DNA from: an uncultured Bacteroidales bacterium
Lineage (GTDB): Bacteria; Bacteroidota; Bacteroidia; Bacteroidales; UBA932
Assembly: GCA_947168065.1 (NCBI GenBank)
Contig: CAMVKH010000002.1
Span: 124,001-188,000 of the forward strand
DNA: 64,000 nucleotides
Reading direction: 5' to 3'
The stretch's first letter is position 1. Each line of letters opens with the position of its first letter. Position numbers and translations under genes: made by a program. The notes beneath the pieces were generated by a model, which had not been told where the DNA came from, searched no databases, and saw only the letters and a list, made by a program, of their open reading frames with translations. Positions 1-64,000 of the stretch are shown piece by piece.

Positions 1-2
1 AC

Positions 3-1592
3 AGCGGCCTGATCCGTTATGACGAAATCTGGTTCTCGCCCGCCAACAACCAGTCCCTGCGACAGGGAAACCCGCTGTTCACGGGCGTCATCCTGCTGGT
101 CACCATCATCCTTCTGTTGTCGGCGATATTCAATTACATCAACCTCAACGTAGCGCTTTCCAGCAAGCGCGCCAAAGAGATGGCCACCCGCAAGATCCTC
201 GGGGCGGGAGAAAAGGCCCTGATCGGTGGCTACCTCCTGGAATCCTTCGCCTTCACAGCGATCTGCTTCCTGCTGGCAGTGCTGCTTGCCGAGGCTTGCA
301 CGCCCTGGTTCAACCGGATCATCGGTGCCGTCGTGCCTGTGATGGTACAGTACACCCCGGGATGGCTGGCTGTTTATGCTCTGTTTATTGTTCTGATCTC
401 AGTAATCCAGGGTCTCCTGCCGGCCTGGCTCGGCACGCGGATGCCAGCCATTGCCGTGGTCAAAGGAGAGTACCGCGCCCGGCACAAACACGTGTTCAGC
501 AAGGTGTTCATCGTGTTGCAGCAGGTCTTCTCCATTATCCTGCTGGCCCTCGCCCTGATCCTCGGCCTGCAGGTCTCGCACATGGCCCATCGCCCGATGG
601 GTGTCGATGTGGATGGTGATTTCTACATACAACTTGATAACTGGGATCTGCGTGACATCTTTGCCGAGCAGGCGGCATCCCTATCCTGTGTCAACCGGAT
701 CGGTCGCAGCACCTATTTCCCGGGAATGGCAGAAGAATGGGAATCGGAAGACAAGGACAAGGGTAAGATCAAGATGGCCATCATCACCTGCGACAGTACG
801 GCGTTTGACATCTTCGGTTTCGATGTCCGGGAAAGGTACCAGGAACCGGTGGAAGGTACCGTGTGGATTTCCGAGCAGGAGATGACGCGTTTCGGCATCG
901 ACCGGAATACCGAGAACCTGAAATACCACCACGTGCTGGGCGAATCCCTCGGCGGCATTATCGGCGACTTTGCGGCGATCGATGTGCTTTCCTATGGCTC
1001 GGACGTGGGCAGTTACGTGATCATCAGCCCCGTGGAGGAGTTGTACGGCCTGCTGATCGAGACGACCGGTGACCGGGCGGAGGCCGAACGCCAGTTGAAA
1101 GATCTTCACCAGGAACTATGTATGAAATACCTGGGAATCGAGGAGAAACCCTATATGTTCGGCTACATTTCGGATATCCTTTCGGAGGGCCTGACGGAGG
1201 TACGGGCGCGCCTGAAGCTCGTCGAAGTGTTCATGCTGCTGAGCCTGCTGCTTTCCGTATTGGGCCTGACCGCCATGAGCAGCTACTACGCAAACGAGAG
1301 CGCGAAAGATATCGCCATCCGGAAGGTCTTCGGCAGCACGATGCAGGATGAGGTCCGCAAGTCGGTCCTGGAGTATCTCACGCTGCTGGCAATCGCGGCG
1401 TTTGTCGCTGTCCCGATCGCCATTTATCTGGCCGCCCGGCTGCTGGAGCCGTATCCGTACCGGGTATCCGGCTGCGGCTGGGTCTTTATCGCCGCCGTGG
1501 CCATCGCAACGCTCATCGCTTTCGCCTCCGTCCTCTGGCAGACCTTGAAAGCCGCGAAGACGGATCCGGCTGTAGAGTTGAAAAAAGAATAG
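3..1592 (+). CDS. ABC transporter permease, FtsX/MacB-type (5' truncated by window edge)
   Basis: Reading frame is open from base 3 (SGLIRYDEIWFSPANNQSL...), so the gene starts upstream of the window. TM-rich, with FtsX signatures (KRAKEMATRKILGA; KDIAIRKVFGSTMQDEV). Ends TAG at 1592. Confidence 0.85.
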   Translation, partial: SGLIRYDEIWFSPANNQSLRQGNPLFTGVILLVTIILLLSAIFNYINLNVALSSKRAKEMATRKILGAGEKALIGGYLLESFAFTAICFLLAVLLAEACTPWFNRIIGAVVPVMVQYTPGWLAVYALFIVLISVIQGLLPAWLGTRMPAIAVVKGEYRARHKHVFSKVFIVLQQVFSIILLALALILGLQVSHMAHRPMGVDVDGDFYIQLDNWDLRDIFAEQAASLSCVNRIGRSTYFPGMAEEWESEDKDKGKIKMAIITCDSTAFDIFGFDVRERYQEPVEGTVWISEQEMTRFGIDRNTENLKYHHVLGESLGGIIGDFAAIDVLSYGSDVGSYVIISPVEELYGLLIETTGDRAEAERQLKDLHQELCMKYLGIEEKPYMFGYISDILSEGLTEVRARLKLVEVFMLLSLLLSVLGLTAMSSYYANESAKDIAIRKVFGSTMQDEVRKSVLEYLTLLAIAAFVAVPIAIYLAARLLEPYPYRVSGCGWVFIAAVAIATLIAFASVLWQTLKAAKTDPAVELKKE

Positions 1593-1593
1593 T

Positions 1594-3891
1594 ATGAAAA
1601 GTTACCTTAAATTCCTCTCCCGCAACAAGCTCTACACCGCCATCGAGGCGGTGGGGCTGGCCGTGAGCCTGGCGTTTGTGATCATCATAGGTTCCTATGT
1701 ATGGCAGCAATATGCCGTGACGCGGGAGCATCCGGACCGGGAGCGGGTTTATGTGCCTGGGACGCCGGGATTCCCTGCGCTGACGTATGGTTTCCCTGAT
1801 GCCATTGGGGACATTCCGGAAATTGAGTCCGTTTCCAGGATGTGCAATGTAGCTGTACATCCAGTCATTCGGGGAGAGAATACGGAGGCAGAAAGCGTTG
1901 GCGTAGAACCGGCGTTCTTTGAGATATGTCCTCAGTTTCGTTTTGTAGAAGGCTCCGCAGATGTGCTTTCAGCTCCGACCCATGTCATTCTTTCGGCCTC
2001 TTTTGCCAAAAAATACAGCCTTTCGATGGGTGACGCCCTTGACATCAGCGGGAACAGCTATGTGGTGGGTGCCATATTGGACGACCTGAAGGGCACGGTC
2101 ATCAAGCCTTATGATATATTCCTCAATGCTGCTGTTTACAAAGACGACTGGCAGCCTTTCGACAACTATGGCAGCACGGTCACGTTACTCAAGGTCCGGC
2201 CCGGGACAGACAGGAAAGTATTCTATGACAAATTGGAAGCCGTTTGCAAAGATGTTTATTCAGGCATCTATGGGCAGGCTTTCTTTGAACATCTGGAACT
2301 TTCAAGGTATGATGAATTGTTTTTCAAGGAGACGGAGGGATTTTTCAGACATGGAGACAAAGCGACACTCAGAATTCTGATGCTGGTTGGGCTTCTGCTC
2401 CTTCTTTCGGCCATTCTGAACTACATCAACCTGTCTGTCGCTCTCACCGGAAAGAGAGCGAAAGAAATGGCTGTGAGACAGTTGTCAGGAGCATCAAAAG
2501 GCGGCATTATCTGGAAGTACGTAGCTGAATCCATCGCCTTTACCGCCATGTGCTTTGCTGCCGGTCTCTTGCTTGCGGAGGCCTTCTGCCCGGCCATGAA
2601 TGCGCTCTTGAACAATCCGGATATCCCGATAAAAGTCATCTGGTCTCCGGGGTATGTATTGGCATATATCGTCATCATTCTGCTTGTGGGAGCGCTCTGC
2701 GGCATCTTCCCGGCCCTGATGGCAGGCCGCTACAAACCCGTGGACGTGATGAAAGGCGGATACCGGCGCAAGAGCAAAATGGTGTTCAGCAAGGTTTTCA
2801 TCGTGCTGCAAAACACTTTGGCCGTCATCCTGATAGCGCTGGCCGTCACGATGGAGGCGCAAATGCGAAAGACACAGGAGCGACCGATGAACTGCAACAT
2901 CGAGAACATCTTCTTCCTCAAAGTTTTTTCCGGCGAAGACGATGCTCCTTTGAAAGATGCCCTTGAGGCGCTTCCCTGCGTAAGACGGATCGGAAAGAGT
3001 TCAGGTGTGCCAGGCAGTATCAATATGGGCCAGTACAGCACAACCCGGGAAGGACAGGACATCCTCTACATGCTGATCAGGCTGGACAGTACTGCATTCT
3101 CAATGTTCGGATTTGAAATTCTGGAGGATTTCCATGCGCCACAATTCAACAGCGTATGGTTCTCGGACAAGAGTTTTGCCGCTACTGGGTTCGATACTGA
3201 CTATCATGACATCAGCGGCACGTTGAGCAGACGGACGAAGGGATGCGAACAGGTTGCCGGCGTCTTCAAATCCTTTCCGACCAACAGTGCCAATATGGGA
3301 GAAGAAGACTATGCCATTGTTTCGTTGATGCGCTCTGATGACATTCCTTTCGCCGGATGGGTCATAGAAACCACCCCGGACCGGAAAGCGGCGAAAGCGC
3401 AGATCATGGACGCTTACGAAAACTATATCAAGGGCAAGCAGAACTACGGCAGCTTAGCTTTCTGGATTGACGAGAATATCGCTGAGGCCTGGAGACCGGC
3501 CCGTAACAATATGAGGCTGGTGGAGATCTTTATGCTCCTCTCCATTATCATCGCTCTGCTGGGCCTGGTGGCCATGAGTACCTATTATGCCGATGAAAAA
3601 TCCCGTGACATTGCCGTCCGGAAGGTCTTCGGCGGTACAATGGACACCGAGGCATGGAGAACGATACGCGAATACATGGTGCTTGTAGGGATAGCCTGCA
3701 TCATCGGCATTCCGATTGCGGTCTATGCCGCGCAGGAATACCTCAAAGATTTCATTTACAGGCTGGAAGGCTATTGGTGGATTTTCGTGGTGGCCGTGCT
3801 GCTCACCGGGCTTATCGCTTTTGTCTCCGTCATCTGGCAGGTATTGAAGTCGGCAAAGACGAATCCGGCCATAGAATTGAAAAAAGAATAA
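1594..3891 (+). CDS. ABC transporter permease, FtsX/MacB-type
   Basis: 765 aa ORF with N-terminal TM and MacB-PCD-like region plus two FtsX domains (KRAKEMAVRQLSGA; RDIAVRKVFGGTM). Paralog of the flanking ORFs. Confidence 0.88.
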   Translation: MKSYLKFLSRNKLYTAIEAVGLAVSLAFVIIIGSYVWQQYAVTREHPDRERVYVPGTPGFPALTYGFPDAIGDIPEIESVSRMCNVAVHPVIRGENTEAESVGVEPAFFEICPQFRFVEGSADVLSAPTHVILSASFAKKYSLSMGDALDISGNSYVVGAILDDLKGTVIKPYDIFLNAAVYKDDWQPFDNYGSTVTLLKVRPGTDRKVFYDKLEAVCKDVYSGIYGQAFFEHLELSRYDELFFKETEGFFRHGDKATLRILMLVGLLLLLSAILNYINLSVALTGKRAKEMAVRQLSGASKGGIIWKYVAESIAFTAMCFAAGLLLAEAFCPAMNALLNNPDIPIKVIWSPGYVLAYIVIILLVGALCGIFPALMAGRYKPVDVMKGGYRRKSKMVFSKVFIVLQNTLAVILIALAVTMEAQMRKTQERPMNCNIENIFFLKVFSGEDDAPLKDALEALPCVRRIGKSSGVPGSINMGQYSTTREGQDILYMLIRLDSTAFSMFGFEILEDFHAPQFNSVWFSDKSFAATGFDTDYHDISGTLSRRTKGCEQVAGVFKSFPTNSANMGEEDYAIVSLMRSDDIPFAGWVIETTPDRKAAKAQIMDAYENYIKGKQNYGSLAFWIDENIAEAWRPARNNMRLVEIFMLLSIIIALLGLVAMSTYYADEKSRDIAVRKVFGGTMDTEAWRTIREYMVLVGIACIIGIPIAVYAAQEYLKDFIYRLEGYWWIFVVAVLLTGLIAFVSVIWQVLKSAKTNPAIELKKE

Positions 3892-3895
3892 AGAG

Positions 3896-3920
3896 ATTCC
3901 GGGTCAAGCCCGGGATGACG
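3896..3920. repeat. Dispersed palindromic repeat (ATTCCGGG-TCAAG-CCCGGGATGACG)
   Basis: 8-bp stem with one G.U, 5-nt loop. A related copy is at 47122-47142 and a partial copy at 10408-10419. Confidence 0.7.
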
Positions 3921-3928
3921 AATGTGAT

Positions 3929-6265
3929 ATGATACTACGAAACCTAAAGAGTCTGATCTGCCGGTATCCAGTAGCGGTGGTCCTGAACTTCACGGGACTG
4001 GTGGCGGCGTTGCTTGCCTTCGCCCTGATATTCCTGCAGGCGGATTATGAGCTGTCTTTTGACAAGTGCCATCCGACGGCCGACCGGGTTTTCCGGGCCG
4101 ATAAGAAAGGTGATGAGTCGCTGTTCAGGAACATCCTGCCGCGAGGCTTTGCTGATGATATCATCGGTTCATCGGCCCACATCGAGGCGGGGTGCACGCT
4201 GGTCCCCTTCTTCGGAGATGTCTTTTTCAGTGTGGCCGAAGAAGGCAAGATGTCGACTGGTTTCAAGCGGGAGCTCCTCTTCGCCTCGGAGCGCTTCATT
4301 GATGTGTTTGGACTTCAGATGGTCGAGGGCGACGCACGAGCGTTGGAAGGTCCCAACTCCGTGATCATCCCCAGATCGCTGGCTGAGAATCTGTTTCCCG
4401 GTGAGCCTGCAGTCGGCAAGCTGTTGAAGATGGATGTCAAGTATCGGGAACTTCCCGGCGAAACCACGGTGACGGGCGTCTATGAGGATTTGCCGGCCAA
4501 CACGCAGATCGGAAACAACTTGTACATGGCCGTCGGAGACGTGCAGAAAGGATCCTATGGCGCAGCCAATTTCTTATGTTACCTGCTGCTCGACGATGCC
4601 GCCAATGCCCAGGCCGTGGCCGACGAATTCAATACCCGTTTCGACTTCGCTCCGCATGAGGGCTGGCTGACGCCCATCGAACTGGTGCCGCTGACCAGCA
4701 TATACTTCCGGAACGAAGGCAACATCTACAAGAGCGGCAGCCGTTCGCAATTGAACCTGCTCATCGCAATCGCCATCCTGATTCTGGGCATCGGCCTGAT
4801 CAACTTCATGAATTTCTATGTGGCCCTGACGCCGCTGCGCATCCGGAGCGTGAACCTCCAGAAGATCCTGGGGTCATCGACACGAAGGCTGCGTGCCTTG
4901 GTTGTAGCGGAGGCGGTCATTTGGTGCATTTGCGCCTTTACCGTGGCCGCCCTGTTGCTGGGGCCGGTTTCCGATGCACTGCTGACCCGGGGTGTGCTGA
5001 TGCAGTCTTTTTCCTTCGGCAAGCATTGGAGCCTGCTGCTGTTCGTCGGGACAGTCGCGGTGGCCACCGGTTTCATTGCCGGTATCTGGCCGGGCATCTA
5101 TTCGACCTCTGGGCAACCGGCCTTGATCCTGAAAGGCAATTACGGCCTTTCGGCTTCAGGAAAGAATCTTCGGGCCATTCTAGTAGGCGTTCAGTTCGTC
5201 ATTTCCACGGCACTGCTCATCTTCGTCCTGTTCGTGCAGCGGCAGAGCGAGTTCATGCAAGAGTATCCCTGCGGCTACGAAAAGAATAACCTTGCCGTGG
5301 TGGATATCGGCGGAGAAAACGGCCGGAACAAGGCAGACTGGCTTCGGGAACGATTGTGCACCCTTCCCGAAGTGGAAGACGTAGCTTACGCCATGGATAT
5401 CGTCGGCGGCTCGGACATCTATTCCACAGACGGCGTCGATTTCGGGAAAGGGCCGGTGATGATGAGCATGATTTACTGTAGCTGGAGCCTCCCGCAGGTG
5501 TTGGGATTGAACATCCTTGAGGGGCGTGGCTTCCGGGAAAATGATTTGGGTCCGATCCTTTTCACCCAGGACATGAAGGAATACGGAGCAGAGGCAAAGG
5601 TATATCCGGAAGAATTCGGCGAAGGCGCGCCCATCGTGGGCTTCGTGAACAATGTGAACATCACATCCCTGCGGAAAGCCGACGGGCCAGTGGGTTTCCA
5701 GGTGGTCGGGCAGGATTACTTTTCGATGCCTTTTGCCCATATCCGGCTGGCCGAGGGCGCGGACCGTCTGGCAGCCGTGGAGAAGATCCAGACCGTCCTG
5801 ACCGAGATGGACCCGACAATGCAGTTTGAAATCCTGTTCTACGATGCCATCGGCAAGAACCTGTACAGCGGCGAGGAGCGCCTGCGTCTGGCCGTGTGGC
5901 TGTTCTCCTTGCTGGCGGTGTTGCTGTCGCTGGTGGGCATCTGGGGCCAGGTGCTGATGGACGTGCAGTACAAGCGGATGGAGATTTCCGTAAAGCGGGT
6001 GTTCGGGGCCGATATGGGGCAGATCACGTCGGAGGGCCTGATGCTGTATCTGCGGACGGTGGCCATCTGTTACGTGATTGCGGCGCCCGTGGGCTGGCTG
6101 GTAGTGCGATACTATCTGCAGCAGTTCTCCCACCGGGTAGGCTTCCTGCCATCGGTATTCCTGCTGGCGCTGGTGATTGTGGGGGCGTTGTGTTCTGCCG
6201 TGGTGCTGTATCACTACCTCAAGACTGCCCGGGCCAATCCAGTGGAATCATTGAAGAACGAATAA
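3929..6265 (+). CDS. ABC transporter permease, FtsX-type (divergent paralog)
   Basis: 778 aa with the same domain layout. Different N-terminus (MILRNLKSLICRYPVAVVLNFTGLVAALLAF). Confidence 0.85.
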   Translation: MILRNLKSLICRYPVAVVLNFTGLVAALLAFALIFLQADYELSFDKCHPTADRVFRADKKGDESLFRNILPRGFADDIIGSSAHIEAGCTLVPFFGDVFFSVAEEGKMSTGFKRELLFASERFIDVFGLQMVEGDARALEGPNSVIIPRSLAENLFPGEPAVGKLLKMDVKYRELPGETTVTGVYEDLPANTQIGNNLYMAVGDVQKGSYGAANFLCYLLLDDAANAQAVADEFNTRFDFAPHEGWLTPIELVPLTSIYFRNEGNIYKSGSRSQLNLLIAIAILILGIGLINFMNFYVALTPLRIRSVNLQKILGSSTRRLRALVVAEAVIWCICAFTVAALLLGPVSDALLTRGVLMQSFSFGKHWSLLLFVGTVAVATGFIAGIWPGIYSTSGQPALILKGNYGLSASGKNLRAILVGVQFVISTALLIFVLFVQRQSEFMQEYPCGYEKNNLAVVDIGGENGRNKADWLRERLCTLPEVEDVAYAMDIVGGSDIYSTDGVDFGKGPVMMSMIYCSWSLPQVLGLNILEGRGFRENDLGPILFTQDMKEYGAEAKVYPEEFGEGAPIVGFVNNVNITSLRKADGPVGFQVVGQDYFSMPFAHIRLAEGADRLAAVEKIQTVLTEMDPTMQFEILFYDAIGKNLYSGEERLRLAVWLFSLLAVLLSLVGIWGQVLMDVQYKRMEISVKRVFGADMGQITSEGLMLYLRTVAICYVIAAPVGWLVVRYYLQQFSHRVGFLPSVFLLALVIVGALCSAVVLYHYLKTARANPVESLKNE

Positions 6266-6267
6266 GT

Positions 6268-6351
6268 GACGGTAGCGTCCCAAAAAGAGGGACGTTACCG
6301 TCAAAAAAGGCCGAATTTGAAGGTACCCTGCAAAATAATGGGACGCTACCC
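6268..6351. repeat. REP-like hairpin cluster between permease genes
   Basis: GACGGTAGCGTCCC (6268-6281) AAAAAGA GGGACGTTACCGTC (6289-6302), a 14-bp stem with one wobble. A further GGGACGCTACC (6340-6350) is perfectly complementary to GGTAGCGTCCC (6271-6281). Confidence 0.7.
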
Positions 6352-6368
6352 GCAGTAAAAACGAAAAT

Positions 6369-8753
6369 ATGAAAAGCTATCTGAAGTTTCTCTCCCGCAA
6401 CAAGCTCTACACCGCCATCGAGGCGGTGGGACTGGCCGTAAGTCTGGCGTTTGTGATTTTGATTGGCTCCTACGTGGTGCAGCAGTATGAAGTGGCGCAC
6501 GAGTCACCGGAATGGAAACGGACCTTTGTGCTGGGAAGCGACGAGTTCCTGGGCCTGACCTATTGGGACAAGGAAGAGCTGGAGATGAATATCCCGGAGG
6601 TCCAGGCGGCTACCCACGTCGCTATGCTGTGGCAGCCGCTCATCCGCGAAGAAAACCAGTTGCTCCAGTGCTCCGGCATGGAGGCCGATGCCGACTTCTT
6701 CAAGGTGTTCCCGGAATATGGCTTAGTAGAAGGCAGTGCTGAGGGCTTTGTGGGTAAGAATGATGTTCTCATCAGTGAATCCCTGGCCAGGAAACTATCC
6801 AAAGATGGAGGGAGCCTTCTCGGCAGCACGATTCATATAGACGAATCGGAACGCACCATCAAAGGCGTTTTTGCCGATTTTGACGGGACCTTCTTCCTGC
6901 CTTACGACATCATTACGCACATTTCGGGAACCTGGGCCGCAGAGGGGGAACGGAACTTCGGCAGTATCGGCAACTATACTACTTGGTTCCGTATACGCGA
7001 AGATGCAGATCCCGCCGATGTGCGGGCCAAAGTGAAAGCGCTGCTGCACAAGAACTACGACGCCATCTGGAGTCAAGAGAAGGTGGATTTCTGGAAAGCT
7101 TACCGCATGGACGAGGCCTTCTTTGCCACAGGGAACAGCAACGGACTCACCCGGCAAGGCAACGCCCAGATGCTCAGGCTCCTGACGGTGGTCGTACTTC
7201 TGCTATTATTGTCGGCCATCTTCAACTATGTGAATCTGAGCCTCGCGCTTACGGGCAAGCGGTCCAAGGAAATGGCCACCCGGCGCCTGCTGGGAGCCGA
7301 CAAAACCGGCATTCTTTGGAAGTATATCAGCGAATCCGTGGTTTTCACCGCAGTCTGCTTCGGAGCAGCGCTGCTGCTGGCCGACCTGTTGGTGCCGATG
7401 ATGAACAGCCTGGTCTCCACCAGCGACCCGGACGAGTTGATGCTGGGCATCGGAGACACCAGCGTAAGACTGTCCTTCATGATGACGCCGGGGTATATCC
7501 TGGCGTACATCGTCGGTATCCTTCTCTTGGGCACCGTCTGCGGTCTTCTTCCGGCCATCGTTGCCTCGCGCTACGAGCCCATCGACGTGATCAAGGGCAC
7601 GCTCCGGCGGCGTAACAAAATGGTACTGAGCAAGGTATTCATCGTGGTGCAGAACGTCCTGTCGGTCTTTCTGATTGCCCTGGCGCTGGTGATGGAGGTT
7701 CAGATGCGCCATATGCTCACCCGGCCTATGCACGCTGCCACGGAGAATCTCTATTACATCGAGTACTCGGCGCGAGACTACGATATGATGAAACTCTTCA
7801 AAGACAAGGTGGAGCAGCTGCCTTTTGTGACAAAGGCAGGCGTGGGGCGCGGTATTCCGGGACTCATCAATATGACCATGGGGGTCAGGCTGGACGAAGA
7901 ACATCGCGTGAATATGCCCATCATCCTTTGTGATTCCACATATTTCAAACTGCTCGGACTGGAGGTGGAGGAAGATTTCGGTCATCCGCTGACGTATTCG
8001 CTTTGGATGAGTCGCAGTGCTTTCAACGCAGCCGCCGTGTCGGATACCTCTACCGTATTCCCGCGGAGAATCAATATGAACGGTGCCCAGCCGGAATTCA
8101 TTGGCGGTGTGGTAACGGATTTCCCCGCCCGGCCAGCCTCCGAGAGTAGTCAGAATCCCAATGGCAGCGTCATTGTGACCCGGGCCGAAGAGCTCAGATA
8201 TGCCAACTGCATGCTCATCGGCACCACGGGAGAGGACGAATCTTACGACAAAGCCATCCGGCAAGCTTACCGGGAATACCGCCTGGAAACTGCCGGCGTG
8301 GAAGAACCAGCCTGGCGCTATGGTTTTGTCCGCGACCTCAATTACAAGCAACTGGAACCGGAACGCCGGACGCTCAGGCTTGTGGAACTCTTTGCAGTAC
8401 TTTCCGTGCTGATTGCGCTGCTGGGCCTGCTGGCCATGAGTACCTACTTCGCTGACGAGAATACGAAGCAGATTGCTATCCGTAAGGTCTTTGGCTCTGA
8501 TGTGACGCACGAGACCTGGCGGAATGTCCGCAGTTATATGATTCTGACCGGGATTGCCTGTGCTTTGGGTATCCCGCTGGCCATCTGGGCCGCGCAGGTA
8601 TACCTGCAGCGCTTTGCCTACCGCGTTGAAGGCTACGGATGGGTGTTTGTGGCGGCGATCATCCTGTCGCTGGCCATCGCCTTCGGCACCGTGCTCTGGC
8701 AAACCTTGAAGGCCGCCCGGACCAACCCGGCGACGGAACTTAAAAAAGAATAG
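6369..8753 (+). CDS. ABC transporter permease, FtsX/MacB-type
   Basis: 794 aa. First 30 residues (MKSYLKFLSRNKLYTAIEAVGLAVSLAFVI) are identical to the 1594 ORF. Confidence 0.88.
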   Translation: MKSYLKFLSRNKLYTAIEAVGLAVSLAFVILIGSYVVQQYEVAHESPEWKRTFVLGSDEFLGLTYWDKEELEMNIPEVQAATHVAMLWQPLIREENQLLQCSGMEADADFFKVFPEYGLVEGSAEGFVGKNDVLISESLARKLSKDGGSLLGSTIHIDESERTIKGVFADFDGTFFLPYDIITHISGTWAAEGERNFGSIGNYTTWFRIREDADPADVRAKVKALLHKNYDAIWSQEKVDFWKAYRMDEAFFATGNSNGLTRQGNAQMLRLLTVVVLLLLLSAIFNYVNLSLALTGKRSKEMATRRLLGADKTGILWKYISESVVFTAVCFGAALLLADLLVPMMNSLVSTSDPDELMLGIGDTSVRLSFMMTPGYILAYIVGILLLGTVCGLLPAIVASRYEPIDVIKGTLRRRNKMVLSKVFIVVQNVLSVFLIALALVMEVQMRHMLTRPMHAATENLYYIEYSARDYDMMKLFKDKVEQLPFVTKAGVGRGIPGLINMTMGVRLDEEHRVNMPIILCDSTYFKLLGLEVEEDFGHPLTYSLWMSRSAFNAAAVSDTSTVFPRRINMNGAQPEFIGGVVTDFPARPASESSQNPNGSVIVTRAEELRYANCMLIGTTGEDESYDKAIRQAYREYRLETAGVEEPAWRYGFVRDLNYKQLEPERRTLRLVELFAVLSVLIALLGLLAMSTYFADENTKQIAIRKVFGSDVTHETWRNVRSYMILTGIACALGIPLAIWAAQVYLQRFAYRVEGYGWVFVAAIILSLAIAFGTVLWQTLKAARTNPATELKKE

Positions 8754-8763
8754 AAGTCAGCGA

Positions 8764-10374
8764 TTATTTGATGAGGATCCTTCCGGCAGATTTTCCGTAC
8801 TGGGCGGAGCGGATGTTGCCGTGGAGATCGTTGACGATATACTTCTCGAGTTGCTCGACATCGGGCGTACCTGTGTCGTGGCCGATCCCTTTCAACATCT
8901 CGTAGCCGTCACCGCCATCCCGGAGCAGATAGTTCGTGCTGCCCACCGAGTAGCTACGCTCCGGATCGATCGGCTCATACTGGCCGGAGGCGCGGTTGAG
9001 GACTTTTACGTCGCTCACGCGGCGCGGCCCGCCGTCCATCTTGACGAAAGCCTTGTTCACGTCGAAGACCACGGGACTCTCAACCGAAGGATCGAAGGTG
9101 TAGACAAGGCCGGACACATGCAGGAAACCACCGAAGTCGACAGGGTAGGCCGCCACGCCGTATTCCAGCACGTCCAGGATCATCTGGCCCGTCAGGTTCG
9201 CGGTGCAGGTCGTGTTGTTGAAGGGAAAGACAGAGAAAATGTCGTCGTAGCTGATATCGCCGGCCGGCAGGTCCTTGCGGAGCGAGCCGCCGCCCAGAAG
9301 CGCGATGTCCGTGCCCAGCGTGACACGGAGCGCGTCGGCGCAGAAGTCACCCAGCGACGTCTCGCCATTGCGCACCAGCCAGTCGCCATGTTCATTCTTG
9401 GCCGGGAGCATGACTTCTGAACGGCCGATCTTGCGGGCGCCCAGCAAGGCGTATTCCTGCCTCAGGCTGTCCGTGACCGCCTTGACGCGCGGATCTTCCT
9501 TCGCATAGTCCTTGGTCGGGATCAACTGCAGGCTGATTTTGCCCTTGGGCGAGATCGTCAGTACGCCCAGGTTGTCGAAGAACGCGCCTGTCTGGGAATA
9601 GAGCACGGTCTTGCCGTCCTTGGCGGTAAGCTTCCGCTCCGGCACGAGGCTGTGCGAATGCCCGTCCAGAATCACGTCGATGCCGTAGGTCTGCCGGGCC
9701 AGCTCCTGCGAGTTGATGGGATCGAATTCCACGTCGTCGCCCAGGTGCGTGATGGCGACCACGTAGTCGGCGCCCTGGTTGCGCGCATCGTTGACATAGT
9801 TCTGGAACATGTCGTAAAACGTGTCGGCGCAGAGCGAGTAGATGTAGTTGCCCTTACTGTCCTGGAAAAAGGCGGGCGTGGACGAATTGAAGCTGTAAGG
9901 CGTGACGGCGCCGATGAAGGCGACCTTCGTGCCGCCGTAGTCCACGAGCTGGAAGGCCTTGTACATGCGTCGGCCCGCTTTCAAGTCGATCAGGTTGCTG
10001 CAGAGCACGGTGGCGGAGAGCATGCCGGTCAATTCCTTCAGGCGCGGGATGGCATAGTCGAATTCATGGTTGCCGAGGGTGACGAAGTCGTAGCCCACGG
10101 CGTTCATGATCGTGACGATGTAGCCGCCTTTCGAAACGGCGCCCATACTGCCTCCCTGCACGAAGTCTCCCGCGGAAATAAGGGTCACATACGGCGTCAA
10201 GGCCTGTTTGTCTGCTTTGAGGGCGGCCATCTTGGCGTAGCCGTCCACGGCGCAATGCACGTCGTTGTCGTAGAGGATGACAATGTCGGAATCCCGCTGG
10301 CTGCCGGCCGGTGCCGTTTTCGGACTGCAGGCGGCGGCCGCAAGGAGCAGAAGAAGGAGGCAGATTCGTTTCAT
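8764..10374 (-). CDS. Bifunctional metallophosphatase/5'-nucleotidase (UshA-like) lipoprotein
   Basis: YDNDVHCAVDGYAK, GNHEFDYAIPR, DGHSHSLVP motifs. Lipoprotein signal MKRICLLLLLLAAAACS. Start reassigned from ORF-track 10443 to ATG at 10374. Confidence 0.88.
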   Translation of the reverse strand: MKRICLLLLLLAAAACSPKTAPAGSQRDSDIVILYDNDVHCAVDGYAKMAALKADKQALTPYVTLISAGDFVQGGSMGAVSKGGYIVTIMNAVGYDFVTLGNHEFDYAIPRLKELTGMLSATVLCSNLIDLKAGRRMYKAFQLVDYGGTKVAFIGAVTPYSFNSSTPAFFQDSKGNYIYSLCADTFYDMFQNYVNDARNQGADYVVAITHLGDDVEFDPINSQELARQTYGIDVILDGHSHSLVPERKLTAKDGKTVLYSQTGAFFDNLGVLTISPKGKISLQLIPTKDYAKEDPRVKAVTDSLRQEYALLGARKIGRSEVMLPAKNEHGDWLVRNGETSLGDFCADALRVTLGTDIALLGGGSLRKDLPAGDISYDDIFSVFPFNNTTCTANLTGQMILDVLEYGVAAYPVDFGGFLHVSGLVYTFDPSVESPVVFDVNKAFVKMDGGPRRVSDVKVLNRASGQYEPIDPERSYSVGSTNYLLRDGGDGYEMLKGIGHDTGTPDVEQLEKYIVNDLHGNIRSAQYGKSAGRILIK

Positions 10375-10419
10375 GATTGCAAAATTATGAAATAGATGCA
10401 TCGCTTCGCCCGGAATGAC

Positions 10420-10455
10420 AAAAAAAACTGCGCCCGGGACCACACCCGGGCGCAG
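10420..10455 (-). terminator. Intrinsic terminator of gapA
   Basis: Perfect 11-bp stem CTGCGCCCGGG-ACCACA-CCCGGGCGCAG (10428-10455). On the minus strand it is followed by an 8-T run (10427-10420). Confidence 0.85.
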
Positions 10456-10476
10456 CGAAAACTCTGTAAGGAACGA

Positions 10477-13518
<3,042 letters not shown>

Positions 13519-13541
<23 letters not shown>

Positions 13542-14346
13542 ATATCAGGGTGCCGGCAATGATTTCGTGATTGTCGACAACCGGCGCGGAGAAGCGGATT
13601 TCCTCACCCCGCAGCTGATCAACCGCTTGTGCGACCGCCGATTCGGCGTGGGCGCCGACGGCTTGATGACCTTGTGCCACAGCGATGCCGCCGATTTCGA
13701 GATGCATTATTACAATGCGGACGGCCCCGAAGGAACCATGTGCGGAAACGGCGGCCGCTGCCTGGTGGCATTCGCCGCGCTCATGGGATTCCACCGCTTT
13801 GAATTCGAGGCCTGCGACGGCCATCACCGCGCCGAGCTGCTGGCGTTCTCGCCGGACCGCTGCACCGTGCGTCTGAAGATGATTGACGTGGACCAGGTAC
13901 AGAAATATGAAGACGGCTGGCTGCTGGAGACAGGTTCGACCCACTTCGTGCAATGGGTGAAGGAACTCGCTTCGTTCGACGTGGCCACGGAAGGGAAGCG
14001 GCTGCGCTGGGACAAGCGTTTTCCGCGCGGTGCCAATGTGAATTTCGTGGAAGCGGAGCCCGACGGACTCTTCGTCCGTACCTACGAGCGGGGTGTGGAA
14101 GCGGAGACATGGGCCTGCGGCACGGGCTCCACGGCGGCGGCCATCGCTTCGTGGCTTCGCGGTGTCCCCGGCTGTACGGTCATCGACGAGAACGGGAAGC
14201 AGCGTGTCCGCTATGCCATCCGTACCCTGGGCGGAAACCTGGCCGTCGATTTCCTGGCCGGAAACGACGGACGCTGCCAGGACGTCTACCTGACCGGCCC
14301 GGCCACCAAAGTATTTGAAACCGATATCGACCCTGACCGTATATAG
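13519..14346 (+). CDS. dapF: Diaminopimelate epimerase
   Basis: YQGAGNDFVIVDN; NADGPEGTMCGNGGRC; ETWACGTGSTAAAIAS. Overlaps the lpxB 3' end; start at ATG 13519. Confidence 0.94.
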
Positions 14347-14359
14347 AACAGTCCATATC

Positions 14360-15175
14360 ATGAAGATATTGAAACCCAGAATCAGATTCAAGCGGATGGG
14401 CGTCAAGCGCAAGGTGTTGCTGGGATGCATTATCCTGGCTGCCATCCTGTTCTTCTCCAGCCTGATTTCCGTCTACGAATTCACGCGGATGAACCGCTAT
14501 GTGACCGGCGTGATCGCCGACAACATCCGCAGCATCAATTCGGCCCGCAAACTGCTGTCCGTGTCGGAACAGTACAATGTCAGCCTGATGAACAACCTGG
14601 TGCTGGCCGGCGAATCGTCCCGCCCGGACATCTCGGTATTCCAGGGCGAAGAACTGGTGGCCTCGTTCGAGAACCTGAGCCACAGTTTCGTCACGCCCGC
14701 CGAACGGGCGGCCGCCGATTCGGTGTTATATGCGTATTCCGCATACATGCAGGTGGTTTCCGAAGCGGAGCAGATGTGGGAGCAGGACTATGCGGAGCGG
14801 CAGCACTGGTACTTCAACCGCCTGCAGCCCGTGTACCTGAAGTTCCGCGGCTATATGACACAGCTGACTTCCATTTGCCAGGACGCGTTGGTAGAGAACT
14901 CGCAGGACATCCGCGAGGGCACATACCGCAGCCTGATGCCCGGTGTGGTGTCGGTGCTGGTGGGCCTGATCATGGTGCTGCTCTTCAACTATTACCTCAA
15001 CTATTTTGTGATCAATCCGCTGCTCCGCGTGACGGCCGGCATCAAGGGATACCGCTATCACGGCCGGAGCTATGCCGTGAAACTCGACAACGACGATGAG
15101 CTGGAAGAGCTCAACGAAGCGGTCGGCGACATCGTGGAGCAGAATCAATCGTATAAACGGGAACTGGAGCGATGA
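14360..15175 (+). CDS. Membrane sensor-like protein: periplasmic four-helix-type region plus HAMP-like segment, no output domain
   Basis: Two TM segments flank a helical region. C-terminus NPLLRVTAGIKGYR...DDELEELNEAVGDIVEQNQSYKRELER resembles HAMP and then stops. ATGA overlap with trkH. Confidence 0.6.
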   Translation: MKILKPRIRFKRMGVKRKVLLGCIILAAILFFSSLISVYEFTRMNRYVTGVIADNIRSINSARKLLSVSEQYNVSLMNNLVLAGESSRPDISVFQGEELVASFENLSHSFVTPAERAAADSVLYAYSAYMQVVSEAEQMWEQDYAERQHWYFNRLQPVYLKFRGYMTQLTSICQDALVENSQDIREGTYRSLMPGVVSVLVGLIMVLLFNYYLNYFVINPLLRVTAGIKGYRYHGRSYAVKLDNDDELEELNEAVGDIVEQNQSYKRELER

Positions 15176-16623
15176 ACTGGGGCGTGATATCGCGGAATGT
15201 GGGCATCGCACTCATCTGCTGTGCGAGCTTCATGTTTCTGTCGGCACTGGTATCGGTGCTCGACGGTTTCGACTCTTCGTTCTCGCCTCTGCTCCTCAGT
15301 GCCATCCTGACCATGATGGTCGGCATCTTCCCGCTCGTTTTTGTCCGTCGCCATCGCGATATCAATACCCAGGAAGGTCTGGCCATCCTGCTGATATCCT
15401 GGTTCCTGTGCTGCATCTTCTCCATGCTGCCCTTCGTGCTCTGGGGCGGGGAGTTCTCGCTGGTGAACGCCTGGTTCGAGAGCGCTTCGGGCATCACGAC
15501 CACGGGTGCGACCGTGCTGGAGGATATCGAGGCCCTGCCCAAAGGCCTGCTGTTCTGGCGTTCTTCCACGCACTACATCGGCGGCCTGGGCGTCGTGGTC
15601 TTCATTGTGATGATTCTGCCGTCCTTCGGTACGGTGCGCTTCAAGATGAGCAAGATGGGCGTGGACGACATCTCCAAGAACAACTACCAGTACAAGTCGA
15701 ACAAGTTCGTCCGCGTGGTCGTGACCGTCTACGCCGGCATCACCATCTGTTCGTTCCTCAGCCTGCTCCTGGCCGGCATGCCGCTCTTCGACGCCGCCAA
15801 CCACGCCCTGAGCGTGACGGCGACGGGCGGTTTCAGCACTAAGAACGCGTCGATTGCGGCGTATGACTCGCCGCTGATCGAGTGGGTCCTGATCTTCTTC
15901 ATGATTGTGGCCAGCCTTCACTTCGGCTTGATCTATGCATCCTTCGCCACGCGCAGTTTCAAGGTGCTCAAGAACCCCGTCACGAAGTTTTACCTGTCCA
16001 CCATCCTGGCCGTGTCCCTCCTGATCGCGGTCAATCTGGTCACGAGCGGCACCATCCCCAACGTGGCGGAGGCCCTCCGGCACAGTTTCTTCACGGTGGT
16101 CTGCACCATCTCGACCTCGGGTTTCGGCTCCACCGATACGAATGTATGGCCGACCTTTTCGATCATACTCCTGCTCTATGTGGCCCTCCAGTGCGGTTGT
16201 TCGGGATCCACGACGTCGGGTCTGCGCTCCGACCGCGTCTACCTGACGCTCAAGGCCGCCTGGGCCCAGGTCATCAAGATGGCCTATCCGACGGCCGTGG
16301 TGCAGGTCAAGTCCGACGGTCAGGCCGTCGACCGTGAAATGCTTTCCAGTGTTTCGCTCTACGTGCTGCTCTACCTCATCCTTACGTTGATCATGGCCGT
16401 CGTCTATTCGGCTTTCGGCATCGACCTGCTGACCGCTGTGAGCGCTTCGGTGTCGATGATGAGCAACGTGGGTCCGTGCTTTGGCAGTTTCGGCTCGTCG
16501 ATGAGCAATTTCGCCATGGCGCCGGAAGCCGTCAAGGTGCTGATGGGCTTCCAGATGATCATCGGTCGTCTCGGCATCTATTCCATCCTGCTGGTGTTCG
16601 TCCTTTATAGAAAGCGTGCCTGA
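15172..16623 (+). CDS. trkH: TrkH family potassium uptake protein
   Basis: ESASGITTTGATVLEDIE, ATGGFSTKNASI, CTISTSGFGSTDTN, GCSGSTTSGLRSDR selectivity-filter repeats. Confidence 0.93.
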   Translation: MNWGVISRNVGIALICCASFMFLSALVSVLDGFDSSFSPLLLSAILTMMVGIFPLVFVRRHRDINTQEGLAILLISWFLCCIFSMLPFVLWGGEFSLVNAWFESASGITTTGATVLEDIEALPKGLLFWRSSTHYIGGLGVVVFIVMILPSFGTVRFKMSKMGVDDISKNNYQYKSNKFVRVVVTVYAGITICSFLSLLLAGMPLFDAANHALSVTATGGFSTKNASIAAYDSPLIEWVLIFFMIVASLHFGLIYASFATRSFKVLKNPVTKFYLSTILAVSLLIAVNLVTSGTIPNVAEALRHSFFTVVCTISTSGFGSTDTNVWPTFSIILLLYVALQCGCSGSTTSGLRSDRVYLTLKAAWAQVIKMAYPTAVVQVKSDGQAVDREMLSSVSLYVLLYLILTLIMAVVYSAFGIDLLTAVSASVSMMSNVGPCFGSFGSSMSNFAMAPEAVKVLMGFQMIIGRLGIYSILLVFVLYRKRA

Positions 16624-18041
16624 TGGGAGTGGCGCAGTTTTTTTCTGAGCGGCTCCGGCATCACCTGGGCTATCCGCCGACGCCCTGCCAGGAGCGTCTC
16701 TTCGACACGCTGGCCGACTTCGCCATGCAGTACGAGACCTGCGACCTGCTGCTGGTGAGCGGTTACGCGGGTACGGGCAAGACGTCCGCCATCGCGGCGT
16801 TCGTCAGGACGCTCAAGGAACTGCAGTACCGCTTTGTCCTGCTGGCGCCGACCGGCCGTGCGGCCAAGGTGCTGTCGGGCTTTACAGGCGAAAAGGCCTC
16901 GACCATCCACCGGCACATCTACCGCCAGAAGTCCATGCACGACGGTGTAGGGGAGTTCCAGCTCGACTTCAACAAGGCCAAGGATACCTTCTTCATCGTG
17001 GATGAGGCCTCGCTCATTTCGGTCGACACGAGCCAGGGCGGGGGCGTGTTCGGCTCCGGCGACCTGCTGGACGACCTCGTACGCTTCGTCCGCAGCGGCG
17101 TCGACGATAAACTCATCATCATCGGTGACCGCGGCCAGCTGCCGCCGGTCGGACTGGATCACAGCCCGGCCCTGGACGAAAGTTATCTGGGCCGCTACGG
17201 GGCCCTGATGACGGCCCATCTCGACACGGTGGTGCGGCAGGCGGCCGGTTCCGGCATCCTGACCAACGCCACCATCCTCCGGCGGCTCATCGAGGCGCAA
17301 CGGGTGGAGACGCCCAGGCTCCGGCTTGCGGGTTTCGACGACGTGGAGCGGATCGACGGCAGCCAGCTCATCGAGAAGATCGGCGATGCGGTAGGCCGCT
17401 ACGGGCTCGACGACATCGTGGTGCTCTGCCGTTCCAACAAACGGGCGAACCGCTACAACGCGGGCATCCGCGCTTCGGTGCTCTACCGCGAGGAACGGCT
17501 TTCCCGCGGCGACAAGCTGATGGTGGTCAAGAACTGCTACCAGTTCCTCGACGGCGTGCCTGAACTCGAGTTCATCGCCAACGGCGACGTGGCGCGCCTG
17601 ATGCGGCTGTCCCGCCACGAGGAACGTTATGGCCTGCATTTCGCCGAGGCGGTGCTCTCGTTTCCCGATTACAACGATGTGGAGGTGACGGCCAAGGTGG
17701 TGCTCGACACCCTCGAATCGGAACAGCCCTCGCTGGGCAGTGAGCAGCAGCGCGCGCTCTGGGAGGGGGTGAACGCGGACTACGCCGACGAGCGCAACGC
17801 CCGCAAGCGCTACCAGAAAGTACGGGAGGATCCGTATTACAACGCCCTGCAGATCAAATACGCCACGGCCATTACGGCCCACAAGTCGCAGGGCGGACAG
17901 TGGTCCTGCGTGTTCATCGACAATCCCTTCTGGAAGGAACTCACGCTGGACGACCTGAAATGGCTCTATACGGCGGTGACACGCGGTGTGGAGAAAGTAT
18001 TTTTTATTAACTTTAAGGATGATTTTTTTGAAAAGGAATAA
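16623..18041 (+). CDS. ATP-dependent RecD2-like DNA helicase
   Basis: SGYAGTGKTSAIAAFV (Walker A), LLAPTGRAAKVLS, FIVDEASLIS, C-terminal TAITAHKSQGGQW...YTAVTRG. Confidence 0.9.
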   Translation: MGVAQFFSERLRHHLGYPPTPCQERLFDTLADFAMQYETCDLLLVSGYAGTGKTSAIAAFVRTLKELQYRFVLLAPTGRAAKVLSGFTGEKASTIHRHIYRQKSMHDGVGEFQLDFNKAKDTFFIVDEASLISVDTSQGGGVFGSGDLLDDLVRFVRSGVDDKLIIIGDRGQLPPVGLDHSPALDESYLGRYGALMTAHLDTVVRQAAGSGILTNATILRRLIEAQRVETPRLRLAGFDDVERIDGSQLIEKIGDAVGRYGLDDIVVLCRSNKRANRYNAGIRASVLYREERLSRGDKLMVVKNCYQFLDGVPELEFIANGDVARLMRLSRHEERYGLHFAEAVLSFPDYNDVEVTAKVVLDTLESEQPSLGSEQQRALWEGVNADYADERNARKRYQKVREDPYYNALQIKYATAITAHKSQGGQWSCVFIDNPFWKELTLDDLKWLYTAVTRGVEKVFFINFKDDFFEKE

Positions 18042-18044
18042 GCT

Positions 18045-18725
18045 ATGAGTATGTATTGGATCTTGTTCATCGGTGTGGCTGTGCTGAGTTATGTGGTGCA
18101 GTACTCTTTTCAGCGGAAATTCAAGAAGGCCTCCGAACTGCCTGTCCTGAGCGGAATGACCGGGCGGGAGGTGGCGCAGCAGATGCTGTCCGACCATGGC
18201 ATCCGTGATGTGAAGGTCATCAGCACCCGGGGGCAGCTGACCGACAACTACAACCCGACCAACCATACCGTAAACCTGAGCGAAGCGGTCTACAACCAGA
18301 ACCATGTCGCCGCAGCCGCCGTCGCGGCCCACGAATGCGGCCATGCCGTGCAGCACGCCACGGGCTATCTCCCCGTGAAACTGCGTTCTGCGCTGGTGCC
18401 CGTCATCTCGGTCACCAACCAGGTCGTTCCCTTCGTCCTGCTGGGCGGCATGCTGCTCATCAATGTCTTTCCGCACCTGATCTGGGTGGGCATCGCCATG
18501 TTCGCACTCTCGACGCTCTTTTCCTTCGTGACGCTGCCGGTCGAGATCAACGCCAGCCGCCGGGCCCTCGCCTGGATGAGCGAGAAGGGGATTGTGGATC
18601 CCTCCAATGAAGACGAAGCCCGCGAGGCGCTGCGGGCCGCGGCCTTTACCTATATCGCGGCGGCGCTCAGCTCGCTGGCCACGCTGCTCTATTATTTGTC
18701 CATCGCATCAGGAAGAAGAAATTGA
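18045..18725 (+). CDS. Zinc metallopeptidase, YugP-like
   Basis: 226 aa membrane protein with VAAHECGHAVQHATGY (HExxH-type) and a C-terminal TM. Confidence 0.9.
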   Translation: MSMYWILFIGVAVLSYVVQYSFQRKFKKASELPVLSGMTGREVAQQMLSDHGIRDVKVISTRGQLTDNYNPTNHTVNLSEAVYNQNHVAAAAVAAHECGHAVQHATGYLPVKLRSALVPVISVTNQVVPFVLLGGMLLINVFPHLIWVGIAMFALSTLFSFVTLPVEINASRRALAWMSEKGIVDPSNEDEAREALRAAAFTYIAAALSSLATLLYYLSIASGRRN

Positions 18726-18726
18726 T

Positions 18727-20832
18727 ATGAAACGATTCTTTGTCATCGCACTGGCGCTGTCGCTGGCTTTTCCGCTGGCCGGACAGCAGGCCCTTCCGGG
18801 CAAGCATTTTACCGATGAGGAACTGCTGGGCCGCATGCCCGAGGGTATCGTGAAGCCGACCCCGTTCGTGGCGGATTTTACGGACGAAGCCCTGCGCTAC
18901 AGCGTGGGCCGCGACGCCTATTCCTATTCCCTCAAGACAGGTGTCTCGACGCCCGCGGCCCTGCCGCCGCGGATGCGTCCGGCCAGCCTGGAAGAACTGG
19001 TGCCGGGCTGGGTCAATCCGACCTGGTCGCCCGATTCCACGAAGATCGCCTTCACGCTCAATAACGACCTCTATTCGATCGACGTGCACTCGAAACACGT
19101 CACCCGCCATACCTACGACGGCAGCGAACTGATTCTCAACGGTTACGCCTCCTGGGTGTACTACGAGGAAATCTTTGGCCGTCCTTCGCGGTACCGGGCC
19201 TTCTGGTGGTCGCCCGACAGCAAGGTGATCGCCTACTACCGTTTCGACAATTCCCAGGTGCCGATGTTCCCGATTTATTCGGCCAAGGGCCAGCACGGCT
19301 CGCTCAACCAGACGCGCTATCCCAAGACCGGCGACCCGAATCCGGAGGTGAAGCTGGGCTTCGTGTCCGTAAACGGGGGAGAGACCGTCTGGGCCGACTT
19401 CGATCCGAAGGAGGACCAGTATTTCGGCACGCCCTTCTGGAGCGGAGACGGCACCAAGCTGATGGTCAGCTGGATGGACCGCGCCCAGGACAATTTCCGC
19501 CTCTATTCCGTCACGCCGGCCACCGGCAGCAAGGTGATGGTCTACCAGGAGCACCAGGACAGCTGGATCGACTGGATGGACGGCATGCTCTTCTCGAAGG
19601 AGGGTATCTACATCGTGCGGGATTTCAGCGGCTGGCAGCAGCTTTATTTCCTTTCGTACGACGGGAAGAAGTTCGAACAGCTCACCACCGGCGAGAACTG
19701 GGGCGTCACCCTGCTCAAGGTGGATAAGAAACACCTCTATTTCACCGCCAAGCGCGAGGCTTCCACCCGTGTGGACATCTACCGGGTGAATCTCAAGAGC
19801 AAGGCGCTGCAGCGCCTGTCCTACGGCCCGTACAGCTTTGCGGGCGTGCGGATCACCGAGGACGGCAGGTACATTGCGGCGCAGGCTTCCAACTACCGGA
19901 CGCCCACGCAGCTGGTGCTCATCACGGTACCGGCTTCCGGCGACGTCGATCCGTCCAAGCATGTGAAAGTGATCTACGATACGAAGGGCGAGCAGTTTGA
20001 CGACTACGCCATCGCCCTGCCGGAATTGATCTACGTGACATCGCGCGACGGACACCGCATCCCGGCCGCCGTCACCTGGCCGGTGGACTTTGACAGGAAC
20101 AAGCGTTACCCGGTGAAAGTCAATATCTATGGCGGCCCCGACAATCCGCAGGTCCGCGAGGGCTGGCGTGGGGTCAGCATGGGCAGCCAGTGGTGGGCCA
20201 ACCACGGCGTGATCCAGGTTACGCTCGACAACCGTGCCGGCGGCCACTTCGGCAAGAAAGGGCTGGAGGAGGTATACCGCCAGCTGGATATCCTGGAAGT
20301 GCAGGATTTCTGCGACGGCATCGACTACTTCCGCCAGCTGCCCTTCGTCAACCAGAACAAGATCGGCGTCGAGGGCTTCTCCTTCGGCGGCACCATGACC
20401 ACGCTCTGCGTGACCGAGGGCAACGAGCATTTCCAGTACGGCATCGCCGGCGGCGGTGTCTACGACTGGAGCCTCTACGATTCACACTACACCGAGCGCT
20501 ATATGGACCGCCCCCAGGACAATCCGGAAGGGTATGCGAAGACGCGCGTCATGGGCCGCGTATCCAACTACAAGGGGGATGCGACCAACATGCTGCGCAT
20601 CACCCACGGTACGGGCGACGACAATGTCCACTTCCAGAACACCCTGCAGCTGATCGACCAGCTCCAGAAGGACCACAAGGATTTCGAGCTGATGATCTAC
20701 CCCGACGGCATGCACGGCTACCGCGGCGACCAGGGCATGCACTCCTCCATGCAGGACTACAAGTTCTGGTACCGCTATCTGCTGGACCAGCCTCTGCCGG
20801 AGATACTGGTTGAGTACTTCAAGAAAAAGTAG
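18727..20832 (+). CDS. S9 family peptidase (DPP-IV/prolyl tripeptidyl peptidase-like)
   Basis: Signal peptide MKRFFVIALALSLAFPLAGQ. WSPDS/PDSK beta-propeller, VEGFSFGGTMTTLC catalytic Ser, HGTGDDNVHFQ and DGMHGYRG. Start moved from 18592 to 18727. Confidence 0.92.
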   Translation: MKRFFVIALALSLAFPLAGQQALPGKHFTDEELLGRMPEGIVKPTPFVADFTDEALRYSVGRDAYSYSLKTGVSTPAALPPRMRPASLEELVPGWVNPTWSPDSTKIAFTLNNDLYSIDVHSKHVTRHTYDGSELILNGYASWVYYEEIFGRPSRYRAFWWSPDSKVIAYYRFDNSQVPMFPIYSAKGQHGSLNQTRYPKTGDPNPEVKLGFVSVNGGETVWADFDPKEDQYFGTPFWSGDGTKLMVSWMDRAQDNFRLYSVTPATGSKVMVYQEHQDSWIDWMDGMLFSKEGIYIVRDFSGWQQLYFLSYDGKKFEQLTTGENWGVTLLKVDKKHLYFTAKREASTRVDIYRVNLKSKALQRLSYGPYSFAGVRITEDGRYIAAQASNYRTPTQLVLITVPASGDVDPSKHVKVIYDTKGEQFDDYAIALPELIYVTSRDGHRIPAAVTWPVDFDRNKRYPVKVNIYGGPDNPQVREGWRGVSMGSQWWANHGVIQVTLDNRAGGHFGKKGLEEVYRQLDILEVQDFCDGIDYFRQLPFVNQNKIGVEGFSFGGTMTTLCVTEGNEHFQYGIAGGGVYDWSLYDSHYTERYMDRPQDNPEGYAKTRVMGRVSNYKGDATNMLRITHGTGDDNVHFQNTLQLIDQLQKDHKDFELMIYPDGMHGYRGDQGMHSSMQDYKFWYRYLLDQPLPEILVEYFKKK

Positions 20833-20845
20833 CCTGTCCTGCGGG

Positions 20846-22639
20846 TCAATCGGGCTGGCTGATCGTGCGGGCGATCTTCTCGATGTTGAGGCTGCGGGCC
20901 GAAGCATCGATGATGTCCTTGTAGATGCCGCCTTTCCGGTACACTTCGTCCGGATGGCCCGACTGCTCCACGCGGCCGCTCTTCATGGCATAGACCATCT
21001 CGCTGTCAATGATCTGGGAGATGCTGTGCGAGATGATGATGACGGTGCGGTCTTTCTTGATGGCGTCGATGCTGTTTTTGATCTGCTCGGTGGCGACGGC
21101 GTCGAGGCTGGCGGTCGGCTCGTCGAGGAAGATGATGGGCGGGTTCTTGAGGAACATGCGGGCGATGGCCACACGCTGCTGCTGGCCGCCCGACAGGTCT
21201 GAAGCCTTGTTCTCGAACTTTTTGGGAAGTTCCATGATCTGGTCCAGGAGATGGGCTTTCCGGGCCGCCTCGACCACTTCTTCCTCCGTTGCATCGGGTT
21301 TGCCGTAGCGGATGTTCTCCGCGATGGTACCGTCGAAAATGTGGTTCTTCTGCAGCACGAGGCCGATGTGCTCGCGCAGGTACCGGGTGTCGTACTCCCG
21401 CAGGTCCACGCCGTCGAGCAGGATGCGGCCGCTCTGCGGCTCGTAGAACTTGTCGAGCAGGTTGACGACGGTGCTCTTGCCGGCGCCCGACAGTCCCACC
21501 AGCGCCGTGATCTTGCCGGGCTCGATGGTCATGTTCACGTCGAAGAGGGCCTGGTTGCCGTTGGGATAGGTGAAATTGACATCCGTCAGCTCGAACTTGC
21601 CGTGGATCTTTTCGGGACGGTAGCTGCCGGAGGGCTCGATGTCCTTTTCGGAGTTCAGGATGCTGAAGAAGCCTTCGGCGTAGATGAGCGCGTCGTTCAC
21701 ATCGTCGAAGATGCGCTGCAGCTGCGTGATCGGGGCGATGACGTTGCTGAACAGCATCACGTGGTACATGATTTTACCGATGGTCATGCCCGGATATTCC
21801 TTGAGTACCAGGTAGGCCGTCAGGATGATGACCAGCACGGTACCCACCTGCCTGACGAAACCCTTGAGGCCGTTGTAATAGAAGGCCACCTTGCGGGTCT
21901 TGATCTGGTTTTCCGTCACCTGGTTCTGGATGTCCAGCTGCTTCCGGGCTTCGATCTTCTCGCGGTTGAAACTCTTGATGACGTTGATCGAGTCGATGAT
22001 GTTCTTGATGCCCTGGCTCTTGGTCTCGAGATGCCCGCGCATCTCGCGCCGCCAGCCCTTGAGCCGTTTGGCCTGCCGGTAGGTGATCCAGAAGTAGACC
22101 GGCACGATGGCCAGCGCCACGAGGCCCACGTACACGTTGGCTGCGAACATCAGGATGAGGGCGAGCAGGGCCGTGGTGAACAGCGGCAGCAGGTCGATGA
22201 AGAAATTCTGCACGGTACGTGACAGCGAACTTACGCCTTGGTCGATGCGGGCCTGCACTTTGCCGGTGGCATTCTCGTCGGTATTGAAATAGGCCATCCG
22301 GAAGGTCAGCACCTTTTCGATGACGCTCTGCGCGAGGTCGCGCGAGACAAAGATGCGCATGCGCTCGCCGTAGTAGTTCTGGGCGAAGGTAATCAGGGCG
22401 GACAGGATCTCCTTGCCCAGCAGGACGATGGAGATGATAGTCATGATGCGGGCGGCCTGGGCCCAGGTGAAACTGGTGCCGATCAGGGCGTTGATGGCAT
22501 CGACCGTTCTGTCGAGCACGATGGCGTTGACCTGCGCCATCAAGGATCCCACCAGCGTGAGGATTAGCGTAATGACCACCAGCCACCGGTACGGCTTGAC
22601 GAAGGGGCGGATGTTCTTGAAGAGTTGGAAGAGGTTCAT
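20846..22639 (-). CDS. ABC transporter ATP-binding/permease protein (MsbA-like exporter)
   Basis: N-terminal TM domain; ALVGLSGAGKSTVVNLL Walker A, LSGGQQQRVAIARMFLKNPPIIFLDEPTASLDA. Confidence 0.94.
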   Translation of the reverse strand: MNLFQLFKNIRPFVKPYRWLVVITLILTLVGSLMAQVNAIVLDRTVDAINALIGTSFTWAQAARIMTIISIVLLGKEILSALITFAQNYYGERMRIFVSRDLAQSVIEKVLTFRMAYFNTDENATGKVQARIDQGVSSLSRTVQNFFIDLLPLFTTALLALILMFAANVYVGLVALAIVPVYFWITYRQAKRLKGWRREMRGHLETKSQGIKNIIDSINVIKSFNREKIEARKQLDIQNQVTENQIKTRKVAFYYNGLKGFVRQVGTVLVIILTAYLVLKEYPGMTIGKIMYHVMLFSNVIAPITQLQRIFDDVNDALIYAEGFFSILNSEKDIEPSGSYRPEKIHGKFELTDVNFTYPNGNQALFDVNMTIEPGKITALVGLSGAGKSTVVNLLDKFYEPQSGRILLDGVDLREYDTRYLREHIGLVLQKNHIFDGTIAENIRYGKPDATEEEVVEAARKAHLLDQIMELPKKFENKASDLSGGQQQRVAIARMFLKNPPIIFLDEPTASLDAVATEQIKNSIDAIKKDRTVIIISHSISQIIDSEMVYAMKSGRVEQSGHPDEVYRKGGIYKDIIDASARSLNIEKIARTISQPD

Positions 22640-23796
22640 AATTCAAAATCAGAAGCATGCCCGGACCACGGGTGGAACGGACGGTGGAAGTCCATCAGAT
22701 AGCGGATGACATCGCCGGTTTCGTCGGTAATGGACAGCAGCAGGTTCTGGTACCGGCCCCTGTCCTGCAGGTCGCGCAGCAGGGAGTAGATGGGCACCTC
22801 CTCGGTATAGTACTGTTTCCCCAGGAAGACCATGGGGCTGGCGGTGCCCACAGTCTTGTAGTGGTTCTGCGCGGCGTCCTGGAAGATTTCCTGGAAGGTG
22901 CCGGCGCTGCCCGGGGTGTAGATGATGCCGCCTTTGGGAAGCGAGATGATGCAGTCTTCGCGGAGGCTGTTGTCGAAAAACTTGGCAATCTGTGAGGCGA
23001 AGGGTGTGGCGGGCTCGTGCCCGTAGAACCAGGTGGGGATGCCGAGGCTGTGGAACTGCGGGTCGCGGGGATATTTGTCCATCACCTGCCAGGCCGTGGT
23101 GAGCCAGCCTTTTTCCCGGAACGTGGGCGTGGGCGCCAGGATGGAGAGCGAATCCTCCACTTCGGCGTCGCTGCGGCCTGCCAGCCAGGCCCCGAGGTGC
23201 ACGGCTTCCATCGCGCCCGGACCGCCCCCGCTGATCATGAGCTTGCCGGCTTCGGTCAGGCGCTTGCTGATGTCGACGATCTGGTGATACTGGGCGTCGG
23301 TGCGCTTGACCGCATGTCCGCCCATGACGGCCACGATGTCCTTCTCGTCATACTCGGAAACGAGCTGTTCGATGGCGTTGCTGATGGAATGGTCGTGCAG
23401 CAGGCGGCACAGCGTCTCCTTGATGTCGCTGGTCTCCTTGCCCATGGCCATGTACCGGTCGTAGACGATGGTGTCGTAGCAGGTATAGTAGGTCTCGTGG
23501 TAGCCGGGCTTGTAGTGCAGGTAGAGAGACTGGGCATCGTAGAGTTTGTTGGGGAAAACCTTGTAGGGCATCTTCACGCGGGGCAGGACGATGCAGGCTT
23601 CGTCCATCGCGTAGAACATGCGGGGCGGGATGGTGCAGCCCATGAAAAGGCAGTCTTCGAAACGGTATTTTTCCATCGGGAAGCCGCTCTTCTCGAAATT
23701 GACGGACTGGAAGGCGTAATGGCGCAGGGTCTCGTTGTGGGAAAGCACCTGCCGCAAGGCGTACAAGGATTCGATTTCGGTATAATTCTCTCTCAT
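22636..23796 (-). CDS. LOG family (TIGR00730-like Rossmann) protein with N-terminal extension
   Basis: VMGGHAVKRTDAQY, ISGGGPGAMEAVHLGA, LPKGGIIYTPGSAGTFQEIFQDAAQNHY. ATGA overlap with the exporter gene. Confidence 0.82.
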   Translation of the reverse strand: MRENYTEIESLYALRQVLSHNETLRHYAFQSVNFEKSGFPMEKYRFEDCLFMGCTIPPRMFYAMDEACIVLPRVKMPYKVFPNKLYDAQSLYLHYKPGYHETYYTCYDTIVYDRYMAMGKETSDIKETLCRLLHDHSISNAIEQLVSEYDEKDIVAVMGGHAVKRTDAQYHQIVDISKRLTEAGKLMISGGGPGAMEAVHLGAWLAGRSDAEVEDSLSILAPTPTFREKGWLTTAWQVMDKYPRDPQFHSLGIPTWFYGHEPATPFASQIAKFFDNSLREDCIISLPKGGIIYTPGSAGTFQEIFQDAAQNHYKTVGTASPMVFLGKQYYTEEVPIYSLLRDLQDRGRYQNLLLSITDETGDVIRYLMDFHRPFHPWSGHASDFEL

Positions 23797-24956
23797 GGCT
23801 GGCAGAGGATCAGGATTTTCGTTTGGTTGAGGGTGGTGGCGAAGAGGTGGCGGTTTCCGCCGCCGGGGATGCCCAGACGCTGCCGCAGCGCGTCGGTGGC
23901 GAGGGGAAAATTCAGGGCGGTCAGTTCAAGGCGGTCGAAGCGGCGTCGGAGGTCCTGGATGGCCGCCTTGCTCCAGGGAATGACCTCTTCCACAGTGAAG
24001 CGTCTGCCGGGGAACCCGTCCACCGGCGCATCGGCGGTGTAGAGCTGGGTGCTGGGGGCGAGCTTGGCCACGCCGTAACGCGCGGAGAGCAGGCGGAAGG
24101 CGCCGGCCTTGCGCAGGACCCTGGCGGGCTGGAAGAGAAAGTTCCCGATGTGCGCGGCATAGCGGACTTCCGCGGCAGGCTCCTCGTCAGGATGGAAGGT
24201 GAAGCGGATGCCGCCTTCCGCGGCGACGATCAACGGCGCGGCGGGCCGCGCCGGCTCCAGCAGGAGCAGCAGTTCCTTTACCTCTCCACCGGCGCCTACG
24301 ATGTGCAGTTCGCGGGTTTCGGGCAGTTGCCGCAGGGTGCGGGAGATATCGGCCATCGGGGAAATCTTGGCCAGGACACGCGGCGCGTGCTGCAGAAGGA
24401 GTTCTTTGACTTCGAGCAGGTTCGGTTCGCAGTCGGCGATGTCGTAGACCCGTTGCGCGGCTTTCCCGCGGCGGGCCGGATCCAGGTAGATGAGGTCGAA
24501 GCCCTCCGTGTCCTGCGCCAGCCAGGCGATGCCGTCGCCTTCGTGCACGCTGATGTTGCCGGCGCCCAGCAGCGGAAAGTTGTGGCGGGCGGCGGCGCAG
24601 AGTGCGCCGTCCCGTTCGCAGTAGTCCACGCTGGCCGCTGCCGCGCTCATGGCCCAGCTGTCCACGCCCAGACCGCCGGTCAGGTCGGCGATGCGGCCGC
24701 CCGCCGGCACGAAAGCCTGCTTGTAGCGGGCCGTCTCCTCGGAGCTGCACTGCTCCAGCGGCAGACTGGCCGGGTAGTCGAGCGCCGGGCAGGCATGCCA
24801 TGCCGGCACCTTGTCGCGCAGTTTGCGCCGCGCCGCGATGATCCGCGCCGCCCGTCGCACGTCGAGCGCCGGCCAGCGGTCCGCCGACAACAGCAGCCGC
24901 TCGGGCTCGTCGCCCTCGTGCTCCAAGATAAATTGGATGAAGTTTTCTGCCGACAT
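23793..24956 (-). CDS. Class I SAM-dependent methyltransferase, THUMP-like domain protein
   Basis: IADLTGGLGVDSWAMS motif I, FDLIYLDPARRGK motif IV, C-terminal THUMP-like region. ATGA overlap with the LOG gene. Confidence 0.82.
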   Translation of the reverse strand: MSAENFIQFILEHEGDEPERLLLSADRWPALDVRRAARIIAARRKLRDKVPAWHACPALDYPASLPLEQCSSEETARYKQAFVPAGGRIADLTGGLGVDSWAMSAAAASVDYCERDGALCAAARHNFPLLGAGNISVHEGDGIAWLAQDTEGFDLIYLDPARRGKAAQRVYDIADCEPNLLEVKELLLQHAPRVLAKISPMADISRTLRQLPETRELHIVGAGGEVKELLLLLEPARPAAPLIVAAEGGIRFTFHPDEEPAAEVRYAAHIGNFLFQPARVLRKAGAFRLLSARYGVAKLAPSTQLYTADAPVDGFPGRRFTVEEVIPWSKAAIQDLRRRFDRLELTALNFPLATDALRQRLGIPGGGNRHLFATTLNQTKILILCQP

Positions 24957-24961
24957 CTCTA

Positions 24962-24969
24962 CAAAGTTA
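24962..24969 (-). promoter_or_regulatory. -7 box for methyltransferase operon (TAACTTTG on minus strand)
   Basis: CAAAGTTA on plus; only 5 nt separate it from the start codon (24954-24956). Confidence 0.5.
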
Positions 24970-24981
24970 CCGCTTTTTTAT

Positions 24982-24989
24982 TATCTTTG
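24982..24989 (+). promoter_or_regulatory. -7 box for phosphoglucomutase gene (TATCTTTG)
   Basis: TAnnTTTG match 35 nt upstream of the ATG at 25024; divergent pair with 24962-24969. Confidence 0.5.
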
Positions 24990-24994
24990 AAAGA

Positions 24995-25022
24995 TTAAAG
25001 GTCAGAACTTAAAGATCAGAAC
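24995..25022 (+). repeat. Tandem 14-nt direct repeat in 5' UTR
   Basis: TTAAAGGTCAGAAC / TTAAAGATCAGAAC, one mismatch, ending 1 nt before the ATG. Confidence 0.8.
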
Positions 25023-25023
25023 T

Positions 25024-26676
25024 ATGGCAAATTATCTTGAAGTGGCCAAGTCTTGGCTCAGCAACAGTTACGATGTGGAAACCCAGCGCGAAGTGCTGGA
25101 AATGATGAAGGGCGATCCGAAAGCCCTGGAAGACGCTTTTTACCGCACGCTGGAGTTCGGTACGGGCGGCCTGCGCGGCGTGATGGGCGCCGGCACCAAC
25201 CGGATGAACCGCTACACTGTCGCCATGGCCACCCAGGGACTGGCCAACTATCTCAAGAAGAATTTCAAGGATCAGAAGATCTCGGTGGTGATTTCCTACG
25301 ACAGCCGCAACAACAGTCAGCTCTTCGCCCGGGTATCCGCCGGGGTGCTGATCGCCAACGACATCTTCGTCTATATTTTCGACAACATCCGTCCCACGCC
25401 GGAACTCAGCTTCGCCATCCGGCACCTGGGCTGCAAGGCCGGCATCATGATCACGGCTTCGCACAATCCCAAGGAGTACAATGGCTACAAGGTGTTCTGG
25501 GAGGACGGTGCGCAGATCATCACTCCGCACGACAAGAACATCATCGAGGAGGTGGGCAAGATCACCTCGATGGATCAGGTCAAGTACGCTGAAAACAGCT
25601 TCCCGCAGGGCATCGGCGCTGAAGTCGACCAGGCTTTCCTCGACAGCCAGCTGTCGCTGCTCCTTTCGCCGGACAGCGTCAGGCGCCACAGCGACATGAA
25701 GATCGCCTACACGCCGCTGCACGGCACGGGTGTCCGCCTGGTTCCTGCCGGCCTGAAGCAGGCGGGCTTCACGAATGTGTTCCATGTGGACGCGCAGGAT
25801 GTGAGCGACGGCAACTTCCCGACGGTGGTCTCGCCGAACCCGGAGGAGCCGACGGCCATGCGGATGGTCATGGAACGGGCCGACGCCGTGGGCGCCGACA
25901 TCGCGCTGGGCACCGATCCCGACGCCGACCGCGTGGGCTGCGCCGTGCGCAACGACAAGGGTGAAATGGTGCTTCTGACCGGCAACCAGATCGCCACGAT
26001 CGTCACGAGCTACATCCTCACGCGCTGGCATGAACTCGGCCGGATCGACGGCCGCCAGTTCGTGGTCAAGACCATCGTGACGACGGACCTGCTGAAGAAA
26101 ATCTGTGCAAAATACGGCGTTGAACTCTTCGACGTGCTGACCGGTTTCAAATACATCGCCGACAAGCAGCATCTGTACGAGGGCAAGAAGACCTTCATCT
26201 GCGGCGGCGAGGAGAGCAACGGCTTCAATGTCGGCAGTTTCGTGCGCGACAAGGATTCCGTCATCACCTGCTGCATGCTCTGTGAATGTGCGGCCTGGCT
26301 GGCCGACCGGGGCCAGTCGCTCTACGGCTATCTGCAGGAGATCTACGCGGAGTACGGCTACTTCAAGGAGAGCCTGCTTTCGGTCACGAAGAAAGGCAAG
26401 AGCGGCATCGAGGCGATCCAGCAGATGATGGTCGACTTCCGCGCCCAGGCCCCGAAGGCACTCGCCGGCTCGCCGGTGGTGAAGGTCGTGGACTACAACA
26501 AGCCGGAAGAGACGGGTCTGCCGAAGTCGAACGTGCTGCAGTTCTTCAGCGAGAACGGCTGCAAGGTGACGGTGCGTCCTTCGGGCACGGAGCCGAAGAT
26601 CAAGTTCTACTTCAGCGCCTGCGGCCCCGACGCCGACGCCCTGAACGTCGCTCTCCGCGAGCAATTCTCCGTTTAA
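25024..26676 (+). CDS. Phospho-sugar mutase (phosphoglucomutase/phosphomannomutase family)
   Basis: GTGGLRGVMGAGTNRMN, MITASHNPKEYNGYKV, GTDPDADRVGCAV, GGEESNGFNVGSFVRDKDSV, VRPSGTEPKIKFY. Confidence 0.95.
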   Translation: MANYLEVAKSWLSNSYDVETQREVLEMMKGDPKALEDAFYRTLEFGTGGLRGVMGAGTNRMNRYTVAMATQGLANYLKKNFKDQKISVVISYDSRNNSQLFARVSAGVLIANDIFVYIFDNIRPTPELSFAIRHLGCKAGIMITASHNPKEYNGYKVFWEDGAQIITPHDKNIIEEVGKITSMDQVKYAENSFPQGIGAEVDQAFLDSQLSLLLSPDSVRRHSDMKIAYTPLHGTGVRLVPAGLKQAGFTNVFHVDAQDVSDGNFPTVVSPNPEEPTAMRMVMERADAVGADIALGTDPDADRVGCAVRNDKGEMVLLTGNQIATIVTSYILTRWHELGRIDGRQFVVKTIVTTDLLKKICAKYGVELFDVLTGFKYIADKQHLYEGKKTFICGGEESNGFNVGSFVRDKDSVITCCMLCECAAWLADRGQSLYGYLQEIYAEYGYFKESLLSVTKKGKSGIEAIQQMMVDFRAQAPKALAGSPVVKVVDYNKPEETGLPKSNVLQFFSENGCKVTVRPSGTEPKIKFYFSACGPDADALNVALREQFSV

Positions 26677-26685
26677 TTTAAGTCC

Positions 26686-26840
26686 GGTTTGCTTGCTGGG
26701 CGCTCTGGTTATTACTCCGGAACCGTCTCGCTACGCTCGACCCCTCCCATGCTGACGCATGGGCCCCTCCCTCTTACAGTGCCGAGGGTGGCATGGGTTC
26801 CGGAGTAATGAACCACCCGCGCCAGTGACGCAAGCAAACC
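26686..26840. repeat. Large imperfect palindromic intergenic element (copy 1)
   Basis: Outer stem GGTTTGCTTGC...GCAAGCAAACC. Inner stem TGGTTATTACTCCGGAACC (26706-26724) / GGTTCCGGAGTAATGAACCA (26796-26815). Apical CCCATGC-TGAC-GCATGGG (26746-26763). Confidence 0.85.
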
Positions 26841-26851
26841 CTGTCCATGAA

Positions 26852-28117
26852 ATGAAATCATACGAGGATAAAATAAACTGGCTGTTCAGTCAGTTTCCCT
26901 CCTACCAGAAAGTGGGGAAAGTGGCGTACAAGCCGGGGATCGAAACGATGGAGGCGTTCGATGCGGCGCTCGGGCATCCGCACCGGCGCTTCCGCTCCAT
27001 CCATGTCGCCGGAACCAACGGGAAAGGATCGACCTCCCACATGCTGGCGGCGGGCCTGGCCGCTTGCAGCCTGAAAGTCGGCCTGTATACCTCACCGCAC
27101 CTGGTGGATTTCCGCGAACGGATGAAGATTGTGGAAGGCGATGGCTTCCGGATGGTTCCGAAGGAATTCGTCGAAAGTTTCATCGATCGCTGGCAAGGCT
27201 TTTTCGAGGAGCACAAACCGTCGTTCTTCGAAATCACGACCGGGATGGCTTTCGCTTTCTTTGCGGATGAGAAGGTGGACGTGGCCGTTATCGAGACGGG
27301 TTTGGGCGGGCGGCTCGACTCGACCAACGTCATCACGCCCATCCTGAGCATCATTACCAATATCGGCCTGGAGCACTGCGAACACCTGGGTTATACGCTG
27401 GCGGCCATTGCCGGCGAGAAGGCCGGCATCATCAAGCCCGGCGTACCGGCCGTCGTCGGGGAATTCACCCCAGAGACCCGTCCGGTGTTCGAGGCGAAGG
27501 CCGCTGCCTGCGGCAGCCTCCTTACCTTTGCCGTGGAGGCGCCGCCGTGTCTTTCGCTGAAGGTGGCTGACCTGGATCTCCCCGGAGACTACCAGGAAAG
27601 GAACCTTTGCACACTCTCCGCCGCCGTCGGTATCCTGCAGCCTATGCTGGGCTTCGACCTCGAAGCCTTCCGCACTGGTGTCCGCCACGCCGCCCGGAAC
27701 ACGGGCCTGCATGGCCGCTGGGAGACGCTGCGTGCAGCCGATCCCGTTCAGCACAAGGCACAAATCATCTGCGACACGGGCCATAACGCACATGGCCTTC
27801 GCTGGGTTGCCGAGCAGGTGGACCGCATCTCCTGCGACTACGAAAACGTTTTCTTCATCCTGGGCCTGGCCCGCGAGAAAGATGTCGACGCCATCGCACC
27901 GTTGCTGCCGCGCAACGTCCATTACATCTGGACGCAGGCCTCCAGCTCCCGCGCCCTGCCGGCGGCGGAGCTGGCCAACGCCATGTCCGACCACGGCTTG
28001 AATGGCCGCGTGACCTGTCGCGTCGCCGACGCCCTGACCCTGGCGGAAAGCATGGCCGCCGATAAAGATCTGATCTTCATCGGCGGCAGCAACTTCGTCG
28101 TGTGCGAAGTCCTCTAG
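26852..28117 (+). CDS. folC: Bifunctional folylpolyglutamate synthase/dihydrofolate synthase
   Basis: VAGTNGKGSTSHMLAAGL, YTSPHLVDFRERMKI, ETGLGGRLDSTNVI. The track start at 26759 lies in the palindromic repeat; the true start is likely ATG 26852 (MKSYEDKINWLFSQFPSYQ). Confidence 0.94.
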   Translation: MKSYEDKINWLFSQFPSYQKVGKVAYKPGIETMEAFDAALGHPHRRFRSIHVAGTNGKGSTSHMLAAGLAACSLKVGLYTSPHLVDFRERMKIVEGDGFRMVPKEFVESFIDRWQGFFEEHKPSFFEITTGMAFAFFADEKVDVAVIETGLGGRLDSTNVITPILSIITNIGLEHCEHLGYTLAAIAGEKAGIIKPGVPAVVGEFTPETRPVFEAKAAACGSLLTFAVEAPPCLSLKVADLDLPGDYQERNLCTLSAAVGILQPMLGFDLEAFRTGVRHAARNTGLHGRWETLRAADPVQHKAQIICDTGHNAHGLRWVAEQVDRISCDYENVFFILGLAREKDVDAIAPLLPRNVHYIWTQASSSRALPAAELANAMSDHGLNGRVTCRVADALTLAESMAADKDLIFIGGSNFVVCEVL

Positions 28118-28118
28118 T

Positions 28119-29297
28119 TTATCTGAGAATGAATTTGCGCGCGAGAGCGATGCCGATCCGGTAGGGGAGCGGACGCAGGGCCCGGTCGGCTTCTTTCAGC
28201 TTCTCGCGGATCGGAATGCCTTGCGGGCAGTGGCTTTCGCACTTGCCGCAGCCGATGCACTGCGAGGCGAAGGTGGGCTCTTTGGTCATGGCGACGTTCT
28301 GGAAGTACTGCCAGCGTCCGGACCATTTGGTCTCGGCATACATGGCATTGTAGGAACGGAATACGCCCGGGATGTCGACGCCCTTGGGGCAGGGCATGCA
28401 GTAGCGGCAGCCCGTACAACCGACTCTTTCGGTCTTCCGTATCAGTTCCCGGACCTGTTCGATCACGGCGTGATCTTCTTTCGTGAAAGCACCGGCGGCG
28501 GCCTCGGAGGCTGTTGCGACATTCTCTTCAATCATCTTCAGGGAGTTCATGCCCGAGAGGACGACCGTGACGGCGGGCTGGTTATACAGCCAGCGGAATG
28601 CCCATTCGGCGGGTGTCCAGCCTCTTCCACTGCGCGCCATGGCATCCTTCGCTTCTTCGGGAAGCAGGTTGACCAGCTTGCCGCCGCGGAGCGGTTCCAT
28701 GATGATGACGGGGATGCCCTTGGCGGCGGCCGCCTCCAGTCCCTTGACGCCGGCCTGGGTAGACTCGTCAAGGTAGTTGTATTGGATCTGGCAGAAGTCC
28801 CAGTCGTAGTTGTTCAGGATTTTCAGGAAATTGTCGGTATTGCCGTGGTAGGAGAAGCCGATGTTGCGGATGACGCCCGTCCGTTTCTTCTCCGCGATCC
28901 AGTCGAGGATGCCCAGGGACTTGAGCCGTTCCCATTCCGCCACATCGGTCAGCATGTGCATCAGGTAATAGTCCACATAGCTTGTGCGGAGACGGCGGAG
29001 CTGCTCGTCAAACAGGCGGTCGATGCCCGATGACTTCAGGATGAGATAATGGGGCAGCTTGGTGGCGATGTGCACCTGCTCCCGGATGCCATTCTTCTCG
29101 AGAATCTGGCCCAGGGCCATTTCGTTTCCCGAGTAGATGTACGCGGTGTCGAAGTAATTGACGCCGGCCTTGAAAGCGGCCATAATCTCGCTTTCGGCCT
29201 TTTCGATGTCAATGGATCCACCCTTGCGGGTAAGACGCATGCAGCCGTATCCCAGCAGGGACAGCGCTTCTCCGTAGCGGTTCTTTCTGTATTGCAT
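28119..29297 (-). CDS. Aldo/keto reductase with C-terminal 4Fe-4S ferredoxin domain
   Basis: LGYGCMRLTRKGGSID; DYYLMHMLTD; CTGCRYCMPCPKGVDIP and CIGCGKCESHCPQGI. Confidence 0.92.
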   Translation of the reverse strand: MQYRKNRYGEALSLLGYGCMRLTRKGGSIDIEKAESEIMAAFKAGVNYFDTAYIYSGNEMALGQILEKNGIREQVHIATKLPHYLILKSSGIDRLFDEQLRRLRTSYVDYYLMHMLTDVAEWERLKSLGILDWIAEKKRTGVIRNIGFSYHGNTDNFLKILNNYDWDFCQIQYNYLDESTQAGVKGLEAAAAKGIPVIIMEPLRGGKLVNLLPEEAKDAMARSGRGWTPAEWAFRWLYNQPAVTVVLSGMNSLKMIEENVATASEAAAGAFTKEDHAVIEQVRELIRKTERVGCTGCRYCMPCPKGVDIPGVFRSYNAMYAETKWSGRWQYFQNVAMTKEPTFASQCIGCGKCESHCPQGIPIREKLKEADRALRPLPYRIGIALARKFILR

Positions 29298-29311
29298 GGC
29301 TCAACAAATGT

Positions 29312-31531
29312 CTATTTGCCGGACATGATCCGGCGGACTAATGCGATAGGATCGCCCTGCGGCTTCGACGGGAAGCTGCCGGGACGTTCGGCCCACCAGT
29401 TGTATTCGTGGTCTTTCATGGCTTCGAGCAGGGTGTCGAAGCGTTCGCCCTCCAGCTTTTCGCCTGCGGCTAAGGCTTCATCCACGGCCTCGAAGAACAT
29501 CTCCCAGCGCGGCTTGTAGTAGGTTTTCACCAGACCAGCCCAGGAGCGGTCCGCGTAATCCGTGAGCAGATTACCCCTGTCGCCCCAGGAGGTCAGCAGG
29601 TTGCGGGCGTTGGACTCGAAGTAGTCGGCCTCTTCCGGCGTGGCGCCCCAGCTGCGGGCATCGGCGATCCACTTGCCCACCAGGAAGTAGTCCTGCGAAG
29701 CGAGCAGCTCGTCGAGGGTGTCGAAGCAGGCCAGCATCTCTTCTTTCAGCGCGGCCATCTGTTCCGTATCGCCGTTCTCATAGGCCGTCTTGTATTCGGC
29801 GAAGCGCTGCTCGAACTGGTTGCTCAGGTATTGGCGCGTGAGGTTCACCAGGTCGAATCCGTACGAAGGACCTTCGCCGTCGGCGGCCAGCAGCCGGTCG
29901 ATCACGGAGCGAAGCTTCTCGTTTTCATAGTTGAAACGGACGCTGGAGTGGTAGGAGGTCGAGCGCTGGAACGAGGGCCGCAGGTTCATGATCGGGCTGT
30001 GGCCCGGGACGGAGCGCTGGATGTAGATCTCGTCGAAGAGTTCCTTCCAGGCGGCCCTGGCATCCGCATTGCTCACGCCGGAACGCATCTGCGCCAGCGT
30101 GCCCGCCCAGGTGTCGAGGTTCTGGTGCTGCGGCATGTTCCATGCCTTCTCAAAGACGAACTGGTACATGAAAGGATTGCAGTCGAAGCCTTCGAGTGTG
30201 GAGCCCAGGCCCTGGAAACTCGGCCCGGCCTCGGCAAAGGCTCCTTCAATCAAGCCATTGATCTCCTGGATGTTGCCTGCCAGGAAGGTGTTGCCGCCGA
30301 AGTTGCCCAGGTAGCACCAGATGAACGGAATGCCGTAATAGCTCTGGGTCTTGCGCCAGACCTCCATCCGCTCGCAGTAGTAGTCAAGCAGGATTGATTG
30401 TTCGGCCGGATAGGACGTCAGGAAGGCTTTTACGCGCTCGTCGGAGTCGCCCTCGAACCAGTATTTGCGCTCGTTGTAGAAGAGCCAGGTCATCTGGAGC
30501 CAGACGGCGTTGGGGTCGGCGGCGGCGAGCGATTCATACACGCCGTGGCTCACGCGGCCCAGGTAGGCGGGATCCCAGCTCTTGGGGATCATCTCGTTGA
30601 AGATGTCGATGCCATAGACATGGTCGGTTCCGTAGATCGCAAGCTCTTTCTCGAGGAAACGCTGCTGGATCTCGGGGAAAAGTTTGTCTTCCGGATCGAG
30701 GAACCAGGGGTAGTCCTCCAGGGCGAAGCCCGCCCAGTCGCTCATGCGCTCGATCTTCGCGTCGGGGTAGATGCGCTGCAGCTCCGGCGGCACGTGGCCG
30801 GCGAAGGCCGGCAGCACCGGCTTCATGTTGAGCTCGCGCTCACGCGCCACGATCTGTTTCTGCAGGGCTTCCTGTCCTTCGAGCCAGGATTTCGGCAGCG
30901 GGCCGCCCCAGCGGTCGATGTTCAGCATGCGGTGCCAGGGCAGGTGGGCGGGTCCGGTAAAGTAGCTGCGGACCTCTTCGTCGCTCAGGCCCAGTTCCGT
31001 CCAGACCTGATACCAGATGGATTCCTGGCCCGTGATGGCCAGCGGCAGGTTGATGCCGTTGAGTGCCATCCAGTCGATGAAGTGCTCCCACTCCTTCCAG
31101 GTCCACCAGGGCATGGTGTAGCCGTAGGTGCAGTAGTTCAGGAAGAAACGCTGCGGCACGCGTGCGTCGATCTTGACGGGCGTCTCCACGGCGGGCAGCC
31201 GCTTCGGCATGTCTCCCTTGTCCCAGTCGAACCAGCCGATATTGACGTGGCAGTAGTATTTCAGGTAGTAGTTGAGGCCCACGGCCATCGAGTTGGCATT
31301 GTTGCCGCCGATGACGATCTTGCGGCCTTCGCTGCGCAGGGTGAAAAAGTCGGATGCTTCTGCGGGCAGGGCCTCGAAGACGAAATGGCCTGCCTGCCTG
31401 GGGAGGATGCGGTGGGCCAGCGCCGTGGCGGCGTTCACCTCAGGGTTGTCGCTGGCAGGTGTGTTCTGGCAGCCGGATGTCATGAGCAGGAGGGCGGCCA
31501 GGGCCAGAACGGAAACAAACAGTTTTTTCAT
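29312..31531 (-). CDS. Alpha-N-acetylglucosaminidase (NAGLU/GH89)
   Basis: FLNYCTYGYTMPWWTWKEWEHFIDWMALNGINLPLAITGQE; FAGHVPPEL; YGIDIFNEM. Lipoprotein-type signal. Confidence 0.93.
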   Translation of the reverse strand: MKKLFVSVLALAALLLMTSGCQNTPASDNPEVNAATALAHRILPRQAGHFVFEALPAEASDFFTLRSEGRKIVIGGNNANSMAVGLNYYLKYYCHVNIGWFDWDKGDMPKRLPAVETPVKIDARVPQRFFLNYCTYGYTMPWWTWKEWEHFIDWMALNGINLPLAITGQESIWYQVWTELGLSDEEVRSYFTGPAHLPWHRMLNIDRWGGPLPKSWLEGQEALQKQIVARERELNMKPVLPAFAGHVPPELQRIYPDAKIERMSDWAGFALEDYPWFLDPEDKLFPEIQQRFLEKELAIYGTDHVYGIDIFNEMIPKSWDPAYLGRVSHGVYESLAAADPNAVWLQMTWLFYNERKYWFEGDSDERVKAFLTSYPAEQSILLDYYCERMEVWRKTQSYYGIPFIWCYLGNFGGNTFLAGNIQEINGLIEGAFAEAGPSFQGLGSTLEGFDCNPFMYQFVFEKAWNMPQHQNLDTWAGTLAQMRSGVSNADARAAWKELFDEIYIQRSVPGHSPIMNLRPSFQRSTSYHSSVRFNYENEKLRSVIDRLLAADGEGPSYGFDLVNLTRQYLSNQFEQRFAEYKTAYENGDTEQMAALKEEMLACFDTLDELLASQDYFLVGKWIADARSWGATPEEADYFESNARNLLTSWGDRGNLLTDYADRSWAGLVKTYYKPRWEMFFEAVDEALAAGEKLEGERFDTLLEAMKDHEYNWWAERPGSFPSKPQGDPIALVRRIMSGK

Positions 31532-31543
31532 GGTTGAAGGAGT

Positions 31544-32830
31544 TTATCGGAAGAGCTTTTCTATTTTTTCGACGATGCCAGGGTCGGAGGCGTTGCCGAT
31601 CAGGCTGGGTTTCAGGTAGTGGCATTTGTGCTCGCGCTGGAAGCGGGCCTGACCGCCGCCGGTGACGTTGAGCAGGGCCACGCTATCGCGCGGCAGCTTG
31701 CCGGCTTCGAAGGCGTTGATCATGCCCTGGAGCGCCACGGCTGCGGCGGGATGGATGTCGATGCCTTCGGTATCGAGAAAGAGTTGCTGCATGGCGGCGA
31801 TGTCGGCGTTGGTGGCGCATTCGATGTCGCCGCCCGCGTCACACAGGGCATCGTAAACGCCGCCCTTTACGCTGTAGGGCGGCCGCCGGTTCGAGAGTAC
31901 CTTGGCATCGATCTCAAGGGCCTGCAAGCGGGCCTTTTCGTCGTCCATGGGCAGCAGCGCGCGGCTGCCGGCCTTCCAGGCGTCGTACATGGGCAGGAAA
32001 GGCACGTTCTGCGAGGGAAAGAGCTTCATCTTGTGGCTGCCGAAACGCCCGTCTTCGATCAGGCGGAGATTGGCCTCCCACGCGGCGATGGTGCCGGTGC
32101 CGGAGCCGATGGCCTGGAAATAGGCCTCGGGGATGCGCTGCAGAACCTTGGCGGCAGACAGCACGGTGGTGGCCATGCCGTCGCGGCGGGCGACGTTCTT
32201 GGCGCCGCCTTCTGCGAAGAAGCGCGGCGAACTGCAGGCCGCGTCGCCCAGGGCGATGGCGTCGAAGTAGTCGGTGCCGCGTGGCGAACAGACGAGTTTC
32301 ACGCAGTCGTTCAGGGGTTTTTCAAACCAGAGCGCGTCGATGTTCTCTTCCGGCACGCTGAGCAGCAGCGGGATATTGTTCTCCGAACAGACCTTGGCAA
32401 AGGCCCGGGCCGTGTTGCCGGCCGAGGCCACCACCAGTACGCGCTTCTCTCCGTCGGGGATCCGGGCGCACACGCTGTAGGCTTCCGTTTCCTTGAAGGA
32501 GCAGGTGCTCATGGCCGCGCCGATTTCGGGCCACCAGCCCGAGAAGGCGATGTGCAGGTTCGGGAGTTTCAGCCTGGCGGCGAGTTTCTCGCTGCGATAG
32601 GTAATGGTCGGTGCGGAACCCTTCAGCATCCGCCGTACCGGCATCCAGTCGGCAAACTGGTAGATGCCCCGGGTTTCGGGGCCGAAGGCAAGCTGTTTTT
32701 TCGCATAGATGGCCCGTACCAGCGAAGGCTCCTGGCACTGCGGGTCTGCCAGCGTCCAGCCGGCATCCTCGAAGCACCGGCCGGTGGCCACGGTCTCCAG
32801 CACGTATTTCGTGGGTTCAAATCCGTTCAT
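31544..32830 (-). CDS. Cysteate synthase-like PLP enzyme (threonine-synthase superfamily)
   Basis: 428 aa. PLP-Lys motif CSFKETEAYSVCARI, VVASAGNTARAFAKVC, AIGSGTGTIAAWEANLRL. N-terminus TKYVLETVATGRCFEDAGWTLADPQCQEPSLVRA. ATGA overlap with the upstream Hdr-like gene. Confidence 0.65.
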   Translation of the reverse strand: MNGFEPTKYVLETVATGRCFEDAGWTLADPQCQEPSLVRAIYAKKQLAFGPETRGIYQFADWMPVRRMLKGSAPTITYRSEKLAARLKLPNLHIAFSGWWPEIGAAMSTCSFKETEAYSVCARIPDGEKRVLVVASAGNTARAFAKVCSENNIPLLLSVPEENIDALWFEKPLNDCVKLVCSPRGTDYFDAIALGDAACSSPRFFAEGGAKNVARRDGMATTVLSAAKVLQRIPEAYFQAIGSGTGTIAAWEANLRLIEDGRFGSHKMKLFPSQNVPFLPMYDAWKAGSRALLPMDDEKARLQALEIDAKVLSNRRPPYSVKGGVYDALCDAGGDIECATNADIAAMQQLFLDTEGIDIHPAAAVALQGMINAFEAGKLPRDSVALLNVTGGGQARFQREHKCHYLKPSLIGNASDPGIVEKIEKLFR

Positions 32831-41066: not shown

Positions 41067-42743
41067 ATGAGAAAGAGTATAGTAAGGATTATTGCAATTC
41101 TCATCGCTCTCTTTGGTATCGGCTTCGGTATCGGCTGCCTGATCTCCCTCATCTCCTCGAAGGAGTCGCTGGCCGACGGAGAATACCGCGTGACCATCTG
41201 TGCCACGACGGACGTACATGGTGCCTTCTTCGATTCTTCGTATGTCGACGACAAAGCCAACCGCACGTCGATGGCCAATGTGGCTTCCTACCTGAAGGAG
41301 CTGCGCGCTTCCGGCGTGGAGCCGGTCCTGATCGATGTGGGCGACAACCTGCAGGGCGACAACGCTGCGTATTATTTCAACTACGTGGCTACCGACGTGC
41401 CGCACATCTTGCCGCGCATCATGGAATACCTGGCGTATGACGCGGTGATCGTGGGCAACCACGACCTGGAGACCGGCCATGACGTATACGACCGCATCCA
41501 GCGCGAGCTGACCGTCCCGTATATAGCCGCCAATGCGGCCCTGGACCGGGACGAGAACGGCAAGGCCGACATGGATGAAGACCCGAACAACAAGCTGGTG
41601 TCGGATTCGTATTTCCTGCCGTACTGCCTCATCGACCGCGGCGGCGTGAAAGTAGCCGTGGTCGGCATGACCAATGCCAACATCAAGAGCTGGCTCTCGT
41701 CTTCCTACTGGCACGGCATGGATTTCCAGCTGATCCACGACATCGCCCAGCCGCTGATCGACAAGATCATCGCCCGGGAACGGCCGCAGCTGGTGGTGCT
41801 GGCGGTCCACTCGGGAACGGGCACCGACCTGCCCGACCGGGAGAACGAAGCCCTGTACCTGGCTTCCTCGCTGGCCCATGTGGACCTGGTGCTCAGCGGC
41901 CATGACCACCGCCCCCTGGCCAAGGAAGTGGACAATCCGAACGGCAGCGTGGTGCTGCTCGACGAGGGCACGAAAGCCCAGTATGTCGGGCAGGCCGATT
42001 TCACCCTGCGGATCAAGAACGGAAAGCTGATCGAGCGCAATGTGGACTACAGGCTGGTTCCCATGGAGCAGTATCCTGCCGACTCCGCGTATGTGGCTGA
42101 ATTCAAGGACGATTTCCGGGCCGTCAAGGCCTTCTCGTCCCGGCCCATCGGACGGCTCGCCGACAATATCTTCCTGGCCGATGCCCTGGACGGCCCTTCC
42201 TCCTACATCAATCTCGTGCACTCGGTGCAGCTCGATGCTTCCGGCGCCGACATCTCCTTCGCCGCACCGTTGACCAGCGGCGGCGTGGTGCCCAAGGGTG
42301 TCATCGAGTTCCAGGACCTGGTCTCCATCTACCGTTTCGAGAATACGCTCTACGTGGTGGGCATGACCGGCCGGCAGGTGAAGGACTATCTGGAGTATTC
42401 CTACGACAACTGGGTGCGCCGGACCGGCGCGACCTACAACTGGGATTCTGCCGACGGCATCATCTACGAAGTGAGCCGGAGCGCGCCGAAAGGGGAGCGG
42501 GTGAGGATCCTCTCGATGAGCGACGGAACGCCCTTCGACCTCGATAAGACCTACAAGGTGGCCATGACCTCGTACCGCGCTTCCGGCGGCGGCGACCTGC
42601 TCCTGCTGGGAGCGGGCGTGCATCCGGATTCGCTGGTGGTCTATGAGAAGATGAAGGATATCCGCTCGATGGTGGGCGATTACATCGCCGGTCAGGAAGA
42701 AATTGTTCCAATGGTATCATCCAATTGGAAATTTGTAAAATAA
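41067..42743 (+). CDS. Bifunctional metallophosphatase/5'-nucleotidase
   Basis: ICATTDVHGAFFD; DVGDNLQGD; VGNHDLETGHDVYD; SGHDHRPLAKE. Confidence 0.92.
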   Translation: MRKSIVRIIAILIALFGIGFGIGCLISLISSKESLADGEYRVTICATTDVHGAFFDSSYVDDKANRTSMANVASYLKELRASGVEPVLIDVGDNLQGDNAAYYFNYVATDVPHILPRIMEYLAYDAVIVGNHDLETGHDVYDRIQRELTVPYIAANAALDRDENGKADMDEDPNNKLVSDSYFLPYCLIDRGGVKVAVVGMTNANIKSWLSSSYWHGMDFQLIHDIAQPLIDKIIARERPQLVVLAVHSGTGTDLPDRENEALYLASSLAHVDLVLSGHDHRPLAKEVDNPNGSVVLLDEGTKAQYVGQADFTLRIKNGKLIERNVDYRLVPMEQYPADSAYVAEFKDDFRAVKAFSSRPIGRLADNIFLADALDGPSSYINLVHSVQLDASGADISFAAPLTSGGVVPKGVIEFQDLVSIYRFENTLYVVGMTGRQVKDYLEYSYDNWVRRTGATYNWDSADGIIYEVSRSAPKGERVRILSMSDGTPFDLDKTYKVAMTSYRASGGGDLLLLGAGVHPDSLVVYEKMKDIRSMVGDYIAGQEEIVPMVSSNWKFVK

Positions 42744-42755
42744 TACTTAACTTTG
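42725..42755 (+). promoter_or_regulatory. Bacteroidetes promoter for zapB-zapA (TTG-N20-TAACTTTG)
   Basis: TTG 42725-42727, 20-nt spacer, TAACTTTG 42748-42755; straddles the upstream gene's stop codon. Confidence 0.6.
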
Positions 42756-42772
42756 TACGAATATTTTTCGTT

Positions 42773-43057
42773 ATGGAACAAGATCTCGCCGTCCGGTTGA
42801 AAAGCAAAGTGGAAGAGTTGATTTCCCGCTATGAATCACTCGCCACGGAAAATGCCGGGCTGCGGGCTTCGCTGGCCAAAAGCGAAAGTGACAACCAGAA
42901 AAAAGAACAACGAATTAAAGAATTAGAAAAAAAAATAGATAGCTTACGATTGAAGGATGCATTCCTGGGAACGGCCGTAGACCGGACGCAAGCCAAGAAG
43001 AAAGTGGCCAGATTGATGAAAGAAATTGATGCGTGCGTAAGTTTGCTGAACGAGTGA
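42773..43057 (+). CDS. Small coiled-coil protein (ZapB-like)
   Basis: MEQDLAVRLKSKVEELISRYESLATENAGLRASLAKSE..., immediately upstream of zapA. Track start 42725 is a TTG inside the promoter. Confidence 0.7.
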   Translation: MEQDLAVRLKSKVEELISRYESLATENAGLRASLAKSESDNQKKEQRIKELEKKIDSLRLKDAFLGTAVDRTQAKKKVARLMKEIDACVSLLNE

Positions 43058-43061
43058 GGCG

Positions 43062-43349
43062 ATGAAACAACAGATCACATTGAGAATTGCCGGAAAGGAA
43101 ACGGTCCACATGGTGGATCCGGAGCGGGAGGAGATTATCCGCCGCGCCGCGAAACGGATTAATGAGGAGATTGACTCGCTCCGCTTCGATTTCCGGGATC
43201 AGGATATGAGCGATGTGTTGAGCATGATTCTCCTGTCCGAGGAGACGCGTCTGCTTGAGCTTGAAGCCAGGAGTTCAAAAGAAACCAACAGCGTGCTGCA
43301 GCGCCTGGGCGACCTGGATGCGGCACTGGGAGAATACCTTAGCCGTTAG
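43062..43349 (+). CDS. zapA: Cell division protein ZapA
   Basis: KQQITLRIAGKETVHMVDPEREEIIRRAAKRINEEID. Confidence 0.85.
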   Translation: MKQQITLRIAGKETVHMVDPEREEIIRRAAKRINEEIDSLRFDFRDQDMSDVLSMILLSEETRLLELEARSSKETNSVLQRLGDLDAALGEYLSR

Positions 43350-43381
43350 TCCTGCTCTTTGCCAAAATCAACACTATAACT

Positions 43382-43531
43382 CAAACCGAGCCTACTCGGT
43401 CGTCAAAGACAGGCCTGGGTGACCCTCCGGGGGATTCTGTTTCGACAGGACGTTGGAAGTCTGCGATAGGGCCGGAGCTCAAATCTTGTATTTCAAGATT
43501 TTCGAACAGACCAGGACTGACGGCTTTTTTC
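43382..43531 (+). ncRNA. Structured ncRNA between zapA and rny, probable 6S-like RNA
   Basis: No ORF. Hairpin ACCGAG-CCTA-CTCGGT (43385-43400). Closing CGTCA/TGACG (43401-05/43518-22) and CCTGG/CCAGG (43414-18/43511-15). TCTGTTTCGA/TCGAACAGA (43436-45/43502-10). AATCTTG-TATTT-CAAGATT (43482-43500). T6 run 43525-43530. 6S RNA is commonly adjacent to zapA in other bacteria. Confidence 0.6.
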
Positions 43532-43583
43532 CTTCGACCGTAAGTATTGCGTGAAACCTTAAACCACTCAATATATTACGATC

Positions 43584-45128
43584 ATGTCAACTGCATTAGT
43601 AATCATCGTAACAGCACTTATCTCTGCGGGCCTGGGTGTCCTCGGTACCCTGCTCGTCAGGAACGTCATACTGAAGGGAAAGCGCGACGATATTCTCAAG
43701 AACGCGCAGGCCGAAGGTGAAGCCATCAAGAAAGAAAAGATCTTCCAGGCCAAGGAAAAATTCCTCCAGCTCAAGAGCGAACATGAAGCTTACATCAACG
43801 ACCGGAACGCGCAGGCCCTCCAGATGGAGAACAAGCTCAAGCAGCGCGAGATCAGCCTGAACCAGCAGAACTCCGAACTGGGACGCAAACAGAAGGAAGT
43901 CGAAGCCATCCGTGAAAACCTCAAGGGCCAGATGGATATCGTGGCCAAGAAGCAGGAAGAATACGAAAAGCTGCGCGGCAAGGTGATAGAGAAGCTCGAA
44001 GAAGTGGCCGGCATGACGGCCGCCGACGCCAAGAACCAGCTGGTCGAGAACATGAAGGCGGAAGCGCGCACCGAAGCCATGTCCTATGTCAACGAGGTGA
44101 TGGATGAAGCCCGCCTGAATGCCGCCAAGGAGGCCAAGCGCATCGTGATCAACACCATCCAGCGCACGGCGCCCGAGACGGCCATCGAAAACGCCGTCAC
44201 GGTCTTCAACATCGAGAACGACGAGATCAAGGGTCGCATCATCGGCCGAGAGGGCCGCAACATCCGCGCCCTGGAAGCTGCCACGGGCGTGGAGATCGTG
44301 GTCGACGACACGCCGGAGGCCATCCTGCTTTCCTCCTTCGACCCAGTTCGCCGCGAAGTGGCGCGCCTGGCGCTGCACCAGCTCGTGGCCGACGGCCGCA
44401 TCCACCCCGCCCGCATCGAGGAAGTGGTGGAGAAAGTGAGCAAGCAGCTCGACGACGAGATCATGGAAACCGGCAAGCGCACCTGCATCGACCTGGGTAT
44501 CCACGGCCTGAACGTGGAGCTGGTCCGGCTGGTGGGCCGCATGAAATACCGCAGCTCCTACGGCCAGAACCTGCTGCAGCACGCCCGCGAGGTGGCCAAC
44601 ATCTGTGCGACTATGGCCTCCGAGCTGGGCCTCAATACCAAGGCTGCCAAACGTGCCGGCCTGCTGCACGACATCGGCAAGGTCTGTGAGGAAGATCCTG
44701 AACTCCCGCACGCACTCCTCGGCATGAAGGTGGCGGAGAAATACAAAGAGAAACCCGACATCTGCAACGCCATCGGCGCGCACCACGAAGAGATCGAGAT
44801 GACTACGCTCATCGCCCCGCTGGTGCTGGTGGCCGACGCCATTTCCGGTGCCCGTCCGGGTGCCCGTCGCGAGGTCATCGAATCGTACATCAAACGCCTC
44901 AAGGACATGGAAGGCATTGCCCTGTCGCATCCGGGCGTCACCAAGACCTACGCCATCCAGGCCGGCCGCGAACTCCGCGTCATCGTGGGTGCGGAGAGCG
45001 TGACCGACCAGCAGTGCGAGGAACTCTCCACCGAGATCGCCCGCAAAATCCAGGATGAGATGACCTATCCGGGCCAGATCAAGATTACCGTGATCCGGGA
45101 GACCCGGGCCGTCGCATTCGCCAAATAA
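43584..45128 (+). CDS. rny: Ribonuclease Y
   Basis: N-terminal TM + coiled coil; [32 protein letters not shown] (KH), [22 protein letters not shown] (HD). Confidence 0.97.
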
Positions 45129-45137
45129 GTGTCCGCC

Positions 45138-45431
45138 ATGGATAAGAAGATTGACATCGAGATCAAGCCCGAGGTGGCGCAGGGACGCTACGCCAACCTG
45201 GCCATCATCACCCACTCTTCGAGCGAATTCATCCTCGACTTCGCGCAGAACATGCCGGGCATGCCCAAGATGCAGGTGGGGAGCCGTATCATCATGACGC
45301 CGGAGCACGCGAAGCGCCTGCTGGGCGCCCTGACCGAGAACATCCGGAAATACGAAAGCCAGTTCGGCGAGATCCGTCTGCCGATGAACCCGATGATGAT
45401 GCCTCCGCTCAAATCCGACGCCGAGGCCTGA
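45138..45431 (+). CDS. DUF3467 family protein
   Basis: KIDIEIKPEVAQGRYANLAIITHSSSEFILDFAQNMPGMPKMQVGSRIIMTPEHAKRLLGAL (GTG 45129 is an alternative start). Confidence 0.85.
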   Translation: MDKKIDIEIKPEVAQGRYANLAIITHSSSEFILDFAQNMPGMPKMQVGSRIIMTPEHAKRLLGALTENIRKYESQFGEIRLPMNPMMMPPLKSDAEA

Positions 45432-45458
45432 CGTAAAACCAAAACCTACATAGCAAAT

Positions 45459-47105
45459 ATGAGCAAGTACCCGCATTATCTGGAAAGACTGCAGGCGGCT
45501 ACCCGCAAGTTCTGGGACAAGCCGGCCCTCAACAATATCGGTGGCGAGACGTTCAACTACGCCCAGATGGCCACGCAGATCGAGAAATTCCATCTCGTAT
45601 TCGAGAAACTGGGCTTCCAGAAAGGCGACCGTATCGCCATCTGCGCCCAGAACGGTGCCCGCTGGGGCATGGCGTACCTGGCCGTCAATACCTACGAGAC
45701 GGTGATCGTGCCCATCCTGGCCGATTTCACCCCTGATAGCGTCAATCACCTGGTCAACCATTCCGAGAGCATTGCCTTGTTCACCAACGAGGCCAAATGG
45801 AAGAAGCTCGACATCGCGAAGATGCCGCTCCTGAAGCTGGCCGTCGACGTGGATACCTGGGAGCCGCTTTGGACGGCCGACGACAAGGTGAAGGAGGTCT
45901 ATGGCCAGATGGACGCCCTGTTCGCGGCCAAATACCCGAACGGATACGGTCCCGACGACGTCGTCTTCCCGACCGACAACTGGGACAATCTGTCGACCAT
46001 CAACTATACGTCCGGCTCGACAGGCGACCCGAAGGGCGTGATGCTGACCTACCGGAACTTCTCCGCCAACGTGGACTACAGTCAGCGTAACGTGCCGGCC
46101 GGCGACAAGATGGTCTCCATGCTTCCGATGGCGCACATGTACGGACTGGTGATCGAGTTCATCTATCCGCTCTGCAACGGCACGTCCATCTACTGGCTGG
46201 GCAAGACGCCTACGCCGGCGGCCCTGCTGAAGGCCTTCGCCGATGTGAAGCCCTATCTGCTGATCACCGTTCCGCTGGTGATGGAGAAGATCTACAAGTC
46301 GAAAGTGAAGCCGACGCTCGACAAGCCGGCTATTAAATTTTTACTGAAGGTACCTGGTGTCAATAACCTCATTTACAAGAAGGTAAAAGATGGCCTCGTA
46401 CAGGCGTTCGGCGGCAATGTCCAGGAGTTCATCATGGGCGGTGCGGCGCTGAACCCCGAAGTGGAGAAGCTGTTCAAGCGCATCAAGTTCCCGTATCTGG
46501 TGGGCTATGGCATGACCGAGGCCTGCCCGCTGCTGGCCTATGAGCACTGGACGAAATATGTGGCCGGCTCCTGCGGCAAGTGTGTCGACGTGGCCGAGGT
46601 GCGCATCGATTCGGAGGATCCCCAGCATGTGGTGGGCGAGATCCAGGCACGCGGCGAGAACATCATGATCGGCTACTACAAGAACGAGGAAGCGACGAAG
46701 AACGCCTTTACCGACGACGGCTGGCTGAAGACCGGCGACCTGGGCATCATTGACGCCGAGGGCAACATCTTTATCCGTGGCCGTTCGAAGAACATGATTC
46801 TGGGCCCGTCCGGCCAGAACATCTATCCGGAGGAGATCGAGGCCATCGTCAACAACCAGGAATATGTTGTCGAGAGCGTGGTGGTCGACCGTGGCGGCAA
46901 GCTGGTCGCGCTGGTCTTCCTCGATGAGCAGGCCATCGCCAAGGCCCTCCTCGACGTCGAGGCCCGCAGCGACATTCCCGAGAACATCCGCGCCGGCGCC
47001 AACCGTCAGCTCCCCAATTACAGCCAGATTTCGAAAGTCGAGCTTCAGGCCCAGCCTTTCGAAAAGACGCCGAAGATGTCCATCAAGCGCTTCCTCTACA
47101 AATAG
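45459..47105 (+). CDS. AMP-binding protein / long-chain fatty acid-CoA ligase
   Basis: INYTSGSTGDPKGVMLTY; VGYGMTEACPLLAY; WLKTGDLGIIDAEGNIFIRGR. Confidence 0.94.
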   Translation: MSKYPHYLERLQAATRKFWDKPALNNIGGETFNYAQMATQIEKFHLVFEKLGFQKGDRIAICAQNGARWGMAYLAVNTYETVIVPILADFTPDSVNHLVNHSESIALFTNEAKWKKLDIAKMPLLKLAVDVDTWEPLWTADDKVKEVYGQMDALFAAKYPNGYGPDDVVFPTDNWDNLSTINYTSGSTGDPKGVMLTYRNFSANVDYSQRNVPAGDKMVSMLPMAHMYGLVIEFIYPLCNGTSIYWLGKTPTPAALLKAFADVKPYLLITVPLVMEKIYKSKVKPTLDKPAIKFLLKVPGVNNLIYKKVKDGLVQAFGGNVQEFIMGGAALNPEVEKLFKRIKFPYLVGYGMTEACPLLAYEHWTKYVAGSCGKCVDVAEVRIDSEDPQHVVGEIQARGENIMIGYYKNEEATKNAFTDDGWLKTGDLGIIDAEGNIFIRGRSKNMILGPSGQNIYPEEIEAIVNNQEYVVESVVVDRGGKLVALVFLDEQAIAKALLDVEARSDIPENIRAGANRQLPNYSQISKVELQAQPFEKTPKMSIKRFLYK

Positions 47106-47121
47106 AAGCGTATCTGCCGTC

Positions 47122-47142
47122 ATTCCGGGTCAGTCCCGGAAT
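47122..47142. repeat. Dispersed palindromic repeat (ATTCCGGG-TCAGT-CCCGGAAT)
   Basis: Perfect 8-bp stem; same family as 3896-3920. Confidence 0.75.
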
Positions 47143-47155
47143 CTTACATCGTCAT

Positions 47156-47181
47156 GCCCGGCTTAGGCCGGGCTTTTTTTT
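47156..47181 (+). terminator. Intrinsic terminator downstream of AMP-binding ligase
   Basis: GCCCGGC-TTAG-GCCGGGC followed by 8 T. Confidence 0.9.
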
Positions 47182-47869
47182 ATGCTTTTTGGGAATGCTT
47201 CCTGCTGTTGTTCTGCCGATAACGCTTGTTGGCAGTTTCCAGGTAATATTTTAGATCGTCATTCTTCAAGATGGCATCCCGGAAGCGTTCGAACCACTCG
47301 GCAAAACTCTCCAGCGTCTCTCCCACGAAGAAATCCTCATCCAGTTCACGTTCATAAGTGCCACCGCCGGAGTTGCTGGCCGCCCAGCCGGAGCATACGT
47401 CGTCATAGAAACGATAGGGCTTCCCTTCTTCATTGAAGCGGATCTCCAGCCGGGTGCTGGTATCGTGTTCTTCGTCTCTTGTCCACCCCACGACGATATC
47501 TGCGTGACGGAACGCGAGGCCGTTCTCCTGGGCAAAGCGCTCCCCATAGCTGTCATACCATCCTCTGATGAGCACGTTCCTCTGCTGCAGCATGGCCTTC
47601 AACTTCGGCGTTACCGCAATGGACCGGAGGGTATAAGGGATCACTAAATACTTCAGGTTCGGGAATCCTTCCAGGAAACCGGCTTCCACCCCGGTAATTC
47701 CCTTGTCGAATTCCACTCCCACATATTCCTCCGTCCATCGGCGGCCCTTCCCCTGATCGTATTTGACATCCAGGTCCCTTTCACAAACCTTTCCTTCTCC
47801 GAGCACTTTCAGAGGCCGCCCCCAGGTGAAACTGTATTCGATTTTTGGGTTATATAACGAGAAATTCAT
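47180..47869 (-). CDS. Uncharacterised protein (leucine-rich-repeat-like segment)
   Basis: 229 aa; FDKGITGVEAGFLEGFPNLKYLVIPYTLRSIAVTPKLKAML resembles a single LRR unit; no other motif recognised. Confidence 0.6.
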   Translation of the reverse strand: MNFSLYNPKIEYSFTWGRPLKVLGEGKVCERDLDVKYDQGKGRRWTEEYVGVEFDKGITGVEAGFLEGFPNLKYLVIPYTLRSIAVTPKLKAMLQQRNVLIRGWYDSYGERFAQENGLAFRHADIVVGWTRDEEHDTSTRLEIRFNEEGKPYRFYDDVCSGWAASNSGGGTYERELDEDFFVGETLESFAEWFERFRDAILKNDDLKYYLETANKRYRQNNSRKHSQKA

Positions 47870-47884
47870 GATAAGGAACTGTGT

Positions 47885-49300
47885 TTAATGCTTCACACAG
47901 CGATAGGAGGCGAGAATGCTGTTGAGGGGGTTGGCCGGGTCTTTCCAATGGAGGCTGAAGATGACATTGCCCGATGCGTCGGCCTCGGTGACCAGGCGGT
48001 GGGAAGGGTCTGCGTTACCGGGGATGCCCCAGCCGGCAATGATGTGGCCGTCGCTGAAGGTGAGGGCGCCACAAGCCCGGGAATAGTAGTCGTCATCCAT
48101 CAGTTTCCGGCTTCCGGAGACCGCGCCGGTCTGGAGGTCGACGTCCAATTGCAGGAGCGTCGTGGTGTTGGTCCCGTTGCCGTTGTTGAAGAGCGTGAGG
48201 CTGCTGTCGTCCGCATGCCAGCGGGCGTAGTGCTGGCCGTGGAAGTCGAAGTCCTGACCAGGTTTCCAGCCATTGACGGTCCAGAGGATCTCACCTGACT
48301 TGCGGTCGATTTTGGCCACGCTGCTGAGGTGCCGGAAAGAGCAGAGCAGGTGACCGTCGGGCAGCACGTCCACGGAGTTGATGTGGACATAATCTGCACC
48401 TGCAGCCTGCGCGAAGATGGGATCCTGCCACCCGGTCAGCTCCGGATAGTCGGTGCTCCACCAGTCGAAGACCACCCTGCCGCGCCGGACTTCCTGAATG
48501 TAGGCGGCATGGAGCGTCTCTCCGTCGACTTCGCGGTCGAGGTAGCTCAGCAGGATGTAGTGGTGGGGATTGAAGAAATAGAAGTCGTGACCGTCCGGCG
48601 GGAAGTCCTTCCTGACATGCCTGGCGGCTTCCAGGCGGATCTCGGCGATTGGGTTGTAATGCTCGTCGAGCAGGATGCGGACGCCCGGGTTGTGGCCGGC
48701 AAATACCCAGGACTCATACTTGGGATCGAGCGCATGGTAGCTGTAGTAAACCTTTCCGTCATCACCCACATGCTTCTGGAAATCCCACCAGCCGGTGTTG
48801 TCGTCGCTCCCGCTGATGGCGTGGGGTTCATAGCGGTAATAAAGCAGCCGGCCCTCGTTGTCGTATTTCTCGATCAGGCGGAGATAGACGAACGATAGGT
48901 AGAAGTCGCCGGGCGCGGTGGCCGTTCCCGTCGACACGGTCTCCGGCACCTGGGAATGGAGCGTACGCAGGAAGAGCGTCCCGCTTTCGCCCAGCATCGA
49001 CCATTCCAGGGTCAGGAACGCGTCCTTCGCGATCCGCTCCACGGGTACCTTCGCCTTGCCGTATTTCAGCGGCATGCCGTTGACGGAGAGGCGGGAGAAC
49101 AGCGCGTAGGAGGACACCTGCAATGTCGCCTCAAACTCGGTGGAGAGCGTCACCAGATCGATGGTGTCGCAGACGGTCCCGTCGGCAGTGTAGGACACAC
49201 CGTTGACCGTGATTTGAAAAGGGGTTGACGGAATGCCTTCGCAGGCGGCGATCAGAACCGCCAGGGCGGCCCAGACAAGCAAACTGAAGGATTTATTCAT
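47885..49300 (-). CDS. Arylsulfotransferase (ASST)-family lipoprotein
   Basis: Lipoprotein signal MNKSFSLLVWAALAVLIAAC; DYVHINSVDVLPDGHLLCSFRHLSSVAKIDRKSGEILWTVNG; HGQHYARWHADDSSLTLFNNGNG. Start reassigned to 49300. Confidence 0.8.
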   Translation of the reverse strand: MNKSFSLLVWAALAVLIAACEGIPSTPFQITVNGVSYTADGTVCDTIDLVTLSTEFEATLQVSSYALFSRLSVNGMPLKYGKAKVPVERIAKDAFLTLEWSMLGESGTLFLRTLHSQVPETVSTGTATAPGDFYLSFVYLRLIEKYDNEGRLLYYRYEPHAISGSDDNTGWWDFQKHVGDDGKVYYSYHALDPKYESWVFAGHNPGVRILLDEHYNPIAEIRLEAARHVRKDFPPDGHDFYFFNPHHYILLSYLDREVDGETLHAAYIQEVRRGRVVFDWWSTDYPELTGWQDPIFAQAAGADYVHINSVDVLPDGHLLCSFRHLSSVAKIDRKSGEILWTVNGWKPGQDFDFHGQHYARWHADDSSLTLFNNGNGTNTTTLLQLDVDLQTGAVSGSRKLMDDDYYSRACGALTFSDGHIIAGWGIPGNADPSHRLVTEADASGNVIFSLHWKDPANPLNSILASYRCVKH

Positions 49301-49553
49301 GATGGGCAGGGATATAGCGGAAGGAGACTTTGTATTGCGGCTCTCCGTCCCGGTTAGTGTAGAAATAGATTTCATCGACTTCGATGCGCTCCTCTTCGTG
49401 GAGCTGGTACAAGTCAGGAAAGTGCTCCTGAAGGATGGCCATCATCTGTTCATGGTCGGTGATGACGGTGGCGTCCCGCGGTATCATGGCTCCGCAGGAG
49501 GCCGCTGCGACCAGCAGCCATCCGGTCAGGAAGGAGGTCAGGATCTTTTTCAT
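49293..49553 (-). CDS. Small lipoprotein of unknown function (86 aa)
   Basis: MKKILTSFLTGWLLVAAASCGAMIPRDATVITDHEQMMAILQEHFPD...; overlaps hutI stop (ATGA) and the ASST start. Confidence 0.65.
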   Translation of the reverse strand: MKKILTSFLTGWLLVAAASCGAMIPRDATVITDHEQMMAILQEHFPDLYQLHEEERIEVDEIYFYTNRDGEPQYKVSFRYIPAHHE

Positions 49554-50773
49554 CGGATGGCTTTTCCTTGCAGGTACACTTGCCGGATATACGGCGTATG
49601 GTGGAGATAGGGGATTTTCGTCAGGTTCCAGCCAGGCTGGGTCAGGATGAGGTCGGCGCGCTTGCCGGCCGTGATGGAGCCGCACTGGTCGCTGACGCCC
49701 ATCGCGTAGGCGCTGTTGAGCGTTACGGCGTTGAAAGCCTGGGCCGGCGTGAGCCGCATGCGTATGCAGCCCAGAGCCCAGATCCAGCGCATGTCGCCCG
49801 CCGGCGAGGAACCGGGGTTGTAGTCGGAGGCCAGGGCAAGGCCCAGCCCGGCGGAGATATAGTCTTTCGCCGGACCGTCGGGAATGCGCAGGAAGAAGGC
49901 CGAACCGGGGAGGAAGGTCGGCATCGTCTCCGTGCCGCGCAACGCTTCGATTTCGGCCGCCCCCGATTTCTCCAGATGGTCGACCGACAGGGCGCCATAC
50001 TTGACGCCCACCTGCACGCCGCCGCTGACGGCCAGCTGATTGGCATGGATCTTCGGCCGCAGTCCGGCCCGCAGCCCGGCTTCCAGCACGCGGGCGGCAT
50101 CCTCGACCGTAAAGAAGCCCTGCTCGCAGAAGATGTCCACGAAATCAGCGTAGCGCGCTGCGTCCGGCATCATCCGGCAGACCGCGTCGACATACGCTTC
50201 GTGCGTATAGCCGCGTCCCACGGCATGCGCGCCCAGGAAGGTGCTGCGGATCAAGGCGGGGGAGGCCGCCTTGATGCGGTCGATCACCCGCAGCATTTTC
50301 AGCTCGTCCACCGGATTGAGGCCGTAGCCGCTCTTGATCTCGATGGCGCCGGTGCCTTGCGCGACCATTTCGTCCACCCGCTCCATGGACTGCCGGAAGA
50401 GTTCCTCTTCGGGCGTCTGGTGCAGCAGCGCGGCCGAATTGAGGATGCCGCCGCCGCGGGCGGCGATCTCCTCATAGCTGAGCCCGTTGATCTTGTCGAG
50501 AAATTCCCCGTCGCGGCAGCCGGCGTAGACGATGTGCGTATGGCTGTCGCAGAAAGCCGGCATCAGCAGGCCGCCGGCGCAGTCGACCGTCTCGTCGACG
50601 CCCTCCGGCAGCGGTTGGGAAGGACCGCCGAAGGCGGCAATCTGCCCATCGTCGGTCAGCAGCCAGGCGTCGGCCAGCGTGGCGACCTCGTCCATGGCAG
50701 CGCCTTCCTTGCGGCGGATGTCTGCGGGAACGATGCCCGCCAGCAGCCCGATGTTGCGGAACAGCCTTCTCAT
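49550..50773 (-). CDS. hutI: Imidazolonepropionase
   Basis: LLMPAFCDSHTHIVYAGCRDGEF; IEIKSGYGLN; KIHANQLAVSGGVQVG; ASDYNPGSSP. Confidence 0.96.
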   Translation of the reverse strand: MRRLFRNIGLLAGIVPADIRRKEGAAMDEVATLADAWLLTDDGQIAAFGGPSQPLPEGVDETVDCAGGLLMPAFCDSHTHIVYAGCRDGEFLDKINGLSYEEIAARGGGILNSAALLHQTPEEELFRQSMERVDEMVAQGTGAIEIKSGYGLNPVDELKMLRVIDRIKAASPALIRSTFLGAHAVGRGYTHEAYVDAVCRMMPDAARYADFVDIFCEQGFFTVEDAARVLEAGLRAGLRPKIHANQLAVSGGVQVGVKYGALSVDHLEKSGAAEIEALRGTETMPTFLPGSAFFLRIPDGPAKDYISAGLGLALASDYNPGSSPAGDMRWIWALGCIRMRLTPAQAFNAVTLNSAYAMGVSDQCGSITAGKRADLILTQPGWNLTKIPYLHHTPYIRQVYLQGKAIR

Positions 50774-50777
50774 GACG

Positions 50778-52262
50778 CTAAATGTATTGTTTTTCCCGGA
50801 TGAATGCCGCAGAACGGATGATCAGCGGATGCATGTAAGTGTCGACGTCGAGGAAGGGGACAATCTTGCGGTAATCGGCGTGAATCTGCTCCAGCATCGG
50901 GGAACTGTGCGCCGGGCGGCGGAAATCCAGCGCCTGCGCGGCGTTGAACAACTCGATGGCCAGCACGGTCTCCACGTTGTCGATGATGCGCACCAGCTTC
51001 GTGGCGGAGTTGGACCCCATGCTCACGTGGTCTTCCTGTCCGTTGGACGAGGGTACGGAGTCGCAGGAGGCGGGCCAGCAGAGGCCTTTGTTCTGGCTCA
51101 CGATGGAAGCCGCCGTGTACTGCGGGATCATGAAACCGCTGTTGAGGCCCGGATTGGGGGCGAGGTAGCGCGGCAGGCCGCGGTAGCCGTGGATGAGCAG
51201 GTAGACGCGGCGCTCGGAGATGCTGGCCAGCTCCGACAGGGCGATGGCCAGGGTGTCCATCGGGATGGCGATGGGCTCGCCGTGGAAATTGCCGGCCGAG
51301 ATCACCATGTCCTCGTCGGGGAAGACGTTCGGATTGTCGGTGACGCCGTTGATTTCGTTTTCGAAGACCCACTTCACGTAGGTGATGTTGTCTTTCACGG
51401 CGCCGTGCACCTGCGGAATGCAGCGGAAGGAGTAGGGGTCCTGTACGTGTTCCTTGGGGCGGCGGATGAGTTCGCTGCCATCCAGGATATGCAGGAAGCG
51501 CTCCGCGGTGGACAGCTGTCCCCGGTGCGGGCGGATGCGGTGGCTCAGGGGCAGGAAGGGCTCGATACGGCCGTCATAGGCCTCGAGCGACATGGCGCCG
51601 ATCAGGTCGGCCCATTTCGAGAGGCGGCGGGCCTGGATGAGCGACCACACGGCGTGTGCGCTCATGAACTGGGTGCCGTTGAGCAGGGCCAGGCCTTCCT
51701 TCGACTGGAGCCGGATGGGCTCCCAGCCCAATTCTTTCCAGACTTCCGCGGCGGGGCGTACCTGCCCTTTGTAGCGGACTTCGCCCATGCCGATGAGGGG
51801 AAGGCTGAGGTGGGCGAGGGGCGCGAGGTCGCCGGAGGCGCCGAGCGAGCCCTGCTGGTACACCACAGGCAGGATGTCGTGGTTGAACATGTCGATGAGA
51901 CGCTGCACGGTGACGAGCTGGGCGCCGGAGTGGCCATAGGAGAGGCTCTGCGCCTTGAGCAGGAGCATCAGGCGGATGATTTCGGGGCGGACTTCGTCGC
52001 CGGTGCCGCAGGCGTGCGACATGACGAGGTTGTGCTGGAGCTGCGACAGGTCTTCGGCCGGGATCGTCACGTTGTAGAGGGAACCGAAGCCGGTGGTGAT
52101 GCCGTAGACCGGGCGGTCGAGGTCTTCCATCTTGGTGTCGAGGTAGTGGCGGCATTTTTCGATGGCCGCTACGGCCTCTTCCGACAGCGCCAGCTTTTCG
52201 CCGCTCTCGACGATCTGCTGCAATCGCTCCAACGTCAAATGATCATGAGATATGTAATGCAT
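50778..52262 (-). CDS. hutH: Histidine ammonia-lyase
   Basis: YGITTGFGSLYNVTI; GSLGASGDLAPLAHLSLPLIG (MIO Ala-Ser-Gly). Confidence 0.97.
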   Translation of the reverse strand: MHYISHDHLTLERLQQIVESGEKLALSEEAVAAIEKCRHYLDTKMEDLDRPVYGITTGFGSLYNVTIPAEDLSQLQHNLVMSHACGTGDEVRPEIIRLMLLLKAQSLSYGHSGAQLVTVQRLIDMFNHDILPVVYQQGSLGASGDLAPLAHLSLPLIGMGEVRYKGQVRPAAEVWKELGWEPIRLQSKEGLALLNGTQFMSAHAVWSLIQARRLSKWADLIGAMSLEAYDGRIEPFLPLSHRIRPHRGQLSTAERFLHILDGSELIRRPKEHVQDPYSFRCIPQVHGAVKDNITYVKWVFENEINGVTDNPNVFPDEDMVISAGNFHGEPIAIPMDTLAIALSELASISERRVYLLIHGYRGLPRYLAPNPGLNSGFMIPQYTAASIVSQNKGLCWPASCDSVPSSNGQEDHVSMGSNSATKLVRIIDNVETVLAIELFNAAQALDFRRPAHSSPMLEQIHADYRKIVPFLDVDTYMHPLIIRSAAFIREKQYI

Positions 52263-54286
52263 TATAATACAGATTTAATCAGTTCTTCGTCAGCGATATT
52301 CGGTAAAGTTACGCGGAGGCCGGGCGTGCGGGACATTTCGCGTTCAATGGCGAAGCGGGCGCCTTCGTTCCGGGCCCAGCTGCGGCGGGCGATGCCGTTG
52401 TTGACGTCCCAGAAGAGCATTTCGCGGATGTGGCGGGCGGAGTCGTCCGACCCGTCGATCACCATGCCGAAACCTCCGTTGATCACTTCGCCCCAGCCGA
52501 CGCCGCCGCCGTTGTGGATCGAGACCCAGGTGGCGCCGCGGAAACCGTCGCCGATGACGTTCTGGACGGCCATGTCGGCGCAGAACTGGGAGCCGTCATA
52601 GATGTTGGACGTCTCGCGGAACGGACTGTCGGTGCCGGAGACGTCGTGGTGGTCACGGCCGAGGACGACGGGACCCTTGAGGCGCCCGCTGCGGATCGCT
52701 TCGTTGAAGGCCAGGGCGATCTTCGTGCGTCCTTCGCAGTCGGCGTAGAGGATGCGTGCCTGGGAACCCACGACGAGGTGGTTGCGGCCGGCCTCGTCGA
52801 TCCAGCGGATGTTGTCGCGCATCTGGCCGGCAATCTCTTCCGGCGCCGTGGCGGCGATCTCGCCCAGCACCTGCATGGCGAGCCGGTCGGTCAGCGCGAG
52901 GTCGTCCGGATCCTCGCTGAGGCAGACCCAGCGGAACGGACCGAAGCCGTAATCGAAATACATCGGGCCCATGATGTCCTGAACGTAGCTCGGGTAGCGG
53001 AAGCGGCCGTCGGGCAGCAGGATGTCGGCGCCGGCGCGGGAACTCTCCAGCAGGAAGGCGTTGCCGTAGTCGAAGAAGTACATACCTTTCGCCGTCAGCC
53101 GGTTAACGGCAGCGACATGCCGGCGCAGCGATGCCTGGACGGCCTCCTTGAACTTTGCGGGATCCTCCGCCATCATCTTCTTGGATTCTTCGAGACTGTA
53201 ACCGGCCGGATAATAACCGCCTGCCCAGGGATTGTGCAGCGAAGTCTGGTCGGAGCCGAGGTCCACAGGGACGTTCTCGTCCGCGAGACGCTCCCACAAG
53301 TCGACGACGTTGCCGACATAGGCGAGGGAGACCACCTCCTTCCCGGCGACGGCCTTCCGGATACGCGGAATCAGCTCATCGAGGTCGCGGTGCAGTTCAT
53401 CCACCCAGCCCTGTTCATAGCGTTTTTCAGCGGCTTTGGGGTTGATTTCGGCCGTCACGCTTACCACGCCGGCGATGTTGCCGGCCTTGGGCTGTGCGCC
53501 CGACATGCCGCCCAGGCCCGCCGTTACGAAGAGCAGGCCGCCGCGGTCGTCGGTGTCCGCAGCGCCGCGCTTCCGCAACTGCTTGCGGGCCGCGTTCATC
53601 ACGGTGATGGTTGTGCCGTGGACGATGCCCTGGGGACCGATATACATGTAGGAGCCGGCCGTCATCTGTCCGTACTGGCTGACGCCCAGGGCGTTCATGC
53701 GCTCCCAGTCGTCGGGCCTGGAATAGTTCGGGATGACCATGCCGTTAGTGACGATGACGCGCGGCGCATCCTTGTGGCTCGGGAAGAGACCGAGGGGATG
53801 GCCAGAATACATGACGAGCGTCTGCTCGTCGGTCATGGTGGCCAGATACTGCATGACCAGGCGGTACTGGGCCCAGTTCTGGAAGATGGCGCCGTTGCCG
53901 CCGTAGATGATGAGTTCGTGCGGATGCTGCGCCACGCGCGGATCCAGGTTGTTCTGGATCATGGCCATGATGCCGGCCGCCTGGCGGCTCTTCGCAGGGT
54001 ATTCGTCCACGGGCCGGGCGTACATCTCATACGACGGGCGGAAACGGTACATATAGATGCGGCCGTAGTTCCGGAGTTCTTCGGCAAATTCCTTCGCGAG
54101 GGCAGCGTGGTGGCGTTCGGGGAAATAACGCAGGGCGTTCTTGAGCGCCAGCACCTTCTGTTCCGGCGTCAGGATGTCCTTGCGTTTCGGAGCATGGTTG
54201 ATGGCCGGATCGTAGGCTTTGGCCTCCGGCAGTTCAGCCGGGATGCCCGCCAGAATTTCTTCTTGGAAAGTCATAATAGCTTTCAT
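52262..54286 (-). CDS. hutU: Urocanate hydratase
   Basis: NGGNGAIFQNWAQYRLVMQYLA-like region, GLGGMSGAQPKAGNIAG, DQTSLHNPWAGGYYPAGYS, WVSIHNGGGVGWGEVINGGFGMVIDGS. Confidence 0.96.
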   Translation of the reverse strand: MKAIMTFQEEILAGIPAELPEAKAYDPAINHAPKRKDILTPEQKVLALKNALRYFPERHHAALAKEFAEELRNYGRIYMYRFRPSYEMYARPVDEYPAKSRQAAGIMAMIQNNLDPRVAQHPHELIIYGGNGAIFQNWAQYRLVMQYLATMTDEQTLVMYSGHPLGLFPSHKDAPRVIVTNGMVIPNYSRPDDWERMNALGVSQYGQMTAGSYMYIGPQGIVHGTTITVMNAARKQLRKRGAADTDDRGGLLFVTAGLGGMSGAQPKAGNIAGVVSVTAEINPKAAEKRYEQGWVDELHRDLDELIPRIRKAVAGKEVVSLAYVGNVVDLWERLADENVPVDLGSDQTSLHNPWAGGYYPAGYSLEESKKMMAEDPAKFKEAVQASLRRHVAAVNRLTAKGMYFFDYGNAFLLESSRAGADILLPDGRFRYPSYVQDIMGPMYFDYGFGPFRWVCLSEDPDDLALTDRLAMQVLGEIAATAPEEIAGQMRDNIRWIDEAGRNHLVVGSQARILYADCEGRTKIALAFNEAIRSGRLKGPVVLGRDHHDVSGTDSPFRETSNIYDGSQFCADMAVQNVIGDGFRGATWVSIHNGGGVGWGEVINGGFGMVIDGSDDSARHIREMLFWDVNNGIARRSWARNEGARFAIEREMSRTPGLRVTLPNIADEELIKSVL

Positions 54287-54308
54287 GCTGAGCGAAGCGA
54301 AGAATCTG

Positions 54309-56018
54309 TCATCCGTTGATGTGTCCGTTCACGGCGTCGAGCACCAGCTGTTCAAGCGCCTCGGCTTCCAGAAGCACTTTGGCGGCCCGTTCAATCAGCG
54401 GTTGTGCGGGCGCGGGGTCTTTCAGGCCGGATGCGTTGATACGTACGTTGAGTTCGGCGCCGCGGCAGGCGGCACGCGCGGCGAGGGCGGCGACACCCGC
54501 GTCGGAGGCGGACGCCGGATTGCCCTTCTGCGCCATTTCCAGCGCCAGCGGCAGGGTCTTCAGCGCAGCCTCCATGGTCTTCAGCGGCACGGAGGCCGCG
54601 TAAAGCGTGGCTTCCTCGATGGCGGCGGCACGGGCGGCCTTCTCCTCGTCGGTGCCCTTGGGCATGCCTAGGCAGGCCATGATCCTGTCGAACGCGGCGG
54701 TGTCTTCGTCCACGAGGTCGAGCAGTTCCTGCATCAGGATCTGCCCCTGTTCCGCCACGTCGGAAAACTCTTTCCAGCGCTCGTCCCAGCCCCGTTTGTG
54801 GGACGAGAGATTGGCGACCATCGTACCGAGGGCAGCCGCCAGGGCGCCCATGTAGGCGGAGATGGAACCGCCGCCCGGTGCGGGGGATTCGGAGGCCGTC
54901 TCGCGGGCGAAGCCTTCGGCCGTCATCCGCACGAGGCGGTGCTTGCGGGCTTCTTCCTCCTCGTCCTGCATCAGGAATTCGATGACTTTCTCTTTGGGAT
55001 CGAACGGCTTCAGGTCGTCGAGCGACATGGACTTGACGGCGATTTTCAGGATCTCGCTCTCGTCGATGCCGAGCGAACGCTGTTGTTTCTCCAGATAGAA
55101 TCTGCCGGCTTCGAGCAGCACGCGCTTGGGCACCAGTCCCACGATCTCGGCGCCCGTTACGCGCAGGCCGCGTGCGGCAGCCGCGCGGGACACCTCTTCA
55201 TAGGCCACGTGCAGCGGCGTGGCGTCAATATCCGTGATGTTCATGGACACCTGGGCGATGCCGTATTCGTCAATGTACCAGCCGATGGCCTTGCATCCCT
55301 TGAGGGTGCCGGGAATCCAGATCTGCTCGCCTTTCTCATCCTTGAGCAGCTTGCCGGTCAGGGAGCCGCCTTCGCGGGCCTTGCGGCCCTTTTCGCGTAC
55401 GTCGAAAGCAATGGCCATGGCACGGCGGGTGGAGGTGGTGTTGAGGTTGTAGTTCACCGCCACCAGGAAGTTGCGCGCCCCTACGTTCGAGGCGCCGCAG
55501 CGGGCCACGGTGTCGTTATAGCTGTCGGGACCGAAATCAGGCCGGCGGGCCGGGTCGGCTATCTTCTCGGGCAGGGCTTCGTATTCGCCGGCGCGGCAGA
55601 CCGCCAGGTTCTTGCGCTCGGGCTTGAAGGCGGAAGCTTCGTAGCAGTAGCAGGGGATGCCCAGCTCTTCATACATTCGCTTCGCCAGGTCGCGGGCCAG
55701 GGTGGCGCACTCCTCGAGCGTGATGCCCGCAACGGGGATGAGCGGCAGCACGTCGGTCGCACCCGAGCGGGGATGGGCGCCGTGGTGCTTGCGCATGTCG
55801 ATGAGTTCCTGCGCTTTGGCCGCGCCGCGGAAAGCTGCTTCGCAGACAGGAGCCGGTTCGCCCACGAAAGTCACGACCGTGCGGTTTGTGGCCTCGCCGG
55901 GATCCACGTCGAGCACCTTCACCCCCTCGACGGAGGCGATGGCCGCCACGATGTTGTCAATCACTGATCTATCGCGCCCTTCACTGTAGTTGGGGACGCA
56001 TTCTACGATTTGTTTCAT
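54309..56018 (-). CDS. ftcD: Glutamate formimidoyltransferase / formiminotetrahydrofolate cyclodeaminase (fused)
   Basis: VPNYSEGRDRSVIDNIV; MRKHHGAHPRSGATDVLPLIPV; C-terminal SPAPGGGSISAYMGALAAALGTMVANLS. Confidence 0.95.
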   Translation of the reverse strand: MKQIVECVPNYSEGRDRSVIDNIVAAIASVEGVKVLDVDPGEATNRTVVTFVGEPAPVCEAAFRGAAKAQELIDMRKHHGAHPRSGATDVLPLIPVAGITLEECATLARDLAKRMYEELGIPCYCYEASAFKPERKNLAVCRAGEYEALPEKIADPARRPDFGPDSYNDTVARCGASNVGARNFLVAVNYNLNTTSTRRAMAIAFDVREKGRKAREGGSLTGKLLKDEKGEQIWIPGTLKGCKAIGWYIDEYGIAQVSMNITDIDATPLHVAYEEVSRAAAARGLRVTGAEIVGLVPKRVLLEAGRFYLEKQQRSLGIDESEILKIAVKSMSLDDLKPFDPKEKVIEFLMQDEEEEARKHRLVRMTAEGFARETASESPAPGGGSISAYMGALAAALGTMVANLSSHKRGWDERWKEFSDVAEQGQILMQELLDLVDEDTAAFDRIMACLGMPKGTDEEKAARAAAIEEATLYAASVPLKTMEAALKTLPLALEMAQKGNPASASDAGVAALAARAACRGAELNVRINASGLKDPAPAQPLIERAAKVLLEAEALEQLVLDAVNGHING

Positions 56019-56063
56019 AAGATAGTATTTCTATGGATTATAACGATTATCAGTATTTTCCGC

Positions 56064-57440
56064 TTAGTGGACGAAGCTGGCGAAATAGCCCGCAAACAGG
56101 ACGTTCGTCATCAGGTAGCCGATGATGGTCGAGACGGTCACGCAGATCAGGCCAGGCATCATGAAACTGTGGTTGAGCAGGTATTTGCCGATGACGGTCG
56201 TGCCGGAGCGGTCGAAGTTGACGGTGGCGATGTCGGACGGATAGTTCGGGATGAAGAAGTAACCGTACACGCTGGGCAGCACGCCGAGGAGCACGGGACC
56301 GGCGATGCCGAGTTCGTAGGCCAGCGGCAGCATGGCCACCACCACGGCACCCTGCGAATTGATGAGCACCGAGACGATGAAGAACACCAGCGCGATGGCC
56401 CAGGGATAACTGGTGACCAGGCCGGTGAGCATGGCTTTCATCTCGTCCATGTAGTTGCCGAAGTAGGTGTCGGCCAGCCAGGCGATGCCGTAGATGGCCA
56501 CCACGGCCACCATGCCGCTCTGCCACACGGCGCCGGCCACGGCTTTCTTGGGAGATGCCTTGCAGAACATGATGTTGGCAGCGGCCGCCATGAGCATGAT
56601 GATCTGGATGCAGATGTTCATCTTGGGCAGTTCGATGGCCTGGGCGACGGTGCGACCGTCGGCCGTGTGCAGCATCTGGCAGAATGCGAAGGCTACGATG
56701 ATCAGCAGCGAGCCCAGAAATACGAAGACGGAAGCCTTGGCTTCTTTCGTGATGACTTTGTTGAGGGTCGTAGCAGTGTTTCCGTACATGTAGGCGTATT
56801 GCTCGGGGTCGGCTTTCCGGCGCTGGAAGAGCGGGTCCTTGTCGAGATCCTTGCCGCGTTTGTATGAGGCGAGGGCTGCGCACAGAAGGCCGCAGATACA
56901 GGCGGGGATGGTGACCATCAGCACCTGCGGGATGGTGACCATGTAGCCGTTGGCGTTGGAGATCGTGACGAAGGCCACGACGGCGGCGGCGATGGGAGAA
57001 CAGGTGATGCCGACCTGCGAGGCGATGGAAGAAACGCCGCAGGGACGCTCAGGACGAATATTCTTCTTGAGGGCGATGTCACAGATGATCGGCATCACGG
57101 TGTAGACCACGTGACCGGTGCCCACCAGGACGGTGAGGAAGAAGGTCACCAGCGGGCCGAGGAAAGTGATGTGCTCGGGGTGCTTGCGAAGGATCTTTTC
57201 GGCGACCTGGATCATCCAGTCCATACCGCCGGAGGCCTGCAGCGTACCGGCGCAGGTGACGGCGGCGATGATGATATAGATGACGTCGGTGGGCGGGGTG
57301 CCGGGTTTCAGGCCGAAGCCGAAGACAAGGATGGCCAGGCCGATGCCCGAAATGGCACCGAGCGCCAGCGAGCCGTAGCGCGATCCCACATAGAGAGCTG
57401 CCAGCACGATGAGCAACTCGATGATCATGGTGAAGGTCAT
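56064..57440 (-). CDS. dcuB: Anaerobic C4-dicarboxylate transporter (Dcu family)
   Basis: 458 aa multi-TM; GGMDWMIQVAEKILRKHPEHITFLGPLVTFFLTVLVGTGHVVYTVMPIICDIA; GVSSIASQVGITCSPIAAAVV. Confidence 0.92.
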   Translation of the reverse strand: MTFTMIIELLIVLAALYVGSRYGSLALGAISGIGLAILVFGFGLKPGTPPTDVIYIIIAAVTCAGTLQASGGMDWMIQVAEKILRKHPEHITFLGPLVTFFLTVLVGTGHVVYTVMPIICDIALKKNIRPERPCGVSSIASQVGITCSPIAAAVVAFVTISNANGYMVTIPQVLMVTIPACICGLLCAALASYKRGKDLDKDPLFQRRKADPEQYAYMYGNTATTLNKVITKEAKASVFVFLGSLLIIVAFAFCQMLHTADGRTVAQAIELPKMNICIQIIMLMAAAANIMFCKASPKKAVAGAVWQSGMVAVVAIYGIAWLADTYFGNYMDEMKAMLTGLVTSYPWAIALVFFIVSVLINSQGAVVVAMLPLAYELGIAGPVLLGVLPSVYGYFFIPNYPSDIATVNFDRSGTTVIGKYLLNHSFMMPGLICVTVSTIIGYLMTNVLFAGYFASFVH

Positions 57441-57470
57441 AGTTTCGTATCAGTTATCCGGTTATTCTTT

Positions 57471-57478
57471 CAAAGATA
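57471..57478 (-). promoter_or_regulatory. -7 box for dcuB-hut operon (TATCTTTG on minus strand)
   Basis: CAAAGATA on plus, 30 nt upstream of the dcuB ATG. Confidence 0.5.
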
Positions 57479-57490
57479 GCTTTTTTTCGC

Positions 57491-57498
57491 TACCTTTG
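57491..57498 (+). promoter_or_regulatory. -7 box for deoD (TACCTTTG)
   Basis: TAnnTTTG match 33 nt upstream of ATG 57532; divergent with 57471-57478. Confidence 0.5.
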
Positions 57499-57531
57499 CA
57501 ACAATACCTTAATCATATACTGCAGTTGATT

Positions 57532-58239
57532 ATGAAAAACACACCTACACCCCATATCGGGGCCGAAAATGGCGACATTGCACCCATCGTGCTGATGGCT
57601 GGCGACCCCCTTCGCGCAAAGTTCATTGCTGAGAATTATCTGGAGAATCCTGTCCAGTTCAACGATATCCGCGGCATGCTGGGCTTCACGGGAACCTATA
57701 AGGACCGTCCGGTGAGCGTGATGGGCCATGGCATGGGCATCCCGTCCATCGGCATCTACACCTGGGAGCTCTTCAACTTCTTTGGCGTGGAAACTATCAT
57801 CCGGATCGGCTCCGCCGGCGCCTACCATCCGGATCTGAAACTGGGCGACCTGGTCCTGGCACAGGCTGCCTGCACCGATTCCAACTACGGCGCGCAGTTC
57901 GAGTTGCCCGGCACGTTCGCGCCGATCGCCGACTTCGACCTGCTCCGTCGCGCCGCCGATGCCTGCGAACAACTCGGCTACCATTACAAAGTGGGCAACG
58001 TGCTCTCGTCCGATGCCTTCTATTGCCAGCACTCGAAAGAAGGCAACTGGCGGAAGATGGGGGTATTGGCGGTGGAAATGGAAGCCTCGGCCCTCTACCT
58101 GAACGCGGCATTCGCCCATAAGAAAGCGCTGACGATCTGCACCATTTCCGACATCGTCCTTACCGGCGAAGGCCTCTCGGCCGAAGCCCGCCGCACTTCC
58201 TTCACCCACATGATGGAAGTCGCCTTCACTTTGGTTTAG
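57532..58239 (+). CDS. deoD: DeoD-type purine-nucleoside phosphorylase
   Basis: MKNTPTPHIGAENGDIAPIVLMAGDPLRAKFIAENYL; GHGMGIPSIGIYTWELF; RIGSAGAY; AVEMEASALY. Track N-terminal extension from 57409 rejected. Confidence 0.95.
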   Translation: MKNTPTPHIGAENGDIAPIVLMAGDPLRAKFIAENYLENPVQFNDIRGMLGFTGTYKDRPVSVMGHGMGIPSIGIYTWELFNFFGVETIIRIGSAGAYHPDLKLGDLVLAQAACTDSNYGAQFELPGTFAPIADFDLLRRAADACEQLGYHYKVGNVLSSDAFYCQHSKEGNWRKMGVLAVEMEASALYLNAAFAHKKALTICTISDIVLTGEGLSAEARRTSFTHMMEVAFTLV

Positions 58240-58255
58240 TGTAAACAGTCTGTAG

Positions 58256-58337
58256 CCTGTTCGCCCGGCGCGGGTGGTATTCGGCGAAGCGACCTTTTTT
58301 CGGGAGCGAGACGAATACCAGAGCGCCCAAGAACAGG
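58256..58337. repeat. Large imperfect palindromic intergenic element (copy 2, inverted relative to copy 1)
   Basis: CCTGTTC (58256-58262)/GAACAGG (58331-58337); TGGTATTCG (58275-58283)/CGAATACCA (58312-58320); T6 in the loop. Minus strand shares TGGGCGCTCTGGT and ACCACCCGCGCC with 26686-26840. Confidence 0.8.
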
Positions 58338-58351
58338 TCAGTAGATCAATA

Positions 58352-59926
58352 TCATTCAGGACGATGATCGGCGTTGGCGACATCGAGACCAACGGCGAAC
58401 ATCATGCGGATGTGAGCAAGCGTACCGGCGAAATCCCAGTCATCGCGATACTCATCACTCGGCTTGTGATACCAGTCCGAACGAGGATACTTGTTCGGCC
58501 GTGAAGGATCCACCAGATCCTTGCCGTACTCGATTACCACGGCCGGAACCCCCTTCTTGACAAAATTGAAATGATCGGAACGGAAATACCAACCGTCCGA
58601 ATTGTCATTGTTCCAGACGACATAACGCCCCTGCGCACCCGCAGCACCCTCGATGTAACGGTCGAGACCACACTTGCCGCCGCCGAGCACCACCACGTCA
58701 TAGGTGAGCGGCTCAGGCGCAATACAGTCGAAATTGATGCACGCCGCCGTCTTGTCCATGGGGAAAGCTGGGTGGGCACAGTAGAATTCCGTTCCGAAAA
58801 GACCACTCTCTTCCAGCGTCGGAATCAGGAAAAGCATGGAACGGCGGGGACGAACCGGCAGCTCCGCGTACTTTTTGGCCAGCAGCAGCACCGCCGCCAT
58901 GCCGGAACCATTGTCAGAAGCCCCGTTGTAGATGCCGTCGCCCGTCTCGTCGGGAGAACCGATGCCGAAATGATCCCAGTGCGCGCTGAACACCACCGCT
59001 TCGTCTCTCAGGTCGCTGCCGGGCAGGACACCGGCCACATTGCAGGTCTGCTCGATCTGGTAGTCGACCCGCATCTCGAGCGAGGTCCTGGCTTTGAGCA
59101 CGAAAGCGCGGAAGCCGGGCTGCTTGGCTGCGTCGAGCGTAGCTTCGAAATCGACGCCGGCCGCTTCGAAAAGCTTGCGGCAGCCGTTTTCATGCAACCA
59201 GCCTTTGATGGCCAGGGCGTCGGCATTGCCCGTGGCCGCATCGTAGAGAGCCAGATTGCTACCGGTGTGGTTGGCGGCCACGTTCCAGCCATAACTGGCA
59301 GCCGCGGTGTTGTGGAGGACCAGACAGCCGGCCGCGCCCCTGCGCTGCGCCTCCTCGAACTTGTAGGTCCAGCGCCCGTAATAGGTCATGTTCTTCCCCT
59401 GAAAAAGCGACGCGTCGTAGAACCCCGGGTCGTTAACCATGGCGATGATGATTTTGCCCTTGACGTCGACGCCGTCGAAATCGTTCCAGCCGAATTCCGG
59501 GGCATCGATGCCGAAGCCGCAGAAGACGAACTCCGTGTTCGGAAGCTCCACCTTGCCGCTTGCCCGGGCGGTCCAGATCACCAGGTCGTCGGGGAAGAGC
59601 AGGTCCACGCGCCGGCGGCTGCCCTTCACGCGCACCTTGTCGCCCACAGGCCGGCAGACCGTGGAAATTGTCTGAACGGGCTGGAAATAACTGTCGCCGA
59701 AGGCAGGCTGCAGGCCGATCGCCTTCATCTCACCGGCGAGGTAATCGACGGTCTTGGCTTCGTATTCCGTCATGGGCAGGCGACCGCCGAAATCGTCGGA
59801 CCCGAGCGTCCGGATCCACTCGCGTAGGAGCGCTTCCTCCCGGGAAGGGTGGGTGAGGGTCTGGGCGGTGGCGGGAATGACCAGGCACGCCGTCAGCGCA
59901 AGAAGTGTGAGGCAGAATTTTTTCAT
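58352..59926 (-). CDS. M28 family metallopeptidase
   Basis: Signal peptide; VVFSAHWDHFGIG, GASDNGSGMAAVLLLAK, IPTLEESGLFGTEFYCAHP. Confidence 0.93.
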   Translation of the reverse strand: MKKFCLTLLALTACLVIPATAQTLTHPSREEALLREWIRTLGSDDFGGRLPMTEYEAKTVDYLAGEMKAIGLQPAFGDSYFQPVQTISTVCRPVGDKVRVKGSRRRVDLLFPDDLVIWTARASGKVELPNTEFVFCGFGIDAPEFGWNDFDGVDVKGKIIIAMVNDPGFYDASLFQGKNMTYYGRWTYKFEEAQRRGAAGCLVLHNTAAASYGWNVAANHTGSNLALYDAATGNADALAIKGWLHENGCRKLFEAAGVDFEATLDAAKQPGFRAFVLKARTSLEMRVDYQIEQTCNVAGVLPGSDLRDEAVVFSAHWDHFGIGSPDETGDGIYNGASDNGSGMAAVLLLAKKYAELPVRPRRSMLFLIPTLEESGLFGTEFYCAHPAFPMDKTAACINFDCIAPEPLTYDVVVLGGGKCGLDRYIEGAAGAQGRYVVWNNDNSDGWYFRSDHFNFVKKGVPAVVIEYGKDLVDPSRPNKYPRSDWYHKPSDEYRDDWDFAGTLAHIRMMFAVGLDVANADHRPE

Positions 59927-59942
59927 GGGGACAGTTTTTATG

Positions 59943-60968
59943 TTATGGCTGATTCTTCAGGATCGGAAGGAAGAACTGCAGATTGTCGCGGCAGGGCTTC
60001 AGTTCTCCCCGCTCGATGCGGTGGATGACCTCCACGACCTTGTCGTTGAGCGGCGTGGGGACACCCAGTTCCCTGCCGGAAGAGCAGACGACGCCGTTGA
60101 TGGCGTCTATCTCGCAGCGCTTGCCTTTCTCAATATCCTGCAGCATACTGGCTTTCAGCCGCATGTGCTTGCGCATGGTCAAGGGCAGGATGGCGAAGGC
60201 AAAGGATTTCTTGATGGGGTTGTTGAAGTCGAGCAGGGTGATGACGTCCTTGCCCTGGACAGGCTCGAATCGGATGTTGCCCTTTCGAGCGACTTCGATG
60301 CACTCTTTGATGAGGGCGAGGGTGACCCTGCGGGAATCTTTCGGCCTGATGACATCGCCGAAGGTGCAGCCCAGCGCCGTGCTCAGGCCGGAGAACGAGG
60401 CGTTGATCAGCAGTTTGGTCCAGCGGGTGCCGATGAAATTGTCTTCAATGACGACGGGCCCCATCAGTTGGAGGAGATCTTTGACATCCTGCAAGTGCCG
60501 GTTGGGGAGAGGAGAGAGGGATCCCAGCTGGAAGGTGAGGCTGTCGGGATCGCTGGTGAGCTCGCTGACGCCGGGCTCCAGCAGGGTGGCACCCCAGGCG
60601 ACGGTGCAGCCCAACACATGATCGGCGCCGACGATGTGGCTGATAAGCAGTTCGGGGATACCGTTCTGCAGTGTGACGATCACCCCGTCGGGTGTCAGGT
60701 AAGGAAGCAGGAAACGGACGATCTGCTCATTCTCCATCTGCTTGGTGAACAGGATGATGATATTGTAGGTGCCGGCCATCTCCAGGGGCGTGATGGCCTT
60801 GACGGGCTGGATGAAATCGACAGTTCCGACGACATGGGCACCTTTTTCCTTCAATGCGCGCACATGGGCGAAATTGTGGTTGACCAGGTCGATGCGCCCG
60901 CCGTTCTTCGTGATATAGGCACCCAGAATCGTTCCCATGGAACCGGCACCGTAGATGGCTGCTCTCAT
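59943..60968 (-). CDS. Ketopantoate reductase family protein (PanE/ApbA-like)
   Basis: MRAAIYGAGSMGTILGAYITKNGG; LQNGIPELLI; FIGTRWTKLLINASFSGLSTALG. Confidence 0.88.
   Translation of the reverse strand: MRAAIYGAGSMGTILGAYITKNGGRIDLVNHNFAHVRALKEKGAHVVGTVDFIQPVKAITPLEMAGTYNIIILFTKQMENEQIVRFLLPYLTPDGVIVTLQNGIPELLISHIVGADHVLGCTVAWGATLLEPGVSELTSDPDSLTFQLGSLSPLPNRHLQDVKDLLQLMGPVVIEDNFIGTRWTKLLINASFSGLSTALGCTFGDVIRPKDSRRVTLALIKECIEVARKGNIRFEPVQGKDVITLLDFNNPIKKSFAFAILPLTMRKHMRLKASMLQDIEKGKRCEIDAINGVVCSSGRELGVPTPLNDKVVEVIHRIERGELKPCRDNLQFFLPILKNQP

Positions 60969-64000: not shown

Follow-up and report, generated by a model that had tools for sequence, protein, structure and literature searches.

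The palindrome at positions 58256-58337 of the window (the whole stretch of 64,000 nt analysed here) is best explained as a short, non-coding and non-autonomous palindromic repeat, similar to the REP/BIME or PIT repeats, from a high-copy family of a rumen Bacteroidales genus, the members of which would spread as folded single strands through an enzyme that acts in trans and recognises the fixed loops or the core, and of which the short members would derive from long ones. We assign to this reading a probability of about 0.7. A sequence-only reading had described the element as the second member of a palindromic family with one other copy in the window (copy 1), and the follow-up confirms this and shows that, far from being a pair, both belong to a high-copy family.

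Copy 2, whose sequence was confirmed at these coordinates, lies in a 112-nt spacer between two convergent genes that end at 58239 and 58352. The strand that runs from GCTCTGG to ACCACCC is the minus strand, and the one that carries the GGG/GA and GA/GA loops is the plus strand, which reads CCTGTTC-GCCC-GGCGC-GGG-TGGTATTCG...T6...CGAATACCA-GA-GCGCC-CAA-GAACAGG. The two copies, their neighbours and the parts of copy 2 are the following:

25024-26676, plus strand: phosphoglucomutase/phosphomannomutase gene (PF02878-80), upstream of copy 1
26686-26840, minus strand (strand of the match to model R2, see below): copy 1, long family member with a three-branched core (R2 E 4.3e-35, a circular score, copy 1 being in the R2 seed)
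26852-28117, plus strand: Mur ligase / folylpolyglutamate synthase-like gene (PF08245, PF02875), downstream of copy 1
57532-58239, plus strand: nucleosidase/phosphorylase gene PNP_UDP_1 (PF01048), converging on copy 2
58256-58337, minus strand: copy 2, short family member, between two convergent genes
58256-58262, plus strand: 5' arm of the copy 2 outer stem, CCTGTTC, which pairs with 58331-58337 in the fold
58267-58271, plus strand: module stem GGCGC, which pairs with GCGCC at 58323-58327 and is invariant in alignment A3
58272-58274, plus strand: GGG, one side of an asymmetric internal loop that is conserved, with GA at 58321-58322 facing it
58275-58320, plus strand: variable inner stem with a T6-rich loop (58295-58300)
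58323-58327, plus strand: 3' side of the module stem, GCGCC (sequence, fold and alignment)
58331-58337, plus strand: 3' arm of the outer stem, GAACAGG (sequence and fold)
58352-59926, minus strand: M28-family peptidase gene (PF04389), converging on copy 2

The modules said to be common to both copies are indeed shared: the window has exactly two occurrences of the 13-mer TGGGCGCTCTGGT, at 26697 (plus) and 58317 (minus), and exactly two of the 12-mer ACCACCCGCGCC, and the common arrangement is GGCGC-TCTGGT...ACCACCC-GCGCC. The outer stems differ and yet pair, as had been noticed, with CCTGTTC/GAACAGG in copy 2 and GGTTTGCTTGC/GCAAGCAAACC in copy 1 (26686-26696 / 26830-26840), and the inner stems are wholly different too, each still being paired. 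Copy 1 is about 70 nt longer, the extra part being a conserved structured core. Both copies fold better than 200 of 200 shuffled sequences, with z-scores of −3.9 (minus) and −4.4 (plus) for copy 2 and −5.8 for copy 1. A GTAG tetranucleotide (58252-58255, plus strand) stands directly 5' of the copy 2 outer stem, as in classical REPs, probably by chance; it is not present in the other copies inspected.

A gapped pattern retrieved more copies from the source genome and its congeners, with inner and outer stems that are new each time. Model R1, built from eight copies, gives 24 matches at E ≤ 0.1 in the source genome, at about 22 places; 19 of 40 congeners have matches too, with up to 57 per genome, whereas the order's 197 other genomes that were scanned have none. 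Its E values for the two window copies (5e-12 and 9e-8) are circular, both being in the R1 seed. Model R2, built from 20 long copies (copy 1 included), finds 21 long copies in the source genome, matches in 29 of the 40 congeners (up to 49 per genome), copies in three other Bacteroidales genera from three families, and one further weak match only in a phylum sample of 396. The long class measures about 153 nt, and many of its copies are 86-91% identical to copy 1 and share its two sharp end points. A strict pattern run against 84,980 species was found in Bacteroidales MAGs only, save one chance match in Synechococcus, and nearly all of these MAGs come from rumen or other ruminant samples; the named comparison genomes are all metagenome bins. 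The covariance-model scan that the sequence-only reading had proposed therefore yields many further copies, and their stems vary. A viral or phage origin was rejected, as the viral contigs and phages searched gave no match. The family resembles the structured RNA families of Rfam in its conserved secondary structure and compensatory changes, but neither window copy has a gathering-score match in Rfam release 15, with nothing meaningful up to an E value of 5.

From the outside in, the short copies consist of an outer stem that varies, in many copies a GNA/GNA loop (GTA, GGA, GAA or GCA), a short stem, the GGG/GA loop, an inner stem that likewise varies and often holds GA/GA loops, and a T-rich loop. 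The GGG/GA loop occurs 98 times across 107 distinct copies; its reading as a kink-turn was rejected because the loop sizes do not fit. The 107 distinct cores carry 66 different 12-mers beside TGGT, which are still paired (68% Watson-Crick versus at most 48% when the arms are shuffled), and the covariation score of the R1 alignment is reached by 0 of 500 shuffles. Changes on both sides of the stems preserve the pairing to a degree that shuffled controls do not approach, in agreement with the selected structure that had been suggested, and a family fold under selection is the best reading of these data. Tandem arrays of the element 5' arm occur just upstream of a complete copy at two loci (L003:1404-1500, with 41-nt units AAGGTTTGCACC...CGCCT, and L149 around 4750), as if formed by slippage or template switching.

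In the long copies a covarying closing stem encloses a more elaborate core, illustrated here by copy 1:

26703-26820, minus strand: long core, closing stem and three-branched core (R2 match)
26725-26741, minus strand: P4 mini-hairpin GUC-GA-GCGUAGC-GA-GAC (GCGNAGC; sequence and alignment)
26746-26763, minus strand: P3 hairpin CCCAUGC/GCAUGGG, with U-A, A-U and C-G at one pair
26769-26773, minus strand: 3' side of P2b, GAGGG, the partner of CCCUC in the loop of P2a (sequence and covariation)
26780-26793, minus strand: P2a hairpin UGCC-ACCCUC-GGCA of the putative pseudoknot (sequence and covariation)

Among distant copies the P2a hairpin appears as GCC/GGC, AACC/GGUU, AAGC/GCUU, GGC/GCC and AGAC/GUCU, while the loop helix P2b appears as CCCUC/GAGGG, CCCGC/GCGGG, CCCGU/ACGGG, CCCAU/AUGGG, CCCAC/GUGGG and CCCCC/GGGGG. 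The rows for these two helices were hand-cut from the matches and their presence in the loci was verified. The covariation of P2a and of P2b each exceeds 2000 of 2000 row shuffles, and 0 of 500 shuffles reach the score of the R2 alignment; all these shuffle controls, that of R1 included, ignore relatedness. At the centre of the long copies there is thus a core with three branches and a putative H-type pseudoknot.

In the long core a single C-rich tract precedes two that are G-rich, a layout that it shares with the PIT/TMECO repeats (Holder et al. 2015, PMC4666352), which are also intergenic, occur in inverted pairs within variable surroundings and show high site turnover between close relatives (PMC4666352). 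Neither function nor mobiliser is known for the PIT repeats. TMECO-like intergenic repeats on Azospirillum plasmids (L335-L339; R2 28.5 bits), which resemble the PIT/TMECO consensus, have the same P3 insert, GGGGCCCATGCGCAGCATGGG, as the Bacteroidales long core, a likeness that may reflect either homology or convergence. The family could on these grounds be a Bacteroidales branch of PIT/TMECO repeats, with triplex-forming DNA made by the C tract and the two G tracts, but we consider this rather improbable. The consensus CCCTCNCCC-N3-6-GGGNGAGGG-N3-GGGNGAGGG (PMC4666352) does not describe the long cores, where an A breaks the C tract, the first loop exceeds the consensus length, the covarying P3 hairpin fills the second loop, between the G tracts, and long variable stems surround the whole. 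Moreover, changes to GCGGG or GTGGG in the first G tract are matched by the C tract, as fits a pseudoknot helix, and such helix covariation favours the predicted pseudoknot over a triplex.

Copies are mostly intergenic and often lie just downstream of stop codons; some are inside reading frames according to the codon-usage gene calls used here, an ORF-length caller having placed 67 copies inside ORFs. Two near-identical copies (L008 and L011) have unrelated flanks, and orthologous sites in sister genomes may be empty, swapped or inverted, in line with the repeat family proposed from the sequence. The copy 2 site holds a different, unrelated hairpin in sister genome G004, which is 93% identical over a 1.3-kb region, a CATTCCGG...CCGGAAT palindrome in G024 and G027, and just 32 and 17 nt in G001 and G036. 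Elsewhere, orthologous spacers contain the same element (L049, L057, L062 and others), the element with another inner stem (L056/L194 and L064/L189) or the element inverted (L053/L147). The site swaps may reflect either repeated insertion into one short spacer or conversion in place. Where two copies lie close together, their 5' ends face each other in 16 of 18 pairs, which include at least two orthologous duplicates, and the opposite way in none, with a usual gap of 22-56 nt.

Of the MITE/REP-like nature first proposed, the REP-like, high-copy part stands, and the strict MITE, with terminal repeats plus target duplication, is not supported. A classical MITE, as the internally deleted remnant of a DDE transposon, would account for the many copies and for the terminal inverted repeats of the long ones, but these repeats differ between lineages, no target duplication was seen by eye at L008, L011 and the G007 long copies, and no parent transposon was found among the neighbours of copies; this origin is very improbable.

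The hydF gene carries an in-frame insert in G000, G004, G008 and G015 that is absent from G001. Rickettsia palindromic elements are likewise found both between genes and, in frame, within protein genes; they are, however, unrelated in sequence and come from different bacteria, and in-frame insertion in the present family was verified for hydF only. RPE-4 and RPE-6 have been equated with CGTC repeats (PMC3733652). CGTC-type REP-like palindromes (CGTCATTCCGG...CCGGAATC / GTCATGCCCG...CGGGCATC) share spacers with the elements or adjoin them (L220, L221, L182, L027, L012), and those in hydF add repeated MPDQVGHD-like residues. In a separate comparison, the source genome and G036 are about 92-100% identical at L071 / L104 and on contig C3 around 132-142 kb and around 231-235 kb, but only about 78% identical at the copy 2 locus, which suggests recent transfer.

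REP, BIME and REPIN repeats, which are GTAG- and CGTC-tagged palindromes, have in common with this family that they are short, high-copy and mostly intergenic, with inverted pairs 20-100 bp apart (PMC3733652, PMC6006769, PMC3116915), and that a genome has several subfamilies with alternative complementary stems. The family could then be REP/REPIN in the true sense and owe its movement to a Y1 HUH transposase (RAYT/TnpA_REP) of the genus, all the more as Bacteroidetes TnpA_REP genes of atypical structure are known (PMC6006769). From the genus, 68 Y1_Tnp loci were assembled and placed in a tree, with inspection of flanks. Genes of this type are present in 18 of 19 genomes with short copies versus 9 of 21 others, and members of clades A/B/E in 17 of 19 versus 1 of 21; the co-occurrence probably follows a clade of the genus and is confounded with phylogeny as support for a RAYT. 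At the 68 loci, R1 matches are not enriched near the Y1_Tnp genes, being few, with none flanking both sides convincingly, and G021 (96% complete) has 21 long copies without any Y1_Tnp match. The inspected clade A/B/E genes are flanked by their own, different hairpins, and the RAYT was for this reason rejected as the linked partner that the sequence-only reading had suggested looking for. There is also no conserved GTAG/GTGG or CGTC end, GTAG being absent in L003, L008, L011 and the long copies, and the elements are longer and nested, with fixed internal loops and, in long members, a putative pseudoknot core. By behaviour the family is thus REP/BIME-like, but it lacks the GTAG foot and the linked RAYT gene, and its movement by such a transposase seems unlikely to us. 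Near the short or long copies no gene family recurs, except orthologues, and the search turned up no partner gene.

One gene of this type, at L071 (G000:C4:108500-114000, gene 2539-3468), encodes a 309-aa, RAYT-like Y1_Tnp protein and has its own long flanking hairpin. Its relatives in clades A, B and E, of about 305-340 aa and with DHIH and YNNP motifs, also have their own hairpins and are not readily assigned to the TnpA_REP subclasses described in the literature.

The working form of the repeats was addressed through strand bias, which is weak. In tandem spacers, 19 independent sites of short copies would put the GGG/GA strand in the transcript versus 5 that would not (p 0.007), the raw count of 43 to 6 having become 19 to 5 once grouped by site, and the median distance from the upstream stop is 19.5 nt. 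The long copies have no orientation preference (12 versus 12). At stem positions of the short copies, mismatches on the GGG/GA strand are G-U rather than A-C in 25 versus 5 cases. Folding energy was dropped as strand evidence, because the difference is mostly base composition: this sense strand is the more stable one in 104 of 107 copies, and 94% of shuffles behave likewise. Since the orientation bias shrank on grouping and vanished for long copies, we make no firm claim for RNA, which is plausible as the working form; folded single-stranded DNA fits the data as well. Covariation of simple stems alone is no proof of RNA either, because the needs of mobility or palindrome correction also keep pairing.

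A cis-acting RNA at transcript 3' ends, acting as terminator or stabiliser, selected by site and spread mainly by recombination instead of transposition, would agree with the short distance from the stop codon, the G-A-rich loops, the preference for G-U over A-C on one strand, and a fold that is kept although sites swap inner stems. This explanation has to contend with the lack of orientation preference in long members, with pairs that stand head to head whatever the gene direction, with copies within reading frames and with sister genomes that manage without any copy, and we hold it to be rather doubtful.

The preferred reading, a REP/BIME- or PIT-like repeat spread as folded single strands, can be put in the following terms. 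The repeats are able to form nested helices that change in sequence and are joined by internal loops, GGG/GA, GA/GA and GNA/GNA on one strand, that stay fixed; they end in a three-branched core (long members) or a T-rich loop (short members). As folded single strands they would be recognised by a trans-acting enzyme, which would read the fixed loops or the core and not the stem sequence, and therefore the stems would drift while their pairing is kept. The repeats would persist where a hairpin at the 3' end is harmless or useful for transcript ends. The short members would derive from the long ones, which we propose because arms are shared (L286, L294) and the long core is the more widely distributed one, the two observations on which this derivation depends. 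More tentatively, the long members may represent an uncatalogued pseudoknotted three-branched domain, present in at least four Bacteroidales genera, that serves for recognition or function in mobile palindromes of a new class, in which the stems would be free to vary since the mobiliser would read the fixed loops and core only.

We place the family among the palindromic repeats because of its REP-like behaviour and PIT-like layout, yet it lacks the GTAG foot and linked RAYT of the former, departs from the consensus of the latter and has no Rfam counterpart; it is matched to no catalogued family. Bacterial genomes have few non-coding features as common as REP-like and PIT-like repeats, and the present family is an unusually legible one, with two crossing covarying helices, hypervariable paired stems and fixed G-A loops, to which sister genomes with empty, swapped or inverted sites add further. 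It lends itself to two direct questions, namely what protein recognises the core and whether RNA or single-stranded DNA is the working form.
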